Shown here: in pieces, positions 1-64,000 of the stretch
Layout: each line of letters starts with the position of its first letter
Numbering within the stretch: the first letter of the stretch is position 1
Assembly (NCBI RefSeq): GCF_018459925.1
Contig: NZ_CP075371.1
Coordinates: forward strand, 2,170,001-2,234,000
Origin: Nocardioides aquaticus
Lineage (GTDB): Bacteria > Actinomycetota > Actinomycetes > Propionibacteriales > Nocardioidaceae
Length of the DNA: 64,000 nucleotides
Direction: 5' to 3'
Notes under the pieces: model-generated
What the model was told of the DNA's origin: nothing
Databases searched by the model: none
What the model saw: the letters and a program-made list of their open reading frames with translations, nothing else
Translations under genes and position numbers: made by a program

Positions 1-123
1 GGAGGTCCAGTCGGTGTGCGCGAAGGCGAACCAGTAGACCGCAATGAACGCGACGGTGCCACCGATGGCTCCGAGGACGCCTGACCAGGTCATGCCGCCG
101 ATGGTGGCACCGGTGGCTGGCAT
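1..123 (-). CDS. Small membrane protein, partial (C-terminus outside window)
   Basis: The reading frame starts at an ATG (complement of 121-123) and runs off the left edge, giving the first 41 residues. The visible part is a glycine-rich start followed by one hydrophobic helix (VLGAIGGTVAFIAVYWFAF). No function can be assigned. It reads leftward, and the bidirectional hairpin at 138-173 separates it from the next minus-strand gene. I do not recognise the family; a small phage or plasmid membrane protein is possible. Confidence 0.6.
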   Translation of the reverse strand, partial: MPATGATIGGMTWSGVLGAIGGTVAFIAVYWFAFAHTDWTS

Positions 124-137
124 TGTCTTAGGAACGG

Positions 138-173
138 ACGAAGCCCCCACCCGGTCTCGGGTGGGGGCTTCGT
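138..173 (-). terminator. Strong bidirectional hairpin terminator
   Basis: A perfect 15-bp inverted repeat (ACGAAGCCCCCACCC and its complement) with a 6-nt loop GGTCTC lies directly after the stop codon of the minus-strand gene at 186-428. This GC-rich hairpin without a long T tract is typical of actinomycete terminators. Confidence 0.85.
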
Positions 174-185
174 GGTGTCTGGGGG

Positions 186-428
186 TCAGCTGGTCGCGGC
201 GTAGAGGGCACGCAGTGCGGGCTCGCGCTCCTCGCGGGTGCCGGCGTTCGCAATGCGCTTGCGGAGCTCGTCTGCCACGAGGGGAGCCCAGGTGGTGTCG
301 CCGCGGTAGTGCTCGGCGCACTCGATGACCGCGTCGAGGCTGAGGAACGCGAGGCACTGGCGGGCGTACTCGACGGTCATCGTCATCGGGACGGTGGTCG
401 GGGCGGTGGGGCTGGGGGCGAGGGTCAT
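186..428 (-). CDS. Hypothetical protein, 80 aa
   Basis: The chosen start is the ATG at 428-426 (MTLAPSPT), because AAGGA lies 7 nt upstream; the longer open frame to 512 has no ribosome site. The N-terminal 15 residues are Pro/Thr-rich, followed by a helical segment with two acidic/basic stretches. No family is recognised. It ends just before the hairpin at 138-173 and belongs to a run of short minus-strand genes typical of integrated elements. Confidence 0.6.
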   Translation of the reverse strand: MTLAPSPTAPTTVPMTMTVEYARQCLAFLSLDAVIECAEHYRGDTTWAPLVADELRKRIANAGTREEREPALRALYAATS

Positions 429-533
429 GGGGTGTCCTTGGGGGAGGGGTCGGCTGGCGGTGTTCCGTCTGCCTGTACCGGGGACCGTCCGGGCGGACGC
501 ACCCCCTGCCAAGTATCCGCAGGGGAGTCAGTC

Positions 534-731
534 TCAGAACCCCGGCAGACGCGCGTCCCCTCCACCCTCGAGCTCAGCCAGCTCAGCCTCGATGAGGTCC
601 CGCGCCTGCTCCAACCCGAGCACCAGGTCTTGGCCCAGCTCCCACCGCTTCAGCAGCGCCTCCTCGGTCATCGCCAGAGTCATGCGGAGCAGTCGGGTGT
701 GGTCGTTGGGGGAGTCGTCCATGACCGCCAC
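534..731 (-). CDS. Hypothetical small helical protein, 65 aa
   Basis: This GTG-start frame (MAVMDDSPND) has a weak GAGGT about 9 nt upstream; an internal ATG at 722 is the alternative start. The protein is almost entirely predicted helix and rich in Leu, Glu and Ala (EQARDLIEAELAELEGG), so a coiled coil is plausible. It lies about 30 bp downstream of the HEPN-like gene on the same strand and is probably co-transcribed with it. No function is known. Confidence 0.5.
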   Translation of the reverse strand: MAVMDDSPNDHTRLLRMTLAMTEEALLKRWELGQDLVLGLEQARDLIEAELAELEGGGDARLPGF

Positions 732-762
732 CGTGCCCGGACCTCGGCTCCCATCAGAGGCC

Positions 763-1293
763 TCAGTTCTCGTGCCACGCCTCGTCCGTCGGGACTACCG
801 CAGCCCACACCGCCGCTAGGTCCGCCTGCGCCTGGTCCGCAGCAGCCAACAACCACCCCAAGCTCTTCACCGGGAACGACTGCACCTGGTGCTTGCCCCG
901 CTTCACCGTCGACACATGCACCACCTGCTCGTCCAACCGGACCCGGTCGACGAACCCGTGCGCCAGGTCGTTCCGCAGCCGGTAGAACCGCCTCAGCACC
1001 TCAACCAGGAGCGGCCACCGACCGTCCAGGTCCCTCTCCTTGAGGAGATGGTCCAGGTGACGCAGACGGTCGTTGACCGACAGTCGCGACACCACCTCAG
1101 AGCTCAACCACAACCCTGCCGAGGCGTCCCGGGCGTGTGCGTCCGCCAAGACCTCGTCCAGGGCCATCTCGATCCTGGTGGCCCGCTCGAGGACCCGGGC
1201 CCGCATCCGGTGTGCCGTCGTGGTCGCCGGCGCCGGTCCCAGCAGCTCCTCGAGGACCGCCTCAGCGTTCGGCTCTTGGTCGTCTGTGCTCAC
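763..1293 (-). CDS. Hypothetical HEPN-like protein, 176 aa
   Basis: The protein is all-alpha and carries RNDLAHG at about residues 106-112, inside the context FYRLRNDLAHGF. R-N-x-x-A-H is the Rx4-6H signature of HEPN-domain proteins, many of which are RNases in toxin-antitoxin or defence systems. The remaining residues give no family match that I can name. The start is the GTG at 1293. The small helical protein at 534-731 follows on the same strand and could be a partner; that pairing is inference. A structural, non-toxic HEPN relative is equally possible. Confidence 0.5.
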   Translation of the reverse strand: MSTDDQEPNAEAVLEELLGPAPATTTAHRMRARVLERATRIEMALDEVLADAHARDASAGLWLSSEVVSRLSVNDRLRHLDHLLKERDLDGRWPLLVEVLRRFYRLRNDLAHGFVDRVRLDEQVVHVSTVKRGKHQVQSFPVKSLGWLLAAADQAQADLAAVWAAVVPTDEAWHEN

Positions 1294-1423
1294 GCCGGGA
1301 CCATACGGGCGCCCGGGCGCACCTAGCTGCCCTCAGCAGCCCCCGCCCGGACGGTAGGGAGCAGGAATTAGCCCCTGAAGCCCTGCCGTGCGCAACCCCG
1401 GCCACCTGCCGACACCCCGAACC

Positions 1424-1633
1424 ATGGACCGCATCGCTGCGGTCATCATCTGCGTCGCCCTGTGCACCCCGGCAGCCATCGGAGGGGCATGGGTCATCAC
1501 ACGACTCGAACGAGGCGATGACCAGGTCGGGTGCGCCGTCACCCTCGCCCCCGATGGGACACTGACCGGGTACGGGTGCCCGGGCCAGCCGACAACGCCG
1601 GCGCCCCTCCCGGTCGGGACCGTCCTCGCGTGA
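1424..1633 (+). CDS. Small single-span membrane protein, 69 aa
   Basis: The start at ATG 1424 (MDRIAAVIIC) places the hydrophobic segment of residues 3-25 at the N-terminus, as expected for a signal anchor; the frame is open upstream to 1388 but without a ribosome site. The remaining 45 residues are polar with two cysteines (C36-type positions in 'VGCAV' and 'YGCPG'). The next gene starts inside its stop codon (GTGA), so the two are translationally coupled. Function unknown. Confidence 0.55.
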   Translation: MDRIAAVIICVALCTPAAIGGAWVITRLERGDDQVGCAVTLAPDGTLTGYGCPGQPTTPAPLPVGTVLA

Positions 1634-2004
1634 TCGAGTCCAGGAAGGTCTCCGGGCGCGCGCTCATCGCCCGCCTTCACATCCTCGAGATGCGACAGCA
1701 CCGTGCCCAGCCCTGGGTGCCTCAGATGGTCGAGGTCGTCCGCCGGGACCTCCTCGGCAGCTACCACGACCACGAGCTCGACGCCGCCTACGACAACGGC
1801 ACACAGCTCCTCGACCCGCTCTCCCCGGAGGACTTGGAGTTCGTGTTCGACGAGGGGTGCCACTACTCGATGACCGGGCAGACCTCCGAGGAGCTCCTGA
1901 CAGCTGCACTGGACGACCAGGACAAGCGCCGGCAGGCAAGGTCCCTTCTCACGGTCCCGGAGCCCGGTGAGGTGGACGAAGACGAGTTCTGGACCCTGTT
2001 CTGA
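1630..2004 (+). CDS. Hypothetical protein, 124 aa, coupled to upstream gene
   Basis: GTG at 1630 overlaps the preceding stop (GTGA). The protein is soluble and acidic at its C-terminus (EPGEVDEDEFWTLF), with an Asp/Glu-rich middle (HDHELDAAYDNGTQ). No domain is recognised. Codon use (high GC3) supports this frame over the other five. It is the second gene of a short plus-strand operon running from 1424 to 2766. Confidence 0.55.
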   Translation: MIESRKVSGRALIARLHILEMRQHRAQPWVPQMVEVVRRDLLGSYHDHELDAAYDNGTQLLDPLSPEDLEFVFDEGCHYSMTGQTSEELLTAALDDQDKRRQARSLLTVPEPGEVDEDEFWTLF

Positions 2005-2053
2005 CCCCTCGGCAGGCATTGTCAGGGCCCCGGCGGAGGGCACGGTCGGCCGC

Positions 2054-2368
2054 ATGACCAACGACCAGGCGACCCTCCGTGTCAGCGTCTCGACCGACGA
2101 CGACGGGACCGTACGCTGGCACGCCCAGCTGCTCGTCGACCACGACGCGCTCGAGCTCCGACGCCCGTGGATACACGAGCCCCTTTTCATCCGGGCCGAG
2201 AACGCCCCAGAGGTCATCGCCAGCATGGTCGAGCTGACCGCGAAGCTCGGCACGATGAGCCCCGAGAACCTGCAGCTGTTCGAGAAGCTACGGATGCAGC
2301 AGCTCGCCATGCACCCGTTGGTGACTGCGAACGCCATCCTGGCCGCCGACGGGCCGGTGAGCGCATGA
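2054..2368 (+). CDS. Hypothetical protein, 104 aa
   Basis: The start is ATG 2054 (MTNDQATLRVSVSTDDDG). The N-terminal half looks like a beta-sheet domain (alternating hydrophobics, 'TVRWHAQLLVDHDALELRR') and the C-terminal half is helical. The stop overlaps the next start as ATGA. No family recognised. It is probably one operon with the flanking short genes. Confidence 0.55.
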   Translation: MTNDQATLRVSVSTDDDGTVRWHAQLLVDHDALELRRPWIHEPLFIRAENAPEVIASMVELTAKLGTMSPENLQLFEKLRMQQLAMHPLVTANAILAADGPVSA

Positions 2369-2766
2369 TCGTGCTGCTGCACGGTGACGGGCAGGGGTCC
2401 GGCCTCCTAGTGTGCGGAGAACCGTGCTCGGAGTCCGTCGTGGCACTCCTGGGCCCCGACTTGGTCCTCGATGTGCACCCGGGGACACCGGAGCCGTGGC
2501 GGGACTGCTCGCACTGTGCGTGGTGCGGCACCAGGACCAGCAAGCCGGCTGGTGGGGCGTGCATCTTCCACGGCCCAGAGTGCCCGGACCGCATCCTGCA
2601 GCACACGGTGGCTGCGGCGGTGGTCGCGCTGCAGGCGGGACGGACGGTGGCGACAGACGCGGGGTGGCGTGCCCTGGGGCGGGTCCTGTGGGCCTCGGAG
2701 CAGAGGAACGGGCACGTGGATGCGGTGTGGTGTGTGGAGATGCTGAGGGGCGCCCGGGAGGACTGA
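2365..2766 (+). CDS. Hypothetical Cys-rich protein, possible zinc-binding, 133 aa
   Basis: ATG 2365 overlaps the upstream stop. Around residues 49-74 there is a cluster of Cys/His (C-x2-C-x2-C, then C-x2-H and C), visible as CSHCAWCG and CIFHGPEC, which could bind a metal. The C-terminal part is helical. I cannot name a family; this type of short Cys-cluster protein is common in actinophages. The gene is followed by a strong hairpin at 2774-2812. Confidence 0.5.
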   Translation: MIVLLHGDGQGSGLLVCGEPCSESVVALLGPDLVLDVHPGTPEPWRDCSHCAWCGTRTSKPAGGACIFHGPECPDRILQHTVAAAVVALQAGRTVATDAGWRALGRVLWASEQRNGHVDAVWCVEMLRGARED

Positions 2767-2773
2767 GCACAAC

Positions 2774-2812
2774 GACGAGGACCCCCGTCCGGTGTGGGCG
2801 GGGGTCCTCGTC
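2774..2812 (+). terminator. Hairpin terminator after the 1424-2766 operon
   Basis: GACGAGGACCCCCG at 2774-2787 pairs with its exact complement at 2799-2812 around an 11-nt loop that can extend the stem. It begins 7 bases after the stop of the last gene. Confidence 0.85.
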
Positions 2813-3081
2813 AGGGGTACTTACGAAACCACGTCGGCCCAGGTCAGGGGTCCGTCATCTCGAATTGCCGGGGGCCAATCACACCGTTTTAGCGAACTGA
2901 CCCACACTTTGCTCGACCCGTTGAGCCCCTCGAGCCGCTGAACGGCTTGGCGCAAGAGGGTCGAGCGCACGGCGTGGCCCCCCGTCGCGCCAGCGCGACC
3001 AGCCAGACTGGTCGCGTGAACTTCTTCTCGGGTGGCCCTTCACCCTGGAGCTTTCCCGACGGAGCACCTGAACCTGGCCCG

Positions 3082-4047
3082 GTGAAGGTCACCACCCGCA
3101 CCCTGAGTACCGCCATCGAGGAGGTCCTCATCGGCACCTTCACCCGCGCCGACCTCGAACTTGTCCTTTCCGAGGAACTGGACCTCACCTGGCGCATAGA
3201 CGCCCACACCCCCGCCGAGGCGGACACGAAGCGCGCCCTCATCAGCGGCTACATCGACTCCTGGGCAGTGCCGCAACTCATCGCGTTCGCGCGCCGCCTC
3301 GACGCCGACGTCGAGATCGCCGAGACCTACATCGCAGACCTCCGTCGCTACATCGACGCCTACGACCGGGGCGGAGGGGTCACGGGGCCCTCCAAGAATC
3401 TGATCTTCGCCGCGAACGGCCCCAAGCCCGACATCGTCTTGCGTGACGCCGTCAGCAACGACATCGAGATCGTCGCGAACGGCGAGCACTGCCTGGTCTA
3501 CGACCGCCCCTTCCCACCTGAAGGGCTGAGGTTTTCCCACCTCATCGCGTGGTGGCGCGAACGCGAGGCCTTGCCCGGGGGTCTGTTCGATGACCGTGCG
3601 GTAGGTCATCAGCTCCATCGTCGCTTCGCGGCCTCGCTCGACAGCGAGGCCGAACGAGTGGTGTTTGAGGCCTACGCGAAGCGGTACAGGACCTCATACG
3701 ACATCCCGGCGCTCGTCCCGCAGGTGTACCTGCACTACGACCCCTACGACCAACGGACCCGTCGAAAGTTGTCCAGCGGCACCGTGTTGGGTCGTCAGCG
3801 GATGGACTTCCTGCTGCTGTTCAGTGACCGCCAGCGAGTGGTCATCGAGGTAGACGGCAAGCAGCACTACGCCGAGGGCGACCGGGCAAGCCCTGCGCTG
3901 TACTCCGCGATGGTCGCCGAGGACAGGCGGCTTCGACTGAGCGGCTACGAGGTCTACCGGTTCGGCGGATACGAACTGACTCAGAGCCCCGACACCGAAC
4001 CCATGCTCGGAGACTTCTTCGATCGGCTCGCAGCCCGGATGAAGTAG
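3082..4047 (+). CDS. AbiJ-like N-terminal domain fused to PD-(D/E)XK (DUF559-like) nuclease; probable phage defence protein
   Basis: The N-terminal ~155 residues resemble the AbiJ N-terminal domain 3 of abortive-infection proteins, including a NLIFAANGPKPDIVLRD segment followed by NDIEIV and CLVYDRP. The C-terminal ~90 residues carry a restriction-fold core: D in RMDFLLLF, then E-x-D-G-K-Q-H-Y, as in DUF559/Vsr-like nucleases. Such fusions act as self-contained abortive-infection systems. That role is from the family and not shown here. The start is uncertain: GTG 3082 begins right at the conserved domain, GTG 3016 adds 22 residues. The gene stands alone between two hairpins, as expected of a defence cargo gene in an integrated element. 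Confidence 0.75.
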   Translation: MKVTTRTLSTAIEEVLIGTFTRADLELVLSEELDLTWRIDAHTPAEADTKRALISGYIDSWAVPQLIAFARRLDADVEIAETYIADLRRYIDAYDRGGGVTGPSKNLIFAANGPKPDIVLRDAVSNDIEIVANGEHCLVYDRPFPPEGLRFSHLIAWWREREALPGGLFDDRAVGHQLHRRFAASLDSEAERVVFEAYAKRYRTSYDIPALVPQVYLHYDPYDQRTRRKLSSGTVLGRQRMDFLLLFSDRQRVVIEVDGKQHYAEGDRASPALYSAMVAEDRRLRLSGYEVYRFGGYELTQSPDTEPMLGDFFDRLAARMK

Positions 4048-4050
4048 GCC

Positions 4051-4071
4051 AGAGTCTGGCCAACAGACTCT
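4051..4071 (+). terminator. Short hairpin after the nuclease gene
   Basis: AGAGTCTG and CAGACTCT form an 8-bp stem with a 5-nt loop, starting 3 bases after the stop at 4047. No T tract follows. Confidence 0.65.
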
Positions 4072-4341
4072 GTCCTAGCTCGACGCTCTCGTCTCTTTCT
4101 GGGACGGCTGGGCCCGGGACGGGCCACTGGCTCCCTCCGACCCGCGCCGCGGCCGGTCCGGTGTCAACGAGTTCTGCGAGCACCTAGGGATCGACTTCAG
4201 CAGCCCAACCCCACCGCAGCCCTGCTCGTCCTCGTGGCGGCCGTGCTGGCCACCTGGCGACTGGTCGCGAACCACAGCAGCAAGTCGTAGGCGTCCACCG
4301 CGCTCCTCAGGTTGCGCCAGCCGGTCAGGCCGCGACCGCTG
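4072..4341. other. Intergenic stretch without a supported gene
   Basis: About 270 bp between the nuclease terminator and the lipoprotein stop. Short open frames exist, one ending near 4290 with a hydrophobic run (ALLVLVAAVLATW), but none has a start codon with a ribosome site. It may be a decayed gene end. Confidence 0.4.
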
Positions 4342-4866
4342 TCAGCAAGGGCGCCAGGTCGTCCCTCCCGGCGCATAACACCGTGGTCCGGTGTAGTTGG
4401 AGTAGTCCGGCGCAGGGTCCGGCGCAGGGTCCGGCGCAGGGTCCGGCGCGGGTGCGGGCGTGCGGGGGGCCAGATCAGGGCGAGGAGCAGGCGTTCGCGG
4501 GAGGACGTGGGCGATGAATCTTCCCGACCATGTCGCCGCACGCCACCGGCGGTCGTCGTCTCCGAAGTCCAGATCTTCGACGTTGCCGTCCTCGCACTCA
4601 ACCTTCACCGGCTGACCGTCGACCTCGATGGTCAGGTCCCGTTCGCTGGAGCACACGATCAGGGTCCGGTCGTCACATTGGTCCACCACCGTCGTGGCCC
4701 GCATTGCGATGGCGGCCTCTCGCTCGATGCAGTCCGTCACGCGGGCAAGCCCCTGGCGCGCGGGCTCGGTCGCGCGCGACGGGCCGGTCTCCGGGTCCGA
4801 CGTCTGCAGCAGAGAGCACCCGCCGAAGATGAGCGCAATGACGAGGAGAGTCGGCGAGATTCTCAT
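4342..4866 (-). CDS. Putative lipoprotein with Pro-Ala-Pro-Asp repeats, 174 aa
   Basis: The N-terminus is a lipoprotein signal (MRISPTLLVIALIFGGC): one positive charge, a hydrophobic core and a lipobox FGGC with the acylated Cys at 17. The mature part has six further Cys residues and ends in four PAPD-type repeats before a short aromatic tail (TGPRCYAPGGTTWRPC). The repeats come from a 12-bp DNA repeat and probably form an extended spacer. It is predicted on the outer face of the membrane. No enzymatic domain is visible. Confidence 0.7.
   Translation of the reverse strand: MRISPTLLVIALIFGGCSLLQTSDPETGPSRATEPARQGLARVTDCIEREAAIAMRATTVVDQCDDRTLIVCSSERDLTIEVDGQPVKVECEDGNVEDLDFGDDDRRWRAATWSGRFIAHVLPRTPAPRPDLAPRTPAPAPDPAPDPAPDPAPDYSNYTGPRCYAPGGTTWRPC
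4407..4442 (-). repeat. 12-bp tandem repeat inside the lipoprotein gene
   Basis: Three exact copies of CCGGCGCAGGGT plus a degenerate fourth copy to 4454. Each encodes DPAP on the minus strand, so copy number can change without shifting the frame. Confidence 0.85.
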
Positions 4867-5129
4867 GTGGAAGGAGAACCGGTCTTCAGCATTGCCGAAG
4901 CGTATCGACTCGCATCAGGTCGCAGGGCTAGCAAGTCGAGACCACGTCGTCAGCACCGACGAAGGCCTCGATAGCGACGAAGTGGAGGAGTGCGAGATGC
5001 CCTTCGTCACCCTCACCTTGCCTCGCTCCCCACCGATGCCCTCGCCGCCGCCGACCTGGCGGGGTCTAGCCGCGGTCGCGGCGGCGCCCAGCTGCAACGA
5101 CCAGGCCGACCTCCCCGGGCGCTACTGCT

Positions 5130-5693
5130 TCAGGGGTAGTAGAACCGGCCCATGTGGACCCTGTCCCCGGAGTAGGCGGGCGCATCGCTGCGGAAGGTTC
5201 CGGTGACGGTGCTGGCATCCATGTGCCACCCGTCCCAGGGCATGCACCGAAGCGGAACGGTGATGCTCAGGATGTCTTTGGCAGGCTTTCGCGTCACCGC
5301 GCCCAGCTCGCACCACTCGTCGGCGCGGGTGTCGTAGGCGTACGCATCACTCCGAGGCTTCTGGGTGAACCCGACCCCCGCGGACTGGTTGATCTTCTCG
5401 TTCTGCGGGTGAGAGTCGAAGAAGACCATCTGGTCCCACCGGGTGCTCTTGGCAGCCACCCGCTTGAACTTCACCGACACCCGGTAAGTGTTCTGGTCCA
5501 CTTCACTCACCCAGGCCCGGCGGATGTCGACGCTCTTCCTGTCCCTGTCGCTGAGACCGTCGGGCGTGTAGATGCGCACGTCACCGGCGGGGTCCTGAGC
5601 ATCAAGCAGTGCCTCCGCGGCCTGGGCGGGGTGCGGGACGCACAGCCCAAGGATCGACAGGCAGATCGCTGCGGCAAGGCGAACGGACTTCAT
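5130..5693 (-). CDS. Secreted hypothetical protein, 187 aa
   Basis: The ATG at 5693 (MKSVRLAAAICLSILG) is preferred over the one at 5705, because GGAG sits 6 nt upstream of it. A Sec signal peptide ends at about AQA-AEA. The mature part looks beta-rich with two Cys far apart (WCELG, LRCMP), probably a disulfide-stapled sandwich. I recognise no catalytic motif. It is one of several exported products in this element, so surface or environmental interaction is plausible. Confidence 0.7.
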   Translation of the reverse strand: MKSVRLAAAICLSILGLCVPHPAQAAEALLDAQDPAGDVRIYTPDGLSDRDRKSVDIRRAWVSEVDQNTYRVSVKFKRVAAKSTRWDQMVFFDSHPQNEKINQSAGVGFTQKPRSDAYAYDTRADEWCELGAVTRKPAKDILSITVPLRCMPWDGWHMDASTVTGTFRSDAPAYSGDRVHMGRFYYP

Positions 5694-5899
5694 TCTCAAC
5701 TCCATGTGACTGCTGAACGGGCCTACCAGGCGACGCAGGCTGCGGGACTCCGATCATCTCCCGAATCGAGCTGGCCCTCCCCCGTTGTTGCCCCTTTCAG
5801 GACACGGGTTCCGAATGCGGGCCGGGGTGCGAACCAGCCCGGATGAGAGCTCAGGCTGCGCCGCCCCGCTTCGCAGGGCTCACACCGGCCGCTGTTGGG

Positions 5900-6358
5900 T
5901 CATGGGCGGCGGGCGACCCAACTACCTCCGAGCCGACGCGCTGCCCACTGGGCGGCCTCCCGGTGCTTGGCGTTGGCCGCTCCACGGGTGTCGTACCGGG
6001 TGCGCAGCGGCAGGACGAAGACTGTTCGGCGCTGTGCGTACCAGCTGCCCGACAGCGCACGACGGACCTTGCCGGGCTTGCCTGCGGGCACGTGGATGAC
6101 TCCGACGTACCGCTTCCCGTGCCCGTCCGGGATCTTGGTGATCTCTGCCCGCCGGCGCCCGTTGTACCCGCCGTCCTCGAGCGTGGTGGCGAGCCACGCG
6201 CCGTGACCGCGGCCGTCGAGCTGGTTCGCTACAGCCGTGGTGCGGTCGTCGCAGTACGGCTCACACCCCGGCGCTGCTGCTGCCGGACCGACGACGGCCA
6301 GCGACGCCCCAACCATCAACAAGAGGAGCGCAAGCAGGGCTGAGCGGCGTCTGTTCAC
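5900..6358 (-). CDS. Secreted hypothetical protein, 152 aa
   Basis: The GTG at 6358 begins VNRRRSALLALLLLMVGASL, a classic Sec signal with cleavage near AAA-APG. The mature chain starts with a CEPYC pair and is basic (GGYNGRRRAEITKI, RYVGVIHVPAGK). No domain is recognised; the charge would suit binding to cell wall or nucleic acid. It shares strand and orientation with the secreted protein at 5130-5693, about 200 bp upstream of it. Confidence 0.65.
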   Translation of the reverse strand: MNRRRSALLALLLLMVGASLAVVGPAAAAPGCEPYCDDRTTAVANQLDGRGHGAWLATTLEDGGYNGRRRAEITKIPDGHGKRYVGVIHVPAGKPGKVRRALSGSWYAQRRTVFVLPLRTRYDTRGAANAKHREAAQWAARRLGGSWVARRP

Positions 6359-6609
6359 CCGGGCACGGTACGGCTCATCTCGGTCCAAGTCCTGCCACGG
6401 TTGGCGGCGGTGCCAAGTTTGCGCCCAGAAAGCCGACAGTGCGCACAGGCCCCGTAGCGCTGCGTGCCTCTGCCCGACGTCAACGCCCCCGGCGCGCCGA
6501 GGATGCGTCGGATCGGCGGCGAAACAGACCGCCTTTCGCAAATCACCAAGAACCAGCGACTGTCGGCGCGGGCACATAGCCTCCACCGGTCACCACAACC
6601 GGAGGTTCC

Positions 6610-7314
6610 ATGCGCATCCGCTTCGTCCCCATGTTCATCGCCCTGGCCGTCGCCCTTACCGGCCTGCTGGGGTTCACCACCGCAACCGCTCAGGCTGCCG
6701 ACAAGGACTGCGGCGACTTCGCCACGCAGAAGGCAGCCCAGACGTTCTACATCAACCACGGTGGTCCCCAGAGTGACCCGCACGGCCTTGACGCCGAGGG
6801 CGACGGGGTGGCCTGCGAGGGCAACCCCTGCCCCTGCTCCACCGACCAGGGTGGGGGCGGCGGTGGCGGCGACAACGGCGGCGGCGGCAACCCCGAGCCC
6901 AAGCCCAAGCGAGCAGCGGCCAAGATCATTCGCGTCGTCGACGGCGACACCGCGAAGGTGAAGTACATCGGCGGCGGCAAGGCGACCGTCCGGTTCCTCG
7001 GCATCGACACCCCCGAGGTGTTCGGCGGCGAGGAGTGCGGTGGACCTGAGGCCTCGGAAGCTCTGAAGAACCGCCTCCCGCGCGGCACCCGCGTCGTGCT
7101 GATCTCGGACACCAGCCAGGACCTGAAGGACCGCTACGGCCGCCAGCTGCGCTACGTGGAGAAGAAGGGCACGGACGTTGGCCGCGCGATGATTTTCGAC
7201 GGCAAGGGCGAGGTCTACGTCTACCAGGGCAACCCGTTCAACCGGGTCAAGGCCTACCGCAAGGCCCAGGACAGCGCGAAGGACGCCGACCGCGGCATCT
7301 GGGGCGCCTGTTGA
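6610..7314 (+). CDS. Secreted thermonuclease (SNase-like) with N-terminal excalibur domain
   Basis: A signal peptide (residues 1-29, cleaved after AQA) precedes an excalibur calcium-binding domain at 33-70 with its D-x-D-G-x-x-C-E motif (DAEGDGVACE). A Gly-rich linker (80-100) leads to a staphylococcal-nuclease fold at 105-234. The catalytic trio of the SNase family is conserved: Arg128 and Glu136 in RFLGIDTPE, and Arg178 in DRYGR; the Ca-binding Asp of VVDGDT is present too. It should be an exported Ca-dependent DNA/RNA nuclease. ATG 6610 follows GGAGGT. A terminator lies 46 bp after its stop. Confidence 0.9.
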   Translation: MRIRFVPMFIALAVALTGLLGFTTATAQAADKDCGDFATQKAAQTFYINHGGPQSDPHGLDAEGDGVACEGNPCPCSTDQGGGGGGGDNGGGGNPEPKPKRAAAKIIRVVDGDTAKVKYIGGGKATVRFLGIDTPEVFGGEECGGPEASEALKNRLPRGTRVVLISDTSQDLKDRYGRQLRYVEKKGTDVGRAMIFDGKGEVYVYQGNPFNRVKAYRKAQDSAKDADRGIWGAC

Positions 7315-7360
7315 CACCTCACTCCGGCCTTTGAGCAGGGCCGCTGACTAGGAACGCCTC

Positions 7361-7392
7361 GAAGGGCCCCCGGGACACCCCGTGGGCCCTTC
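7361..7392 (+). terminator. Hairpin terminator after the thermonuclease gene
   Basis: GAAGGGCCC at 7361-7369 pairs exactly with GGGCCCTTC at 7384-7392; the loop is 14 nt and can pair further. Confidence 0.8.
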
Positions 7393-7536
7393 TGCATGCC
7401 ACCCGCCACGACATCGCCGCGGCGTTCGACCTTGGCTACTGCACCGTGCTGGGCGCCCATGACCAGGCCGGCGCCCCCGCGCTCCCGCGCCACCGAGACG
7501 GACTGGGGCTCAGCCTCGGTAGACCGACGTTGGGTC

Positions 7537-7818
7537 CTACCGGTCTTGGTTTCGATCTCGCCTTCTGCGCCCCGGCCGAACACCGAACCTCCAGCAGAAT
7601 GCGGCTGCTGCGGCGGTTGTCAGAACCGCTACGCCCACTACCTGCGCCACTACGGGGATGGTTGCGTTCCCAGACACCACAGCCGCCAGGGCTCCCGCCG
7701 GGAGAGCCCACACGAAGACCCACCAGAACGGGACGAGGGCCGGCCGTTTCGGCGCCGAACCGCTGAGACGGGTGTCAACGACACGGTCGGCGTGGAACAG
7801 CGCCAGCCCAGTGACCGC
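7537..7818 (-). pseudogene. Possible decayed membrane-protein gene
   Basis: The minus-strand frame is open between stops at 7819-7821 and 7537-7539 and encodes two hydrophobic helices (FWWVFVWALPAGALAAVV and VVAQVVGVAVLTTAAAAAFCW) separated by a short turn, then a basic tail. There is no ATG or GTG before the first helix, so either a rare start is used or the 5' end has been lost. The rest of 7393-7956 contains nothing else I can support. Confidence 0.3.
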
Positions 7819-7956
7819 CTACGCGACCGGCATCAGCACGGCATCCCAGGCGGACACGGTGCAGATGGTAGGTACAGCCCTAGCAAGTCTCAGCCGGGGT
7901 GGATGCCTCCCTGAAGATGCTAGGCCGCAAGGGGCCACGTACCTACGCTTCATCCT

Positions 7957-8415
7957 GTGGAGGGCGAGTGGGTCAGCCAGGCGGAGGCCGCGCGCCGGCT
8001 GGGCTGCACGGTGGGAGCGCTTCGCCGCCTGGCCGATCGCGGCGTGGTGCAGATGACCAGCCCGCCAACGCGCGGCACCCGTCGCCCTCGCAACGCTCCC
8101 TCGGTCAGGGCTGCCTCGCTCGAGCAGGCCCGGCAGGTGCTGCAGCAGGATCGAGCCGAGGCCGCCGCACGTCGGGCCGAGAGAATCCCAGGCGCACCAC
8201 CTGACGGGCAGGTGTGGTTCAGCGTGGCCGAGACAGCTGTCCTCATCGGTGTCAGCCGCTCCCGGATCGGTCAGTGGGTCCAAGCCGGCCGCCTGCCCGC
8301 GACTCGACGGCGGCGCCTGTGGTGGATCCGCCGACAGGACGCCGAGGTCGCAGCGAACGCCCGCAGGTTCCGCCAAGCTTGGGGTCGCGATCCGGTCGAT
8401 CTCGGAAGGGGCTGA
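7957..8415 (+). CDS. DNA-binding protein with two MerR/excisionase-type HTH domains
   Basis: Two similar helix-turn-helix units are visible: WVSQAEAARRLGCTVGALRR at residues 5-24 and WFSVAETAVLIGVSRSRIGQ at about 87-106. The second is followed by GRLPATRRRRLWWI, the wing strand typical of excisionase/MerR-like domains. GTG 7957 is the start. Proteins of this kind direct excision or regulate integrated elements, which fits the location 850 bp from the putative attR. Which role it plays here cannot be told. Confidence 0.7.
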   Translation: MEGEWVSQAEAARRLGCTVGALRRLADRGVVQMTSPPTRGTRRPRNAPSVRAASLEQARQVLQQDRAEAAARRAERIPGAPPDGQVWFSVAETAVLIGVSRSRIGQWVQAGRLPATRRRRLWWIRRQDAEVAANARRFRQAWGRDPVDLGRG

Positions 8416-8585
8416 CCGGACCCGACGGGGACCAGAGTGCAGCCACCAGCTGACAACGTCGCGCGGCGAGGCGGACGCACCTGGCTGAACCTGGGGCGGG
8501 CCTCAGGCGAGGTCGGCGTCGCGCCAGCCTGTGTCAGCAACAACATGGCGGTCGAAGTCAGACGCCGACCACCGGTTGGCACCAA

Positions 8586-9218
8586 CTGACAGAGGCCCCT
8601 CAGTCCCTCATCCCCACCCCCTCGTGCGACTACGGCCACCCCGCCGACGAGACCGACACCTCCTGCACCACCTGCGACGCCCACCGGATAGCACGCTGCA
8701 AGCCCGGCTACCTGGACAAGCTCGCGGTCGCAGCCGTCGACGACGCCGCACGCCGCATCTACGCCGACACGGTCTCCTCCATCGAGGCCACCGCCCGCCG
8801 CCTCTACTGGGGCTGGGTCAACGGCCACCAGGACGGCCTGTCCCAGCTGACGCTCATCTCGAAGGGCCACCAGCTCCTCACCGCCGTCCAGGGCCACACC
8901 GCCCTCGACTCCGACGTCCAGGACGCCATCTACGCGCTGTTCACGGTCACCCAGGTCGCCAGCATCCACGCCGGCATCAAGGCCCCCGACCCCCAGCTCG
9001 TCCAACCCCGAAGACCCCCTCCCGTACACACGGGAGGGGGTCTTGTTGCGCAGTCTCAAGGCACCGGGCAGGCCGCCGGTAGGCTGCAAGCACTGGTCAT
9101 CGGTGGTCAAGAACGTGAACCGCTCGACGCTTACTCGACGGAAACGAGTGCGGAACCGTGGTCACACCCGGTCACCGATGGCACCCAGGGTTGCTCGAAA
9201 CCGCAGGTCAGGCGGTAG
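8586..9218 (+). CDS. Uncertain coding frame, hypothetical protein without a normal start
   Basis: Codon bias clearly marks this frame as coding to about 9005 (YLDKLAVAAVDDAARRIYAD, then a long helical stretch with GWVNGHQDGLSQ), preceded by a C-x2-C pair (SCTTCD). However, no ATG or GTG is found; CTG 8586 is the best candidate. The frame also runs through the hairpin at 9011-9044 to a stop at 9216. The gene may be truncated or frameshifted at one or both ends. Function unknown. Confidence 0.35.
   Translation: MTEAPQSLIPTPSCDYGHPADETDTSCTTCDAHRIARCKPGYLDKLAVAAVDDAARRIYADTVSSIEATARRLYWGWVNGHQDGLSQLTLISKGHQLLTAVQGHTALDSDVQDAIYALFTVTQVASIHAGIKAPDPQLVQPRRPPPVHTGGGLVAQSQGTGQAAGRLQALVIGGQEREPLDAYSTETSAEPWSHPVTDGTQGCSKPQVRR
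9011..9044. terminator. Perfect 14-bp hairpin near the element boundary
   Basis: AAGACCCCCTCCCG at 9011-9024 pairs with its exact complement at 9031-9044 around a 6-nt loop TACACA; TT follows on the plus side and AA mirrors it, so it can work in both directions. Confidence 0.85.
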
Positions 9219-9263
9219 TCGTGGGCAACGGTGGTCACCCGTTGCGCAATCCGCCCCAGGACA

Positions 9264-9295
9264 AGGGGTCGCAGGTTCAAATCCTGTCAGCCCGA
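9264..9295 (+). other. 3' fragment of tRNA-Pro; putative attR site
   Basis: The sequence contains a complete T arm (GCAGG TTCAAAT CCTGT, 9271-9287) followed by the 3' acceptor strand CAGCCCG and an A discriminator at 9295, with no encoded CCA. The matching 5' half of a tRNA is absent upstream. The AAGGGGTCGC lead-in and CAGCCCGA end fit actinobacterial tRNA-Pro. A 3' tRNA fragment followed by a terminator is the usual att product of a tyrosine integrase acting on a tRNA gene. Confidence 0.7.
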
Positions 9296-9311
9296 CAGAG
9301 TTTCACCAGGT

Positions 9312-9348
9312 CAGAGGCACTTTCCTCCTCGTGAGGGAGGTGCCTCTG
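9312..9348 (+). terminator. Hairpin terminator, probably the original tRNA-Pro terminator
   Basis: CAGAGGCAC at 9312-9320 pairs with GTGCCTCTG at 9340-9348; inner CCTC/GAGG pairs extend the stem. It begins 16 bp after the tRNA 3' end. Confidence 0.75.
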
Positions 9349-9624
9349 GCCGTGAGGGACGGGTCTGACTACATCTTTGACTACATCGTCACTGACAGAG
9401 GTGATCGGTGAAGCGGGCTCCCAGGCCTTCGGTGCACTAACCGGAGGGACCAAGGCAAGCAGGCGAACCAAGCGGGCCGACGGTCCCTGAGGTCGTCTCG
9501 CCGCCCTCGGCCCAAGGTGACGATTCCGACATGTAGAAGGTCCGACCTGATGCGGCCGCGGGCACCGGCACGCGCGGACGGACCTGCACGGGTGGTCGAT
9601 GTGCGATCTGCGTGCACCGGGTGA
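9349..9624. other. Intergenic stretch beside the att site
   Basis: No gene is supported. A short tandem direct repeat, TGACTACATC in two copies 12 bp apart, lies at about 9367-9388. Confidence 0.4.
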
Positions 9625-9774
9625 GTGCGGATCACACGTCGACGTCGTCGTGCCGTAGAGGACACAGCTGCCGCCCGTCGCTACGACGTCACCCTCACCG
9701 CCGAGAACCCTGATGGCTCGACCCGGAACGCGGCTGTCCCTGCCACGCTGCCCATGCAGCGGGGCCCGTTCTAG
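9625..9774 (+). CDS. Very small uncertain ORF, 49 aa
   Basis: GTG 9625 opens a frame that starts Arg-rich (ITRRRRRAVED) and continues with a balanced sequence (YDVTLTAENPDGSTRN) before a stop at 9772. Third-position GC is only moderate and there is no clear ribosome site. It may be the 3' remnant of a longer chromosomal gene. Confidence 0.25.
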   Translation: MRITRRRRRAVEDTAAARRYDVTLTAENPDGSTRNAAVPATLPMQRGPF

Positions 9775-9794
9775 GGTGGCCCGTCGAGGGAACG

Positions 9795-10523
9795 TTGCAC
9801 CAAGCTTCGGAGGGCATCCTGAGTACCAGCAAGTCGGATGTTTCCGCAGGTCGGCGCCGCGATGACGAGGTACGTCGGCCGGCGGCCGTCCTGTGGGACA
9901 TGGACGGCACGCTGATCGATTCGGAGCCGATCTGGATAGCGCAGCAGTTCGCCCTGGTCGAGCACCACGGCGGGACGTGGTCGCACCGACAAGGTCTCGA
10001 GCTCGTCGGTTCCGACATGCACGAGACCGCGGACGCGATGCGCGCCGCCGGTGTCGTCCTGGATGCGACGTCGATCATCGCGACACTCGAAGCCGGAGTC
10101 ATCGAAGCGCTGGCCCAGGATGTGCCCTGGCGACCAGGTGTCCTCGACCTGCTGTGCGACGTCAGGAGCAGTGGGATCCCCGCCGCGATCGTGACGACCT
10201 CGGCGCACGAGATGGCGGACCTCGTGGCACGCAGTGCGCCCGAGGGCACGTTCACCTGCATCGTCGGCTCCCAGGACGTCCGGCGCTCCAAGCCGCACCC
10301 GGACCCCTACCTCGAGGCAGCACGACTCCTCGACGTCAGCATCGCCGACTGTGTCGCCATCGAGGACTCGCCCAACGGCCTGGCCTCGGCCGTGGCCTCG
10401 GGAGCCGTCGCGATCGCGGTGCCGAACGACGCCCACCTCCCGACGCCGGGGAGCTGGCACGTCTGGCCGACCCTCCAGGGCCGGACCGTCGCCGACGTGG
10501 AAGGCCTGATGCGCGGCAGGTGA
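9795..10523 (+). CDS. HAD-superfamily phosphatase (beta-phosphoglucomutase-like)
   Basis: All four HAD motifs are present: WDMDGTLIDSE (nucleophile Asp and general acid Asp), VTTSA, a Lys in RRSKPHPDPY, and EDSPNG. The inserted alpha-helical cap after motif I marks the subclass I beta-PGM/phosphatase group, which acts on small sugar or nucleotide phosphates. The start is uncertain: TTG 9795 has GAGGG 4 nt upstream, while CTG 9819 follows GGAGGG even more closely. It is the first chromosomal gene after the att site. Confidence 0.85.
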   Translation: MHQASEGILSTSKSDVSAGRRRDDEVRRPAAVLWDMDGTLIDSEPIWIAQQFALVEHHGGTWSHRQGLELVGSDMHETADAMRAAGVVLDATSIIATLEAGVIEALAQDVPWRPGVLDLLCDVRSSGIPAAIVTTSAHEMADLVARSAPEGTFTCIVGSQDVRRSKPHPDPYLEAARLLDVSIADCVAIEDSPNGLASAVASGAVAIAVPNDAHLPTPGSWHVWPTLQGRTVADVEGLMRGR

Positions 10524-10570
10524 CGCCGTCCGCCCCTGGCCGTCGCAGTCGTCCCCGGGCATGTGGCTGA

Positions 10571-10587
10571 CGTGGCTACTAGCCACG
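10571..10587 (+). terminator. Small hairpin after the HAD gene
   Basis: CGTGGCT-ACT-AGCCACG, a perfect 7-bp stem with a 3-nt loop, 48 bp after the stop. The remaining gap to 10763 shows no gene. Confidence 0.5.
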
Positions 10588-10763
10588 CTCGCAGGCCGGC
10601 GCCACCTGAAGGACTCCGACGGCGCCACGGTTCCAACCTCCGCGGAGGGTGTTCGCCGCAGGGTGCGTCAGATGGTGTGTCAGATTGGGCGTGGCATGCG
10701 TCACAACCGGCAGCAACCGGCGATGGTCAGGCAGTCGCACCCGCGAACGCATTGGAGTGAACA

Positions 10764-12281
10764 GTGATCATCGGCATCCTCAACGAGGCGCGTGGTGGCG
10801 AGACGCGAGTGGCCGGGACCCCCGCCACCGTCGCCACGTTGATAGCCCTGGGATACGACGTGGTGGTCGACGCGGGCGCGGGTGCCGGGTCCAGCCTCAG
10901 CGATGAGGCGTTCGTTGCTGCCGGCGCAACGGTCGGCACGGCGACGGATGCCGATGTGGTCCTCGGGGTGAATCCACCCTCCACGGCCCAGCTGGATGCG
11001 CTCAAGCCTGGAGCCACGCTGGTGAGCATGCTCGCCCCAGGTCTGGACCCCGGCCTGGTGGCCGACCTCGCTGGTCGTCCGATCACGGCACTGGCAGTGG
11101 ATGCGGTGCCGCGGATCTCGCGAGCGCAGTCGCTGGACGTGCTCAGCTCGATGGCCAACATCGCCGGCTACCGAGCCGTGATCGAGGCGGCCCATGTCTT
11201 CGGCCGGTTCTTCACCGGTCAGGTGACCGCCGCGGGGAAGGTGCCCCCGGCCAAGGTGCTGGTGTGCGGTGCCGGCGTCGCGGGTCTGGCCGCGATCGGT
11301 TCGGCGGGGGGCATGGGCGCCGTCGTCCGGGCCACCGATCCTCGACCCGAGGTCGCCGACCAGGTGCGCTCCCTGGGCGGGGAGTACCTCGCGGTCGAGG
11401 CCGCCGACGTCGAGGTGTCCGCGACCGGGTACGCCAAGGAGATGTCGCAGGACTACGCCGCGCGCGCGGCCGCGCTCTACGCAGCGCAGGCCAGCGACGT
11501 CGACATCATCATCACGACCGCCCTGATCCCGGGTCGTCCGGCGCCTCTCCTCATCGATGCCGCGATGGTGGCGTCGATGAAGCCCGGCAGCGTCATCGTC
11601 GACATGGCCGCGGCCAACGGCGGCAACGTCGAGGGTGTGGTCGCCGGCAAGACGGTCGTGACCGCCAACGGGGTCACCATCATCGGCTACACCGACCTGG
11701 CCGGTCGGCTGCCGGCCCAGGCCTCGCAGCTCTACGGCACCAACCTGGTCAACCTGATGAAGCTGCTCACCCCCGGCAAGGACGGTCAGCTGGTCCTCGA
11801 CCTCGACGACGTCGTCCAACGCGGCATCACCGTGGTCCACGACGGCGAGCTGGCCTGGCCCCCGCCGCCCGTGGAGGTCTCGGCCGCCCCGGCGCCGACG
11901 GCCCCCCAGCCGGACTCACCGGTCAAGCAGCCGGTCTCCACCCGTCGCCGCGTCGGCACGGTGGCGGTCGCAGGCGTCCTGCTGTTCCTGCTCGCGGCGC
12001 TGGCGCCGAGCGCCCTGCTGGGCCATCTCACGGTGTTCGTTCTCGCCATCGTCATCGGCTACTACGTGATCGGGCACGTGCACCACGCGCTCCACACCCC
12101 GCTGATGTCGGTGACCAATGCGATCTCCGGGATCATCGTGGTCGGTGCCCTGCTGCAGATCGGGCACGGCTCCACGGTGATCACCGTGCTGGCCGCCGTC
12201 GCGATCACGCTCGCCAGCATCAACATCTTCGGCGGCTTCGCCGTGACCCGCCGCATGCTCGCGATGTTCTCGCGCAGCTGA
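10764..12281 (+). CDS. pntA: NAD(P) transhydrogenase subunit alpha (fused soluble and membrane parts)
   Basis: The enzyme is the proton-translocating transhydrogenase, which exchanges hydride between NADH and NADP+ across the inner membrane. Residues 1-365 form the NAD-binding dI domain (RPEVADQV loop; [20 protein letters not shown] nucleotide site). After a Pro/Ala linker (~375-395), four hydrophobic helices (~400-505) correspond to PntAB, so alpha is a single 505-residue chain as in E. coli. GTG 10764 has GGAG 6 nt upstream. pntB follows after 16 bp. Confidence 0.95.
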
Positions 12282-12297
12282 CCAGGAGCCCACCCAC

Positions 12298-13716
12298 ATG
12301 ACTGCCGAAACCGCTGCCCAGGCGGCGTACATCGTCGCTGCCCTCCTGTTCATCCTGGCGTTGGCCGGTCTCTCCAAGCACGAGACGGCCCGCCTGGGGA
12401 ACTCGTTCGCGATGGCCGGCATGGCTGTCGCCCTCCTGGCCACCGTCGCTCTGGCGGTCGAGCAGGACCTCTCGGTCCCGGGCCTGGGGCTCCTGGTCGT
12501 GGCGATGCTCCTCGGCGGCGCCGTCGGGCTCCGTCGCGCCAAGGTGGTCGAGATGACCGGGATGCCCGAGCTGATCGCCCTGCTGCACAGCTTCGTGGGC
12601 CTGGCCGCCGTGCTGGTCGGATGGAACGGCTACCTCCTGGTGGAGGCCGACCCCGACGGCCCCGAGGCGGCGTTGCTCGACGCCGTGGGCACCCTCGGCA
12701 TCCACCACGCCGAGGTGATGATCGGAGTCTTCATCGGTGCCGTCACCTTCACCGGCTCGATCATCGCCTTCCTGAAGCTCTCGGCCCGGATCGGCTCCAA
12801 CCCGTTGGTGCTGCCGGGCAAGAACCTGCTGAACCTGACGGCGTTGGGGCTCGTGGGGGTCCTGACCGTGTGGTTCGTGATCGACCCCCAGCTGTGGTTG
12901 CTGATCGCCGTCACCCTGGTGGCCCTGCTGCTCGGCCTCCACCTGGTGGCCTCGATCGGCGGCGGCGACATGCCCGTGGTCGTCTCCATGCTCAACAGCT
13001 ACTCGGGCTGGGCAGCTGCGGCCGCCGGCTTCCTGCTGGAGAACAACCTGTTGATCATCACCGGTGCCCTGGTCGGCTCCTCGGGTGCCTACCTCTCCTT
13101 CATCATGTGCAAGGCGATGAACCGATCCTTCCTCTCCGTCATCGCCGGTGGGTTCGGCATCGAGGCCGGTCCCGGGGACGACAGGGACTACGGCGAGCAC
13201 CGCGAGATCAACGCCGAGGGGGTGGCTCAGCTCCTGGCTGAGGCTGACCGCGTCATCATCACCCCGGGTTACGGAATGGCGGTCGCACAGGCCCAGCACG
13301 GGGTCGCCGAGCTGACGCGCAGGCTCCGCGACCGCGGCGTCGACGTCCGCTTCGGCATCCACCCGGTCGCGGGCCGGCTGCCCGGCCACATGAACGTGCT
13401 CCTGGCCGAGGCCAAGGTGCCCTACGACATCGTGCTCGAGCTGGACGAGATCAACGACGACTTCGCCGACACCGCCGTCGTTCTCGTCATCGGCGCGAAC
13501 GACACCGTGAACCCTGCCGCGAACGACGACCCCACCAGCCCCATCGCCGGCATGCCGGTCCTCACCGTGTGGGACGCCGACGACGTCGTCATCTTCAAGC
13601 GCTCGATGGCCTCCGGCTACGCCGGCGTGCAGAACCCGCTGTTCTTCCGCGGGAACTCCGCGATGATCTTCGGAGACGCAAAAGAGCGGGTCGAGGACAT
13701 CCTGCGCGTCCTCTAG
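12298..13716 (+). CDS. pntB: NAD(P) transhydrogenase subunit beta
   Basis: Residues 1-260 hold about nine membrane helices forming the proton channel. The C-terminal ~180 residues are the NADP-binding dIII domain with the [10 protein letters not shown] fingerprint and a characteristic [13 protein letters not shown] segment. Length (472 aa) is close to E. coli PntB (462). AGGAG lies 9 nt before ATG 12298. With pntA it makes NADPH at the expense of the proton gradient, a possible sink for rhodopsin-driven proton motive force encoded further along; that link is inference. Confidence 0.95.
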
Positions 13717-13841
13717 ACGATCTGGGCCGACCCGCGCTCAGCGACCCACAGCTGACCACGCATCGCAGCCCGACCCGCGGGGGCCCGTCCACGCTCCTCG
13801 GTCGGTCCTGACACGACCGCGACGAGCGACGAGCGACGAAC

Positions 13842-14264
13842 GGCGGACTGGGCCCGTCGACGCATGACCGAAGGCGGCTCTTCAGCGTCGAGCGCGTCAC
13901 CCCACGCACTCCCGGCGGCCCGCGCTTCACGCGGCGAGACGTCCCGGGCGGCGACGTGGGGGAGTTCGTCTCCGCACGCTTCAAGGGGTCGGACATCAAC
14001 GCATGGCCGTGTCGGGGCACGGTGATCCTCCACGCACCCGCGCGAGATGTCCTGCCCTTCGCCGGGGACGGAACCGAACGAGCGCTGGGCGAGCGTCGAT
14101 GCAGCCTCGAGGTCGGCTCGTGGTCCTGGGGCGCGCTGGCCGCCTCCTTCGGACGCTTCGCGGTCTCGATGGAAGTCGTCTCGCCTCCACAGTTCAACGA
14201 AGCCTTCGCAGAGCTGGCGGGGCGGTACGCAGGGACCGCACGCACCCACGATGCCGGCCCGTGA
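13842..14264 (+). pseudogene. Remnant of a WYL-domain (YafY/DeoR-type) transcriptional regulator
   Basis: The frame encodes only the C-terminal part of a WYL regulator: RRRLFSVERVTPRTPGGPRF matches the WYL beta-strand and linker, and the rest (FVSARFKGSDINAWP, then ERRCSLEVGSWSWGALAASF) is the WYL C-terminal extension. The helix-turn-helix and most of the WYL domain are missing; the frame opens after a stop at 13809. No start codon with a ribosome site lies before the domain. It is best read as a gene truncated at its 5' end. Confidence 0.6.
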
Positions 14265-14455
14265 TGCGCCGCAGCCAAGTCCCGCGTGGGTGCCCCGGCG
14301 AACCGGAAAACGCACCCGCTGCGCCGTACACGGAGTACGTTGCAGTGGCCGACAACACCCACGCGACACCACACCCAGCGCGGATGCGGAGCGCGCCTGG
14401 GAAGTCGTGGCCCGGTGGATGGTCGCGGTCCGCGAGGTCGCGGTTGGGCCCGCCG

Positions 14456-14653
14456 TCAGGCCTGGCGTTCGAATGTCAGCAGCAAGCCGTCGACCCCGCC
14501 GGGACCGACTCGGCCCTTGACCTCGACCGAGGTGATGGCTTTGAGCTGCCACCCCTGCGAACCATGCTCGTTGAGGATCTTCTGCAGCTTGTCGCCAGAC
14601 ATCTTGCCCCCGATCATCTTCTCGCGGACCTCGACGACTTTGTAACTGAACAT
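14456..14653 (-). CDS. DUF4177-type small protein, 65 aa
   Basis: The sequence MFSYKVVEVREKMIGGKMSG followed by KLQKILNEHGSQGWQLKAIT fits the DUF4177 pattern: an opening Y-K-V strand, a helix with LNE, then the GW(E/Q)L turn and final strand. AGGA precedes the ATG by about 6 nt. Lys and Ile codons are more frequent than in neighbouring genes. Function of the family is unknown. It stands alone. Confidence 0.75.
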   Translation of the reverse strand: MFSYKVVEVREKMIGGKMSGDKLQKILNEHGSQGWQLKAITSVEVKGRVGPGGVDGLLLTFERQA

Positions 14654-14878
14654 GAAGCGTCCTCTCGTTGGTCTCGCACGTTAGCGGGTTCAGCGACTCG
14701 TCCGGGCGGCCCGAAGGTCCGGGGGAGCTGTGCCGCAAGACCGTGCCGAGGCCACCCCTCCCGGCCCCACCAGACCACAGATCAGATGCCACCTGCTGTG
14801 CAGTGGCCGCGCAGACCGGGTGGTCCCGACCCCAAGACCCGCGCACTCACGTCGCGCGGTGAGCCGCAGTGGAGCAGC

Positions 14879-14916
14879 GACGGCCCGCCGCCCCCACCAG
14901 GGGACGACGGGCCGTC
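14879..14916 (-). terminator. Hairpin terminator of the MFS/TetR unit
   Basis: GACGGCCCG at 14879-14887 pairs with CGGGCCGTC at 14908-14916, with an additional inner CCCC/GGGG stem. It lies 18 bp past the MFS stop codon. Confidence 0.75.
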
Positions 14917-14933
14917 GAGCGGTGGTCGTCGGG

Positions 14934-16547
14934 TCAGCCCACGTGGACCGGTGCACCCTCCGCGCCATCGGTGGCCAGCTCGCTGGCCTTGACGTTGAGG
15001 AACGCCCAGATCGCGGCCGAGCCGAGCGCGATGAGGACGGCGCCGACCAGGAACGCGGCCGTGGCGCCCTCGGTGAACGACCCGATGTAGGCCAGGCCGT
15101 TGGCGCCCTCGGGCGGGATCCCCTGGGCTGTGAGGTCGCGGACCAGGGAGGTCTTGGTGCCGTCGGCCGCGCTCAGCGAGACGGTGCCGAGGATGGCCAG
15201 GCCGAGAGCGCCGCCGACCTGCTGCATGGTGTTGAGGACGCCGGAGCCGATACCGGAGTCCTCGGCACGCAGGTGGTGCACGGCGGTCAGGGTGAGCGGC
15301 ACGAAGGTCATGCCCATGCCGATCGACATCAGGACGATGAACGGGAAGATCGAGGCCCAGTAGTTGACGTCGGCGCCCAGGAAACCGTCACCGTTCGCCA
15401 CGGCGAGGAGGTCGGCGGTGCCCGTGGGCACCTCGAGGCGGGAGAAGCCGACCAGGGCGGCCGCGGCCATGAGGGTCCCGACCCCGGCGATGAAGCGGGG
15501 GGCGACCCGGTTGACCAGGTTGGACGACAGGGCGGCGCCGATGACGATGCCGACCGAGAACGGCAGGAACGCGAAGCCGGTCTTGAGGGGGCTGTAGCCG
15601 ATGACGAGCTGGATGAAGAGGCTGAGGAAGTAGAACATCGCGAACATCGCTGCGGGCACGAGCGCCATCACCAGGAAGCTGGTGGCGCGGGTGCGGTTGT
15701 TGAAGACGCGCACCGGCAGCAGCGGGTGGGACACACGGGACTCCACGACCGCGAAGACGGCGAGCAGCGCGACACCGGCCGCGAGCGAGGCGATGGTCCA
15801 CGGGTCACCCCACCCGTGCTCCGCCTCGCCGGCGCGGCTGAAGCCGTAGACGAGGCCGAGCAGGCCGAGGGTGCCGGTGACGGCGCCGGGTACGTCGAGC
15901 TGGCCGGGGTGCGACGCCGACTCGCGCAGGAAGCGCGGGGCCAGGAAGGCGGCGACGAGGCCGATCGGGACGTTGATGAGGAAGGTCAGCCGCCAGCCCT
16001 CGAGACCGATGACCGGGTCGAGACCGGTGAGCCAGCCACCGAGGATGAGGCCGACCGCGGCACCGGCGCCCGACATGGCGGCGTACACGGCGAAGGCGCG
16101 GTTGCGGGCAGGACCGGCAGGGAACGTGGTGGCGATCAGGGCGAGCGCGGCCGGGGAGGCCAGCGCCGCACCGAGGCCCTGCAGGCCGCGCGAGGCGAGC
16201 AGCATGGCCTCGTTCTGCGCGAACCCGCCGATGAAGCTGGCGACCGCGAAGACGGCGAGGCCGATCATGAAGACGCGGCGACGGCCGTACAGGTCGCCGA
16301 GGCGGCCACCCAGCAGCAGCAGGCCACCGAACGCCAGGGCGTAACCGGTGACGATCCAGGTGAGGTTGGCGTCGGCGATGCCGAGGTCCGCGCCGATGAA
16401 GGGCAGGGCGATGTTGGCGATGGAGGCGTCGAGCACCACCATCAGCTGGGCCATGGAGATCAGGACGAGCGCCCACCCGAGGTGGAGCTCCTTCTCTTGC
16501 TTGTGAGCCGGGGTGGGAGCCACCTCGGCGTCGGAGACGTCGGTCAT
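14934..16547 (-). CDS. MFS drug-efflux transporter, DHA2 family (14 TM)
   Basis: This 537-residue protein has the DHA2/EmrB-QacA layout: motif D1 in helix 1 (VVLDASIANIALP), motif A in the 2-3 loop (GGRLGDLYGRRRVF) and motif C-like glycines in helix 5 (SGAGAAVGLILGGWLTG). Fourteen hydrophobic segments can be counted. It should export lipophilic or cationic drugs by proton antiport. Its ATG overlaps the stop of the upstream TetR gene (TGATG), so the pair is translationally coupled and probably controlled by that repressor. Confidence 0.92.
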   Translation of the reverse strand: MTDVSDAEVAPTPAHKQEKELHLGWALVLISMAQLMVVLDASIANIALPFIGADLGIADANLTWIVTGYALAFGGLLLLGGRLGDLYGRRRVFMIGLAVFAVASFIGGFAQNEAMLLASRGLQGLGAALASPAALALIATTFPAGPARNRAFAVYAAMSGAGAAVGLILGGWLTGLDPVIGLEGWRLTFLINVPIGLVAAFLAPRFLRESASHPGQLDVPGAVTGTLGLLGLVYGFSRAGEAEHGWGDPWTIASLAAGVALLAVFAVVESRVSHPLLPVRVFNNRTRATSFLVMALVPAAMFAMFYFLSLFIQLVIGYSPLKTGFAFLPFSVGIVIGAALSSNLVNRVAPRFIAGVGTLMAAAALVGFSRLEVPTGTADLLAVANGDGFLGADVNYWASIFPFIVLMSIGMGMTFVPLTLTAVHHLRAEDSGIGSGVLNTMQQVGGALGLAILGTVSLSAADGTKTSLVRDLTAQGIPPEGANGLAYIGSFTEGATAAFLVGAVLIALGSAAIWAFLNVKASELATDGAEGAPVHVG

Positions 16548-17188
16548 CAGGAGTCCTTCTGTTCGTGAGTGCGGTGCGAGGTGGGCCCGACGGCGACGGC
16601 GGGCAGGATGATCTGGTCGACGACCCGCTCGATGGCGGTGGCGTCGGGGGTCTCCCCGAGGAGGAACTGGCGGTGGAGGACGATGCCGGGCAGCGCAGCC
16701 GTGACGATGTCGAGGTCGACGTCGTCACGGATCTCCCCGCGGTCGCGGGCCCGCGTGAACACCTTCAGGCTGAGCTCGGCCTTCGGGCCGATGAAGTCAC
16801 GGCGGAAGGCCTCGGCGAAGTCCTGGTCGCGACCGATGGCCGTGATGACGCTGGCCAGGATCGTGGTCTGGCGCTGGTCGGTCAGCCCGCCCATGCCGCA
16901 GAACATGCCGAGCAGGTCGCCACGCAGGGTGCCGGTGTCGGGGGCCGTCTGCGGCTCCTTCTGCGACTTCAGCGCGTCGATCACCAGGACGGCCTTGCTC
17001 GTCCAGCGGCGGTAGAGAGTCGCTTTGGACGCGCGAGCGGTCGAGGCGACGGCGTCCATCGTGAGGCGGTCGTAGCCGACGTCGGCGAGGACGTCGAGCG
17101 TGGCGTCCAGGATCTCCTGCTCTCGGTCCCCCTCGACACGGGGTCGCTGGCCGGCCTCGCTGGCGGTGGATCCGGAAGAGGCGGTCAT
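16547..17188 (-). CDS. TetR-family repressor of the adjacent efflux pump
   Basis: The N-terminal TetR domain is clear (ILDATLDVLADVGYDRLTMD, then the recognition helix region ARASKATLYRRW). The C-terminal ligand domain fits the TetR_C_16/AcrR-like group only loosely. ATG 17188 is chosen because AAGGA lies upstream and it starts just ahead of the HTH; the open frame to 17293 would add unlikely residues. A 9-bp inverted repeat lies 23 bp upstream of the start and is the likely operator, giving drug-inducible autoregulation of the repressor-pump unit. Confidence 0.88.
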   Translation of the reverse strand: MTASSGSTASEAGQRPRVEGDREQEILDATLDVLADVGYDRLTMDAVASTARASKATLYRRWTSKAVLVIDALKSQKEPQTAPDTGTLRGDLLGMFCGMGGLTDQRQTTILASVITAIGRDQDFAEAFRRDFIGPKAELSLKVFTRARDRGEIRDDVDLDIVTAALPGIVLHRQFLLGETPDATAIERVVDQIILPAVAVGPTSHRTHEQKDS

Positions 17189-17210
17189 GGTCGTGCGTCC
17201 TTCGTCAGTC

Positions 17211-17237
17211 GATGGAACGGTACTGTTTCGTTCCATC
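17211..17237 (-). promoter_or_regulatory. Inverted repeat, likely TetR operator
   Basis: GATGGAACG at 17211-17219 and CGTTCCATC at 17229-17237 form a perfect 9-bp dyad with a 9-nt spacer. It lies immediately upstream of the TetR gene start, where autorepression sites normally sit. Confidence 0.7.
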
Positions 17238-17390
17238 AAGACGGTACGGATCGGTTCTATTCCTGTGAAGCCAGATTTCTTCGAACAGTTCATGAACGGC
17301 TCGCGCCACCCCGGCGGCTCGAACGCGCTGCCGATCGGACCGCCGGCTCCGGGTCGTCCGAGGTAGACACGGCATCAGGGGTGGCAGACC

Positions 17391-17543
17391 ATGGCGGACA
17401 TGAAGACGATGAGGGACAAGGTCTCGTTCTGGAGGGAACCGAGCATGCGCCAGGTCGCGCGGGACTACCCGTGGGGCGTGGCGCTGGTCTTCCTGCTCGG
17501 CGTCGTGTTCTGGTTCGGGATCGTCGGCCCGCTGCTCGACTGA
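17391..17543 (+). CDS. Small single-span membrane protein, 50 aa
   Basis: ATG 17391 begins MADMKTMRDKVSFWREPSMR, a basic amphipathic start, followed by one membrane helix (WGVALVFLLGVVFWFGIVG) near the C-terminus. Codon use is normal for the genome. No family recognised. It stands between the TetR operator and the acyl-CoA operon, on the plus strand. Confidence 0.5.
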   Translation: MADMKTMRDKVSFWREPSMRQVARDYPWGVALVFLLGVVFWFGIVGPLLD

Positions 17544-17612
17544 CCTGAGGCTGCCTCCTCGAGGTCGGCCCCGGCGCGCGGGGCCTTCCCGTCTCGATGC
17601 GTGTCTGTCATG

Positions 17613-17634
17613 CTTTCCCGACCGGTCGGGAAAG
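17613..17634 (+). promoter_or_regulatory. 22-bp perfect palindrome upstream of the acyl-CoA operon
   Basis: The half site CTTTCCCGACC is followed directly by its exact complement. It ends 20 bp before the acyl-CoA dehydrogenase ATG at 17655, overlapping where the promoter should be. This is a typical TetR-family operator. The TetR gene at 26640, at the other end of the cluster, is the obvious candidate; that pairing is inference. Confidence 0.8.
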
Positions 17635-17654
17635 TAATCAGAAGGCAGGCAGTC

Positions 17655-18800
17655 ATGACAGAGCAGCTCGATCCCGAGCACCTCGACTTCCAGTCGATGT
17701 GTCGCACGTTCACCGACAAGCAGGTCCGTCCGCTGGTCGCCGAGGCCGAGGCCGAGGGCTTCCCCGCACTCGAGCTGTGGCGTGAGATGGGTGCCGCAGG
17801 CCTGCTCGGGCTGATGACGCCCGAGGAGCACGGCGGCAGCGGTCAGGACCCGCTCGCTGTCGCCATCGTGGCCGCCGAGCTCAGTCGGGCTGCGGGGGGC
17901 ATGGCGATCGGGCCCATGGTGAGCGCCTACATGGCCGGGACCCACATCGTGGAGTACGGCACCGCCCAGCAGCGTCAGCGATGGTCGGCCCCGCTCGCGG
18001 CCGGTGAGGCGATCGCCTCGATCGCCGTCACCGAGCCCGGTGCCGGTTCCGACGTCGCCGGGATCACCACGAAGGCCGTCGCGACCGACGAGGGCTACCG
18101 GATCAGCGGCCAGAAGATGTACATCACCAACGCCGGGTACGCCGACGTCATCATCGTCGGAGCCAAGACCGAGCCCGACCTCGGGCACCGCGGGATCACG
18201 ACGTTCCTGGTCGAGGCCGGGAGCGAGGGGCTCTCCGTGGGGGCGCCGTTGTCCAAGATGGGGTGGCACTCCTCCGACACCCGGGAGGTCGTGCTGGAGG
18301 ACGTGCTCGTGCCGCACTCGGCCGTCCTGGGCGACCTGAACCGCGGTTTCTACCAGATCATGACGGCCTTCCAGCTCGAGCGCATCGTGCTCGCGGCCAT
18401 GGGGGTCGGGCACGCTGCCGAGGCGCTCGCCCTGGCCACGCGCTACGTCTGCGACCGCATGGCGTTCGGTGCGCCGCTCATCGAGAAGCAGGTCGTCCGG
18501 CACAAGCTGGCCACGATGGAGATCGAGCTGGACACCGCCCGCCTGATCACCTTCCTGGCCGCCTCCCAGCTCAGCGCCGGCCACCCCGACGCGGCCCGGA
18601 CGGTTGCGAAGGCGAAGTACCACGCCGCGGTCGCAGCAGCGCGGGTCGTCGACGACGCCGTCCAGCTCCACGGGGGGTCCGGGTACGTCGAGGAGTCCGA
18701 CATCGCCCGGCACCACCGCGACGTCCGGATCCTGCGGATCGGTGGCGGTACCGACGAGGTGCAGCTCGACATCCTGGCCAAGGCGTTCGTCTCCGGCTGA
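17655..18800 (+). CDS. Acyl-CoA dehydrogenase
   Basis: This FAD enzyme oxidises acyl-CoA to the 2-enoyl-CoA. The family signatures are visible: IASIAVTEPGAGSDVAGITT (FAD/substrate loop), ISGQKMYITNAG, and near the end QLHGGSGYVEESDIARHHRD followed by RIGGGTDEVQ. Length 381 is normal. The position as first gene of a carboxylase/hydratase/lyase operon resembles FadE19 (isovaleryl/2-methylbutyryl-CoA dehydrogenase) in the mycobacterial branched-chain cluster, but substrate cannot be fixed from sequence. Confidence 0.92.
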   Translation: MTEQLDPEHLDFQSMCRTFTDKQVRPLVAEAEAEGFPALELWREMGAAGLLGLMTPEEHGGSGQDPLAVAIVAAELSRAAGGMAIGPMVSAYMAGTHIVEYGTAQQRQRWSAPLAAGEAIASIAVTEPGAGSDVAGITTKAVATDEGYRISGQKMYITNAGYADVIIVGAKTEPDLGHRGITTFLVEAGSEGLSVGAPLSKMGWHSSDTREVVLEDVLVPHSAVLGDLNRGFYQIMTAFQLERIVLAAMGVGHAAEALALATRYVCDRMAFGAPLIEKQVVRHKLATMEIELDTARLITFLAASQLSAGHPDAARTVAKAKYHAAVAAARVVDDAVQLHGGSGYVEESDIARHHRDVRILRIGGGTDEVQLDILAKAFVSG

Positions 18801-18858
18801 GCCCAGCCACGGCCGCACCGACCGGCAGTCGTCCGCCCACCCGTTCGAGGAGGAACCC

Positions 18859-20814
18859 ATGTCCGACAACCTCACCGCACTCATCGCAGCCGAGCTCCTA
18901 CCGCTGCGCCCGGAGTGGATCTCGCCGCAGTACCAGGACGAGGCGGCGGAGGCGCGCGCGCTCGACGCCCAGGATCCGGACCTGTACTGGGAGTGGGTCG
19001 CTGCCCGGCAGCGCTGGCAGCGGCCCTGGACGACGCTGCGGCGTGGCGAGCTCGGCGACTTCGAGTACTACGTCGGTGGGCGCATCAACGTCGCGGACAA
19101 CTGCGTCGACCGGTGGGCCGAGGACCCGGTGGTGCGCGACCGGCCCGCCGTCATCTGGGAGGGCGAACCGGGCGACACCCGCACGGTGACCTATGCCGAG
19201 CTGGCCGACCAGGTCGGGCGGCTGGCTGCCGGGCTGCTCGAGCTGGGTGTGAGACGCGGCGACGTCGTCGCGATCTACCTGCCCAACACCATCGAGGCCT
19301 TCGTCGCGGTGCACGCCTGCAACAGGATCGGGGCGGTCTACACCATCCTCTTCTCCGGGTTCAGCGAGGAGGCGACCCGGTCTCGGCTCGAGCAGGCCGA
19401 GGCGAAGGTCGTCATCGTGGCCGACGGCAGCTACCGGCGCGGCCGGGTGGTGCCGCTCCTGGAGACGCTGAGGGCGGCCCGGGCGTCGCTGTCGGTGCAG
19501 CCGACGACGATCGTCTTCGACCGGACGGGATCGGGACCCGTGCTCACCTCGGGCGAGGTGGACTACGACCGGTTGGTCCGGGCCCAGACCGAGTGGGCGC
19601 CGATGGAGGAGATGGACCCGAACGAACCCGCCTTCCTGATCTTCACCAGCGGGACCTCGGCCAAGCCCAAGGGTGTCGTCCACAGCGTCGGCGGCTTCCT
19701 CGTCGGCACCTGGGCCAACGCCCACTGGCAGGTCGGTCCCGAGGACGGCGACGTCTACTGGGTGGCCGCCGACGTCGGCTGGCTGACCTTCCCGATCCAG
19801 GCGGTCGTCGGTGGACTCGCCAACGGCATGACCGTCCTGTGCTACGAGGGCGCGCTGGACACACCGACCGACGAGAGGTTCTTCGAGGTGTGCGAGAAGC
19901 ACGGGGTCACCAAGGTCCTCGCCGCGCCGACCGTCCTGAGGGTGCTGCGGGGGGTCGACCCCGACAAGCGCGCCGCCCACCCGTTGCCTGCGCTGAAGCT
20001 GGTCACCGCGCAGGGTGAACCGCTCGACAGCGAGACGTTCACCTGGGCGATGGAGGGTCTCGGGGCCGGGGTGCCTGTGATCAACGCCTACGGCCAGACC
20101 GAGACCGGTTCGACGTGGACCTACCCGATCTACGGCGTCGACGCTCTCAAGGCCGGATCGGCGGGGACGCCGGTGCCCGGTCACGCGTGTGCCGTGGTCG
20201 ATGCCGAAGGCCGTCCCGTGCCGGCCGGGGTGAAGGGGGACCTGGTCATCACCCGACCGTTCCCGACGCTGGCCCGCACGGTCTGGAAGGACCCGCAGCG
20301 CTACCGCGACGCCTACTTCAGCCGGTTCCCCGGCGTCTACGCCACCCACGACGAGGCCGTGGTCGACGGGGAGGGTCACCTCTGGGTCCTGGGTCGCTCC
20401 GACGACGTCATCAACATCGCCGCGCACCGGATCTCCACGATGGAGATCGAGGAGGTCGTCGGCAGCGTCCCCGGGGTCCTGGAGGCCGCCGTGGTGGGGG
20501 TGCCGGACGCGACCAAGGGGACCGTGCCCGTCGCCTTCGTCCGGCTGGGCCAGGGCGCGCCCGCCGACACCGAGGAGGCGATCCTGGCCGCGGTGCCCCG
20601 GGAGCTGGGCAGGTACGTCCAGCTGGCCACGGTGTACGTCGCCGGTGCACTTCCTCGCACCCGCACCGGCAAGACCATGCGCAGGCTGCTGCGCGACGTC
20701 GCCGCGACCGGACGGGCGACCGGCGACACGAGCGCCGTCGAGGACGTGGCCGTCCTCGACGACATCATCGCCCTGGTCTCGAAGCCCGCGACGACCCAGG
20801 AGGCCGAGGCGTGA
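18859..20814 (+). CDS. AMP-forming acyl-CoA synthetase (acetyl/propionyl-CoA synthetase-like)
   Basis: The enzyme activates a carboxylic acid with ATP and CoA. The P-loop-like motif is [15 protein letters not shown]; the A5 motif is [10 protein letters not shown]; the catalytic Lys is in TRTGKTMRR near the C-terminus. The 651-residue length and N-terminal cap ([15 protein letters not shown]) place it with acetyl-CoA synthetase-type enzymes rather than FadD. GAGGAGG precedes ATG 18859. The next gene starts in its stop codon. It probably supplies the acyl-CoA processed by this operon. Confidence 0.9.
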
Positions 20815-21287
20815 GCGCCCCCCGTACGTCCCGGGGCCTGTGGTTCGAGGAGCTGGAGCCCGGGACGACCGTGCAGCACGCGGTCCGGCGGACCGTCACC
20901 GAGACCGACAACGTCATGTTCACGACGATGACGATGAACACCGCGCCCCTGCACCTCGACGCCGCCTACGCCGCGACGACGGAGTTCAAGAAGCCGCTGG
21001 TCAACAGCATGTTCACGATGGCGCTGGTCGTCGGCATCTCGGTGACCGAGCTGACCCTGGGCACGATCGTCGCCCAGCTCGGGATCTCCGAGGCGACCTT
21101 CCCCGCTCCCGTCTTCACGGGCGACACGATCCGGGTGGAGACCGAGGTGGTCAGCGCGCGGGAGTCCAGGTCCCGCCCGGACGCGGGGCTCGTCGTCTTC
21201 GAGCACCGTGCCTACAACCAGCACGACCTGCTCGTGTGCCGTCTGCAGCGCACCGGGCTGATGTGCAAGGAGCCGGTGGATGGCTGA
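20811..21287 (+). CDS. MaoC-like enoyl-CoA hydratase
   Basis: A single hot-dog domain of 158 residues ([20 protein letters not shown] at the start, then [19 protein letters not shown] and [13 protein letters not shown]). The D/N-x4-H hydratase motif is present in MNTAPLHLD. It overlaps the synthetase stop (GTGA) and the next gene by 8 bp. Members of this type hydrate mesaconyl- or enoyl-CoA species; Rv2499c has the same place in the mycobacterial cluster. Confidence 0.88.
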
Positions 21288-22800
21288 GGCGTCTCGCCCG
21301 CCGGTCCTCGAGCAGATGGAGGTGGCCCTCGCAGGCAACGATGCCAGCCGCTGGTCCGACAAGATCCCGGTCCGCGACCGGATCACCCTCCTGCTGGACC
21401 CGGGCACCTGGGTCGAGGACGGGTTGCTGGCCAACGCCACCGAGGACGGCCTGGCCGCAGACGGCGTCCTGACCGGCGTCGGGGAGGTCCACGGGCGCAA
21501 GGTCGCCGTGATCGCGCACGACTTCGCCGTCAAGGCCGGGTCGTGGGGTGCGCTGAACGTCGAGAAGCAGGTCCGCATCCTCGAACGCGCCGACCGCGAC
21601 CTCCTGCCGGTGTTCTACCTCGTCGACTCCGCCGGCGGGCGCCTCACCGACCAGTACGGGTTCTTCCACGGCCGGCGTGGTGCGTCGAGGATCTTCCAGC
21701 TCCAGGTGGCCCTATCGGGCCGGGTGCCCCAGATCTGCTGCCTGCACGGGCCGTCGGCGGCCGGCGGTGCCTACATGCCGGCCTTCACCGACTGGGTCGG
21801 CATGGTCAACGGCAACGCGTCGATGTACCTGGCCTCCCCCCGCGTGGCCGAGAAGGTCACCGGGGAGAGGACCACGCTCGAGGAGATGGGCGGGGCGATG
21901 ATGCACGCCAGCGTCTCCGGCTGCGGCGACGAGGTCTTCGACACCGACTGGGAGGTCGTCGCAGCCGCCCGTCACCTGCTGGCGTACCTCCCCGACAGCT
22001 GGGAGCGGGCACCGTCCCGCCAGGAACCCCGTGCGCCGGCACACCACGACTGGCCCGCCGACCTGATCCCCGAGGACCCCCAGGCCGGGTACGACGTGCG
22101 CGAGGTGGTCGACCGCTTCGTCGACGCGGACAGCTTCTTCGAGGTCAAGGCGCGCTGGGCCACCGAGATGGTCGTCGGCCTGGCCCGGCTGGACGGCGAC
22201 GTGATCGGGATCGTGGCCAACCAGCCGTCGGTGCGCAGCGGTGCGATCTTCGTGGACTCCGCGGACAAGGCCGCCCGGTTCATCAGCATGTGCGACGCGT
22301 ACAACATCCCGCTGCTCTTCCTCCAGGACGTGCCCGGGTTCATGGTGGGTGCGGCGATCGAACGCCAGGGGATCATCCGGCACGGCGCGAAGATGGTCAC
22401 CGCCATGGCCAGTGCGGAGGTCCCGAAGATCACCGTCGTCCTCCGCAAGGCGTACGCCGCCGGCTACTACGCCATGTGCGCTCCCGGTTTCGAGCCGCGC
22501 GCGACCCTGGCCCTGCCGGGGGCGGCGATCGCCCCGATGTCACCGGAGGCCTCCACCAACGCGATCTACGCCAAGAGGATCGAGTCCATCGCGGACCCGG
22601 ACGAGCGCGAGGCGTTCGTCGCCGAGAAGATCGCCGAGCAGTCGGTCGGTGCCGACCTGGTCAACGTGGCGAGCCGCCTGGTGGTGGACGCCGTCGTACC
22701 CCCCCTGCAGCTCCGGGCCGAGCTGGTCGACCGGTTCCGCGCCGCTGCGGGCTGGAGGAGACCACCGCCTCGCCGGCACCACGTCATCAGCCCCGTCTGA
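21280..22800 (+). CDS. Acyl-CoA carboxylase carboxyltransferase (beta) subunit, AccD1-like
   Basis: This 506-residue protein has tandem crotonase folds: N-terminal acyl-CoA side ([24 protein letters not shown] with oxyanion glycines) and C-terminal biotin side ([11 protein letters not shown], then [11 protein letters not shown]). It transfers carboxylate from biotin to an acyl-CoA; with the BC-BCCP protein at 23716 it would make a complete carboxylase. The context suggests methylcrotonyl-CoA, which is inference. Confidence 0.93.
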
Positions 22801-22845
22801 CCCAGGGTGCCCACCGCAACGCGACCCCACGACGAGGAGGACCCT

Positions 22846-23679
22846 GTGCCGAAAGCGCTGATCGCACCCCGGAGCATGCTGTTCATGCCGGCCGACAGAC
22901 CGAGGATGGCCGCCAAGATCCCGGGGACCGACCCCGACCTGGCCGTGCTCGACCTCGAGGACGCCGTCGCTCCCGGGGCGAAGGCGGCGGCCCGGCTGGC
23001 ACTGCGGGAGTGCCTGGCCGACGGGGTGGTCCTCGGCGGCAGGTCGGTGGTCCTCGTGCGCGTCAACGAGGTCGGCAGTCCCTGGTTCGAGGACGACCTG
23101 GCCCTGGTCCGAGAGCTCGCGGCCACGTCAGGACCGGTCGGCGTGGTGGTCCCGAAGGTCGAGCGGCCCGAGGACGCGGCCACGGTGCGGGAGGTCCTGC
23201 CCGACGTCCAGCTCGTGGTCGGCCTCGAGAGCGGCCTGGGCGTGCTCGAGGCGCGCGCGATCATGGCCTCGGGCCCGGACGGGTGCTACTTCGGAGCCGA
23301 GGACTACATCGTGGACCTCGGTGGTCGCCGGACCGCGAGTGGTGCGGAAGTGCTGTTCGCGCGCAGCCAGGTCGTCCTCGCCGCCTCCGTCAACGGCCGG
23401 TTCGCGATCGACGAGGCCGTGGTCGCGGTGCGTGACGACGACGTGTTCACCGAGGACGCCGAGCGGGGACGCGACCTCGGGTACGACGGCAAGATCTGCC
23501 TCCACCCACGCCAGGTGGAGCTGGCCCACCAGAGCTTCAGCCCGACCCCTGCCGAGCTGGAGCACGCGCGTCGGGTCCTGGAGGCCGCGGCCGACGGCGT
23601 CGGCGTCGTCGACGGCCTGATGGTCGACCACGTCCACCTGAAGCAGGCCCAGGCGCTGCTGCAGCGTGACCAGGGCTGA
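22846..23679 (+). CDS. HpcH/HpaI (CitE-like) beta-hydroxyacyl-CoA lyase
   Basis: The TIM-barrel motifs of the CitE group are present: RSMLFMPADRP (CoA site), LDLEDAV (Mg-binding Glu), VPKVERPED, and FGAEDY with the second acidic metal ligand; KICLHPRQV closes the barrel. It probably cleaves or hydrolyses a branched 3-hydroxyacyl-CoA. GTG 22846 is chosen for GAGGAGG 5 nt upstream. The mycobacterial counterpart Rv2498c is a stereospecific beta-hydroxyacyl-CoA lyase. Confidence 0.9.
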   Translation: MPKALIAPRSMLFMPADRPRMAAKIPGTDPDLAVLDLEDAVAPGAKAAARLALRECLADGVVLGGRSVVLVRVNEVGSPWFEDDLALVRELAATSGPVGVVVPKVERPEDAATVREVLPDVQLVVGLESGLGVLEARAIMASGPDGCYFGAEDYIVDLGGRRTASGAEVLFARSQVVLAASVNGRFAIDEAVVAVRDDDVFTEDAERGRDLGYDGKICLHPRQVELAHQSFSPTPAELEHARRVLEAAADGVGVVDGLMVDHVHLKQAQALLQRDQG

Positions 23680-23715
23680 CGCCGTGCCGTCACCCCCGAA
23701 CCGGGAGGAGTCCCC

Positions 23716-25491
23716 ATGAACGACCGACGAGAGCTCGTCCACGGCGCGTTCGACAGCGTGCTGGTCGCCAACCGCGGCGAGATAGCCGTCCGCGTGCTGC
23801 AGGCGGCGCGCGACGAGGGACTCCGCGCGATCGCGGTCTACTCCGACGCGGACACCGACGCCCTCCACGTCAGGACGGCCGACGAGGCGCACGCACTGCA
23901 CGGGGTCCTGGCCAAGGACACCTACCTCCGGATCGACAAGCTCATCGACGTCGCGCTCGCTGCCGGAGCGCAGGCCGTCCACCCGGGCTACGGCTTCCTG
24001 TCCGAGAGCGCGGACTTCGCGGAGGCCGTGATCGCCGCCGGGCTGGTGTGGATCGGGCCGTCACCCCGTGCCATCGACACCCTGGGTGACAAGGTCGAGG
24101 CCCGAGCGGTCGCCCGGGACGTGGGAGCACCACTGACCCCGGGCACCGAGAGCCCCGTCGCCTCGGTGGCCGAGATCGAGCAGTTCGTGGAGGCCCACGG
24201 GATGCCGATCGCCATCAAGGCCGCCTTCGGAGGCGGTGGCCGAGGGTTGCGCGTCGTGCGGGACAGGGACTCGATCGCCGAGCACTTCGACTCCGCCACG
24301 CGCGAGGCGGTCGCTGCCTTCGGCCGCGGCGAGTGCTTCGTCGAGCGGTACCTGGAACGTCCCCGCCACGTCGAGGCGCAGCTGCTCGCCGACCGGTACG
24401 GCGACGCCGTCGTGGTGGGGACCCGCGACTGCACCTTGCAGCGCCGGCACCAGAAGCTGATCGAGGAGGCCCCGGCGCCGTTCCTCACCGAGGAGCAGAC
24501 CACCACCATCGTCGAGGCCTCGGTGGCGATCGCCCGGGAGGCCGGTTACGTCGGAGCCGGTACCGCGGAGTTCCTCGTCGGCGACGACGGCGCCATCTCC
24601 TTCCTGGAGGTCAACACGCGGCTGCAGGTCGAGCACCCCGTGACCGAGGAGACCTCCGGCGTCGACCTGGTCAGCGAGCAGTTCGCGATCGCGCGTGGGG
24701 AGCGCCTGCGGATCCGCGAGACCCCCGTCGCGCGCGGTCACAGCATCGAGCTGCGCATCAACGCCGAGGACCCGGTCCGGGGCTTCGCACCCTCACCGGG
24801 CCGCGTCACCACGTGGGACATCCCCCGTGGTCCTGGCATCCGGGTCGACACCGGGGTCGTGGCCGGCAGCGTGGTGACCGAGTACTACGACTCGATGCTC
24901 GGCAAGCTGATCGTCTCGGGCAAGGACCGCCCGACGGTGCTGGCCCGGACGCGGCGCGCGCTCGACGAGCAGCGCATCGTCGGCGTGGCGACCGTGCTCC
25001 CGCTCGATCGGGCGATCCTGGGCCATCCTGACTTCGTCGCCGGGGGAGACGGTTTCGCCGTGCACACCGGGTGGATCGAGGAGCACCTCGACGAGCTCCT
25101 CGACCTCGGGGAGGCGGATGACGGCACCGACGCCGAGGCGCCCGACGCGGTCGACGTCCTGATCGGCCGACAGGTGCACCGGATCGCCCTGCCCGGGCTG
25201 GCCGCTCTGGGCGAGCGGGGGGAGTCCATCAGGCAGAGCGTGCGCGAGCAGGTCTCGCCCACCGAGTCGGGCGAGGACGTGCGGACGCCCATGCAGGGCA
25301 CGGTGGTCAGGGTCGCGGTCAGCGACGGGGACCGGGTCGAGAAGGGCGATCTCGTCGGCGCGGTGGAGGCGATGAAGATGGAGAACGCGATCAAGGCGCA
25401 CCGGTCGGGGATCGTGACCGGCGTCAGCGTCGCCGTGGGCGACGTGTGTGCCCAGGGCTCGCTCGTGTGCCGGATCGAGGCGAGCCGGTGA
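23716..25491 (+). CDS. Acyl-CoA carboxylase biotin carboxylase/BCCP (alpha) subunit, AccA1-like
   Basis: Residues 8-450 are biotin carboxylase (VLVANRGEIAVRVL; the GGGGRGLRVV ATP loop; EVNTRLQVEHPVTE active site). Residues ~520-590 are the biotinyl domain with the acceptor Lys in EAMKMENAI. At 591 residues it lacks most of the BT bridge region seen in long methylcrotonyl-CoA carboxylase alpha chains. GGGAGG precedes ATG 23716. It ends the operon and faces the convergent LLM oxidoreductase 31 bp away. Confidence 0.95.
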   Translation: MNDRRELVHGAFDSVLVANRGEIAVRVLQAARDEGLRAIAVYSDADTDALHVRTADEAHALHGVLAKDTYLRIDKLIDVALAAGAQAVHPGYGFLSESADFAEAVIAAGLVWIGPSPRAIDTLGDKVEARAVARDVGAPLTPGTESPVASVAEIEQFVEAHGMPIAIKAAFGGGGRGLRVVRDRDSIAEHFDSATREAVAAFGRGECFVERYLERPRHVEAQLLADRYGDAVVVGTRDCTLQRRHQKLIEEAPAPFLTEEQTTTIVEASVAIAREAGYVGAGTAEFLVGDDGAISFLEVNTRLQVEHPVTEETSGVDLVSEQFAIARGERLRIRETPVARGHSIELRINAEDPVRGFAPSPGRVTTWDIPRGPGIRVDTGVVAGSVVTEYYDSMLGKLIVSGKDRPTVLARTRRALDEQRIVGVATVLPLDRAILGHPDFVAGGDGFAVHTGWIEEHLDELLDLGEADDGTDAEAPDAVDVLIGRQVHRIALPGLAALGERGESIRQSVREQVSPTESGEDVRTPMQGTVVRVAVSDGDRVEKGDLVGAVEAMKMENAIKAHRSGIVTGVSVAVGDVCAQGSLVCRIEASR

Positions 25492-25522
25492 GACGGCGTC
25501 CTCGCAGAAGCGCGCCGACGGG

Positions 25523-26467
25523 TCAGGTGCTCGCCCCGCGGGGGCCCAGGCTGCGTACCTGTGGCAGCACCTCGGTGGCGAACAGCTGCACCGTCTCGCG
25601 CAACGAGGCGACGTCGTCGGCGGCCGGCGCGAACAGGAACTCCTCCGCTCCGGCCGCTGCGTAGGCACCGAGTCGATCGACCACCTGGGCGGGGGAGCCG
25701 ATGACCAGCAACCGGTCGGCCAGGGGCGCGAAGTCCTGCTGGTAGATCGAGCTGACCACGCGGACGGCCGTCTCCCTGGCCAGCGCGCCGGACCGCGCCA
25801 CGTGGCCCCACCCGAAGAAGGCACCGCGTGCGGCACCCTGCGGACGGCCTTGTTCGTCGAGGAGCTCGCCGAGGCGGCCCATGCCGGCCTGCAGCTGCTC
25901 GGGGGTGACGGCGTAGGGGAACCACACGTCGCCGAACCGTGCCGTACGGCGCAGCGCGGCCTCCTTCCGCCCGCCGATCCACAAGGGCGGTCCGCCGGCC
26001 TGCAGCGGTGGTGGGTCGAGGCTCAGCCCCCGCAGCCGTACGGTCTCGCCCTCGAGCTCGACCGGACCGCCTGCGAACAGCTCCTGCACCACCCTCAGTG
26101 ACTCGTCGGTGCGCCTGCCGCGACCGGCGACCGGCACCCCTGCCGCCTCGAACTCCGGTGGGTACTCGCCGCCGACGCCGATCCCGAGGTCCAACCGGCC
26201 GCCGGAGATCCGGTCCAGGGTGGCTGCCTGCTTCGCCGCCAGGACCGCCGGGTAGACCGGCAGGATCGTGAGCGCGCTCAGCAGCCGGATGCGGTCCGTG
26301 ACCGCTGCTGCCGCGGCGAGCGAGACGAACGCGTTGGTGACCGGGCCGTGGAAGAACAGGTGCTCACCACACCCCAGGAAGTCGAAACCAAGGGTCTCCG
26401 CCTCCCTGGCGAAGGTGACGACCTCCGCCGGATCCGCCGAGATCGGGAACATCAGACCGACCCGCAC
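25523..26467 (-). CDS. LLM-class (luciferase-like) flavin/F420-dependent oxidoreductase
   Basis: The luciferase-like barrel is recognisable: VGLMFPISADPAEVVTFARE, EHLFFHGP, TILPVYPAVLAAKQAATLDR, and GRLDLGIGVGGEYPPEF with PLWIGG later. This group oxidises or reduces small organics with FMN or, often in actinomycetes, F420. GTG 26467 is chosen because it starts right at the first beta strand; the frame open to 26701 overlaps the divergent TetR gene. Substrate unknown. Its intergenic region is shared with that TetR gene. Confidence 0.85.
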   Translation of the reverse strand: MRVGLMFPISADPAEVVTFAREAETLGFDFLGCGEHLFFHGPVTNAFVSLAAAAAVTDRIRLLSALTILPVYPAVLAAKQAATLDRISGGRLDLGIGVGGEYPPEFEAAGVPVAGRGRRTDESLRVVQELFAGGPVELEGETVRLRGLSLDPPPLQAGGPPLWIGGRKEAALRRTARFGDVWFPYAVTPEQLQAGMGRLGELLDEQGRPQGAARGAFFGWGHVARSGALARETAVRVVSSIYQQDFAPLADRLLVIGSPAQVVDRLGAYAAAGAEEFLFAPAADDVASLRETVQLFATEVLPQVRSLGPRGAST

Positions 26468-26530
26468 GAGCAGCCCCCGATCCGTGGTGTCGCCGCGGCC
26501 GGCCGCCGTGGACGCCGGGCGAGCGTATCG

Positions 26531-26556
26531 GTTCCTCGACTGACGGGTCGAGGAAC
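26531..26556. promoter_or_regulatory. 10-bp inverted repeat between divergent LLM and TetR genes
   Basis: GTTCCTCGAC at 26531-26540 and GTCGAGGAAC at 26547-26556 form a perfect dyad with a 6-nt centre. It lies upstream of both genes and not behind either, so an operator is more likely than a terminator. It differs from the 22-bp palindrome at 17613. Confidence 0.5.
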
Positions 26557-26639
26557 GGGAGGGGTGACCCTCCCGCGTCGCCGGCACCGGTCGGAGCCTC
26601 GTAGGGTCTGCGGTGACGCCGGCTGAGAGGACACGAGCG

Positions 26640-27224
26640 ATGGGACGTCCCAGCCGGGCCCACGAGGTCAGGCGGCTGATCCTCGACGGCGCAGCCGACA
26701 TCTTCAGCCGACGCGGTTATCGCGCGACGTCCATGAACGAGATCGCCGCCGCCGTCGGCCTCAGCAAGCCGACCCTCTACCACTACTTCCACAACAAGGA
26801 AGAGATCCTCGTGCGCCTCTACGAGGAGGTGATGAGCGACGCCGTGGACGACGCCGTCGAGATCTCCGAGTCGGTCGAGGATCCACGGGAGGTGCTGCAC
26901 CGGCTCCTGGTCTACCGCGTCCGCACGACGTGCGAGCGGCAGTCGATCCACAAGGTGTTCTTCGAGGAGGAGGAAGAGCTCCCGCGCGACCTCGTCGAGA
27001 CGGTCATCGAGCAGCGCCGGCGCTACGAGGACGTCTACCGCACCCAGGTACGTCGTTTCCTCGACGACCACCCCGACCCGCCCGACATCGATGTCACCGT
27101 GTTCGTGAACTCCTGCCTGGGCGCGGCCAACTGGGTCTACAAGTGGTACCGCCCGGACGGGCCGCGGACCCCGGAGCAGCTGGGTCGCGAGATCGCGTTC
27201 TACGCGCTCCACCCCCTCGGGTAG
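26640..27224 (+). CDS. TetR-family regulator, possibly of the acyl-CoA operon (BkaR-like position)
   Basis: The TetR HTH is canonical (ILDGAADIFSRRGYRATSMN, then GLSKPTLYHYFHNKEEIL). The C-terminal domain (YRVRTTCERQSIHKVFFEE, then EQRRRYEDVYRTQVRRFL) resembles acyl-CoA-responsive KstR2/FadR-type TetRs. In mycobacteria the TetR next to the equivalent fadD-accD1-accA1-fadE-maoC-citE cluster is BkaR (Rv2506), a branched-chain catabolism repressor. By position this gene is the candidate for binding the palindrome at 17613. Confidence 0.85.
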   Translation: MGRPSRAHEVRRLILDGAADIFSRRGYRATSMNEIAAAVGLSKPTLYHYFHNKEEILVRLYEEVMSDAVDDAVEISESVEDPREVLHRLLVYRVRTTCERQSIHKVFFEEEEELPRDLVETVIEQRRRYEDVYRTQVRRFLDDHPDPPDIDVTVFVNSCLGAANWVYKWYRPDGPRTPEQLGREIAFYALHPLG

Positions 27225-27249
27225 GCCGGCCCCGGTCCGGCTTGTGGCG

Positions 27250-27260
27250 GTAACAGTTAC
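27250..27260 (+). promoter_or_regulatory. GTAAC-A-GTTAC palindrome upstream of first CPBP protease
   Basis: An 11-bp dyad GTAACAGTTAC lies 94 bp before ATG 27355. A -10-like TAGATT follows at 27309 without a recognisable -35. The near-identical GTAACGGTTAC occurs at 29923 in front of the second CPBP gene. Confidence 0.65.
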
Positions 27261-27354
27261 CCGCCCCCGAAACGATCCCGTCGGGAACCCGATGCCTCGT
27301 TCCAGCCCTAGATTCGGGGCTCGACGCGCCCGCGTCGTCCGGAGGAGGATCTCG

Positions 27355-28218
27355 ATGGCTACCGACACCGCGCTGCCCCGCCGCTCGGACGGGCTGCGCC
27401 GCTTCGTGCAGAAGGGCGGACTGGTCCGACTGCTGGTCGTGGTCGGCGTCTACCTCGTGCTGTACCTCGGCGCCGGCCGGCTGCTCGGCCGGCTCGGTTC
27501 CGGGTACGCCGACGACGACCTGCTGAGCAGCGTCGGAGCGGTGTTCTTCCAGCTGACCGTCGCCCTCGTGGTGGGCGCCGTCGTCCTCACCGTGTTCATC
27601 ACCTTCATGGGATGGAACGCCGAGATCTTCGGGCGCCAGCCGGTCTACCGCTCGGGGTGGATGTGGATCGCACCGGTCCTGGTGGCGGTCCCGATCGTGA
27701 TGCGCGTCCTCGACATCGACTGGGGCGGTCCGTTGCTCTCCGTCGTGCTCCTCATGCTGGCCAGCGGCCTGCTGGTGGGGTACGTCGAGGAGCTGCTGTT
27801 CCGCGGCATCGCCGTGAAGATGCTGCGTGACGCGGGCCACCGGGAGCTCGCCGTGGCAGCCCTGTCCTCGCTGGTGTTCGGTCTGTCGCACGGCATCAAC
27901 GCGCTGACGGGCCAGGACGCCAAGACCGTGGGCAGCACGATGGTCTACACCGTCGCGTTCGGCGCGCTGATGTACCTGACCATGCGCGCCACGGGGTTCA
28001 TCGTCGTGGCGATGGTGCTGCACGGTCTCACCGACCCGACCACCTTCCTGGCCTCCGGCGGGATCGACACCGTGGTGGGGACCGGTGGCACGACTGCACT
28101 GGGAGACGCGGTCGGCCTCGTCACCGTCGTGATGATCGTGCTCGGGCTGGTGCTGCTGCTCTGCGTCAGGGGAGTGGCCGGGCAGCCCCGGGGCCCGAAG
28201 GCACGCGGTCGGGCCTGA
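27355..28218 (+). CDS. CPBP-family intramembrane metalloprotease (1)
   Basis: The three CPBP/Abi motifs are intact in predicted membrane helices: EELLFRG (EExxxR), FGLSHGIN (FxxxH) and HGLTD (HxxxB). About eight hydrophobic segments can be counted in 287 residues. Rce1-like enzymes of this family cleave peptides or prenylated substrates inside the membrane. GGAGGAGG precedes ATG 27355. It converges with the TPR gene, stop to stop 3 bp apart, so the two transcripts may overlap. Confidence 0.9.
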   Translation: MATDTALPRRSDGLRRFVQKGGLVRLLVVVGVYLVLYLGAGRLLGRLGSGYADDDLLSSVGAVFFQLTVALVVGAVVLTVFITFMGWNAEIFGRQPVYRSGWMWIAPVLVAVPIVMRVLDIDWGGPLLSVVLLMLASGLLVGYVEELLFRGIAVKMLRDAGHRELAVAALSSLVFGLSHGINALTGQDAKTVGSTMVYTVAFGALMYLTMRATGFIVVAMVLHGLTDPTTFLASGGIDTVVGTGGTTALGDAVGLVTVVMIVLGLVLLLCVRGVAGQPRGPKARGRA

Positions 28219-28221
28219 CGG

Positions 28222-29805
28222 TCAGAGGGGAGGGCCGGCGCCGAACGGCTCGAAGTGGTTGAGCAGCCTGTCCAGCTCGGCGGTGTCGAAGCGCGCCCGG
28301 CTGGTGAAGTAGCTCGCGGGGTCGTCGAGGAACGTCGGATCGATCTCCAGCACCTGGGCCATCTCGGTCCACGCCTGGTCCGAGAACCCGAGGGCAGCCA
28401 GGGCCAGCGCGCGGTAGAGGGGACCCCAGAGCTGGCCCGGTGCCTGGACCAGGCTGGCCTCGGCCAGCGCGCCGGCGTCATCGCCGGAGATCAGGCAGGC
28501 GAGGGCAGCCACGGCATGGGCTGAGCCGGGATGGAGCGGGTTCAACCGGAACCCCTCGCGCAGTGTCCGTACCCCGCCGTCCCAGTCGCCGGCGACGGCC
28601 ATCACGGTGCCGGCGGACATGAGGACCGTCGGGCTCCAGGGTGCCAGCTCGACCGCCCGTGCCGCATGCCGGTGAGCGAGGTCCCACTCCCGCCGTTGCC
28701 AGGCTGTGCCCCCGAGGACGAGGTACGCAGACGCGTTCGCCGGGTCGAGCGCGAGGGCCTCGCGTGCGAGCGTCTCGGCGCTGGACAGCTCCCGTTCGCG
28801 TTGGCCGGACGTGGCCCCCTGGTTGACCTCGGCGTTGTGGATGGCGCCCCTCATCGCCAGCAGCTCGGCACGTCGCCCCGTGGCGAGTGCCGTGTCGAGC
28901 GCTGCCGCGGCCGCGCTGACGGAGTCGGCGGTCTGCTTCATGAGGTAGTCGGTGTAGGCGAGCCGGGCGGCGTACACGACCGAGCCGTCGTGGTCGTCGC
29001 ACGCCAGCGCACGTCGGAACGTCACCCCGGTGGCGTCACCGACCTGGCCGGCGACAGCGGCTGCCCACCGGTCGTCGAGCCGGGACCCGGCAAGGGCCGC
29101 TCGGGCGAGGCGCTTCGTGACCCGCCACGTGATCTCTCCTGACGAGACCTCGGTGAGCGTCGCCTCGAGCCCGACGGTGTCCTCCGTCGTGGTGACCATG
29201 CCCTCCAGGACGAAGCGCGCCCCCAGCAGACGCGCCGCCACGGCCCCCTCCGGCGCGACCGCCGCCGGCCCGGTCACCGTCAACCCGGGGAACTCACCCA
29301 GGCGGTGGGCGATCGCGTCGCACAGGGCTGTCCCGATCAGCTCGGCGCCGCTCCCCGTGCATCCGAAGCGCAGCACCGCCACGGCGAGCGTGTCGTGCGC
29401 GGGCGACGGTTCCCGGGGCGGGTCGCGCCGCGTGATCGTCGGTGCGTACCGGCCGGTCGGCAAGCAGATCCGGATCGCCGAGCCCCGACCCTCGGCCTCG
29501 TAGTAGCGCTGGAGCGCAGTCCGCAGGCGGGTCGCCTGGACCCGGACCGTCGAGCTGAGCCGGGCGTCGTACTCGGACCGCCCCAGGGCGTGCCGGGCGA
29601 CGGCGTGCTCCCCGAGTCGATCGGCGCGCCCGGCCAGGTGCTCGGTGACGATGTAGGCGAGGAAGTCGCGGCACCTCGGAGCCGTGCTGAAGGTGTCGCT
29701 GCCGAGGACGGCGGTGAGAGCCTCGACCACCTCTTCGGGCGCCACGGTGGCGGGCTCGAGCTGGTCCGGCTCGACGTCCCACGCCGGTGCGCTCGGCATC
29801 CGCAC
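28222..29805 (-). CDS. TolB-N/TPR protein with N-terminal regulator-like domain
   Basis: The layout is that of cytoplasmic CadC/HilA- or adenylate-cyclase-associated TPR proteins. An N-terminal ~110 residues (FLAYIVTEHLAGRADRLGEH, STVRVQATRLRTALQRYYEA) form the module often placed before them. A TolB-N-like domain at ~140-240 contains LLGARFVLEGMV, and TPR-type helices (AAWQRREW-like repeats; ALALDPANASAYLVLGG) run to the end. No membrane segment is seen. GTG 29805 has GAGAGG 5 nt upstream; ATG 29799 is the alternative. It lies among three CPBP proteases and may regulate them; that is inference. Confidence 0.7.
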   Translation of the reverse strand: MRMPSAPAWDVEPDQLEPATVAPEEVVEALTAVLGSDTFSTAPRCRDFLAYIVTEHLAGRADRLGEHAVARHALGRSEYDARLSSTVRVQATRLRTALQRYYEAEGRGSAIRICLPTGRYAPTITRRDPPREPSPAHDTLAVAVLRFGCTGSGAELIGTALCDAIAHRLGEFPGLTVTGPAAVAPEGAVAARLLGARFVLEGMVTTTEDTVGLEATLTEVSSGEITWRVTKRLARAALAGSRLDDRWAAAVAGQVGDATGVTFRRALACDDHDGSVVYAARLAYTDYLMKQTADSVSAAAAALDTALATGRRAELLAMRGAIHNAEVNQGATSGQRERELSSAETLAREALALDPANASAYLVLGGTAWQRREWDLAHRHAARAVELAPWSPTVLMSAGTVMAVAGDWDGGVRTLREGFRLNPLHPGSAHAVAALACLISGDDAGALAEASLVQAPGQLWGPLYRALALAALGFSDQAWTEMAQVLEIDPTFLDDPASYFTSRARFDTAELDRLLNHFEPFGAGPPL

Positions 29806-29922
29806 GCCCGCCTCTCGTCGATCCGCGACCAGATTCGATCGTAGAGTCCGCGCTCGTCGTCGCACATCGGGGCGAAGGTCACCTCCGGCCGGCGCGGTGA
29901 GCACCCTTCCGACCCGTGAGGC

Positions 29923-29933
29923 GTAACGGTTAC
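29923..29933 (+). promoter_or_regulatory. GTAAC-G-GTTAC palindrome between TPR gene and second CPBP gene
   Basis: GTAACGGTTAC lies 118 bp upstream of the divergent TPR gene and 87 bp before ATG 30021. A -10-like TAGGTT follows at 29972. The distance from palindrome to the -10-like box is 10 bp shorter than at 27250, that is one helical turn. Confidence 0.65.
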
Positions 29934-30020
29934 TCCCGCTCGGAAGCACGGCCACGTCGTCCAGGGGCGCCTAGGTTCTGATGTCGAACCCGACACTCGC
30001 GCACCACCCAGGGAGACCCC

Positions 30021-30812
30021 ATGCGCGTCGAACCCCGCCCTCTCTTCACCGTCGGTCTCGCGGTCGGCTACATGGCGATCGTGGCAGCCACCTGGGCGGT
30101 CGTCGGCGTCGACTACGACACGGTGGGGGACTCGACGTCGAACGTCGTGCGGGGCATCGTCCTGCCCGTGGCGCTCGCCTCGGCGTTCACGGCCGCGGTG
30201 ACCAGTCGTCTCGGGTGGTGGGGGCCGGCGATCCACGAGGACCGGCGAGCACCCCGGTGGCTGTGGGTGGTCCCGGTGCTGATGTTCCTGCCCGGCCTGG
30301 GCTCGCTGCTCGGCGGCGTGGGGCCGGCCGACCGGGCCGCCTCCTACCTGCTCTGGCTGGGCGTCGGCACCCTGCTGGTGGGCTTCGGCGAGGAGATGCT
30401 GACCCGCGGCACGGGTCTCGTCGGGCTCCGGGGCGGGTTCGGAGAACCGCTGGCCTGGTTCTTCAGCTGCCTGCTGTTCGGGCTGGTCCATGCCCTCAAC
30501 CTGTTCTTCGGGCAGTCACCCGGCTCGACGGCCCAGCAGATCGCCGTCGCGTTCGTGGCCGGCTCCGTCCTCTACGTCACCCGCCGGGTGTCCGGGACCC
30601 TGGTCGTCTGCATGCTGCTCCACGCCTGGATCGACTTCACGACGTTCGCGTTCTCCGAGGCCGCCGCCGATGCCAGGTCCGTCTTCGTCGTCCTGAGCCT
30701 CACCCAGTGGCTCGCCTTCGCCCTGGCCCTCGTCGGGGTGCTCGTCGTCCTGCGTCGAGGCGGCGGCCGGCTCGAGGACACCTCGGACGGTCATCCTGCT
30801 GTCCGAGCCTGA
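30021..30812 (+). CDS. CPBP-family intramembrane metalloprotease (2)
   Basis: Motifs are EEMLTRG, FGLVHALN and HAWID, each within a hydrophobic segment; the protein has about eight membrane helices in 263 residues. The EExxxR Arg is kept although the family's usual Phe before it is Thr here. GGGAG lies 7 nt upstream of ATG 30021. The third protease gene follows after 24 bp and is probably in the same transcript. Confidence 0.9.
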   Translation: MRVEPRPLFTVGLAVGYMAIVAATWAVVGVDYDTVGDSTSNVVRGIVLPVALASAFTAAVTSRLGWWGPAIHEDRRAPRWLWVVPVLMFLPGLGSLLGGVGPADRAASYLLWLGVGTLLVGFGEEMLTRGTGLVGLRGGFGEPLAWFFSCLLFGLVHALNLFFGQSPGSTAQQIAVAFVAGSVLYVTRRVSGTLVVCMLLHAWIDFTTFAFSEAAADARSVFVVLSLTQWLAFALALVGVLVVLRRGGGRLEDTSDGHPAVRA

Positions 30813-30836
30813 CCAGCACCTCGAGGAGAGTGCGCG

Positions 30837-31676
30837 ATGACCATCACCCCCCACCGCAGGACCGGGACCCCACGAGGCTCCCGCGTGCGGCCCACCGTCG
30901 CGGTCGGAGTCACGGTCGCCGTCGTCTACACCGTCGTCCTGTCGACGATCCAGCAGCAGTCGGGCATCGCCTACGACGAGTTCTTCGACAGCGCGTACAA
31001 CGCCTGGCGCGGCCCCGTGCTCTCCCTGGCGATCGGGTCGGTGCTGCTGGTGGCGTTCGTCGCCTGGGCGCGGTGGGACATCCTGTGGCGTGATCCGGAG
31101 CGGCTGCCCGTACCCCGCCTGGCCTTCGTCCTGCTCGGGGCCTTCACCGTCCTCGTCGTCGTCCGGGCGTCGGGCATCGCCTACGCCGACATCGACACGA
31201 GCCTGCTCGTCGCCGTGCTCTGCCTGGGGGTCCTGGTCGGGCTCTCCGAGGAGCTGCTGTTCCGTGGCATCTTCCTGCGCTGCATGCGCAACGGTCACCT
31301 GTCGGAGGGGGCCGCAGCGTTGTGGACCGCGACGGCGTTCGGTCTGTTCCACCTGCCGAACGTGTTCCTGGGGACCGGTCCCGTGGGGGTCGTCCAGGTC
31401 CTCCTCGCGGGCCTGTCCGGCATCGCCCTGTACTACTTCCGGGTCGCCGGCGGCGCCATCGTGCTGGCCATGGTGATGCACGGGTTGTTCGACGTCACGA
31501 CCTTCCTCAGCACCGACTACGGGGCTTCCTGGTCCACCCAGGTGGCCCTCCCGCTGCAGGTCGTGACCTGGGTGCTGGCCGGCCTGGTCGGGCTCCAGCT
31601 CTTCCGGAGAGCCCGCGGCTACGGGGTCACGTCGACCGGTGTCGTCCGGATGCCCACCGTGGGCCACCCAGCCTGA
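30837..31676 (+). CDS. CPBP-family intramembrane metalloprotease (3)
   Basis: Motifs EELLFRG, FGLFHLPN and HGLFD are intact. The N-terminal 20 residues are basic and polar (ITPHRRTGTPRGSR), followed by about eight membrane helices. It is more similar in its motifs to protease 1 than to protease 2. GAGGAGAG precedes ATG 30837. No obvious substrate, such as a bacteriocin or CAAX-like peptide, is encoded next to it. Confidence 0.9.
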   Translation: MTITPHRRTGTPRGSRVRPTVAVGVTVAVVYTVVLSTIQQQSGIAYDEFFDSAYNAWRGPVLSLAIGSVLLVAFVAWARWDILWRDPERLPVPRLAFVLLGAFTVLVVVRASGIAYADIDTSLLVAVLCLGVLVGLSEELLFRGIFLRCMRNGHLSEGAAALWTATAFGLFHLPNVFLGTGPVGVVQVLLAGLSGIALYYFRVAGGAIVLAMVMHGLFDVTTFLSTDYGASWSTQVALPLQVVTWVLAGLVGLQLFRRARGYGVTSTGVVRMPTVGHPA

Positions 31677-31709
31677 CGCGGGTGGGTCGAGGGGGCCTGT
31701 CGTCGCCGT

Positions 31710-32309
31710 TCAGGGGCCGCTGAGCGCGAGGTCCACCGCCACGATCCTGCCGGTGGCCGAGACGGTGACTGCGACCGCCATGTCGGAGAAGCAGTCGCGC
31801 AGGTCCTGCGGGGGACGCAGCCACTGCACGGTCTCGTCCGGCTCGGTGCGCGGGGGCTCGTAGCGGACACAGCCCAGGAGCGGGCCGGGTGGGGAGGTCT
31901 CGACGACCACCGGGGAGGTCTCTCGATCGCGGTCGGCGATGGCCAGCAGGGCGTCGACCGGACAGCCGCGCCCCTCCGTGGTCGCAGCGTCCGCGACACA
32001 GCCGCCCCAGGCCGTACGCGTGGACGCCGCCGCCGGGTCGAGTCGGCTCACGAGCGTGCCCTCGATCGAGAACGCCACCGTGCGTGCCCACGGCACGCCC
32101 GTCCCGGGGCCCGTTCCGGTGGCGTACCGCAGGAACGCGTCGGTCGGCGACGAGGCCCGTGGTGGTGCTGGAGCAGGTGCGCGGGAGGAGCCGCCGTGCT
32201 GCTCGGTCCCGGCAGTCCCCGCAGCCGGGTCGCGCGGACCGGGTGCTTCGGCGCCGCAGCCGACCAGCAGTGCTGCGAGTGCGAGCGACGGCAGGGCGCT
32301 GGTCCTCAT
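31710..32309 (-). CDS. Putative lipoprotein, 199 aa
   Basis: ATG 32309 gives a lipoprotein signal (MRTSALPSLALAALLVGC) with lipobox LVGC and acylation at Cys18. A Pro/Ala/Gly-rich linker (~25-55) leads to a domain of ~140 residues with four Cys and a C-terminal strand pattern (AVAVTVSATGRIVAVDLALS). No catalytic motif is visible. It lies between protease 3 (convergent) and aztA (same strand, 100 bp upstream). Surface location is predicted; function unknown. Confidence 0.7.
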   Translation of the reverse strand: MRTSALPSLALAALLVGCGAEAPGPRDPAAGTAGTEQHGGSSRAPAPAPPRASSPTDAFLRYATGTGPGTGVPWARTVAFSIEGTLVSRLDPAAASTRTAWGGCVADAATTEGRGCPVDALLAIADRDRETSPVVVETSPPGPLLGCVRYEPPRTEPDETVQWLRPPQDLRDCFSDMAVAVTVSATGRIVAVDLALSGP

Positions 32310-32408
32310 GCGTCTGAGACGCCTGGGACGCACGAGAAGTTGCCTGGACGGCTCGCTTTCTCGTGCGCCGAGGCGCGCCACCGGACCTCGCGCCGCCACG
32401 TACCCAGC

Positions 32409-33140
32409 TCACCGCAGGTCTGACCGCGGCCCACACTCGAGGTGAGGTCCTCCGTGGTCGGCGACGACCCGGCCCTCCTCGAGGCGGACGACCCGGTCGG
32501 CGCGGGCGATCACGTCGGGGTCGTGGCTGACGCAGACCACGCACACGCCGCGGGCCACCTCACGGGCGACGGCCTCGCAGATGTGTGCCGCGTTGCGGGT
32601 GTCGAGCCCCGTGGTGGGTTCGTCGACGAGCAGCAGGTCGGCGCCGCGCGCCAGACCCTGGGCGAGCAGCGCGCGTTGCCGCTCACCGCCCGACAGGGTC
32701 GCGAAGGACCGGCGCGAGAGGGGGCCGAGGTCGAGCACCTCCATCGCCTCCTCGACGCGGGACCGACCCTCCCGACCGATCCGGCGCCACGGCCCGGTCT
32801 CGCCCCAGGCGCCCATGGTCACGACGTCGTGCACGGTCACCGGCAAGCGGTCGGGCACCGCAGCCCGCTGCGGGACGAAGGCCACTGAACGTGCCCGGAC
32901 CTCCGTCCGTCCGGCCGTCGGCGGGCGGACGCCGGCGAGGACCTCGATCAGGGTCGACTTCCCGGCGCCGTTCGGCCCGGTCAGCGCAGTGAGACAGGCG
33001 CGGTCGAGCGTCAGGTCGACCTGGCGCAGCACGTCGTGGCCACCGAGGTGGACGCGGACGTCCACGAGCCGGGCCGCGTACGCCCCGTCGGGTCCGGGGG
33101 GCCCGTGGCGGGGCTCTACGTGGGCGGGTGAAGTGGTCAC
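32409..33140 (-). CDS. aztA: Zinc ABC transporter ATP-binding protein AztA
   Basis: A single ABC ATPase of 243 residues: Walker A TGPNGAGKSTLIEVL, Q-loop VAFVPQRAAVP, signature TLSGGERQRA, Walker B LLLVDEPTTGLD and switch His in VSHDPD. It energises the AztB permease encoded divergently. A Zur-type box lies in the 66-bp gap between them. The assignment to the Azt rather than the Znu branch rests on the linked AztC- and AztD-type genes. Confidence 0.88.
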   Translation of the reverse strand: MTTSPAHVEPRHGPPGPDGAYAARLVDVRVHLGGHDVLRQVDLTLDRACLTALTGPNGAGKSTLIEVLAGVRPPTAGRTEVRARSVAFVPQRAAVPDRLPVTVHDVVTMGAWGETGPWRRIGREGRSRVEEAMEVLDLGPLSRRSFATLSGGERQRALLAQGLARGADLLLVDEPTTGLDTRNAAHICEAVAREVARGVCVVCVSHDPDVIARADRVVRLEEGRVVADHGGPHLECGPRSDLR

Positions 33141-33164
33141 GGGCCGACCCTAGGACGCCCAAAC

Positions 33165-33185
33165 TGATTTTGATAATCGGTCTCA
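33165..33185. promoter_or_regulatory. Putative Zur box between aztA and aztB
   Basis: A 21-bp imperfect dyad begins TGA, has a GATAATC centre at 33172-33178 and ends TCA, matching the layout of actinobacterial Zur boxes (TGA...GATNATC-like core...TCA). It sits between the two divergent starts at 33140 and 33207. Zur would repress both transcripts when zinc is sufficient. Confidence 0.65.
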
Positions 33186-33206
33186 AGTCATCTAACGTCC
33201 CGGTCC

Positions 33207-34118
33207 GTGACCTGGTTGACCGAGCCCTTCGCCCTCGAGTTCGTCCAGCGCGCCGCCGTGGGTGGCGCGCTGGTGGCCGTGCTGTGCGGCGTCGTCGGCA
33301 CCTGGGTCGTCGTGCGCGGGATGGCCTTCCTCGGGGAGGCCCTGGCGCACGGGATGCTCCCCGGCGTCGCGTTCGCCACCATCGCGGGCCTGCCGGTGCT
33401 GCTCGGTGCCGCGGCGAGTGCGGCGGTGATGAGCATCGCGCTGGGCGTGCTGCAGCGGCGTGGGCGGCTGTCGTACGACACCAGCATCGGCCTGCTGTTC
33501 GTGGGCATGCTCGCGTTCGGGGTCATCGTCATCTCGCACTCCGGCAGCTTCGCCACCGACGCGACCGCGATCCTCTTCGGCGACATCCTGGCCATCTCCG
33601 GCCAGGACCTGGTGTTTCTGGCGGCCGCCACGGCGGCCGGCCTGACCCTGGCCGTGCTCGCCCACCGCCCGCTGGTGGCGCTGGCCCTCGACGCCCGCGT
33701 GGCCGCCGTGCTCGGGCTACGGCCGGCGCTGGCCCAGGCCCTGCTGGTCGGTCTGGTGACCCTCGCTGTCGTGGTGTCCTACCAGGCCGTCGGCTCGCTG
33801 CTGGTCGTCGGTCTGCTGGTCGCCCCTGCCGTCGCGGCCTCGCAGTGGACCCGCCGGATCCCGACCACCATGGCGCTGGCCGCCGTGCTCGGCGTGGTGG
33901 CCGTGCTGGGCGGGTTGCTCGTGTCGTGGTTCGGCGCCACCGCCGCCGGCTCCTCGATCGCGATGACCGCGATCGGGCTCGTCGCTCTGTCCTGGGCGCT
34001 GCGCGCCGCCACCCGCGCCCTGCACGCCGCCGTCCGCACCCCCGCCCCTTCTCCCGCCCCATCTGACTCGGAGGACCCGTGTCCCACCGCTCCCTCGCCC
34101 TGGCCGCCCTCGTCCTGA
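33207..34118 (+). CDS. aztB: Zinc ABC transporter permease AztB
   Basis: The ABC-3 (ZnuB/MntB-like) permease pattern is clear: RAAVGGALVAVLCGVVGTWV, then GEALAHGMLPGVA and a late GLRPALAQALLVG-type segment with VVSYQAVGSLLVVGLLVAPA. About eight helices. GTG 33207 begins 22 bp after the Zur box, so the leader is very short. The last 13 codons overlap the next gene by 40 bp, giving a Pro/Ser-rich tail. Confidence 0.88.
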   Translation: MTWLTEPFALEFVQRAAVGGALVAVLCGVVGTWVVVRGMAFLGEALAHGMLPGVAFATIAGLPVLLGAAASAAVMSIALGVLQRRGRLSYDTSIGLLFVGMLAFGVIVISHSGSFATDATAILFGDILAISGQDLVFLAAATAAGLTLAVLAHRPLVALALDARVAAVLGLRPALAQALLVGLVTLAVVVSYQAVGSLLVVGLLVAPAVAASQWTRRIPTTMALAAVLGVVAVLGGLLVSWFGATAAGSSIAMTAIGLVALSWALRAATRALHAAVRTPAPSPAPSDSEDPCPTAPSPWPPSS

Positions 34119-35335
34119 TCGCCCCGCTCGTCGTCGCGTGCGGCGCCGACGTCGACAACCCCGCCGCCGACAAGGGCGACCCGGCGTCCTCGACCGCGGA
34201 GGGCCACGGCGAGATCGCCGACGCGGTCGAGCTCGATGAGCCGCCCGTCGGTCTGACCACGGTCGACGCCTCCGGTGTCGTGCGCCACCTGGACCTGCTC
34301 GACGAGAGCGTCACCGAGCTGGCCGCCGTCGGTCCGCTCGGCGACGTCGCAGGCGTGCACACCGACGGTCGCTACGTCTTCGTCGGGTCCGGCGACGGCG
34401 TCGAGGTGGTGGACAGCGGCGTGTGGACCTGGGACCACCTCGACCATTTCCACTACTACCGCACCGAGCCTCGCGACCTGGGCCTCGTCGAGGGCGGCGG
34501 ACCTGCGACCGTCGCGACCACGGCCTCCTCGACCAGCGGTGCCACCGGCGTGTTCTTCGACAGCTCCGGCGAGGCCGTCCTGCTCGACACTGCGGCCCTG
34601 GCCGACGGCACGCTCGTCGAGCTCTTTCGCGTCGAGGCCCAGCCCCACGCCGGGATGCTCGTCCCCGTCGGAGAGCACGCCCTGGTCACCCAGCCGGGGC
34701 GTACGGGCGAGGCGGAGCGCGTCGTCGCGCTCGACGGCGACGGTGACCCGCTGCCGGGGCAGACCTGGACCTGCCGGGACGCCGCCGGCACCATCACGAC
34801 GCGCGTGGGGACGGTCGTCGGCTGCACCGACGGGGCCCTGCTGGCGACCAGCGTCGACGGGATGCTGCGCGTGGAGCGGATCGGCTACCCCCGCGGCACG
34901 ACCGCGCCCCCGGCCACCGACTTCGCCGGGCGCGACGGCCGCCCCACCGTGGCCGCGCTCGCCGGGCGGGACCAGGTCTGGCTGCTGGACACCCGCCAGG
35001 AGTCCTGGCGCCTGCTCGACTCGCCCGTCCCCCTCACCCAGGTCACGGCGGTCGACGACGACGACCAGCACGTCCTCGGCCTGACGACCGACGGCCGCGT
35101 GGCCGTCCTGGACGGGGAGACCGGGGAGCTGCTGGCCACCACCGCCCCGCTGGCCGCCGAGTCCCTGCGGACCGGTACCGGTGAGCAGACCCTGGTCGTC
35201 GACCAGCAGCGGGCCTACCTGAGCCTTCCGGCGGAGAGGCGCCTGGTCGAGATCGACTTCGCCGACGACGCCCGGGTCGCGCGCACCCTCGACACCACGA
35301 CCGAGCCCCTCCTCACCGCCGGGACCGGCCGGTGA
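34079..35335 (+). CDS. AztD-like lipoprotein (beta-propeller), first copy
   Basis: GTG 34079 has GGAGG 5 nt upstream although it lies inside aztB. The product starts with a lipoprotein signal (LIAPLVVAC, Cys21) and continues as repeated beta strands (GVVRHLDLLDESVTELAAV, YVFVGSGDGVEVVDSGVW), typical of a propeller. A His/Asp-rich stretch (WDHLDHFHYYRTEPRD) could bind zinc. It resembles the AztD periplasmic zinc chaperone, but lacks the HH/CxxxH features of the copy at 36291, so it may have a distinct role. Confidence 0.75.
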   Translation: MSHRSLALAALVLIAPLVVACGADVDNPAADKGDPASSTAEGHGEIADAVELDEPPVGLTTVDASGVVRHLDLLDESVTELAAVGPLGDVAGVHTDGRYVFVGSGDGVEVVDSGVWTWDHLDHFHYYRTEPRDLGLVEGGGPATVATTASSTSGATGVFFDSSGEAVLLDTAALADGTLVELFRVEAQPHAGMLVPVGEHALVTQPGRTGEAERVVALDGDGDPLPGQTWTCRDAAGTITTRVGTVVGCTDGALLATSVDGMLRVERIGYPRGTTAPPATDFAGRDGRPTVAALAGRDQVWLLDTRQESWRLLDSPVPLTQVTAVDDDDQHVLGLTTDGRVAVLDGETGELLATTAPLAAESLRTGTGEQTLVVDQQRAYLSLPAERRLVEIDFADDARVARTLDTTTEPLLTAGTGR

Positions 35336-36237
35336 GCCGGGCAGGCGTCCTGCTGGCCGGGCTGCTCCTCACGACCGGTCTCAGCGCCTGCGGCGCCCCC
35401 GCCGACGACCGGCCCCTCGTGGTGGTCTCGACCAACATCTTGGGCGACGTCGTCGAGGAGGTGGCCGGTGACGAGGTGCAGGTGCTGACCCTGATGCGGC
35501 CCAACGCCGACCCACACTCCTTCGAGATCTCCGCCCAGGAGGCGGCTCGGGTGAGGTCCGCGGACCTGGTCGTCTCCAACGGGCTCGGGCTCGAGGAGGG
35601 CCTGCAGCAGCACCTCGACGCTGCCGCGGCCGACGGCGTGCCGGGGTTCGTGGCCGGCGACGCAGTCGCGGTGCTCGACTACGCCGAGGGCGACGCGGCC
35701 GGCACGCCCGACCCGCACTTCTGGACCGACCCGGGCCGGATGGTCGACGTGGTCGAGGGCCTCGAGGACGCGCTGGTCGAGGTCGACGGCATCGACCCGG
35801 GCCCCGTGCGCGCGCAGGCCGAGGCGTACCTCGCGGAGGTGCGCGCACTCGACGCCGAGATGAGCGAGGCGTTCGCCGGCATCCCGGACGAGCAGCGGGC
35901 GCTGGTCACCAACCACCACGTCTTCGGCTACCTCGCCGAGCGCTACGACTTCGACGTCGTCGGGGCGGTGGTCCCCGGCGGCACCACCCTGGCCGCTCCC
36001 AGTGCCTCCGACCTCGCCGACCTGGTCGAGGCCGTCGAGGAGACGGGCGTCGGCGCGATCTTCGCCGAGTCCTCCTCGCCCGACGACCTCGTGCGCGCGC
36101 TGGCCGACGAGGCCGGCGTCGAGGTCGACGTCGTCGGGCTCTACACGGAGTCGCTGACCGAGCCCGGCGGCGGCGCGGAGGACTACCTGACCATGATGCG
36201 CGTCAACACCGCGCGCATCGCCGAGGGACTCGGGTGA
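35332..36237 (+). CDS. aztC: Zinc ABC transporter substrate-binding lipoprotein AztC
   Basis: A cluster A-I metal-binding lipoprotein: signal with lipobox LSAC (Cys20), then LVVVSTNILGDVVEEVAGD. The usual metal ligands are present: His in MRPNADPHSFE, His in GTPDPHFWTDP, His in VTNHHVFGYLAERY and Asp/Glu in IFAESSSPDD. There is no long His-rich loop, as in AztC, which receives zinc from AztD. It overlaps the upstream gene as GTGA. Confidence 0.9.
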   Translation: MSRAGVLLAGLLLTTGLSACGAPADDRPLVVVSTNILGDVVEEVAGDEVQVLTLMRPNADPHSFEISAQEAARVRSADLVVSNGLGLEEGLQQHLDAAAADGVPGFVAGDAVAVLDYAEGDAAGTPDPHFWTDPGRMVDVVEGLEDALVEVDGIDPGPVRAQAEAYLAEVRALDAEMSEAFAGIPDEQRALVTNHHVFGYLAERYDFDVVGAVVPGGTTLAAPSASDLADLVEAVEETGVGAIFAESSSPDDLVRALADEAGVEVDVVGLYTESLTEPGGGAEDYLTMMRVNTARIAEGLG

Positions 36238-36290
36238 CTCGGTCCCGCACCACCCACCTGCCAGACCACGAGAGAGAAGGACGTACCACG

Positions 36291-37544
36291 ATGCGCACAC
36301 CCCTGACCCGAGCCCAGCAGCGACCCGGGCTGCGCCGCGGCGGCCTCGCCGCGCTGTCCACCGCGGCGGTGCTGACCCTGGCTGCCTGCTCCGGCGGCAC
36401 GACCCCCGCGAGCGACGAGACCGCCGAAGGAGCGGAGAGCGCCGGTGCGACCGCCGCCGCCGACCCTGCCGGCTCGCGGGTCGCCGTCTCCTACGAGGGC
36501 GGCGTGCTGGTGCTCGACGGCGAGACCATGGAGGTCGTCGCGGACCTGGACTCCGAGGAGTTCACCCGCCTGAACAGCGCCGGTGACGGCCGCCACGTGA
36601 TGGTGACGGTGGCCGACGGCTTCCAGCTGCTGGACACCGGCGCCGGCACCGAGGGCGGCGCCGCCGAGCTCACCGACACGGTCTTCGAGGCCGAGCTGCC
36701 CGGCCACGTGGTGACCCACGCCGACAAGACGGTGCTCTACGCCGACGGCACCAGCGACACGACGATCATGGAGACCGCCGACCTGGCCGCGGGGGAGGTG
36801 CCGGAGACCGAGACCGTCGAGGGCACCGAGGCCCACCACGGCGTCTCGATCGTCCTCGGGGACGGCACCTTCCTGACCACGGTCGGCGACGCCGAGACGC
36901 GGACGGGTGCGGTGGCCAGGGATGCCTCCGGTGAGGTCGTCGCCGAGAACGACGAGTGCCCTGGCATCCACGGCGAGGGCACCGCGGTCGACGAGGCCGT
37001 GGTCTTCGGCTGCGAGGACGGCGCGCTGCTCTTCGTCGACGGCGGGTTCCAGAAGGTCGACGCCCCCGACCGGGGGTACGCCCGGATGGGCAACGCCTAC
37101 GTCAGCGAGACCAGCCCGCTCGTGGTCGGTGACTACAACACCGACCAGGACGCTGAGGGCTACCTGCTCGAGGAGCTGGCCGTCGTCGACACCGCGGCCG
37201 GCGAGCTCGACGTCGTCGCGCTGCCCGAGGGTGCCGAGTACACCTACCGCGGCGTGGCCCGCGGCCCGGGCGACCTCGCCTACGTCATCGCCACCGACGG
37301 CGCGATCCACGTGCTCGACCCGCAGACCCGCGAGCTCACCGACGCCCTCCCGGTCGTCGAGGCGTGGGAGGGGCCGGCTGAGTGGCAGGACCCGCACCCC
37401 TCGATGCGGGTCGAGGGTGATGTGGCCTACGTGACCGACCCCGCCGCGCAGGCCGTCCACGCCGTCGACCTGACCACCGGTGAGGTCACCGCCAGCGCCG
37501 AGCTGGATGTCGACCCCAACGAGATCGCCGTGGCCGCCGGTTGA
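36291..37544 (+). CDS. aztD: Zinc metallochaperone AztD
   Basis: A 417-residue lipoprotein (TLAACSGG lipobox) followed by a beta-propeller. The AztD metal-site features are visible: EAHHGVSIVLGDG, a Cys/His pair in NDECPGIHGEG and CEDGALLFVDGG, and late DPHPSMRVEG. AztD delivers zinc to AztC in the extracytoplasmic space. AGAAGGA precedes ATG 36291 by 9 nt. It closes the operon before a terminator at 37554. Confidence 0.85.
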   Translation: MRTPLTRAQQRPGLRRGGLAALSTAAVLTLAACSGGTTPASDETAEGAESAGATAAADPAGSRVAVSYEGGVLVLDGETMEVVADLDSEEFTRLNSAGDGRHVMVTVADGFQLLDTGAGTEGGAAELTDTVFEAELPGHVVTHADKTVLYADGTSDTTIMETADLAAGEVPETETVEGTEAHHGVSIVLGDGTFLTTVGDAETRTGAVARDASGEVVAENDECPGIHGEGTAVDEAVVFGCEDGALLFVDGGFQKVDAPDRGYARMGNAYVSETSPLVVGDYNTDQDAEGYLLEELAVVDTAAGELDVVALPEGAEYTYRGVARGPGDLAYVIATDGAIHVLDPQTRELTDALPVVEAWEGPAEWQDPHPSMRVEGDVAYVTDPAAQAVHAVDLTTGEVTASAELDVDPNEIAVAAG

Positions 37545-37553
37545 CCCACCGGC

Positions 37554-37587
37554 ACGCCCCCGGGCGACGATCCTCGTCCGGGGGCGT
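37554..37587 (+). terminator. Hairpin terminator of the azt operon
   Basis: A 14-bp stem (ACGCCCCCGGGCGA against TCGTCCGGGGGCGT, one G-T pair) with a 6-nt loop, beginning 10 bp after the aztD stop. Confidence 0.8.
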
Positions 37588-37717
37588 CGTCGTCCGGGGT
37601 GCGCGCTGGCAGCTCGGCCCTTGCCCCTCGCGCCTTCGGGCCCGAGCGCCCAGCACCCACCGGCGGATCGGTGACGGTGTACCTGGGGTGTGGGCGGCCG
37701 GCGACTACTGTTCGCGC

Positions 37718-38650
37718 ATGTCCGTGACCTCGTCGTCCCAGGACGGAGCCGACGCGGGCGTCTCGGTCGGCATGGCCGCAGCGCGCCTGGGCGTCACGAC
37801 CAGCACGTTGCGCAGCTGGGAACGCCGTTACGGCGTGACCCCCTCCCTGAGGACACCCGGAGGTCACCGCCGCTACTCCGACGCCGACATCGAGCGGCTC
37901 GACCAGGTGCAGCGCGACATCCAGAGCGGCCTCCCGCCGGCGGCTGCTGCTGCGGCCGCACTGAGGGCCGACACCGCGCCGGAACCGGCGACGCGGGCGC
38001 GTCGCGGCGCCGGTCCCGGAGGACGGGTCATCGCCGTCCCGGGTGCGAGCGCGAGCGCCCGGGGGCTGGCCAGGGCTGCGGGCCAGCTCGACCTCGACGG
38101 CGTAGAGAACCTCATCCTCGAGGGACTGCGCAGCGGCGGTGTTCTTCGCACCTGGGACGAGATGATGCGCCCGGTCCTGGTGGCTGTCGGCAAGCGCTGG
38201 GCCGAGTCTGGCGAGGCCATCGAGGTGGAGCACGTGCTGTCCGAGGCGGCACTCGGTGCGCTGCGGCGACGTCGCGCCGAGCTCCCGGTCGCCGACGAGC
38301 GGCGCCCGGTCCTGCTGTCCTCGGCGGTGCGCGACCAGCACACCCTGACCCTGCACGTGCTCGCGGTGGGCCTGATGGAGCGACGCGTGCCCGCGCGCAT
38401 CATCGGGGCGCAGGTGCCCGTGGCGGCACTGGCTGCGGCAGTGCGTCGGATCAGGCCCGCGGCGGTGTTCGTCAACTGCGCGGTGAGTGGGGGAGTCGAT
38501 CCCGACGAGCTGGCCGCGCAGCTGCCGAGGACCCGCCCGCCCACGCTCGTGGTGGTCGGCGGGGCGGGGTGGCCGAGCGAGCTGCCGGGTGCGTTGCGTC
38601 GTGCGGCGGGGCTCGAGGAGGCACTGGACCTGCTGGCCGGCTCGGCGTAG
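37718..38650 (+). CDS. carH: CarH/LitR-type B12-dependent light-sensing MerR repressor
   Basis: Residues 15-70 are a MerR HTH (VGMAAARLGVTTSTLRSWER, PGGHRRYSDADIERL). Residues ~105-190 are the helical cap and 195-310 a B12-binding Rossmann domain. The adenosylcobalamin photoreceptor signature W-x9-EH is exact: Trp161, Glu171, His172. The D-x-H cobalt-ligating motif is Asp206-Gln-His208. CarH proteins bind DNA as tetramers in the dark and fall apart when light breaks the Co-C bond. ATG 37718 has TACTGT 6 nt upstream and no ribosome site, so a leaderless mRNA is likely. The next gene is the rhodopsin. Confidence 0.9.
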   Translation: MSVTSSSQDGADAGVSVGMAAARLGVTTSTLRSWERRYGVTPSLRTPGGHRRYSDADIERLDQVQRDIQSGLPPAAAAAAALRADTAPEPATRARRGAGPGGRVIAVPGASASARGLARAAGQLDLDGVENLILEGLRSGGVLRTWDEMMRPVLVAVGKRWAESGEAIEVEHVLSEAALGALRRRRAELPVADERRPVLLSSAVRDQHTLTLHVLAVGLMERRVPARIIGAQVPVAALAAAVRRIRPAAVFVNCAVSGGVDPDELAAQLPRTRPPTLVVVGGAGWPSELPGALRRAAGLEEALDLLAGSA

Positions 38651-38663
38651 GGCCGTTCGGCCC
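38650..38663 (+). terminator. Small GTTC-loop hairpin at the end of carH
   Basis: GGGCC-GTTC-GGCCC directly follows the carH stop. The motif GGCCGTTCGG recurs at 38673-38682 as a direct repeat. Confidence 0.5.
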
Positions 38664-38685
38664 GGGATCTGAGGCCGTTCGGCAA

Positions 38686-38725
38686 ACTTGTGCAACTTGT
38701 GCAAGTCCTGGGTGGGGCGTATGTT
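38686..38725 (+). promoter_or_regulatory. Rhodopsin promoter overlapped by tandem 9-bp repeats (putative CarH operator)
   Basis: ACTTGTGCA occurs twice back to back (38686-38694 and 38695-38703). The second copy contains the -35-like TTGTGC (38697-38702); after exactly 17 bp comes the -10-like TATGTT (38720-38725). Direct-repeat operators that cover the -35 are how Thermus CarH blocks RNA polymerase. The expected start of transcription is near 38732, 87 bp before the rhodopsin ATG. Confidence 0.75.
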
Positions 38726-38818
38726 CACCTTTGCCTCCCATTCGTGGAGACCGCCCCGAATCAGGGGCAGATGCCGACCGCTCGGCTGCTGAAGCCAGCG
38801 CTCATCAGAAGGACCCTC

Positions 38819-39658
38819 ATGATGTTGTCTTATGCAACTTCGCAATCGGGTGCGATTTCGTCATTGTCGTCAGGCCAGTACTCCACGGTCTACAACGTGC
38901 TCTCGCTCGCCATCGCCAGCCTGCTGTTCACGGCGCTCTACCTGCTCCTGTCGCAGCGCCAGGTGGCTCCGCGCTATCGCAACGCGATCGTCGTGTCAGC
39001 GATCGTGTGCGGGATCGCGGCCTACCACTACTTCCGGATCTTCGCGAACTTCCAGGAGAGCTATCCGGCCGGCGCGACCATCGACGCGGCGCACGTGCTG
39101 TCCAACGTCGAGTTCAACGAGGGCTACCGCTACGTCGACTGGTTCCTCACGGTTCCGCTGCTGCTGGTCGAGACGGTCGCGGTGCTCGCCCTCAGTCGTG
39201 CCGCGTCACAGCGCCTCCTGGTCAGGCTGGTGCCTGCCGCCGCCCTGATGATCGTGCTCGGCTACCCGGGCGAGCTCACCTTGGAGACCGGCCCCCGCGT
39301 CATCTGGGGCGTCTTGTCGACCCTGCCGTTCCTCTACCTGCTCTACGTGCTGTTCGTCGGGCTCACCAAGGCCCTGGAAGGCAAGAGCCCCCAGGTACGC
39401 GCCCAGATCTCCAACCTGCGCTGGATCCTGCTGGCGTCGTGGGGTGTCTACCCGATCGCCTACGCGTTCCCGTTGATCGGTGGCGACTTCTTCAGCGGCG
39501 CCGGTGGCTTCGTGCTCCGTCAGACCGGTTACTCGATCGCCGACATCGTCGCCAAGGCCCTCTTCGGCATCCTCATCTACCGCCTGGCACGCACCCAGAG
39601 CCGCGAGGAGGACCCGCAGGTCTACGGTGACGGGCACGACCTGCAGCGGGTGGCGTGA
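38819..39658 (+). CDS. Proton-pumping microbial rhodopsin, xanthorhodopsin-like
   Basis: Seven helices in 279 residues. The retinal Lys is 246 in IADIVAKALFG, with counter-ion Asp242. Helix C carries the outward proton-pump triad: Asp107 (acceptor), Thr111 and Glu118 (donor) in RYVDWFLTVPLLLVE, i.e. DTE as in proteorhodopsin. His70 matches the proteorhodopsin His75. Leu at the position of Leu105 of green proteorhodopsin predicts green absorption. Gly164 replaces bacteriorhodopsin Trp138 as in xanthorhodopsin Gly156, leaving room for a carotenoid antenna. AGAAGGA is 5 nt before ATG 38819. Confidence 0.95.
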   Translation: MMLSYATSQSGAISSLSSGQYSTVYNVLSLAIASLLFTALYLLLSQRQVAPRYRNAIVVSAIVCGIAAYHYFRIFANFQESYPAGATIDAAHVLSNVEFNEGYRYVDWFLTVPLLLVETVAVLALSRAASQRLLVRLVPAAALMIVLGYPGELTLETGPRVIWGVLSTLPFLYLLYVLFVGLTKALEGKSPQVRAQISNLRWILLASWGVYPIAYAFPLIGGDFFSGAGGFVLRQTGYSIADIVAKALFGILIYRLARTQSREEDPQVYGDGHDLQRVA

Positions 39659-39665
39659 TCACCAC

Positions 39666-40766
39666 ATGACAGCTGCACGGGCGGGTCGGGTACGCGTCGC
39701 GTCGGGTCGAGAGGGGCTCACCGGCCTGCCGGACCACGGGGTCGCCGTCCCGGTCCCGCCCGTGCTCCCCTCCTGCTCCCTCCCGGCCGGTGCGGCGTCG
39801 TCCTTCTCGCGGGCCGCCGTGGCTGTGGCCGTCGTCGGGTCGTGGCTCGTCCCGCCGTGGGTCGTCCTGATCGCCGGGCTGGTGGCCGGTCTCCCGCACG
39901 GCGCGGTGGACCACCTCGTCCCGCGCTGGTGGCTGGGTGCACGAGCGCCGTGGATGCTTCTCGTGGTGAGCGTCTACGCAGCGACGGCCGCCGCCTCCTA
40001 CCTCGCGTTCCGCACCTGGCCGGTGGCCGCGGTGGCGCTGTTCCTCGCGGTGTCGGCGTGGCACTTCGCGTCCGGCGAGACAGGGTTCGCCGACCTCCGG
40101 GCCGGCCGCGCGCTCGCCGGGCGGCGGTTGCGGGCCGTGGGCCACGTCGTGGCGGTCCTGGCCCTCCCGGTGCTGCTGCACCCGGACGGTGTGCTGCCGC
40201 TCCTCCGGGTGGTGGTCGACGCGCCGGTCGAGCTGCCTCCCGGGTCCGGGACCGCCGTGGCGGTCGCCGCTGTGGTCGGCCTCCTCGTGGTGGCGGGCGT
40301 GCTCGCGACCGACCTGTCGAGGGGTCGCCGGGCCGAGGCTGTGGACCTGGGCCTGCTCGTCCTGCTCGCCGTGCTCGTGCACCCCCTGGCCGCGTTCGGC
40401 GTCTACTTCGGGGCGTGGCACTCCGTACGGCACCTCGCGCGGACCCTGGTGGACGACCCGGGCAACGCGAGGCTCCTTGCCGACGGACGCCTCGGTGCGG
40501 CGCTGCGCCGCTTCGCCGTCTCGGCGGCGCTGCCGACGCTCGCCTCGCTGCTCCTCGTCGGCGCCCTCGTCGTCGCCGCGGACGGCTGGCGGGGCTTCGC
40601 CTCCGAGTACCTGGCCCTCCTGGCCGGCCTCACCGTGCCGCACCTGGTCACGGTCGCGTGGGCCGACCGCCGGCGCGCCGCTGCCAGTTCCGCGGTCACC
40701 GTGCAGCAGCCACCGGTTCGTGCTGGCGTCCGGGTCGCGGCGCGAGGTCCGCGACCGCCGTGGTGA
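39666..40766 (+). CDS. blh: Brp/Blh-family beta-carotene 15,15'-dioxygenase
   Basis: This membrane enzyme cleaves beta-carotene to two retinal molecules, the chromophore of the rhodopsin 7 bp upstream. The conserved His/Asp iron-site motifs are visible: GLPHGAVDHLVP, SAWHFASGETGFAD, YFGAWHSVRHLAR and TVPHLVTVAW. About nine hydrophobic segments. The last ~25 residues (ARGPRPPW end) are basic and overlap the convergent flavodoxin gene by 71 bp. Carotenoid biosynthesis genes are not in the window and must lie elsewhere. Confidence 0.92.
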   Translation: MTAARAGRVRVASGREGLTGLPDHGVAVPVPPVLPSCSLPAGAASSFSRAAVAVAVVGSWLVPPWVVLIAGLVAGLPHGAVDHLVPRWWLGARAPWMLLVVSVYAATAAASYLAFRTWPVAAVALFLAVSAWHFASGETGFADLRAGRALAGRRLRAVGHVVAVLALPVLLHPDGVLPLLRVVVDAPVELPPGSGTAVAVAAVVGLLVVAGVLATDLSRGRRAEAVDLGLLVLLAVLVHPLAAFGVYFGAWHSVRHLARTLVDDPGNARLLADGRLGAALRRFAVSAALPTLASLLLVGALVVAADGWRGFASEYLALLAGLTVPHLVTVAWADRRRAAASSAVTVQQPPVRAGVRVAARGPRPPW

Positions 40767-41277
40767 CCCAGATCTCCGCGCGGGCCAGCTCGCCCCCGAG
40801 CAGTGGGCCCACGTTGTCGGCCACCATGAACGACCCCGGACGCCGGTGGACCGCGAAGCCACGGTGGCGCGCCAGCACGCAGGCGCGGGGGCCGGCGGCC
40901 CCTCGCAGCCGGCGGGCCCGCTGCACCCGGGTGTCGAAGGCCAGCAGCGGGACCCGACGCCCGTGCGCGGGGGTCACCTCGGAAAGCCACTCGCGCAGCC
41001 CGGTGCGGACCGCGGCCGCCGACGCCCCGTGCCGGGCGGCGTCGGCGCGGGCCGACGGCCGGGTCAGCGAGAACGCGTGCGTCGGAGCCCCGACGACCAC
41101 GAGGTCGGTGTCGAGCCGGCCCGTGGGCATGGTCGGGTCGCCGACCTCGTGGAGCGTGACGCCGTAGCTGACCCGCTCGAGGGCCTGGGCGACCACGTGC
41201 GCCACGGCTTCGGTGTTGCCGCGCATCGACTCGACCACGACGAGGGCCAGCGGCCGGCCGTCGGGTGCGTAGGACAT
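40696..41277 (-). CDS. Flavodoxin-like protein
   Basis: The FMN phosphate loop is present in VVVESMRGNTEAVAHVV, and DLVVVGAPTHAFSLTRPS matches the second flavin loop. A middle acidic/His region (TPAHGRRVPLLAFDTRV) follows. 193 residues is a usual length. ATG 41277 follows AGGAGAG. A perfect GGGACC-TC-GGTCCC box lies 79 bp upstream, shared with the divergent Acg-like gene. It probably serves electron transfer under low oxygen. Confidence 0.8.
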   Translation of the reverse strand: MSYAPDGRPLALVVVESMRGNTEAVAHVVAQALERVSYGVTLHEVGDPTMPTGRLDTDLVVVGAPTHAFSLTRPSARADAARHGASAAAVRTGLREWLSEVTPAHGRRVPLLAFDTRVQRARRLRGAAGPRACVLARHRGFAVHRRPGSFMVADNVGPLLGGELARAEIWVTTAVADLAPRPGRQHEPVAAAR

Positions 41278-41355
41278 GACTCTCTCCTGGGGTCGTGTCG
41301 TCCCAGGCTGCTCCTCCGGTCGGTCCGTCCCCAGGGTTGACGGTCCCCGGACATG

Positions 41356-41369
41356 GGGACCTCGGTCCC
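41356..41369. promoter_or_regulatory. DevR/DosR-type box (perfect dyad)
   Basis: GGGACCTCGGTCCC, a perfect 6-2-6 palindrome with the same geometry as the mycobacterial DosR core GGGACT-NN-AGTCCC. It lies between the divergent flavodoxin and Acg-like genes. Confidence 0.65.
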
Positions 41370-41527
41370 GGTGGCGGCGCCCGGCCCCGGTGCCGACCCG
41401 GTGAAGGGGTCCAACGTCCCCGGGGCCGGGGACCGGCGCGCCTTGGTCGGACGACCCACCGCGGCCGATCGTGGGGGCAACGGGGCTGGGGCGGGTGGAC
41501 GGACGGGTGGACGGGACGGGGCACGAG

Positions 41528-42415
41528 GTGACGGGTGATCCGCGGGAGGACCTGACCAGGATCGTGGCGCTGGCCTGCGCCGCGCCGAGCATCCACAACA
41601 GCCAGCCCTGGGCCTGGCGCATCCGGGGGGATGCCCTCGAGCTCCATCGTGACGCCGGTCGGCTCCTGCCGCTGGATGACGCGGACGGGCGTGACCAGGT
41701 GATCAGCTGCGGCGCGGCGCTGCACCACGCGGAGCGGGCGGCCCAGGCCCTGCGCTGGACCACCGAGCTCGAGCGGCTGCCGGAGGGCCCCCGCTCCTCG
41801 TTGCTCGGTGTGGTCCACCTGACCGGCCGGGGCGAGGGAGCGGCGGACCGGGCCGGCCTCGCCCTCCTCCGGAGCCGCCGCACCGACCGGCGACGGTTCA
41901 CCTCCTGGCCGGTCCCGCCGCACCGCCTCGAGCACCTGGCGGGGCTGGCCAGGGATCGTGGGGCACGGGCCCAGGTGGTGGAGGCGCAGTCCGAGCGGTT
42001 CCGGCTCTGGCTGCTGGTCGAGCGCGCCCGGGAGACGGGGACCTCGGGTCCACGGACCACGGGGGAGGGGCGTCCCGGGGGGCTCTGCGCACACGACACC
42101 GCCGGACGGGGCGAGGACCTGCGCCGGGCGGACGGTGCGGTCGTGCTGGGCGGGGCGGCGTACGACGCCTCGGGCTGGTTGCGGACGGGGGAGGCCCTGA
42201 GCTCGCTGTGGCTCGACGCGTGGCGGGCCGATCTGTCGGTCGTCCCCCTCAGCCAACCCATCGAGGTGGCCCAGACCCGGGCGGCGATCAGGGACGAGGT
42301 GCTCACCGGCGCCTTCTGGCCGCATCTCGTCGTCCGCGTCGGGTGGCAGGCCCTCGGTCGCGACCGGGTGCTGCCGACGCCCCGCCGGCCGGTGGGGGAC
42401 GTCCTGCTGCCGTGA
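41528..42415 (+). CDS. Acg-like nitroreductase-family FMN-binding protein
   Basis: The start region ALACAAPSIHNSQPWAWRI is the Acg/Rv2032-type signature, followed by LHRDAGRLLPLDDADGRDQV and late LSQPIEVAQTR and HLVVRVGWQ. Acg proteins have a lidded flavin site and are core members of the DosR dormancy regulon. GTG 41528 starts 17 residues before PSIHN as in relatives; the frame is open to 41471. A DevR-type box lies 159 bp upstream. Confidence 0.82.
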   Translation: MTGDPREDLTRIVALACAAPSIHNSQPWAWRIRGDALELHRDAGRLLPLDDADGRDQVISCGAALHHAERAAQALRWTTELERLPEGPRSSLLGVVHLTGRGEGAADRAGLALLRSRRTDRRRFTSWPVPPHRLEHLAGLARDRGARAQVVEAQSERFRLWLLVERARETGTSGPRTTGEGRPGGLCAHDTAGRGEDLRRADGAVVLGGAAYDASGWLRTGEALSSLWLDAWRADLSVVPLSQPIEVAQTRAAIRDEVLTGAFWPHLVVRVGWQALGRDRVLPTPRRPVGDVLLP

Positions 42416-42436
42416 GCGCGCCGCGGCCCGGGGCGC

Positions 42437-42476
42437 GGGCCGGGGCGTGGGCCGGTGCGTGGGCCGGGGCGTGGGC
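42437..42476 (+). repeat. 12-bp tandem repeat after the Acg-like gene
   Basis: Three copies of GGGCCGG(G/T)GCGT at 42437, 42449 and 42461 and a partial fourth. It lies 20 bp past the stop codon and 19 bp before a DevR-type box. Confidence 0.75.
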
Positions 42477-42494
42477 CGAAGGGCAGTTCCGCGG

Positions 42495-42508
42495 TGGACC
42501 GGGGTCCC
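42495..42508 (+). promoter_or_regulatory. DevR/DosR-type box
   Basis: TGGACCGGGGTCCC, a 6-2-6 dyad with one mismatch, 75 bp before ATG 42583. Confidence 0.6.
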
Positions 42509-42582
42509 TTCCCGACCCGCGGTGCAGCCCCGGAAGGTGAGGTGCGCGGGGCCACAGGGCCGCCGCGGGGACGGAGGCCCGG

Positions 42583-44148
42583 ATGACCACGACACTGCCC
42601 GACACGACGTCGCGCGAACCGACGTCCCCGGGTGCCGCGGCCGGGTGGACGGAGGATCCGACAGCGGGGTCCGGGCCCTCTGTCGACCTGTCCGGCGACG
42701 AGCCCTGGGCGGAGGTCCGGCGGACGGGTTCCGGGGCCGTGTTCCTGGTGGGGGACCGGGCGTTCAAGGTCAAGCGACCGGTGGACGACGGGCTCCTCGA
42801 CCTCACGTCGCGCTCGAGCCGGCTCGAGGCCTGCCGGCGTGAGCTCCGCCTGAAGCGGCGTGCCGCTCCGGACGTCTACCTGGGGCTCGGGTCACTGGAG
42901 GATCCCGTGCGCGGACCGGAACCGGCGGTCGTGATGCGACGGATGCCGGCCGCCCGTCGGCTGGCCCGTCTCGTCGGCACGGGGGCGGGGCGGCAGGACG
43001 CGACGGAGCAGCACGTGCGTGACGTGGCCCGGGCGGTCGCGGTGTTCCACGGTGGTGCCCGTCGGCACCCGTCGATCTGGGCGGCGGGGTCGCGCGACGC
43101 GCTGGTCGCCAGGTGGTCGGAGGACCTCGACCGGGCGCTCTCGGCTCCGGCGCACGTCGTCGTGGACGGCGCCGTGGTCGAGGAGGTCGCACGCCTCGCC
43201 CTGCGGTTCCTCGCCGGGCGCGACGAGCTCTTCGAGGGGCGCATCGAGCAGAACCGGGTCGTCGACGGGCACGGTGACCTGTCGGCCGACGGGGTGTTCT
43301 GCCTCGACGACGGTCCCCGTCTCCTGGGGTGCCTCGACCTCGACGCGACGTCGCGCCACGCCGACCAGCTCGACGACCTCTGCTCGCTCGCGATGGACCT
43401 GGACCGCCTCGGTCGCGCCGACCTCGCCGCGGTCCTGGTCGAGCACTACGTCGGGCTCACCGGTGACCCGGCTCCGCCGGCGCTGGTGCACCACTACGTC
43501 GCGCACCGGGCGTTCAGGCGGGCGGGGGCCTCGACCCTCGCGGGTGCGGCGGACGCCGGTGCCGTGGCGACCCTGGCGGCGCTCGCGCTGGACCACCTCC
43601 GGCGCGGCGCCGTGCGACTCGTGCTGGTGGGCGGGCCACCGGCCACGGGGAAGTCCACCCTGGCCCGCGGGATCGGCGACAGGACCGGTCTCGTGGTGCT
43701 GCGCTCCGACGAGGTCCGCCGCGAGCTCGACCCGGCAGGTGCCTCGGCGGCCGGGCAGTACTCGCCGGCCGCGGTCCGACGTACCTACGCCGAGCTGCTG
43801 CGACGGGCGGGGGTGCTGCTGCGGCACGGCCGGTCGGTCGTGCTGGACGCGTCCTGGTCGGACCCGGCCGAGCGGCTCCTCGCCTCCGAGCTCGCGGCGG
43901 AGACGTCGTCCGACCTCGTGTCCGTGCGGTGCGCGGTGACCCCGCGGGCAGCTGGCACCCGCGACGGGCGGTTCACCCGCTGGCCGGGGAGCTACCGGGT
44001 CGACACCGACGGGCCGCCCGAGCAGGTGCTGCAGGAGGCGCTGGAGCTGCTGGGGCTCCCACAGCGGCGCCCGCTGCTCGGCGCGTGGCCCGACGTACCA
44101 GGTCAGGGACCCGTCGAGGTGGGGTCGTCCCTTTCGTCTCGGAGTTAG
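42583..44148 (+). CDS. Rv2004c-like protein: phosphotransferase domain fused to P-loop kinase
   Basis: The N-terminal ~330 residues have aminoglycoside-phosphotransferase-like features (FKVKRPVDDGLLDLTSRSSR with a nucleotide-contact Lys; VDGHGDLSADGVFCLDDG as the H-x-D loop; CLDLDATSR). Residues ~345-500 are a P-loop kinase with Walker A GGPPATGKSTLA and Walker B-like VVLDASW. This two-domain layout is that of mycobacterial Rv2004c, a DosR regulon member of unknown substrate. A DevR-type box lies 75 bp upstream. The ATG has no strong ribosome site. Confidence 0.85.
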   Translation: MTTTLPDTTSREPTSPGAAAGWTEDPTAGSGPSVDLSGDEPWAEVRRTGSGAVFLVGDRAFKVKRPVDDGLLDLTSRSSRLEACRRELRLKRRAAPDVYLGLGSLEDPVRGPEPAVVMRRMPAARRLARLVGTGAGRQDATEQHVRDVARAVAVFHGGARRHPSIWAAGSRDALVARWSEDLDRALSAPAHVVVDGAVVEEVARLALRFLAGRDELFEGRIEQNRVVDGHGDLSADGVFCLDDGPRLLGCLDLDATSRHADQLDDLCSLAMDLDRLGRADLAAVLVEHYVGLTGDPAPPALVHHYVAHRAFRRAGASTLAGAADAGAVATLAALALDHLRRGAVRLVLVGGPPATGKSTLARGIGDRTGLVVLRSDEVRRELDPAGASAAGQYSPAAVRRTYAELLRRAGVLLRHGRSVVLDASWSDPAERLLASELAAETSSDLVSVRCAVTPRAAGTRDGRFTRWPGSYRVDTDGPPEQVLQEALELLGLPQRRPLLGAWPDVPGQGPVEVGSSLSSRS

Positions 44149-44179
44149 ATGGCACCACCGGGCAGGACGGCGAGGGGGC

Positions 44180-45667
44180 ATGGACGTGCGCATCGTGACG
44201 AGCGACGATCCGTCGTCGAGCGGGCCGGAGTGGCCCGACGTGGTCGCGGCCCTGCAGGGCGTCGGGGGCCACCCCCTGATGCGCTCCTTCCCGGAGGGCG
44301 CCCTCTTCACCTTCGACCAGGACCTGCGCTTCCTGTCGGCCGGTGGGCGTGGGCTCGAGGACATCGGGCTCTCGCGCAGCATGCTGGAGGGCAGGACGAT
44401 CTTCGAGGTGTTCCCCGCCGAGACCGTCGCCGTCATCGAGCCCCTCTACCGGGCCGCCCTGGAGGGGACGTCGACCACCGAGGACGTCCCGTACCGAGGG
44501 CGCACCTACACCCAACGCCTTGCGCCGGTCACCGACGCCGCCGGGACGGTCGTCGCGGGTTTCGGCTACACCCAGGACGTGACCGGGGCCCGTGCCGCCG
44601 AGGAAGCCCTGAGGGAGTCCGAGCTGCAGAACCGGCTCACCTTCGAGCACGCCCCGATCGGCAAGGCCATCGTCGAGCTGGACGGGACGTGGCGACAGGT
44701 GAACGCGGCGCTCTGCGAGCTGACCGGGTACACCGAGGACCATCTGCTGCAGATGACGTTCCAGGACATCACCCACCCCGACGACCTGGACCTCGACCTC
44801 GCCCACCTGGGACGACTGGTCGACGGCGAGATCAGGTCGTACCAGATCGAGAAGCGCTACCTCACGGCGTCCGGCCAGGTCGTCTGGGTCCTGCTCTCGG
44901 TGGCGCTGGTCCGCTCCGACGACGGTGCTCCGCTGTACTTCATCTCCCAGCTCGTCGACATCACCGCGACCAAGCGCCAGTACCAGGCGTTGCAGGACCT
45001 GACCGCGATGGTCGCCCACGACCTGCGCACGCCCGCGACCGTGATGCGTGGCTTCGCCGAGCTCCTCGAGGGCCCGACGGCCTCGGACCCGCAGAAGGTC
45101 CGCGAGTACGCGGCCCGGATCTCCGCGAGCGCCGACGCCATGATGGTCCTGACCGAGAACGCGCTCACCGCCACCGCGATCAGTGACGGACGCATGGTGG
45201 CCCGGCCGACGTCGGTGACCCTCCGGGGCGCCGTCGAGGACGCCGTCCGGGCCACCGAGCTCGGGTCGACCTCGGTCGACACCGACGGGCTGGACGATCT
45301 CGCGGTGTGGGTGGACCCCGTCCATCTCGGCCAGGTCCTGACGAACCTGCTGACGAACGCCGCGAAGTACGGCGACGGCGCCGTCGTCGTGTCCTCCACC
45401 GCGCACCGGGGACGGGTCCGGGTCTCGGTCAGCGACGACGGCCCGGGCGTGGAACCGGACTTCGTCCCGCACCTGTTCGAGCGCTTCAGCCGCTCGCCGG
45501 CTGCTCGCGCCGGGCGTCGACGGGGGAGCGGCCTCGGGCTGCACATCGTGCTCGATCTCCTGGCCGCGAACGACGGGCAGGTCGAGTACGCACGCTCCGC
45601 CCGCGGCGGGGCCGACTTCGTCGTCGAGCTGCCCGCGGCGCCGGACGACGCCCGCACCAACGAGTAG
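44180..45667 (+). CDS. PAS-domain sensor histidine kinase
   Basis: Two PAS domains (about 35-140 and 150-265; second: IGKAIVELDGTWRQVNAALC with FQDITHPDD) precede a HisKA domain with phospho-acceptor His in MVAHDLRTPATVM and a HATPase_c domain (N-box LTNLLTNAAKYGDG, G1 SDDGPGV, G2 RGSGLGLHIV). No membrane helix is present, so it is cytosolic and may sense redox or a ligand. Its likely partner is the CheY-like protein at 46927 or the DevR-like regulator; neither is proven. Confidence 0.92.
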   Translation: MDVRIVTSDDPSSSGPEWPDVVAALQGVGGHPLMRSFPEGALFTFDQDLRFLSAGGRGLEDIGLSRSMLEGRTIFEVFPAETVAVIEPLYRAALEGTSTTEDVPYRGRTYTQRLAPVTDAAGTVVAGFGYTQDVTGARAAEEALRESELQNRLTFEHAPIGKAIVELDGTWRQVNAALCELTGYTEDHLLQMTFQDITHPDDLDLDLAHLGRLVDGEIRSYQIEKRYLTASGQVVWVLLSVALVRSDDGAPLYFISQLVDITATKRQYQALQDLTAMVAHDLRTPATVMRGFAELLEGPTASDPQKVREYAARISASADAMMVLTENALTATAISDGRMVARPTSVTLRGAVEDAVRATELGSTSVDTDGLDDLAVWVDPVHLGQVLTNLLTNAAKYGDGAVVVSSTAHRGRVRVSVSDDGPGVEPDFVPHLFERFSRSPAARAGRRRGSGLGLHIVLDLLAANDGQVEYARSARGGADFVVELPAAPDDARTNE

Positions 45668-45723
45668 GACTCCGGCCCGACGCCGGACCGCCTCTCAGGG
45701 CTCGGCCCGGGGCGTTGTCCGGT

Positions 45724-45758
45724 CCGTCGCCCGGGCCGTCGCCCGGGCCGTCACCCGG
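45724..45758. repeat. 12-bp tandem repeat at the 3' junction of two genes
   Basis: CCGTCGCCCGGG at 45724 and 45736, then CCGTCACCCGG at 45748. The stop codon of the Usp gene (45751-45753) lies inside the third copy, so the repeat may have fixed where the gene ends. Confidence 0.75.
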
Positions 45759-46668
45759 TCGGGGTGCGGCCCTCCGGGACGACGGCCACCGGGCAGTGCG
45801 CCCGTTCCAGCACGGCGATCGTGGTGGAGCCGACGAGGAGGCGGTGCAGGGCACCGTGACGGCGGCCGCCGACCACGACGAGGTCCCACGCCTTGTCGGC
45901 GTCGGTGACCAGCTGGTCGAGCAGGCCCCGGTTCAGGCGGCGCGAGACGGCGACGTCCGGGTACTTCTCGGCCAGGCCGGCCACGCTCTCGGCGAGCACG
46001 GCGCGAGCCCGGAGCATCTCCTCCTCGGTGGGGAACCCGGCATCGCCGACGTAGGCGGCGATGAGGTCCCTGACGCAGTGCACCGCCGTGAGGTGGTGTC
46101 CGCGCAGGGCGGCCTGGGCGAAGGCGAACTCGAGGACCGGCACGGACTCCGCGGTCCCGTCGACGCCCACCAGCACCCCGGACCCGGCGGGAGCCGCCGT
46201 GTCGGAGGCCGGCCGCGGCGGCCGCACGACCACGACCGGGCACTCGGCGCGTCGGGTCACGGCCGCGCTGACCGAGCCCAGCAGCGGGCTGGTCAGCGGC
46301 CCCCGGCCGTGAGAGCCGAGCACCATCAGGTGCGCCGACGCGGACAGGTCGATGAGCCCGTGCCGGGCCTCGCGCTCGACGACGTGGGTCCGGATCCGGA
46401 GCGACGGGTACTGCGCCCGTGCCAGGACGGCCAGGCCCTCGAGGTGGGCGACGGCCTGGTCGCGGAGGTCGTCCAACGCCTGGAGACCGGCGCCCGAGGC
46501 GCCCAACCACGCGGCCTGCTGGGCCTCGGTGACGCTGAGCAGGTGCACCACGTCGACCGGGCGGTCCTCCACGGAGGCCTGCTCGAGCCCCCAGGAGAGC
46601 GCGGCCGCCGAGTGGGGGCTGCTGTCGTGGGCGATGACGATGGAACCGGCGGCAGGGGTGGTAGGCAT
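45751..46668 (-). CDS. Universal stress protein, two Usp domains (1)
   Basis: Two Usp domains of ~145 residues each. Both keep the ATP-binding pattern G-x2-G-x9-G-S: GSHGRGPLTSPLLGS and GGRRHGALHRLLVGST. Tandem Usp proteins of this size are among the most abundant DosR regulon products in mycobacteria. ATG 46668 is chosen at the domain start. A GGGACG-TT-CGCCCC box lies 59 bp upstream, the usual DosR distance. Confidence 0.9.
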   Translation of the reverse strand: MPTTPAAGSIVIAHDSSPHSAAALSWGLEQASVEDRPVDVVHLLSVTEAQQAAWLGASGAGLQALDDLRDQAVAHLEGLAVLARAQYPSLRIRTHVVEREARHGLIDLSASAHLMVLGSHGRGPLTSPLLGSVSAAVTRRAECPVVVVRPPRPASDTAAPAGSGVLVGVDGTAESVPVLEFAFAQAALRGHHLTAVHCVRDLIAAYVGDAGFPTEEEMLRARAVLAESVAGLAEKYPDVAVSRRLNRGLLDQLVTDADKAWDLVVVGGRRHGALHRLLVGSTTIAVLERAHCPVAVVPEGRTPTG

Positions 46669-46726
46669 GCCACCAGGCTCGGCCTGCGCCGCGACGGCCC
46701 AGCACGGTCCTCGTTCCCCGACGGCG

Positions 46727-46740
46727 GGGACGTTCGCCCC
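46727..46740 (-). promoter_or_regulatory. DevR/DosR-type box
   Basis: GGGACGTTCGCCCC, a 6-2-6 dyad with one mismatched pair, 59 bp upstream of the Usp gene. A weaker relative, GGGACCTGGGGCCG, lies at 46789 on the side of the CheY-like gene. Confidence 0.5.
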
Positions 46741-46926
46741 GTCCTGCGACCCCCCGGGTGCGTCTGGGCCTGATGGCCCGGGCGTCACGGGACCTGGGGC
46801 CGTGGCCCAGAGGACGCGGGGCCCGTGCCGGAGCGCCGTCGTCGGGCCACCGTGGAGTGATGCCCTCGACCGGAACGCCCGGCGCCACCGCCGACCACGC
46901 GGCTCGCGCCGGTTGAGCGCCGGACC

Positions 46927-47340
46927 GTGGCCAGCATCCTCGTCGCCGACGACGATCCCGACATCCTGTTCCTGATGGCGCTGGTCCTGTCCCGGGCGGG
47001 GCACCGGGTGACGGCCGTGGCCGACGGCCAGGCGGCGCTGCGAGCCGTCGAGCTCCGTGACTTCGACGTGGTGGTGCTCGACCAGCAGATGCCTGGCCTG
47101 ACCGGGCTGGAGGTCATCGTGCACAGCTCGAGGCTGGGCCGTCCCGACGGCCCGCCGGTGCTGGTGGTCTCAGCGCAGCACGACCCCTCGCTCGTCGTGG
47201 CAGTGACGGACGCGGGTGCTGTCGACTTCCTGGGCAAACCGTTCCGGCTGGCCGTCCTGCAGGAGCGGGTCGCGCGGCGGCTGCCGCTGCCCGACCCCGC
47301 CCACGATCCCGACCCCGATGCCGGAGAGGACCGGTCGTGA
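46927..47340 (+). CDS. Single-domain CheY-like response regulator
   Basis: A receiver domain alone, 137 residues: acidic pocket DDDPD, phospho-acceptor Asp in VVVLDQQMPGLTG, Ser of the switch in VVSAQHD, and Lys in FLGKPF. No output domain is attached; the tail is acidic and Pro-rich. It could be a phosphate carrier or act by protein contact. GTG 46927 is the start. It is divergent from Usp 1. Confidence 0.85.
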   Translation: MASILVADDDPDILFLMALVLSRAGHRVTAVADGQAALRAVELRDFDVVVLDQQMPGLTGLEVIVHSSRLGRPDGPPVLVVSAQHDPSLVVAVTDAGAVDFLGKPFRLAVLQERVARRLPLPDPAHDPDPDAGEDRS

Positions 47341-47364
47341 CGGCGCTGCGGACGGCGTCCGCGG

Positions 47365-47643
47365 TCAGGGGCGGGTGGACCGGGACGGGGGCGGGGGCGG
47401 TCGATCGCCTCCTACGTCCCTGGTCCGCGCGAGCGAACCCGCCCGGTCCGTGATCAGACGGCGCGCGACGTTCTCGGTCAAGGCCAGGCAGGTGGGGGAC
47501 AGCCGATGCAGCTGCGCGGTCCGCCGGTGCGCGAGCGCCACCACCGCCAGGACCTGGTCGGGCGTCAGCAGGTCCCCGTACTCGGAGGCGAGACGGTCCC
47601 CCAGGTCCCTGACCTCACGGCGGTGCACCTGGCCGGAGTGCAT
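47365..47643 (-). CDS. Small helical protein, three-helix-bundle dimerisation type (DUF3562-like)
   Basis: The first 65 residues form three helices (VRDLGDRLASEYGDLLTPDQ, VVALAHRRTAQLHRLS, LTENVARRLI), resembling the DUF3562/three-helix-bundle group often found next to Usp genes. The last 25 residues are Pro/Arg-rich. The start is 9 bp after the stop of Usp 2, so the two are one transcript. Function unknown. Confidence 0.65.
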   Translation of the reverse strand: MHSGQVHRREVRDLGDRLASEYGDLLTPDQVLAVVALAHRRTAQLHRLSPTCLALTENVARRLITDRAGSLARTRDVGGDRPPPPPSRSTRP

Positions 47644-47652
47644 CCCGACCTC

Positions 47653-48564
47653 CTAGCGGCCGGTGGTACTGGCTTCGGGCACCACGGCGACCGGTGTGGT
47701 GGCGTGCTCGAGCACCGCGGTGGTCGTCGACCCCAGGACCAGCCGATGCCAGGCCCCGTGGCGGGCGCGTCCGACGACGACGAGGTCCCACGGTTCGTGG
47801 CGGCGGTCGAGCACCTGGTCGAGCAGGCCGCGCTCGAGGCGGCGGGTGACCACGACGTCGGGGTACTTCTCGGCCATGCCGGCGACCGACTCGGCCAGGA
47901 GCAGGGGCGCCAGGTCGGGGTCCTCGGGCAGTGGGTGGAGCGCGTCTCCTGCGTAGGCGGCCAGGACGTCGCTGACGGCGTGCACCACGGTGAGGGGCAT
48001 CCCCCGGAGCGAGGCCTGGTGGAAGGCGAACTCCACCACGGGGCGGGAGTCGGGGCTGCCGTCCACCCCGACGACGACGCCGGCGCCGCCCGTCGGGGCG
48101 GGGTCGTCGTGCGGCGGGCGGACCACGACGGTGGGGCACCGGGTGCGTCGGCTGACCGCGGCACTGACCGAACCGAGGATCCTGCTTACCACGGGACCAC
48201 GGCCGTGGGAGCCGAGGACCAGCAGGTGCGCCGACTGCGAGAGCGCGGTCAGCGCCCGCGGGGCGGCGTCCTCGAGGACGTGGCTGCGCAGCTCGACCGC
48301 GGGGTGGTCCAGGTGGGCCTGCGCGACCGCGTCGCCCACCGCGGTGCGAGCCTCCAGGCGCAGGCGTTCGGCCAGCGGGAGTGCGTCCCCCGTCGCGCCG
48401 AGCCAGGCGGCCGACGGCAACCGGGAGAGGTCGAGCGCGTGGACGACGTCCACCGGCCTGTTCTCCACCTCCGCCTGCGTCGACGCCCAGTCGAGCGCGC
48501 GTCGTGAGTGGTCGTCGGGATCGAGGGCGACGACGATGGATCCGGGAGGCACGGTGGTCGGCAT
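47653..48564 (-). CDS. Universal stress protein, two Usp domains (2)
   Basis: A paralogue of the Usp at 45751: the same tandem layout, with ATP motifs GSHGRGPVVSRILGS and GRARHGAWHRLVLGST and nearly the same opening (IVVALDPDDHSRRALDWAS). A DevR-type box lies 59 bp upstream of ATG 48564, the same distance as for Usp 1. The duplicate likely arose locally with its promoter. Confidence 0.9.
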   Translation of the reverse strand: MPTTVPPGSIVVALDPDDHSRRALDWASTQAEVENRPVDVVHALDLSRLPSAAWLGATGDALPLAERLRLEARTAVGDAVAQAHLDHPAVELRSHVLEDAAPRALTALSQSAHLLVLGSHGRGPVVSRILGSVSAAVSRRTRCPTVVVRPPHDDPAPTGGAGVVVGVDGSPDSRPVVEFAFHQASLRGMPLTVVHAVSDVLAAYAGDALHPLPEDPDLAPLLLAESVAGMAEKYPDVVVTRRLERGLLDQVLDRRHEPWDLVVVGRARHGAWHRLVLGSTTTAVLEHATTPVAVVPEASTTGR

Positions 48565-48622
48565 GGGGCCACCGTGCCGCGCTCGAGGTGCCGCGCGGGA
48601 CGGCCGCTGTGCCCTCCGGGCA

Positions 48623-48636
48623 CGGACCTAGGCCCT
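48623..48636. promoter_or_regulatory. DevR/DosR-type box
   Basis: CGGACCTAGGCCCT (GGACC-TA-GGCCC core), between the divergent Usp 2 and the DevR-like gene, 59 bp from the former and 92 bp from the latter. Confidence 0.5.
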
Positions 48637-48727
48637 GGGCCGGCGGGGAGGACGGTGACCAAGGTCCTCGCGGGCGAGGACCTCCGGAGGCTGCAGGCCG
48701 ACCGTGGGTCGGGGCTACGGTCGGGTC

Positions 48728-49419
48728 ATGAACGCGAGCGGGAACCCCCGCCCCACGGGCGTGGGGGCACAGCCGTTGCGGGTGTTCCTGCTCGACGACC
48801 ACGAGGTCGTCCGTCGAGGCGTGCGCATCCTGCTGGAGGCGGAGCCCGACCTCGAGGTGGTCGGGGAGTCGAGCTCGGCGAAGGAGGCCGTCCGCCGGAT
48901 CCCCGCGCTGCGCCCGGACGTCGCCGTCCTCGACGGGCGGCTGCCTGACGGCTCGGGCATCGAGGTCTGCCGGCAGGTCCGTTCGCTCGATCCCTCGATC
49001 CGCGCCCTCATCCTGACCTCCTTCGACGACGACGAGTCGCTGTTCTCGGCGATCATGGCGGGCGCGCAGGGGTACGTGCTGAAGCAGACGGGCGGTGAGG
49101 ACCTGGTCGACGCCGTACGCCGCGTCGGCCGCGGCCAGTCCCTCCTGGACCCCGCCGTCACGCACCGGGTCCTCGAACGTGTCCGCGTCGGCGCGCCACG
49201 GGACCCCGCCCTCGGGGGCTGAGCCCCCAGGACCTCGTCCTGCTGGAGCTCATCGGGCTGGGGCTGACCAACCGCCAGATCGCGGTCAGGACCCATCTGG
49301 CGGAGAAGACCGTGAAGAACTACGTGAGCCGCCTGCTGGGCAAGCTCGGCGTGACCACCCGGACGCAGGCGGCCATCTTCGCCGTGAAGCACCCGACGGT
49401 GCAGGACCCGGCCCCCTGA
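48728..49419 (+). pseudogene. DevR/DosR-like NarL-family response regulator, frame broken between receiver and HTH
   Basis: From ATG 48728 the receiver domain reads through (FLLDDHEVVRRGVRILLEAE; acceptor Asp in VAVLDGRLPDGSG; LTSFDDDE; YVLKQTGG) and stops at TGA 49220. The LuxR-type HTH continues one base back from 49219 to 49419: [20 protein letters not shown] and [16 protein letters not shown], the DevR type. One extra G in the run at 49214-49218 would restore a ~230-residue protein. It may be a real mutation, a sequencing error, or frameshifting. It sits directly before the DevS-like kinase. Confidence 0.8.
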
Positions 49420-49533
49420 CCCCGTCGGAACGGCGCCTGCACGGGCACCGGTGCCTTGCTCGACCACGCGCCGAGGACGACACTGCTGTGCCATGGGCAT
49501 GATCGGACGTCGGCCACCTCGGACGGCCCCGGG

Positions 49534-51300
49534 ATGATGCCCGACCCCGACCCCGACCCCGGCCCCGACCCGGACGAGCCACCTGGCGACCTCGAGCTGG
49601 AACGCCTCCTGCGCGAGGTCGGCCGTCGGGTCCACGGGGTCCTGGACGAGCAGGACCGTCTGCGCGCCCTCCTCGACGCCGTCGTCACGATGGCCGGTGA
49701 CCTGACGCTGGACGGTGTCCTGCACCGGATCCTCACCGCCGCCCGGGCCCTGACCGGAGCGCGCTACGCCGCCCTCGGCGTGCTCGAACCCGGCTCGGGT
49801 CGTCGGCTCGACACCTTCATCCACCAGGGCATGGAGGACTCGCTCGCCCGGAGCATCGGTCCCCTCCCCAGCGGCAAGGGCGTCCTGGGCGTGATCACCG
49901 AACGTCGAGAACCGCTGCGCCTGGAGGACATCGCCGAGCACGCGAGCTCCTTCGGGTTCCCGGCCGGTCACCCTCCCATGCACTCGTTCCTCGGTGTCCC
50001 CATCCGCATCCACGACCGCTCCTTCGGCAACCTCTACCTCACCGAGAAGGCCGGAGGGCTCGCGTTCACCGAGGAGGACGAGGGGGTGGTGGTGGCCCTG
50101 GCTGCCGCGGCCGGCGTCGTGGTCGAGAACGCCCGGCTCTACGCCGAGGCCGCCCGCCGCGAGCGGTGGCTCGCCGGCGACGCCGAGGTCGCGGCGGTGC
50201 TCTCCGGGCACGGCACCGGAGCAGACGGCCTCCAGGCGATCGTCGAGCTGGTCCGCGACGTCGCCGGGGCCGACGTGGCCTGGATCGCCTCCGGCGGCTC
50301 ACCTCCTGAGCTGGTGCTGCGCGCGGCGTGCGGAGACGGGGTCGACCTGGACGACCTGCGCTCCCGTTCCCTGATGGGCTCGACCGCGGCCCGTGCCCTG
50401 TCCACCGGCTCGGCGGTCGCCGTCGCGGACATCGAGTCGGACCCGTGGTCGCTCGTGCCTCCGCAGGTGGAACGGGCGCTGGGTCTGCAGGCCGTGGCGG
50501 GGGCGCCCCTGAGTCACGAGGGGCAGACCGAGGGCGTGATCGCCGTCGGCTGGCGCGGTGGCCGGGCGGCCTCGTTCCACGACCTCGATCCCGCGCTGCT
50601 GACCAGGTTCGCCGACCACGTGACCCTGAACCTCAACGCTGCCCGCGCCCGTGCCGCGCAGCAGCGTGTCGCCGTCCTGGAGGACCGCGAGCGCATCGCC
50701 CGCGACCTCCACGACCTCGTCATCCAGCGCATCTTCGCCGTCGAGATGAACCTCCAGGGCGCCCGACGTCGGGCGGACGCCGAGGTCTCCCGCAGCCTCG
50801 CCACGGCCATCGAGGACCTCGACGCCACGATCACGGACCTGCGCCGGTCGATCTTCGGGCTGGCCCACGTCGACGTGGCCGGTGACCTGCAGGGCGAGAT
50901 GACCCGCATCGTCGAGCGCGCGGCGGCGACGCTGAAGTTCCGCCCGACGCTGCGCTTCCGGGGGCCGGTCCGGACCCTCGTCGACCCCGACACCGTCCCC
51001 GACCTCCTCGCCGTCCTCAGCGAGGCGCTGAGCAACGTCACCCGGCACGCCGGGGCCGCCGCGGTCTCGGTCGAGCTGAGCGTCGGTACGGAGGTGACCC
51101 TCACCGTGACCGACGACGGCCGCGGGCTGCCCGCCGGGTCCGTGCTCGGGGGCCTGGCGAACATGCGCGCCCGAGCGCGCTGCCGGGGTGGCGACGCCAC
51201 CTTCGTCAGCCCGCCTGGCGGCGGCACCACCGTGCGGTGGGTCGTGCCGGTCGCACCGGTCGTACCGCTCGGTCACGGTTCCTCGGACGAGCCGGCCTGA
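49534..51300 (+). CDS. DevS/DosS-like GAF-domain sensor histidine kinase
   Basis: Layout: acidic Pro-rich start (PDPDPDPGPDPDE), GAF-A (~45-200), GAF-B (~215-365), HisKA_3 with phospho-acceptor His in ERIARDLHDLVIQRIF, and HATPase (EALSNVTRHAGA, DDGRGLP). GAF-A contains GHPPMHSFLGVPIRI and FGNLYLTEK, the region that holds the haem-ligating His in DevS/DosT, so O2/NO/CO sensing is plausible. 588 residues against 578 in DevS. ATG 49534 lacks a strong ribosome site. Confidence 0.9.
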   Translation: MMPDPDPDPGPDPDEPPGDLELERLLREVGRRVHGVLDEQDRLRALLDAVVTMAGDLTLDGVLHRILTAARALTGARYAALGVLEPGSGRRLDTFIHQGMEDSLARSIGPLPSGKGVLGVITERREPLRLEDIAEHASSFGFPAGHPPMHSFLGVPIRIHDRSFGNLYLTEKAGGLAFTEEDEGVVVALAAAAGVVVENARLYAEAARRERWLAGDAEVAAVLSGHGTGADGLQAIVELVRDVAGADVAWIASGGSPPELVLRAACGDGVDLDDLRSRSLMGSTAARALSTGSAVAVADIESDPWSLVPPQVERALGLQAVAGAPLSHEGQTEGVIAVGWRGGRAASFHDLDPALLTRFADHVTLNLNAARARAAQQRVAVLEDRERIARDLHDLVIQRIFAVEMNLQGARRRADAEVSRSLATAIEDLDATITDLRRSIFGLAHVDVAGDLQGEMTRIVERAAATLKFRPTLRFRGPVRTLVDPDTVPDLLAVLSEALSNVTRHAGAAAVSVELSVGTEVTLTVTDDGRGLPAGSVLGGLANMRARARCRGGDATFVSPPGGGTTVRWVVPVAPVVPLGHGSSDEPA

Positions 51301-51398
51301 CCCGGGCCCAGCGACCCGACCCCGACGGGCCGGGGACCCTCGCTCACGCCCCGCCGTGGTCCTACGGTCGGGACGACCGCGAGGGAACGGAGAGGCGC

Positions 51399-51824
51399 AT
51401 GGACGACGAGGCACGCGGCAGCGAGCTCGCCCTGGACGAGTGCTGGGCGCTGGTCGCCCAGGAGGAGGTGGGTCGTCTGGCCTACCGCCTGGTCGACGAG
51501 ATCCACGTCGTCCCGGTCAACCACACCGTCCACGACGGGGTCGTGCTCTTCCGCACAACAGCCGGCAACAAGCTGCTGGCCGCCGCCCTGGGCGAGTCCG
51601 TCGCCTTCGAGGTCGACTGGTTCGGGCAGGACGCCGCCTGGTCGGTCGAGGTGCGCGGTCGGATCCGTCGGCTCGAGGACGACGAGCACGAGCGGCTCGA
51701 CGAGACGGTCCGTGCCCCGTGGGTGGACGGGTACCGCTTCGACCTGGTCGCCCTCGAGCCGTCGCACGTCAGTGGACGCCGGTTCCAGCTACGCCGAGGA
51801 CGGGCCTCGCCCGTCCTCCCGTGA
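51399..51824 (+). CDS. Pyridoxamine 5'-phosphate oxidase-family (split barrel) protein
   Basis: The flavin/F420 split-barrel pattern is seen: CWALVAQEEVGRLAYRLVDE, IHVVPVNHTVHDGVVLFRTT, GNKLLAAALGESVAFEVDWF and WSVEVRGRIRRLED. These small proteins bind FMN, F420 or haem, and several lie in DosR regulons. GGAGAGG precedes ATG 51399. The final ~15 residues are basic. Confidence 0.85.
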   Translation: MDDEARGSELALDECWALVAQEEVGRLAYRLVDEIHVVPVNHTVHDGVVLFRTTAGNKLLAAALGESVAFEVDWFGQDAAWSVEVRGRIRRLEDDEHERLDETVRAPWVDGYRFDLVALEPSHVSGRRFQLRRGRASPVLP

Positions 51825-51875
51825 CCGGGAGCAGGACCGGCGACGCTCCTCGACCACCGCTCGACGCAGCAGGAG

Positions 51876-52763
51876 TCACAGCATCCGGCCGTGGACGTCC
51901 CACCCCTCCTGCGAGGCCTGCCGCAAGGCGGTCATCCTCCGGAAGCCGACGGCGTGGTCGGCCCGGAAGTTCGCGGCCTTCAACCAGAACCCGTCCTCGT
52001 GGTCGTCCACGGAGGCGAAGTACGCATCGACGTCGACGTGGGTGCCCACGTGCTTGCCGGCCAGCACCGAGACCATGCCGAGGGCACCTTCCGGCGCCAG
52101 GTAGCAGCCGACCCGGTCGGCGGTGTACTCCTGGGCGCGGCTGACGCTCTGCCCCAGCTGCAGCAGCATCGACACCGGCCGCAGAGCCGCCCGCCAGACG
52201 CTGACGTGACCGCAGTGGATGTGCCCGAGCTCGTGGCCGAGGATGAACCGCACGGTCTCGAAGTCCCCGTTCAGGTAGGCCACGTCGAGCAGGTCGCTGT
52301 AGATGACGACGTACCCGCGGCGGATGCGGCACTTCGTGGCGTAGGCGTTCATGGTGCCGTTGCCGTTGACGACGTAGAGCCGGGGCAGCCTCTCCAAGCC
52401 CTCGCCCTCGGGGGTCATCCCGAGCTGCGCGCCGAGGTCGCGGAACATGGTGTGGAGTTGCGGCAGCTGGCGGGGGGTGACCTCGACGCCGTTGCTGATC
52501 GTCGACCAGTACAGGAAGCGCATCATCACCAGGGCCGTGATCAGCGGGGCGATCGCCGCGGCCGCGACGGCAGACGTCAGCCAGCCGGGCTCCTCCAGTC
52601 CGGCGACCGCCAGGACGAGGAGGACGGCGCCGACGGAGGCGGTCCCGGCGGTCGCCAGCATGGGCAGCTCGGAGCGGTGCCGCAGCCGGCGGACGGACGG
52701 GAGGTCGCTGCCGGGGCGGTGCGCGATGGCCCCCGGTCCCGGCTCTGCGCGTAGGTCGATCAT
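51876..52763 (-). CDS. M48-family zinc metalloprotease, membrane-bound
   Basis: The zinc motif is GHELGHIHCGH (HExxH) in the middle, with the third ligand Glu in RAQEYTADRVGC. Two membrane helices lie at about 40-95 (VGAVLLVLAVAGL and AAIAPLITALVMM). It resembles HtpX/Ste24-like quality-control proteases. GAGGAGG precedes ATG 52763. A DevR-type box lies 99 bp upstream, shared with the divergent multicopper oxidase. Confidence 0.88.
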   Translation of the reverse strand: MIDLRAEPGPGAIAHRPGSDLPSVRRLRHRSELPMLATAGTASVGAVLLVLAVAGLEEPGWLTSAVAAAAIAPLITALVMMRFLYWSTISNGVEVTPRQLPQLHTMFRDLGAQLGMTPEGEGLERLPRLYVVNGNGTMNAYATKCRIRRGYVVIYSDLLDVAYLNGDFETVRFILGHELGHIHCGHVSVWRAALRPVSMLLQLGQSVSRAQEYTADRVGCYLAPEGALGMVSVLAGKHVGTHVDVDAYFASVDDHEDGFWLKAANFRADHAVGFRRMTALRQASQEGWDVHGRML

Positions 52764-52861
52764 GTCGGCCCTCCTCGTCGCGGTGACCTCGGCGCCCACC
52801 GATCGAACCACGGTGGTCCGACGTCGGTGGGTGGCCCAGGGGCGCGGGTCCACCGACGAGC

Positions 52862-52875
52862 AGGACTTCGGTCCT
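52862..52875. promoter_or_regulatory. DevR/DosR-type box
   Basis: AGGACTTCGGTCCT, a 6-2-6 dyad with one mismatch, the closest in the window to the mycobacterial GGACT-NN-AGTCC core. It lies between the divergent M48 protease and multicopper oxidase genes. Confidence 0.55.
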
Positions 52876-52915
52876 GGGGCGCCGCCTCGGGTCGCCGGCC
52901 GCCCCGACGGCTCCA

Positions 52916-52929
52916 AGGTGAGCCCAAGG
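52916..52929 (+). promoter_or_regulatory. Shared upstream element AGGTGAGCCCAAGG (copy 1)
   Basis: This 14-mer recurs exactly at 57120-57133. In both places GCACGCT follows 7-8 bp later and the start codon lies 63-64 bp downstream. It probably marks a common promoter or activator site. Confidence 0.5.
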
Positions 52930-52993
52930 CCGGGTTGGCACGCTCGGTGCCCAGGTCGAGGCGCGCGCAGGGCGCGCCGCCAAGGGGGCTCCG

Positions 52994-54699
52994 ATGACAT
53001 CGCTCAACCGTCGTGACGTACTCAAGATCGGCGCAGCAGGGGTCGGGGTGGCCGCGCTCGGGATGACGCTGCCGCTGGGGGAGGCGGCCAGCACGGCCGA
53101 CTGGATCAGCACGGCACCCAAGCCGGCGCGGTTCGCGCGCCGGATGCCCCTGCCGCCCGTCCTCGTGCCGACCCCGATGAGCGACGAGCACGGCGACTTC
53201 TGGCACTTCGACCTCAGCGAGCGCTCGGCGTCGGCGCAGGTGCTCGACCCGGGTTCGCCCCTGACCACCGTCTTCGGGTACGCCGCCCCGGGTGCGGCAC
53301 CCACGGTGCCCGGGCCCGTCATCCGGGTCCCGCAGAACACCCGGGTCCGGCTGCGGGTCACCAACGACCTGCCCCCGGTCCACCCGACCTTCGGGCACGA
53401 GGTCGCCACGTCGGTCCACCTGCACGGGTCGGCGTCGCTGCCGCAGTTCGACGGGTACGCCAACGACGTCTCCCTCCCCGGGCGGGCCAAGGACTACTGG
53501 TACCCGAACCACCAGGGACCCCGGACGCTCTGGTACCACGACCACGGCGCCCACCAGACCGCCTGGAACGTCTACAGCGGGATGGTCGCGCAGTACCACC
53601 TGAAGAACGCCTGGGAGACCGAGAACCTGCCCCAGGGTCGCTACGACGTCCCGCTGACCGTCAGCGACGCGATCTTCGCCAAGGACGGCTCCCTGGCCTA
53701 CCTCGACCGCGACCACTCCGGGCTCTACGGCGACGTGATCACCGTCAACGGCGTGCCGTGGCCCTACCTGGAGGTCGAGCGGCGCTTCTACCGGTTCCGG
53801 GTCCTGATGGCCACGCTCTCCCGCTCGATGACCCTGCGGTTCGTCAACACGCGCACGGGCGCCACGGTGCCGACCTGGGTGGTGGCCACGGACGGCGGTG
53901 TCACGGCGCCCCAACGTGTCACCAGCTGGCGCCATGCCGGCGCCGAGCGGTACGAGGTGATGGTGGACCTCGGCACCTGCCGGGTCGGGGACCGGGTCGA
54001 GCTGCGGAACGCCAGCAACAAGAACAACCGCGACTACCAGTACACCGGCAAGGTGCTGCAGCTGCGGGTCACCGGCGAGTCGACCGAGGACCGGTGGGGC
54101 ACCGTGCCGACGCCGCCGAGCAGTGAGCTGAACCCGGTGATGACGGTGCCGGTGTCCGCGGCGCGCCGCACCCGCGACATCGACCTCGAGCACGACGACC
54201 TCACCAACGAGTTCATGATCAACGGCCACACGTGGGAGGACGTCGTCGCCTCCGGGTGGAACCTCTTCGCCGACGACAGCGGCGACCCGCCGAGGCCGGG
54301 GGAGGCGGAGATCTGGCGGATCGAGAACAAGTCCGGTGGCTGGTTCCACCCCCTCCACATCCACCTGGTCGACTTCCGCATCGTCAGCCGTCGGGGCGGG
54401 GCCGGGCGGGTGCAGCCGTGGGAGCGGGGCCCCAAGGACGTCGTCTACGTGGGGGAGGGCGAGATCGTCGAGGTGCTGGTGCTCTACCGCATCGCACCCC
54501 AGGCCTACCCAGACGGACGCTCGACCGGTCCGGCCGGCGCGACCGGTGAGCAGGGGGGCGCTACATGATCCACTGCCACAACCTGGCCCACGAGGACCAC
54601 GACATGATGAGTCAGTTCCTCGTCGCCGCGGCGGACGGGACGGTCGACCTCTCGCCCACGCACCCCAACCACCCCGTCTTCGCGGCACCGCCGCAGTGA
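52994..54699 (+). pseudogene. Multicopper oxidase (CotA/bilirubin-oxidase type), apparent frameshift near the C-terminus
   Basis: A Tat signal (NRRDVLKIGAAGVGVAALG) precedes three cupredoxin domains. Copper motifs: VHLHGSA, WYHDHGAHQT and HPLHIHLVDF are in the first frame, which stops at 54568 (TGA 54566-54568). The essential type-1 motif HCHNLAHEDHDMM is in the next frame (ATG 54565 onwards) ending at 54699. One more G in the G run at 54553-54558 would join them into 568 residues. The next gene starts in the stop of the corrected frame (GTGA), which supports the correction. An exported copper oxidase is expected. Confidence 0.85.
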
Positions 54700-55181
54700 G
54701 ACCGGGGGCGGCGGCCCTGGCCCTGACCCTGGTGGTCGGAGGCTCGACCGGTCTGGTGTGGGCCGTGCGGACGTCCGTGGTCACCCCCGTCCGCATCGAC
54801 TCGGCCAGCATGGCGCCCACGCTCGAGCCCGGCGACGTCGTCCTGGTCTCGCGGTGGGCGCCCGACGTGGACGACCTCGCGCACGGCGACCTCGTGGTGT
54901 TCGCCGACCCGCGCGAGGGCCGGCGCACCATCAAGCGCGTCGTCGGGCTCCCGGGGGAGTCCGTCGTGGTCCTCGACGGGGTGCTGCACGTCGACGGGGC
55001 GCCGGTCGAGGAGCCGTGGGTGGACCCTGCGACGGTCGACGGGTACTACAGCCGGACCTTCGAGGTCCCCGGTCAGCACGTGTTCGTGCTCGGTGACAAC
55101 CGGGGCAACTCCGTGGACTCCCGTGACTACGGCGCCGTGGACGCCGAGGACCTGCGAGGCACGGTGCTGCTCGGCCCCTGA
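54696..55181 (+). CDS. lepB: Signal peptidase I
   Basis: The S26 motifs are intact: catalytic Ser in SASMAPTLEPGDVVL, catalytic Lys in RTIKRVVGLPGE and the GDNRGNSVDSRDYG box. A single N-terminal membrane helix (ALALTLVVGGSTGLVWAV) anchors it outside. At 161 residues it is a short actinobacterial type. GTG 54696 overlaps the oxidase stop, so it is translationally coupled and may process exported products of this region. Confidence 0.88.
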   Translation: MRPGAAALALTLVVGGSTGLVWAVRTSVVTPVRIDSASMAPTLEPGDVVLVSRWAPDVDDLAHGDLVVFADPREGRRTIKRVVGLPGESVVVLDGVLHVDGAPVEEPWVDPATVDGYYSRTFEVPGQHVFVLGDNRGNSVDSRDYGAVDAEDLRGTVLLGP

Positions 55182-57051
55182 CCCCGGTCAGGCCCAGGGT
55201 GTGCCGGGCGCGCACGTGAGGCCCGGCTGGTGGCCGCCACCACCGCTGCCGCGGCGACACAGGCGACCGCAAGTGCCGCCAGCCCGGCCAGGGCCCCGGC
55301 CAGGCGCTGGTCGGCTGCGGGCTCCACCCAGCCGAGCCGCAGCTCGAGAAACCACGCGGAGGCGAGCAGGTCGTCGGCGTCGCGGAGCTGGAGCGCGAGC
55401 ACCCCGAGGCAGGCCACCACGGGCAGCAGCCACCCGGCCCACTCGGCGACCGGCCGGCGCTCCGGGTGCTCCGCCCGAGCACCGGCCACCACAGGACCAG
55501 GCCGGACGTGAGGGTCAGGACCACCACGACCAGGTGCCACCAGGGCGAGCCCAGCGACAGGCTCATCACCGGGGTCCGGTGGACGACCGTCAGCAGGACG
55601 CACGCAGCGAGCGCGCCGGTCGGCGGTGCGGCCAGGAGGCGACGGGCTGCGGTGGGCGGCTCCCGGCCGGTGGCGTCGCGGAGCAGCACGACCGGGCGTC
55701 CCATCAGCAGCAGCGGCGGGACGACGAGGAGCAGGAGGAGCTGCTGGGCCAGGTGCACGCTGAGCAGCAGCGGGGCGTACGTCGCGAGGGCCGAGCACAG
55801 GGCCGCGCCGGCCGTCCCAGCCCCCGCGAGGAACCACCGGGTCCGGCTCCGGGGCCAGTCCCTGCCCCCGGTGCGGGCTCGGCGCTGAGCCAGGACGTAG
55901 GCCGTGACGGCCGTCCCGAGCACGACCAGCACCACCGCGTCGGGTCGCCACGTGGTGACCAGCACCGCAGGAGACAGCCGCTCCACCGTCGCACCGTCGT
56001 GGCCCACCACCCCACGGGCCGGCGGCGGGGTGCGGGCCAGCGCGGTCGCCAGACCGGCGCCGACGGCCATCAGCCCGAGCTCGGCGACCGCCAGCCGCCG
56101 GAAGGCCCGGGGCTCCCGTGCCACCACCCGGGGGACCGTCACCCGCCGGTGTCGTGCCCCGAGGACGCCGAGCACGACGAGGACGACGGCCTTGGCCGCC
56201 ACCACCGCGGCGTACCCGCTGGCCCAGGCCGTCTGCCAGGCGACGCCGCTGAAGGGGAGCGAGGCCGAGACCGCCACGAGCCCGGACCCGGCCAGGGCCG
56301 TGTAGCTGACGAGCGCCAGCGCGCTGAACCGGGGCACGGCGACCGCGAGCGCGTCGTCGGCGCGCACGAGCAGCAGCAGGGCGGCCAGGCCGCCGACCCA
56401 GACGAGGGCCGCCGCCACGTGGACCACCAGGCCCCCCGGGGAGAGCCCCGCGTCCTCCGCCGACGCCACGTGACCGGCCACGGGGGACACGAGCGCCGCG
56501 GCGAGCGCGACGGGGACCAGGGCCGCGGCGCGGCGGCGGCCGGCAGCGGCGCCGGCCCCCGTCGCCACCAGCGCGGCGAGCGGGGCGACGACCAGGGCAG
56601 GGGTGATGACACCGGCGGCCGACCACGGCAGCAGCGCCGCCACGGGCACGCCCGACACGGGGACGCCGAGGGTGTCGCACACCGTCAGGACGTGTCCGAG
56701 GAGGGCCACGACCGTCCACGTCGCCGCGGCGCGGCGCGCCGTGCGGCCCGCACGCGCCGACGACACGACGTCCCCGGGGCTGAGCACGGTCGGCACGAGG
56801 AGCGCCCCGACGGTCGCGGCCGCGGCCACCAGGGCCAGGAGGTCGACCAACGGAGCGCCCCAGCCGACCACGGGTCCCGGGTCGGCGATGCCCGGTGGGA
56901 GGTCGGAGGGCGCGCCACCCGCCGCGAGCAGGGCGACCCCGCCACTGGTCGCGGCGACCACCAGACCGGTGACCACCAGACCGGCGACAGCGAGGGCGGC
57001 GGAGGCCCGCACGCGCACGGGGGTCCGGGTCGGGGGTGCGATCAGGGCCAT
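55127..57051 (-). pseudogene. CopD/CtaG-type copper and cytochrome oxidase assembly membrane protein, apparent frameshift
   Basis: The first frame from ATG 57051 gives a polytopic protein with a CopD-like part (GGLVVHVAAALVWVGGLAAL) and a CtaG part (LLLSVHLAQQLLLLLVVPPL, then LVLWWPVLG). After WWPVLG, near 55473, the membrane-protein character jumps to the neighbouring frame (AEWAGWLLPVVACLGVLALQ, DADDLLASAWFLELRLGW) ending at 55127. One missing G (a C on the plus strand) explains the shift. The 3' end overlaps lepB by 55 bp. It would help deliver copper to cytochrome oxidase. Confidence 0.75.
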
Positions 57052-57119
57052 GCCCGAACCGTGACCGGGCCCGGTGGGGAAAACCTGGGGGAGGCCCGCA
57101 GGACGGCGGTGGCGGCCCG

Positions 57120-57133
57120 AGGTGAGCCCAAGG
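57120..57133 (+). promoter_or_regulatory. Shared upstream element AGGTGAGCCCAAGG (copy 2)
   Basis: Identical to 52916-52929; GCACGCT follows at 57141. The start codon of the exported protein is 63 bp downstream. A related GGACCCAAGG lies at 62774-62783 before a response regulator. Confidence 0.5.
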
Positions 57134-57196
57134 TCCCCCCGCACGCTGGGCGGGTCGCAGCACGTCGGCTGCACCCACACCGAGGAGATGAGCGCC

Positions 57197-59473
57197 ATGG
57201 CAGCACCCAGGTCGACCAGGAACCGCGACCGCGGACACTCCCGCCGGCGGGTGCTGGCCGTCGTCGTCGCGGCGCTCGTCGTGGTGTCCCTCGCGGTGGG
57301 GGCGCAGGGTGCCCCGGTCGCACCGACCGAGCCCGACGGCTCGCTCAAGGCCCGGACGGGGCGGCTGACCGAGGTCGGCCCGACCGCCGAGCACGGGTTC
57401 CCGGCTTGGTACCGCGACAGCAACGGGGTGCGGCTCGAGGCCTGCACGACCCTCGACGACCCGCTGTGCGCGACCCTGCCCGACGAGGTCCCGGACCCCG
57501 GCTCCCCGGTCTCGTACCCGGACAACTTCCCCGGCGAGTTCTTCTACCAGCTGGCCGGTGCCGAGCTCGCCGGCAACGGTGTCGACATGAGCATCGGGAT
57601 GGACCTCGAGGGTGCGTGGGCCGCCGAGGAGGTCGTCGACGGTGACCAGATGGTCTTCGGCCGGGTGCGGATCCGCGACCGGGGCCTGGCCGACGGCGAG
57701 TACCGCGTCACCCACCCCTACGGCGTGGACGTCTTCCAGGTCGAGGGCGACGGCATCAACTACACCCAGGACATCGGGACCACCCCGGGCGTGTTCGGGC
57801 AGGCCCTGTCCAGCAGGATCGGCCCCTTCCTCACCTGGGACCCCGCGGTGGCCCCGGCCGCCCCGGCCGGGTACGTCGGCGACCCCGGTGTCCCGCACCC
57901 GGTGGTCGGCAGCCCCTACGGCACCGACTACGTCTCCGTCGAGCAGCGTGACCCGGCCGGTGGGTGGACCGAGCTGGCCCGCACCGACCTGTTCAGCGTG
58001 CAGGGCCGGCTCGCCACGAACGCCGGCGTCGACGTCCGGGCGGCGACCTACAGCGTCGGCGCGGACGGGCGCGGCTTCGTCGACGTGTACGCGACCTCGG
58101 ACGCGGGACAGTCGATCCGGGTGCGGGACGCCGGGCTGGGCTTCGTCGAGACCGCGATGGAGGGCGACCGCGGGGTCTACTACGGCCGCTTCGCCGTCGA
58201 CCGGGAGCCCGACGGGCGGACGCTGACGGTGCTCAACGCCGGGGACCGACCGGTGGCGCAGAAGCAGGCCGTGCTGACCGACGTCGTGACCGTCACCGGC
58301 GCCCGCTACGACGCTGACAGCGATCTGCTCACCGTGTCGGCGTCCTCCAGCGACCAGGACTCGACCCCCGGGCGCCTGACCGTGATGGGTCAGCCGCTGG
58401 TGGACGGCACCGTCAGCATCAGCACCGTCGCGCCGACCGCGACGGTGACGGTGACCTCGGACAAGGGCGGCACCACCACGGTGCCGGTGACCACCGGCGG
58501 GGACGGCATGCAGGCCGACCTGCCGGTGGCGGCAGCCTTCGCGAACCCGGTCGACGCCGCCCCCGGCCAGCGCGTCACGCTCACCGGCACCGGGTCGACC
58601 GGCACCATCGAGACCTACGCCTGGCGCCAGGTCCCGGGCACCGTGACCGAGGACGTCGAGGTCACGCTGCCCGACGGCACGACCGGCACCCAGCCCTCGA
58701 CCGTGGAGGTCCCGGTGACCGACGCCAACCGGGTCGTCCTGGCCGGAGCGGGGACCGCGGTGGCCACCTTCACCGCTCCGGGCGGCTACACCGGGCCCCT
58801 GGCCTTCGAGCTCGTGGTCAGCGGGCCCGCCGGGACCAGCGAGCCGGTGGTGGTCGCGGTGACCGTCGTGGCACCCGACCCGGCGGACCCCGCCCCGGCT
58901 CCGACCGCTGACGCGGGCCCGGACCAGACGGTGCGGCGCACGTCCACGGTGCGGCTCGACGGCGCCGGCAGCACCCTGGTCGACGAGATGCGCTGGACGA
59001 GGGTCAGCGGGCCGCCGGTGACCCTGACGGGGGCCACCACGCCCGGTGCCTCCTTCGTGATGCCCCCGATGGGCCTGCCCACCAGCACCACCGGGCCCAA
59101 CCCGACCTACGCGCCGAGCGACGAACCGGTCGTCCTGCGGCTGACGGTCACGGGCCAGGGAGGTCAGGAGGCCACCGACGAGGTGGTGGTCACGCCGGGC
59201 GCGGAGACCCTGGGCGTGACCGCGGCCGAGTTCCGGGCGGGCAGGGAGTGGCGGGTCTCGGGCACCTCGAGCGTCCTAGCCGGTCAGCGGGTCGCGGTCG
59301 TGCTCGGCAGCGCCCTCACCGGGCGGGTGCTGGGGTTCGCGACGGTCGACGCCGCCGGCGTCTGGGTCTTCCGTGGCGCCGGGGCGGTCACGCCCCCCGC
59401 GACCACGACGACCGTCAGCGCGGTCAGTGCCGTCGGCGGACGGACGACCGGGTTCGTCTTCCGACGCCGCTGA
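57197..59473 (+). CDS. Large exported protein with Ig/PKD-like repeats, 758 aa
   Basis: A basic start and hydrophobic stretch (VLAVVVAALVVVSLAVGAQG) form a signal peptide. Residues ~50-330 are a beta-rich domain (GFPAWYRDSNGVRLEACTTL; DNFPGEFFYQLAGAEL). After that come PKD/Ig-type segments, e.g. ADAGPDQTVRRTSTVRLDGA with GPPVTLTGATTPGASF, which is the PKD/cadherin-like pattern. There is no sortase motif or C-terminal anchor. GGAG 9 nt upstream supports ATG 57197 over 57188. Function unknown; surface or matrix role is plausible. Confidence 0.8.
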   Translation: MAAPRSTRNRDRGHSRRRVLAVVVAALVVVSLAVGAQGAPVAPTEPDGSLKARTGRLTEVGPTAEHGFPAWYRDSNGVRLEACTTLDDPLCATLPDEVPDPGSPVSYPDNFPGEFFYQLAGAELAGNGVDMSIGMDLEGAWAAEEVVDGDQMVFGRVRIRDRGLADGEYRVTHPYGVDVFQVEGDGINYTQDIGTTPGVFGQALSSRIGPFLTWDPAVAPAAPAGYVGDPGVPHPVVGSPYGTDYVSVEQRDPAGGWTELARTDLFSVQGRLATNAGVDVRAATYSVGADGRGFVDVYATSDAGQSIRVRDAGLGFVETAMEGDRGVYYGRFAVDREPDGRTLTVLNAGDRPVAQKQAVLTDVVTVTGARYDADSDLLTVSASSSDQDSTPGRLTVMGQPLVDGTVSISTVAPTATVTVTSDKGGTTTVPVTTGGDGMQADLPVAAAFANPVDAAPGQRVTLTGTGSTGTIETYAWRQVPGTVTEDVEVTLPDGTTGTQPSTVEVPVTDANRVVLAGAGTAVATFTAPGGYTGPLAFELVVSGPAGTSEPVVVAVTVVAPDPADPAPAPTADAGPDQTVRRTSTVRLDGAGSTLVDEMRWTRVSGPPVTLTGATTPGASFVMPPMGLPTSTTGPNPTYAPSDEPVVLRLTVTGQGGQEATDEVVVTPGAETLGVTAAEFRAGREWRVSGTSSVLAGQRVAVVLGSALTGRVLGFATVDAAGVWVFRGAGAVTPPATTTTVSAVSAVGGRTTGFVFRRR

Positions 59474-59642
59474 GCGGGCCCCGCCGCGCGCCGCGACCAC
59501 CTCGGCCGGCGCGCGGCGGGGCGGGTCGAAGGACCTCCCCCCGATTCGGGGGCGCGACCCCACCACCTGCGGGTGCCGGCACGTCCTGGCGGCGGGCAGA
59601 TTGGGAGGTGCTCCCGGGGGGGATGCGGGAGAGGGGAAGGCC

Positions 59643-60557
59643 ATGCACGTCGAGATCTTCGGACAGACACGGGTCGTCATGTCGCACGGCACGGTCGACG
59701 GGAGCGGTCTCGGGGGCGTCAAACCGCGCCAGATCCTCGAGATCCTCGCGGTCTCCGCGGGGAGTCCGGTGTCCAAGGAGGTCCTGGCTGACCTGCTCTG
59801 GGCGGGCTGCCCGCCGCGAAGCTGGACCGGGACCCTCGAGAGCTACGTCTGCCTGCTCCGGCGGCACCTCGGCACGACGGGGTCCGCGTGCCGTGGCATC
59901 GTCACGGTCCCGCAGGGCTACCTCCTCGACCTCTCCTCCGTCGACGTCGACCTGACGACGTTCCGGGCCCTGGCTCGCCGTGCCGAGGCCGACCGACACC
60001 CGGCGACGTGCCTCCCCCTGGTGGAGGAGGCCTTGTCCCTCGCGCACGGCGACCTGCTGGGCGACGAGATGCAGGCCGGCTGGGCCGACGACCAGCGGGA
60101 GACGCTGCGGCGGGAGCTGGTGGGCCTCCACGGACTGGCGGCGTCGTGCGGTCTCGCCCTCGAGCAGCCGGACCTCGCCGTCCGGCACGCCCGTGCCGCG
60201 CTGCGCCGGGACCCGTTGGCCGAGGGCGTGTGGCGGACCCTGATGAGGGCACTGGCCGCAGCCGGGCGGCGTGCCGAGGCGCTCCGGGCGTACGCCGAGG
60301 TCCGTGAGCGCCTCGCCGAGGAGCTGGGCACCGACCCGAGCCCGGAGACGACGAACCTGTACCTCGACCTGCTGCGCAGTGACGGCGCGGTGCCGGCCCA
60401 CGGCGCCGCCGAGGCCCGGGAGGAGGTCCGGCTGCTGATGCGGCTGCTGCGCGACGCCGTGCTGGCGGTCCCGGACCGCGACGTCGGGGACCTCGAGGTG
60501 GCCGACCGGGACGCCGGCTGGTGGCAGGTCGCCGTCCGCCTCGCCGCCGCGTCCTGA
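59643..60557 (+). CDS. SARP-like transcriptional regulator with BTAD domain
   Basis: Residues 1-95 fit an OmpR-type winged helix as in AfsR/DnrI (VKPRQILEILAVSAGSPVSK, LLWAGCPPRSWTGTLESYVC, IVTVPQGYLL). Residues ~98-245 are the bacterial transcriptional activation domain (FRALARRAEADRHPATCLPL; RRDPLAEGVWRTLMRALAAA; EELGTDPSPET). The last 55 residues are a short helical tail. GGGGAAGG precedes ATG 59643. No antibiotic cluster is visible; it may control the exported protein gene before it. Confidence 0.88.
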   Translation: MHVEIFGQTRVVMSHGTVDGSGLGGVKPRQILEILAVSAGSPVSKEVLADLLWAGCPPRSWTGTLESYVCLLRRHLGTTGSACRGIVTVPQGYLLDLSSVDVDLTTFRALARRAEADRHPATCLPLVEEALSLAHGDLLGDEMQAGWADDQRETLRRELVGLHGLAASCGLALEQPDLAVRHARAALRRDPLAEGVWRTLMRALAAAGRRAEALRAYAEVRERLAEELGTDPSPETTNLYLDLLRSDGAVPAHGAAEAREEVRLLMRLLRDAVLAVPDRDVGDLEVADRDAGWWQVAVRLAAAS

Positions 60558-60571
60558 TCCTTGGGGGACGA

Positions 60572-60619
60572 GGTCCCGACGGTGTGGGGCACGAGGTCCC
60601 GAAGGTGGTCCCGAAGGTG
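60572..60619 (+). promoter_or_regulatory. Direct repeats GGTCCCGAAGGTG upstream of a NarL-type regulator
   Basis: Copies at 60572 (one mismatch), 60595 and 60607, the last two adjoining with 12-bp spacing, 83-130 bp before ATG 60702. This looks like an array for a dimeric activator, possibly autoregulation. Confidence 0.55.
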
Positions 60620-60701
60620 TCCCGGCCCGTTGACAGGTCGGTGGCGCCCGCGGTGCCATGGGTGCGTCCGCTCGGGAGCCTCGTCGCCACACCGAACGGA
60701 G

Positions 60702-61415
60702 ATGAGCACCTACATGCCGAGACTGGGCCTGGTCGATCCGACCGTCGTGCCGGCGACGTGTGCACGCCTGCTGATCGTCGACGACCACCGCACCTTCACC
60801 GAGCTGGTCTGCCTGGCGCTGGAGGCGGAGACCGACCTCGAGTGCGTCGGCGCCGCCCACGACGTCCAGGAGGCGCGCGCCGAGGTCGCACGCCACGAAC
60901 CCGACCTCGTGCTGATGGACGTCGATCTCGGCGACGGGGACGAGGACGGTCTGCAGCTGACATCCGAGCTGACTGCCCGCCGGCCCTCGCTGAGGGTGGT
61001 CGTCCTCACCGCGCACGGAGACCTCGGGGTGATGCAGCGGGCGGCCTCGTCCGGCGCGTGCGCCCTGCTGCCCAAGGGAGGTTCGTTGGGGGACCTGCTG
61101 GGCGGACTCCGCACCGCGCGCCGCGGTGCGTTCTTCGTCCCGGCCGACCTGCTGCGCTCGCTCGTCTTCGAGCAGGACGGGCGGGGACGGTCGCCGCGCC
61201 ACCCCGCGCTCACGCCGAGGGAGGCCCTCGTCCTGCAGCTGCTGTCCGAGGGCCGCCACGTCACCGAGATCGCCCGGGACCTGGACCTCTCGGTCCACAC
61301 CTGTCGCGGCTACGTCAAGACGCTGCTCGCGAAGCTGGGAGCCCACTCGCAGCTCGAGGCGGTCGCGATCGCGGGCAGGCACGGGCTCCTCGGTGCTCCG
61401 ACCAGGTCTCCTTGA
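60702..61415 (+). CDS. NarL/FixJ-family response regulator
   Basis: Receiver at ~20-140 (LLIVDDHRTFTELVCLALEA; acceptor Asp in LVLMDVDLGDGDEDG; VVLTAHGD; LLPKGG) and LuxR HTH at ~172-230 (LTPREALVLQLLSEGRHVTE, LDLSVHTCRGYVKTLLAKLG). Two possible starts, ATG 60702 and 60714; GGAG touches the first. The sensor kinase follows about 50 bp later and is the likely partner. Confidence 0.9.
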   Translation: MSTYMPRLGLVDPTVVPATCARLLIVDDHRTFTELVCLALEAETDLECVGAAHDVQEARAEVARHEPDLVLMDVDLGDGDEDGLQLTSELTARRPSLRVVVLTAHGDLGVMQRAASSGACALLPKGGSLGDLLGGLRTARRGAFFVPADLLRSLVFEQDGRGRSPRHPALTPREALVLQLLSEGRHVTEIARDLDLSVHTCRGYVKTLLAKLGAHSQLEAVAIAGRHGLLGAPTRSP

Positions 61416-61467
61416 GCGAGGCGGGTCGGGCCGTCGTGCCCGACCCGTCCACGACGCCGACACCGCG

Positions 61468-62766
61468 GTGCGGAGGGCCTTGTCCCGCTTCCTGCTGCTC
61501 AGCCTGGTCGCGATGGCGCTGGTCGTCCTCGCGACGCTGGGGATAGCCGAGCGCGTCGCGCGGGACCAGGCCCTCGACGACGCCCGCGAGCAGGGTGCCG
61601 GCGTGGCCGAACGGCTGGTGGCTCCGCTGGTCGACGAGGACGTCCGCGCGCGGACACCCGGGGCCGCGGACCAGCTGACGGCGGTGATGGCGGCCCGGAT
61701 GCGGGACGGCAGCGTCCGGCACGTCAAGGTCTGGGACGTCGACGGGGTGGTGATCTGGTCCGACCAGCAGGAGATGGTCGGGAGACGGTTCGCGCTCACC
61801 CAGGACGTGGCCGCCCTCTTCGGCACCCGGGGCGTGACCGCGGAGCTCTCCGGGCTGGACCGTCCGGAGAACCTCGGCGAGCGGGAGGAGCGCGAGCTGT
61901 TGGAGGTGTACGTCGGGACCACCGACCGCACCGGGGAGCCGCTCGTCGTCGAGGCCTACCTGTCGACCGCGCCGATGGAGGAGAACACCCGGGCGATCGT
62001 GGCCACCTTCGTGCCGCTCATCGTCGGGTCGCTGGTCCTGCTGCTGCTGCTGGTCGTGCCGCTGGCGGTGTCGCTGAGCCGACAGGTGCACCGGGCCCAC
62101 GCCGAACGCGCCGTGATGATGCGTCACGCGCTCCTGGCCTCGGACCTGGAGCAGCGCCGGATGGCCGAGGAGCTGCACCACGGCGTCGTCCAGGACCTCT
62201 CCGGACTCGTCTACGCCCTCCCCACCGTCGGGCGACACCTGGGGGAGGGCGGCGACCTCGACGCGGCGCGCTCGATGGTGGTGCGGGCCACCCGCCTGAT
62301 CGAGCAGGACGTCGCGGCGCTGCGCTCGTTGATGACGGGCGTCTACCCACCGGACCTGGACCGGGGCGGGCTGCCGGCCGCGGTCCGGCAGCTGGTCGCG
62401 ACCTGTGCGGGCGACGCCGGTCTGCGCGGACAGGTGTCGATCCCCGACGACCTCGTCCTCCCGAGCGACGCGGCCCGTCTCGCCTACCGGGTGGTGCGTG
62501 AGGGCGTGCGCAACGTCGTCAAGCACGCGGCTGCCGAGGAGGTCGTCATCGAGGTGGCGGCGACCGGGCTCGAGGTCGTGGTGCGCGTCCTCGACGACGG
62601 GGCAGGACCCGGCCCCCGTCCTCCCTCGAGCCCCACGGGCCACCTCGGGCTCCGGCTCCTGACCGACACCGTGCGCGACTTCGGGGGGCGGCTGACCGTC
62701 GGGCCGCGTGCCGGTGGGGGGACGGAGCTGGCGGCGGTGTTCCCGACCGCGCTGGTCCGGGGCTGA
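61468..62766 (+). CDS. Sensor histidine kinase, HisKA_3/NarX type, with extracytoplasmic sensor
   Basis: One membrane helix at ~5-25 (LLLSLVAMALVVLATLGI), an extracytoplasmic domain to ~185 (VWDVDGVVIWSDQQEMVGRR), a second helix (LIVGSLVLLLLLVVPLAV), then the dimerisation box with His in MAEELHHGVVQDLSGL and a HATPase ([33 protein letters not shown]). GTG 61468 is the favoured start; TTG 61480 with GGAGG just upstream is an alternative. It pairs with the regulator at 60702. Confidence 0.88.
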   Translation: MRRALSRFLLLSLVAMALVVLATLGIAERVARDQALDDAREQGAGVAERLVAPLVDEDVRARTPGAADQLTAVMAARMRDGSVRHVKVWDVDGVVIWSDQQEMVGRRFALTQDVAALFGTRGVTAELSGLDRPENLGEREERELLEVYVGTTDRTGEPLVVEAYLSTAPMEENTRAIVATFVPLIVGSLVLLLLLVVPLAVSLSRQVHRAHAERAVMMRHALLASDLEQRRMAEELHHGVVQDLSGLVYALPTVGRHLGEGGDLDAARSMVVRATRLIEQDVAALRSLMTGVYPPDLDRGGLPAAVRQLVATCAGDAGLRGQVSIPDDLVLPSDAARLAYRVVREGVRNVVKHAAAEEVVIEVAATGLEVVVRVLDDGAGPGPRPPSSPTGHLGLRLLTDTVRDFGGRLTVGPRAGGGTELAAVFPTALVRG

Positions 62767-62773
62767 CCCAGGA

Positions 62774-62783
62774 GGACCCAAGG
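62774..62783 (+). promoter_or_regulatory. CCCAAGG element (copy 3, weaker)
   Basis: GGACCCAAGG, partial match to the 14-mer at 52916 and 57120, 52 bp before ATG 62836. Confidence 0.35.
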
Positions 62784-62835
62784 TCGGTCTGGGACGGTCC
62801 ATCGACCGACGACCCAGTCACGACGGAGGACGCAC

Positions 62836-63369
62836 ATGAGGACCAGGGTGATGCTCGTGGACGACCACCGGATGGTGAGGGACGCCGTGGTCGTCCTCGT
62901 CTCGCACGAGCCTGACCTCGTCGTGGTCGGGGTCGCCGGCGACGCGCGCTCCGCGGTCAGGGAGGCCAGGACGACCCGGCCCGAGGTGGTGGTCATGGAC
63001 CTCGACCTGGCCGGCACCGACGGTCTCGCCGCGACGCGGTCCCTGCTGGCGCTCGACCCCACCCTGCGGGTGCTGGTCCTGAGTGCCTCCTGCACCCCGT
63101 CCCTGATCGACGCCGCGGTCGACGCCGGTGCCTGCGGGTACCTGGTGAAGGGCGACCGGGCCCAGCACCTCCTCGACGGGATCCGCCTCGCGGCCGCCGG
63201 AGGACACCCCATGGCCCGGCAGGTCGCCACGGTCCGCACGACCTGGCCCGACCCCGCCGGACCGGCGGCTCCGCGGACCCCCCGAGCGCCCGGTGGTCCT
63301 GGTGGTTCCGGCGCCGGCGCACCTGGTGCACGGCCCCTGCGCTGCTCGTCGTCCTCGCGCTGCTGCTGA
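62836..63369 (+). CDS. Receiver-domain response regulator, C-terminus uncertain
   Basis: The receiver is complete in residues 1-120 (VMLVDDHRMVRDAVVVLVSH; Asp in VVVMDLDLAGTDG; VLSASCT; YLVKGDR). No HTH follows. After residue ~125 the frame becomes Pro/Gly/Ala-rich (DPAGPAAPRTPRAPGGP) and ends at 63369 inside what looks like the copC signal region. The true end is therefore doubtful and may be affected by the same base losses as its neighbours. GGAGG is 6 nt before ATG 62836. Confidence 0.7.
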   Translation: MRTRVMLVDDHRMVRDAVVVLVSHEPDLVVVGVAGDARSAVREARTTRPEVVVMDLDLAGTDGLAATRSLLALDPTLRVLVLSASCTPSLIDAAVDAGACGYLVKGDRAQHLLDGIRLAAAGGHPMARQVATVRTTWPDPAGPAAPRTPRAPGGPGGSGAGAPGARPLRCSSSSRCC

Positions 63370-63826
63370 CGGCGCCGTCGCCGGCGCTGGCCCACTCCGA
63401 CCTCGTGGGCAGCACCCCCGGGACGGCGACACGGTCTCCCTGCGCACCGACCGGCTCGTCCTGGTGTTCGGTGACGACCTCCTTCCCGGGTCCGAGCAGG
63501 TGGTGGTCCGGGGCGCGGCCGGCGAGGACGTCGTCGCAGGGACGCCGTCGGTCACAGGGGGGACCCTCGAGGTCCCGCTGGACCTGTCGGCGCCCGGTCC
63601 CCACCTCGTCACCTACCGCGTCCTGTCCGGGGACGGCCACGCCGTGGTCGGTGAGCTGTCCTTCGACGTCGTGGGCACGGGAGCCCCGGCGGTCGCCGTG
63701 ACGCCGGCCGTGGCCGAGGCCTCCGGAGGCCCCCTGGGCTCACCGATCTGGTGGCTGGCCGGCGCGGTCGGCGCCGTCGGTGCGGTGGCGCTCCTGCGCC
63801 GGGGACTCGCACCTCCCCGGAGGTAG
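63291..63826 (+). pseudogene. copC: CopC-domain copper resistance protein, apparent frameshift after the signal peptide
   Basis: One frame gives a Sec signal and the start of CopC (LLVVLALLLTAPSPALAHSD, then LVGSTPG). The domain continues in another frame from about 63421 (DGDTVSLRTDRLVLVFGDDL, YRVLSGDGHAVVGELSFDV) to a C-terminal membrane helix (WWLAGAVGAVGAVALL). One G missing in the GGG at 63417-63419 explains this. The copper His after signal cleavage (AHSD) is kept. The start codon is unclear: none lies in the signal frame, so a second indel upstream is possible. Confidence 0.7.
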
Positions 63827-63838
63827 CGGCCCCCGTGG

Positions 63839-64000
63839 TCACCGTTGGCCGTGGCGCTCCACCCACAACGCCGCCTGGGTGCGGTCGGCGACCCCGATCC
63901 GCTGGAAGGCAGACGTCAGGTGCCCCTTGACGGTGCGCTCGGTGATGCCGAGCCTGCGGGCGATCTGCTTGTTGGCCAGGCCCGCGGCGACCAGGTCGAG
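63839..64000 (-). CDS. LuxR/NarL-type response regulator, C-terminal part only
   Basis: The minus-strand frame enters from the right edge and encodes a LuxR HTH (LVAAGLANKQIARRLGITER, then TVKGHLTSAFQRIGVADRTQ) ending HGQR at 63839. The receiver lies outside the window. It converges with copC. Relation to the other two-component genes cannot be judged. Confidence 0.85.
   Translation of the reverse strand, partial: LDLVAAGLANKQIARRLGITERTVKGHLTSAFQRIGVADRTQAALWVERHGQR

Follow-up and report, generated by a model that had tools for sequence, protein, structure and literature searches.

When does an actinobacterium build a light-driven proton pump, and what tells it to do so? The question is raised by a locus of three co-directional genes in the window, i.e. 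the whole 64-kb stretch of DNA analysed here, which belongs to a 4.58-Mb single-contig genome. A regulator gene is followed by a rhodopsin gene and by blh, which begins 7 bp past the rhodopsin end (Table 1), and AAACTTGTGCAACTTGTGCAAG lies in the 168-bp gap that separates the regulator and rhodopsin genes. An earlier note on this DNA had proposed that tandem repeats in this gap form a direct light switch operated by the upstream regulator. Our analysis suggests that this soil-type actinobacterium probably switches its proton pump via a B12-binding regulator of a light-sensing type and the promoter repeat (hereafter the box). Sequence comparison gives good support to the predicted wiring from regulator through box to rhodopsin-blh.

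Table 1 Features of the regulator–rhodopsin–blh locus (positions within the window).
Feature	Position	Strand	Basis
MerR-type regulator gene with C-terminal B12-binding module, CarH/LitR-like, 310 aa	37718–38650	+	Pfam, PDB relatives, AlphaFold/Foldseek
Codons of W161-x9-E171-H172 (adenosyl-capping motif in CarH)	38198–38233	+	81-row alignment including TtCarH fragment
Candidate operator box, two tandem 9-bp repeats	38684–38706		Repeat search; conservation in 15/15 regulator-linked rhodopsin loci
CarH half-site AnnTnnACA, AGTTGCACA, 9 bp from ACTTGCACA	38689–38697	−	Pattern match
-35-like hexamer TTGTGC, within second repeat	38697–38702	+	Read from sequence
CarH half-site AnnTnnACA, ACTTGCACA	38698–38706	−	Pattern match; consensus from available parts of PMC8156234 and PMC9304148
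-10-like hexamer TATGTT, exactly 17 bp past TTGTGC	38720–38725	+	Read from sequence
Third AnnTnnACA half-site, overlapping -10	38722–38730	−	Background 3/105 overlapping stretches
Shine-Dalgarno-like AGAAGGA ahead of rhodopsin ATG	38807–38813	+	Read from sequence
Xanthorhodopsin-like (DTE-type) rhodopsin, 279 aa	38819–39658	+	Pfam Bac_rhodopsin
blh, beta-carotene 15,15'-dioxygenase (retinal synthesis)	39666–40766	+	Pfam BCD; NCBIfam blh_monoox over cut-off

The rhodopsin operon and the regulator protein

The rhodopsin has a Bac_rhodopsin domain with the DTE residues in helix C (DWFLTVPLLLVE), which we take to be the mark of xanthorhodopsin-like proton pumps. Its relatives in the PDB are 9hfk, psXR (9wfa), Gll0198 (6nwd), Kin4B8 (7ytb) and xanthorhodopsin (3ddl). 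The genome also contains two adenosyltransferase-family genes, counted in favour of a B12-type reading, and two crtB-type (SQS_PSY) genes distant from the rhodopsin locus. Rfam gave zero matches in the window at gathering score, and a cobalamin riboswitch was therefore not called there.

The earlier note had described the gene just upstream as encoding a MerR/B12 protein with an exact W-x9-EH photoreceptor motif, and both the domains and the motif (W161-x9-E171-H172) are present. Pfam assigned MerR_1 (PF13411) with 53.7 bits (cut-off 21.6) and B12-binding_2 over its cut-off, while B12-binding scored 28.3 bits, under the cut-off of 32.1. The PDB relatives by sequence are 3whp and 5c8d, and the best Foldseek matches to the AlphaFold model (pLDDT 90.7) are the CarH entries 5c8e (E 3e-15) and 5c8d, so that the regulator is predicted to have the CarH fold. 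Superposition of 5c8e on the model over the whole chain gave a TM of 0.54 and an rmsd of 15, which indicates that the domain orientation differs between the two; the B12 module alone reached a TM of ~0.8 of the target.

W161, E171, H172 and H208 are invariant among 40 homologues that we picked, and the Trp, Glu, His and lower-ligand His are conserved in all 15 regulators encoded directly upstream of a rhodopsin (the linked loci defined below). In six of the 28 other loci of the class (L121, L122, L123, L127, L130, and L131), Phe replaces the Trp and EH is conserved. The residue following the Trp is Ala162 in the window, and His occupies this position in none of the 80 rows compared; at least three of these rows are repeats (P0001, P0014, and P0034) and two are partial proteins (L020 and L032). 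In Thermus CarH, the His at this position becomes a ligand of the cobalt on illumination. According to the available part of PMC9304148, this His, which gives the bis-His light state, occurs in many but not all CarH proteins. The H132A variant of Thermus CarH is reported to remain mostly tetrameric in light, and an earlier report of disassembly is cited in the same source (PMC10442372, as far as its text was available).

The classic B12 motif, given in the accessible text of PMC9304148 as D/ExHx2G/P-x41-SxT/V-x22-27-GG, is incomplete in the window regulator: D206xH208 and G281G282 are present, but the remaining positions are T211, N253, and A255. At 38474–38482 the window encodes NxA where the SxV of the motif stands in most near homologues. 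A loosened form of the motif fits 1 of the 15 linked regulators, 2 of 28 other class loci and 8 of 37 near homologues. Since the His and GG are conserved and the classic motif is incomplete, we call the protein CarH-like and not a CarH. Its score against the NCBIfam equivalog for CarH (NF052513) was 80.8 bits, below the curated cut-off of 400.

The regulator resembles CarH of Thermus thermophilus and Bacillus megaterium (class I LitR) in its MerR domain with an RSWERRY recognition helix, its four-helix plus Rossmann B12 module, W-x9-EH and the D/ExH lower ligand, and differs from it in the residue after the Trp and in the incomplete B12 motif. It is also similar to LitR of Streptomyces coelicolor, a B12 MerR protein by which an actinobacterium regulates light-induced genes; LitR works via the sigma factor LitS on the carotenoid gene crtE, whereas the box here lies on the rhodopsin promoter. 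To our knowledge, photocobilins (Saccharothrix, Acidimicrobiaceae) are not MerR DNA-binding proteins, unlike the window regulator.

The tandem repeat and the promoter

The sequence AAACTTGTGCAACTTGTGCAAG occupies 38684–38705, with the perfect 9-bp copies at 38686–38703, and TRF reported 38685–38704 with a period of 9, 2.2 copies and 100% match. The second copy lengthens into a perfect dyad, ACTTG-TG-CAAGT (38695–38706). Sequence and TRF thus confirm the description in the earlier note of adjoining repeats with TTGTGC in the second, a 17-bp spacer and TATGTT, and its claim that the repeat covers the rhodopsin -35 also holds, the second copy being the -35. The two hexamers make a plausible rhodopsin promoter, from which the mRNA leader would be ~90 nt. 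A generic sigma-70 (threshold of 9/12 consensus bases) and terminator scan of 37500–41500 gave no calls, the box promoter included.

The 18-mer was found nowhere else in the window at up to three mismatches, nor in 100 shuffles; genome-wide, its sole exact match is the rhodopsin promoter, with two further places at three mismatches. The window contains five distinct perfect adjacent 9-bp duplications (8 start positions), so it is the sequence and location of the box that are remarkable and not the duplication itself. The pattern ACTTGNNCAASTTG matches the genome exactly at the rhodopsin box only, and its 15 additional one-mismatch places are fewer than the 57 of a reversed control pattern.

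Thermus and Bacillus CarH share the half-site AnnTnnACA (available parts of PMC8156234 and PMC9304148). The expectation of CarH-type direct repeats over the -35 was borne out in part: like a CarH operator, the box covers the -35 and contains half-sites of this type, but they lie on the minus strand and 9 bp apart, in contrast to the tandem 11-bp repeats nAnnTnnACAn of CarH operators. The third half-site, at the -10, may be due to chance.

Across the linked loci, the geometry of the window recurs in variants. The second half-site itself coincides with the -35 in the window and in L020, where a 17-bp spacer follows. Four Geodermatophilaceae loci (L026, L029, L033, and L036) have TCGACC, TGGACC or TGGACT as the second half, near the TTGACC of whiB promoters and 17–18 bp from TAGACC or TAAACC. 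A TA hexamer, which is weak evidence of a -10, lies 36–39 bp into the box register (17–20 bp past the -35 position) in 10 of the 15 linked loci; against this pattern, it is absent from the searched stretch in four and 8 bp nearer in one. Eight of the 15 combine a 17–18 bp spacer with a box that covers the -35; L023 and L024 have spacers of 19–20 bp. Classic MerR activators have a 19–20 bp spacer. Blocking therefore fits the 17–18 bp spacer and the box over the -35 better than classic MerR activation does, and the geometry of the latter is disfavoured.

Distribution of the box among rhodopsin and whiB loci

Rhodopsin relatives were collected from species genomes (417 confirmed stretches), and the best 80 loci of the 417 were used. 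A regulator homologue lies directly upstream of the rhodopsin in 13 of these 80; with the window and L110 they make up the 15 linked loci, which belong to Nocardioidaceae, Geodermatophilaceae, Kineosporiaceae, Intrasporangiaceae and Dermatophilaceae by NCBI family, that of L110 possibly coinciding with one of the five. All 13 gaps contain a common box, with AACTTGTGCAACTTG, AACTTGTGCAAGTTG, AACCTGTGCAACTGG, AACTTGTTCAAGTTG and AACTTGCACAACTTG among its variants. At least 10 of 12 box positions are matched in 13/13 linked and 13/67 unlinked loci of the best 80 (p 3e-8), a comparison that is circular in that the 12 positions were defined on the linked set; the window and L110 boxes match at 12/12. 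The earlier note had staked its proposal on the repeat persisting in relatives that keep the gene order, and the box does so in 15/15 linked loci. Since the linked loci are related to one another, several of them as near-copies, the p values overstate independence. Seven rhodopsin loci of the same family with no regulator in their 1.5-kb flanks have box scores of 9 or 10.

Several loci show arrangements of their own. L006 (G171), one of these seven and from another genus of the family, has a 74% identical rhodopsin with neither a regulator in the 1.5-kb flanks nor a box. In the Geodermatophilaceae loci L026, L033 and L036 (~4866–4885), the box lies directly past the regulator stop codon (TGAAACCTGTGCAACT). 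The rhodopsin promoters of L034 (Quadrisphaera) and L037 (Kineococcus) have no box and carry a CRP-like palindrome, GGTGACNNNGATCACC, hinting at other control of rhodopsin. L026 (Modestobacter; 8306–10283) encodes another rhodopsin, a distant one accompanied by a blh of its own, ~2.4 kb downstream of the first. L021 (5850–10825) retains regulator, box and rhodopsin, and a blh homologue was not found in that stretch.

Because the box had been defined on the linked set, tests free of that circularity were added. Among 964 spaced triplet pairs compared with no prior motif, the best was AAC-N5-CAA, present in 13/15 linked and 3/67 unlinked loci (p 1e-10; best among 60 random label sets, 1.5e-6). 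Further dyads likewise separated the two sets, perhaps because the 250 bp compared extend into the regulator gene. The CarH half-site falls within 12 of the 15 linked boxes compared with 3 of 105 overlapping stretches taken immediately downstream, and in 10 of those 12 it is on the minus strand in a single common register; the three boxes without it count against the CarH likeness. When gaps from different families were paired, the best 14-bp match aligned the two boxes in 53 of 89 cases (expected ~0.3) and lay elsewhere in the remaining 36.

A further test came from regulators without a rhodopsin. Homologues occur in 143 of 345 genomes of the class at E 1e-30. Among L103–L131, the regulator is divergent from a WhiB-type gene in 27 of 29, the exceptions being L118, where no whiB was found, and L110, where the neighbour is the rhodopsin; L118 is included in the 28 comparison rows referred to as whiB-linked, and one WhiB-type protein was verified with Pfam. 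The same divergent arrangement was seen in L162, L163, L166, L168 and L170–L174. Most whiB/regulator pairs have a conserved box, e.g. ACTTGACCAACTTnTGAAGC and ACTTGACCAACTT, over the apparent whiB -35, so these pairs resemble the window in both a related regulator and a similar box; they differ in that their target is a WhiB-type factor and in that the rhodopsin-linked regulators lie on a separate branch side. B12/light control of a WhiB factor in such pairs is possible.

A motif sampler run on 36 whiB upstream regions returned TTGACCAACTTTTGAAGC, which corresponds to the apparent whiB -35 and part of the spacer. The matrix was built from 35 sites with no rhodopsin promoter in training; the 36th region was omitted for having no site above threshold or a site too near the edge. 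It scored linked rhodopsin promoters above unlinked ones (median 13.4 vs 5.1, p 4e-7), and its match was the box in 15/15 linked loci. Against our reading, the unlinked L072 ranked third of 82, and L093, L048, L073 and L096 were also high. In the 64-kb window, the two best matches are the repeat (20.5 and 16.8 bits), followed by one of 12.2 bits. The 15-kb stretches around the two crtB-type genes hold no exact box; their best matches (14.6 and 14.2 bits) lie between the box score and the next match in the window, and control of carotenoid genes through them is possible. Upstream of the regulator gene itself the box is absent (best matrix score -3.8), and hence there is no sign of autoregulation through it.

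Within the genus, a regulator was found at E 1e-25 in 3 of 215 genomes: the window genome, G252 (L021, Nocardioides rubriscoriae DSM 23986, rhodopsin at 339521–340345) and G324 (L020). L021 and L020 have the two rhodopsins nearest to that of the window, so that every regulator-bearing genome of the genus has a rhodopsin at least 79% identical to the window's, or the window's own. We chose 32 of the 67 unlinked rhodopsin genomes, 11 that have a box-like site and 21 that lack one, L068 and L073 (weak sites) not being among them; seven of the 11 and two of the 21 encode a regulator at another location in the genome (p 0.003). In a tree computed without L172, L173 and L175, a branch with a support of 94, which we do not regard as decisive, separates the rhodopsin-linked regulators from 36 others. 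The co-occurrence of regulator and box together with this branch leads us to favour a scenario in which a rhodopsin operon on a single occasion acquired a whiB-type regulator together with its operator and would then have spread over several families. In three actinobacterial MAGs (L046:1891, L047:2, and L048:4857, the last labelled Nanopelagicales), GCTTGTTCAACTTG lies 143–146 bp upstream of an actinorhodopsin. The regulator is elsewhere in these genomes, beside whiB, and might control the actinorhodopsin in trans.

Proposed mechanism, alternatives and implications

The reading that we consider reasonably likely is that the box is the operator of the upstream MerR/B12 regulator, and that rhodopsin-blh is repressed in the dark by the adenosylcobalamin-bound form and relieved by light. 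In the dark, this form would occupy the pair of half-sites, spaced by 9 bp, that covers the -35, and would obstruct RNA polymerase at the rhodopsin-blh promoter. Light would break the Co–C bond and release the regulator from DNA, and the proton-pump rhodopsin and the retinal-making blh would then be transcribed. Blocking of the -35 is the simplest reading, and it agrees with CarH, a carotenoid-gene repressor that differs from the present case in its target. Binding to the box, B12 as chromophore, light as signal and repression as sign are what we infer. The 9-bp period, the missing light-ligand His, the incomplete B12 motif and the sub-cut-off B12-binding score all count against this reading.

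The sign of control deserves caution. According to the available part of PMC8591293, rhodopsin transcripts increase in the dark in two freshwater actinobacteria, including that of actinorhodopsin in Rhodoluna, and Streptomyces LitR, from the same phylum, is described as acting both ways, as a repressor in the dark and as an activator in the light, where it promotes litS transcription (PMC12705666, in the text available). The same regulator and operator could thus work with the other sign or in two ways, activating in one light state or combining dark repression with light activation, as the long spacers of L023 and L024 would also suit. The 17–18 bp spacers of 8/15 linked loci, with the box on the -35 and not between -35 and -10, speak against it, and we regard it as rather unlikely. 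An improbable alternative is that the regulator reports the adenosylcobalamin level, or redox or oxygen via cobalamin, and so ties rhodopsin to vitamin status instead of light; the absence of the light-state ligand-switch His in 80/80 rows and the degenerate B12 motif would suit it. Adenosylcobalamin is photolabile anyway, and this counts against it, as does a target that is a light-using protein. W-x9-EH, crucial for CarH photoreceptor activity in the available passages of PMC9304148, is present in 15/15 linked regulators, whereas the whiB-type gene beside 27 of 29 relatives (L103–L131) lends this alternative some weight, WhiB proteins being possible O2/NO sensors (PMC6282962, from the part available).

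That another regulator binds the box, or that the box is merely a conserved -35 or upstream promoter element, appears very improbable. Sites matching 10–12 of 12 positions in L028, L038, L077 and L096 (9 in L041), in genomes with no regulator homologue at E 1e-25, favour it, at least L028, L038 and L041 being MAGs, and so does the nearly palindromic 14-bp core, unlike CarH repeats. Yet the box recurs in whiB/regulator promoters without rhodopsin, the regulator accompanies the site in unlinked genomes (7/11 vs 2/21), and conservation covers both half-sites, which is more than a -35. A functionless chance repeat can draw on the five perfect duplications in the window, but its probability is negligible given the box in 15/15 linked loci and the prior-free dyad, whiB-matrix, cross-family and half-site tests. 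It was rejected, as conservation goes beyond relatedness in the whiB matrix, the cross-family pairs and the CarH half-site.

Among the matches listed from the open-access literature, as far as their text was available, none linked a rhodopsin promoter with a regulator of the CarH/LitR type. "MerR" occurs in PMC8591293 and PMC9529153 within author names only; the accessible text of PMC8582858 has CarH/LitR only in the references and one figure legend, and that of PMC11217422 describes the opposite direction, in which an ArsR-like regulator is the target of a rhodopsin. The authors of PMC8591293 state, in the part available, that the light sensor behind rhodopsin regulation in their two freshwater actinobacteria is unidentified.

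More tentatively, and with doubt prevailing over the combined picture, the loci may represent an actinobacterial lineage of B12 photoreceptors that has a compact, 9-bp-spaced operator and a light reaction independent of the bis-His state, and that would govern a light regulon with a WhiB-type transcription factor as its ancestral target. One branch of the lineage would have been captured beside a rhodopsin and would travel as a regulator–operator–rhodopsin cassette, with the regulator copy elsewhere in the genome perhaps acting on the rhodopsin promoter in trans in some genomes (MAGs labelled Frankineae, Frankiaceae, and Nanopelagicales). The lack of a bis-His residue in every regulator compared raises the question of whether B12 photoreceptors in general require this ligand switch. 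If the preferred reading of light-relieved repression is true, B12 photolysis would decide when the cell builds its retinal proton pump: one photoreceptor chemistry would govern another, so that the pump is built when light can drive it. The box would offer a direct handle on rhodopsin regulation in actinobacteria.
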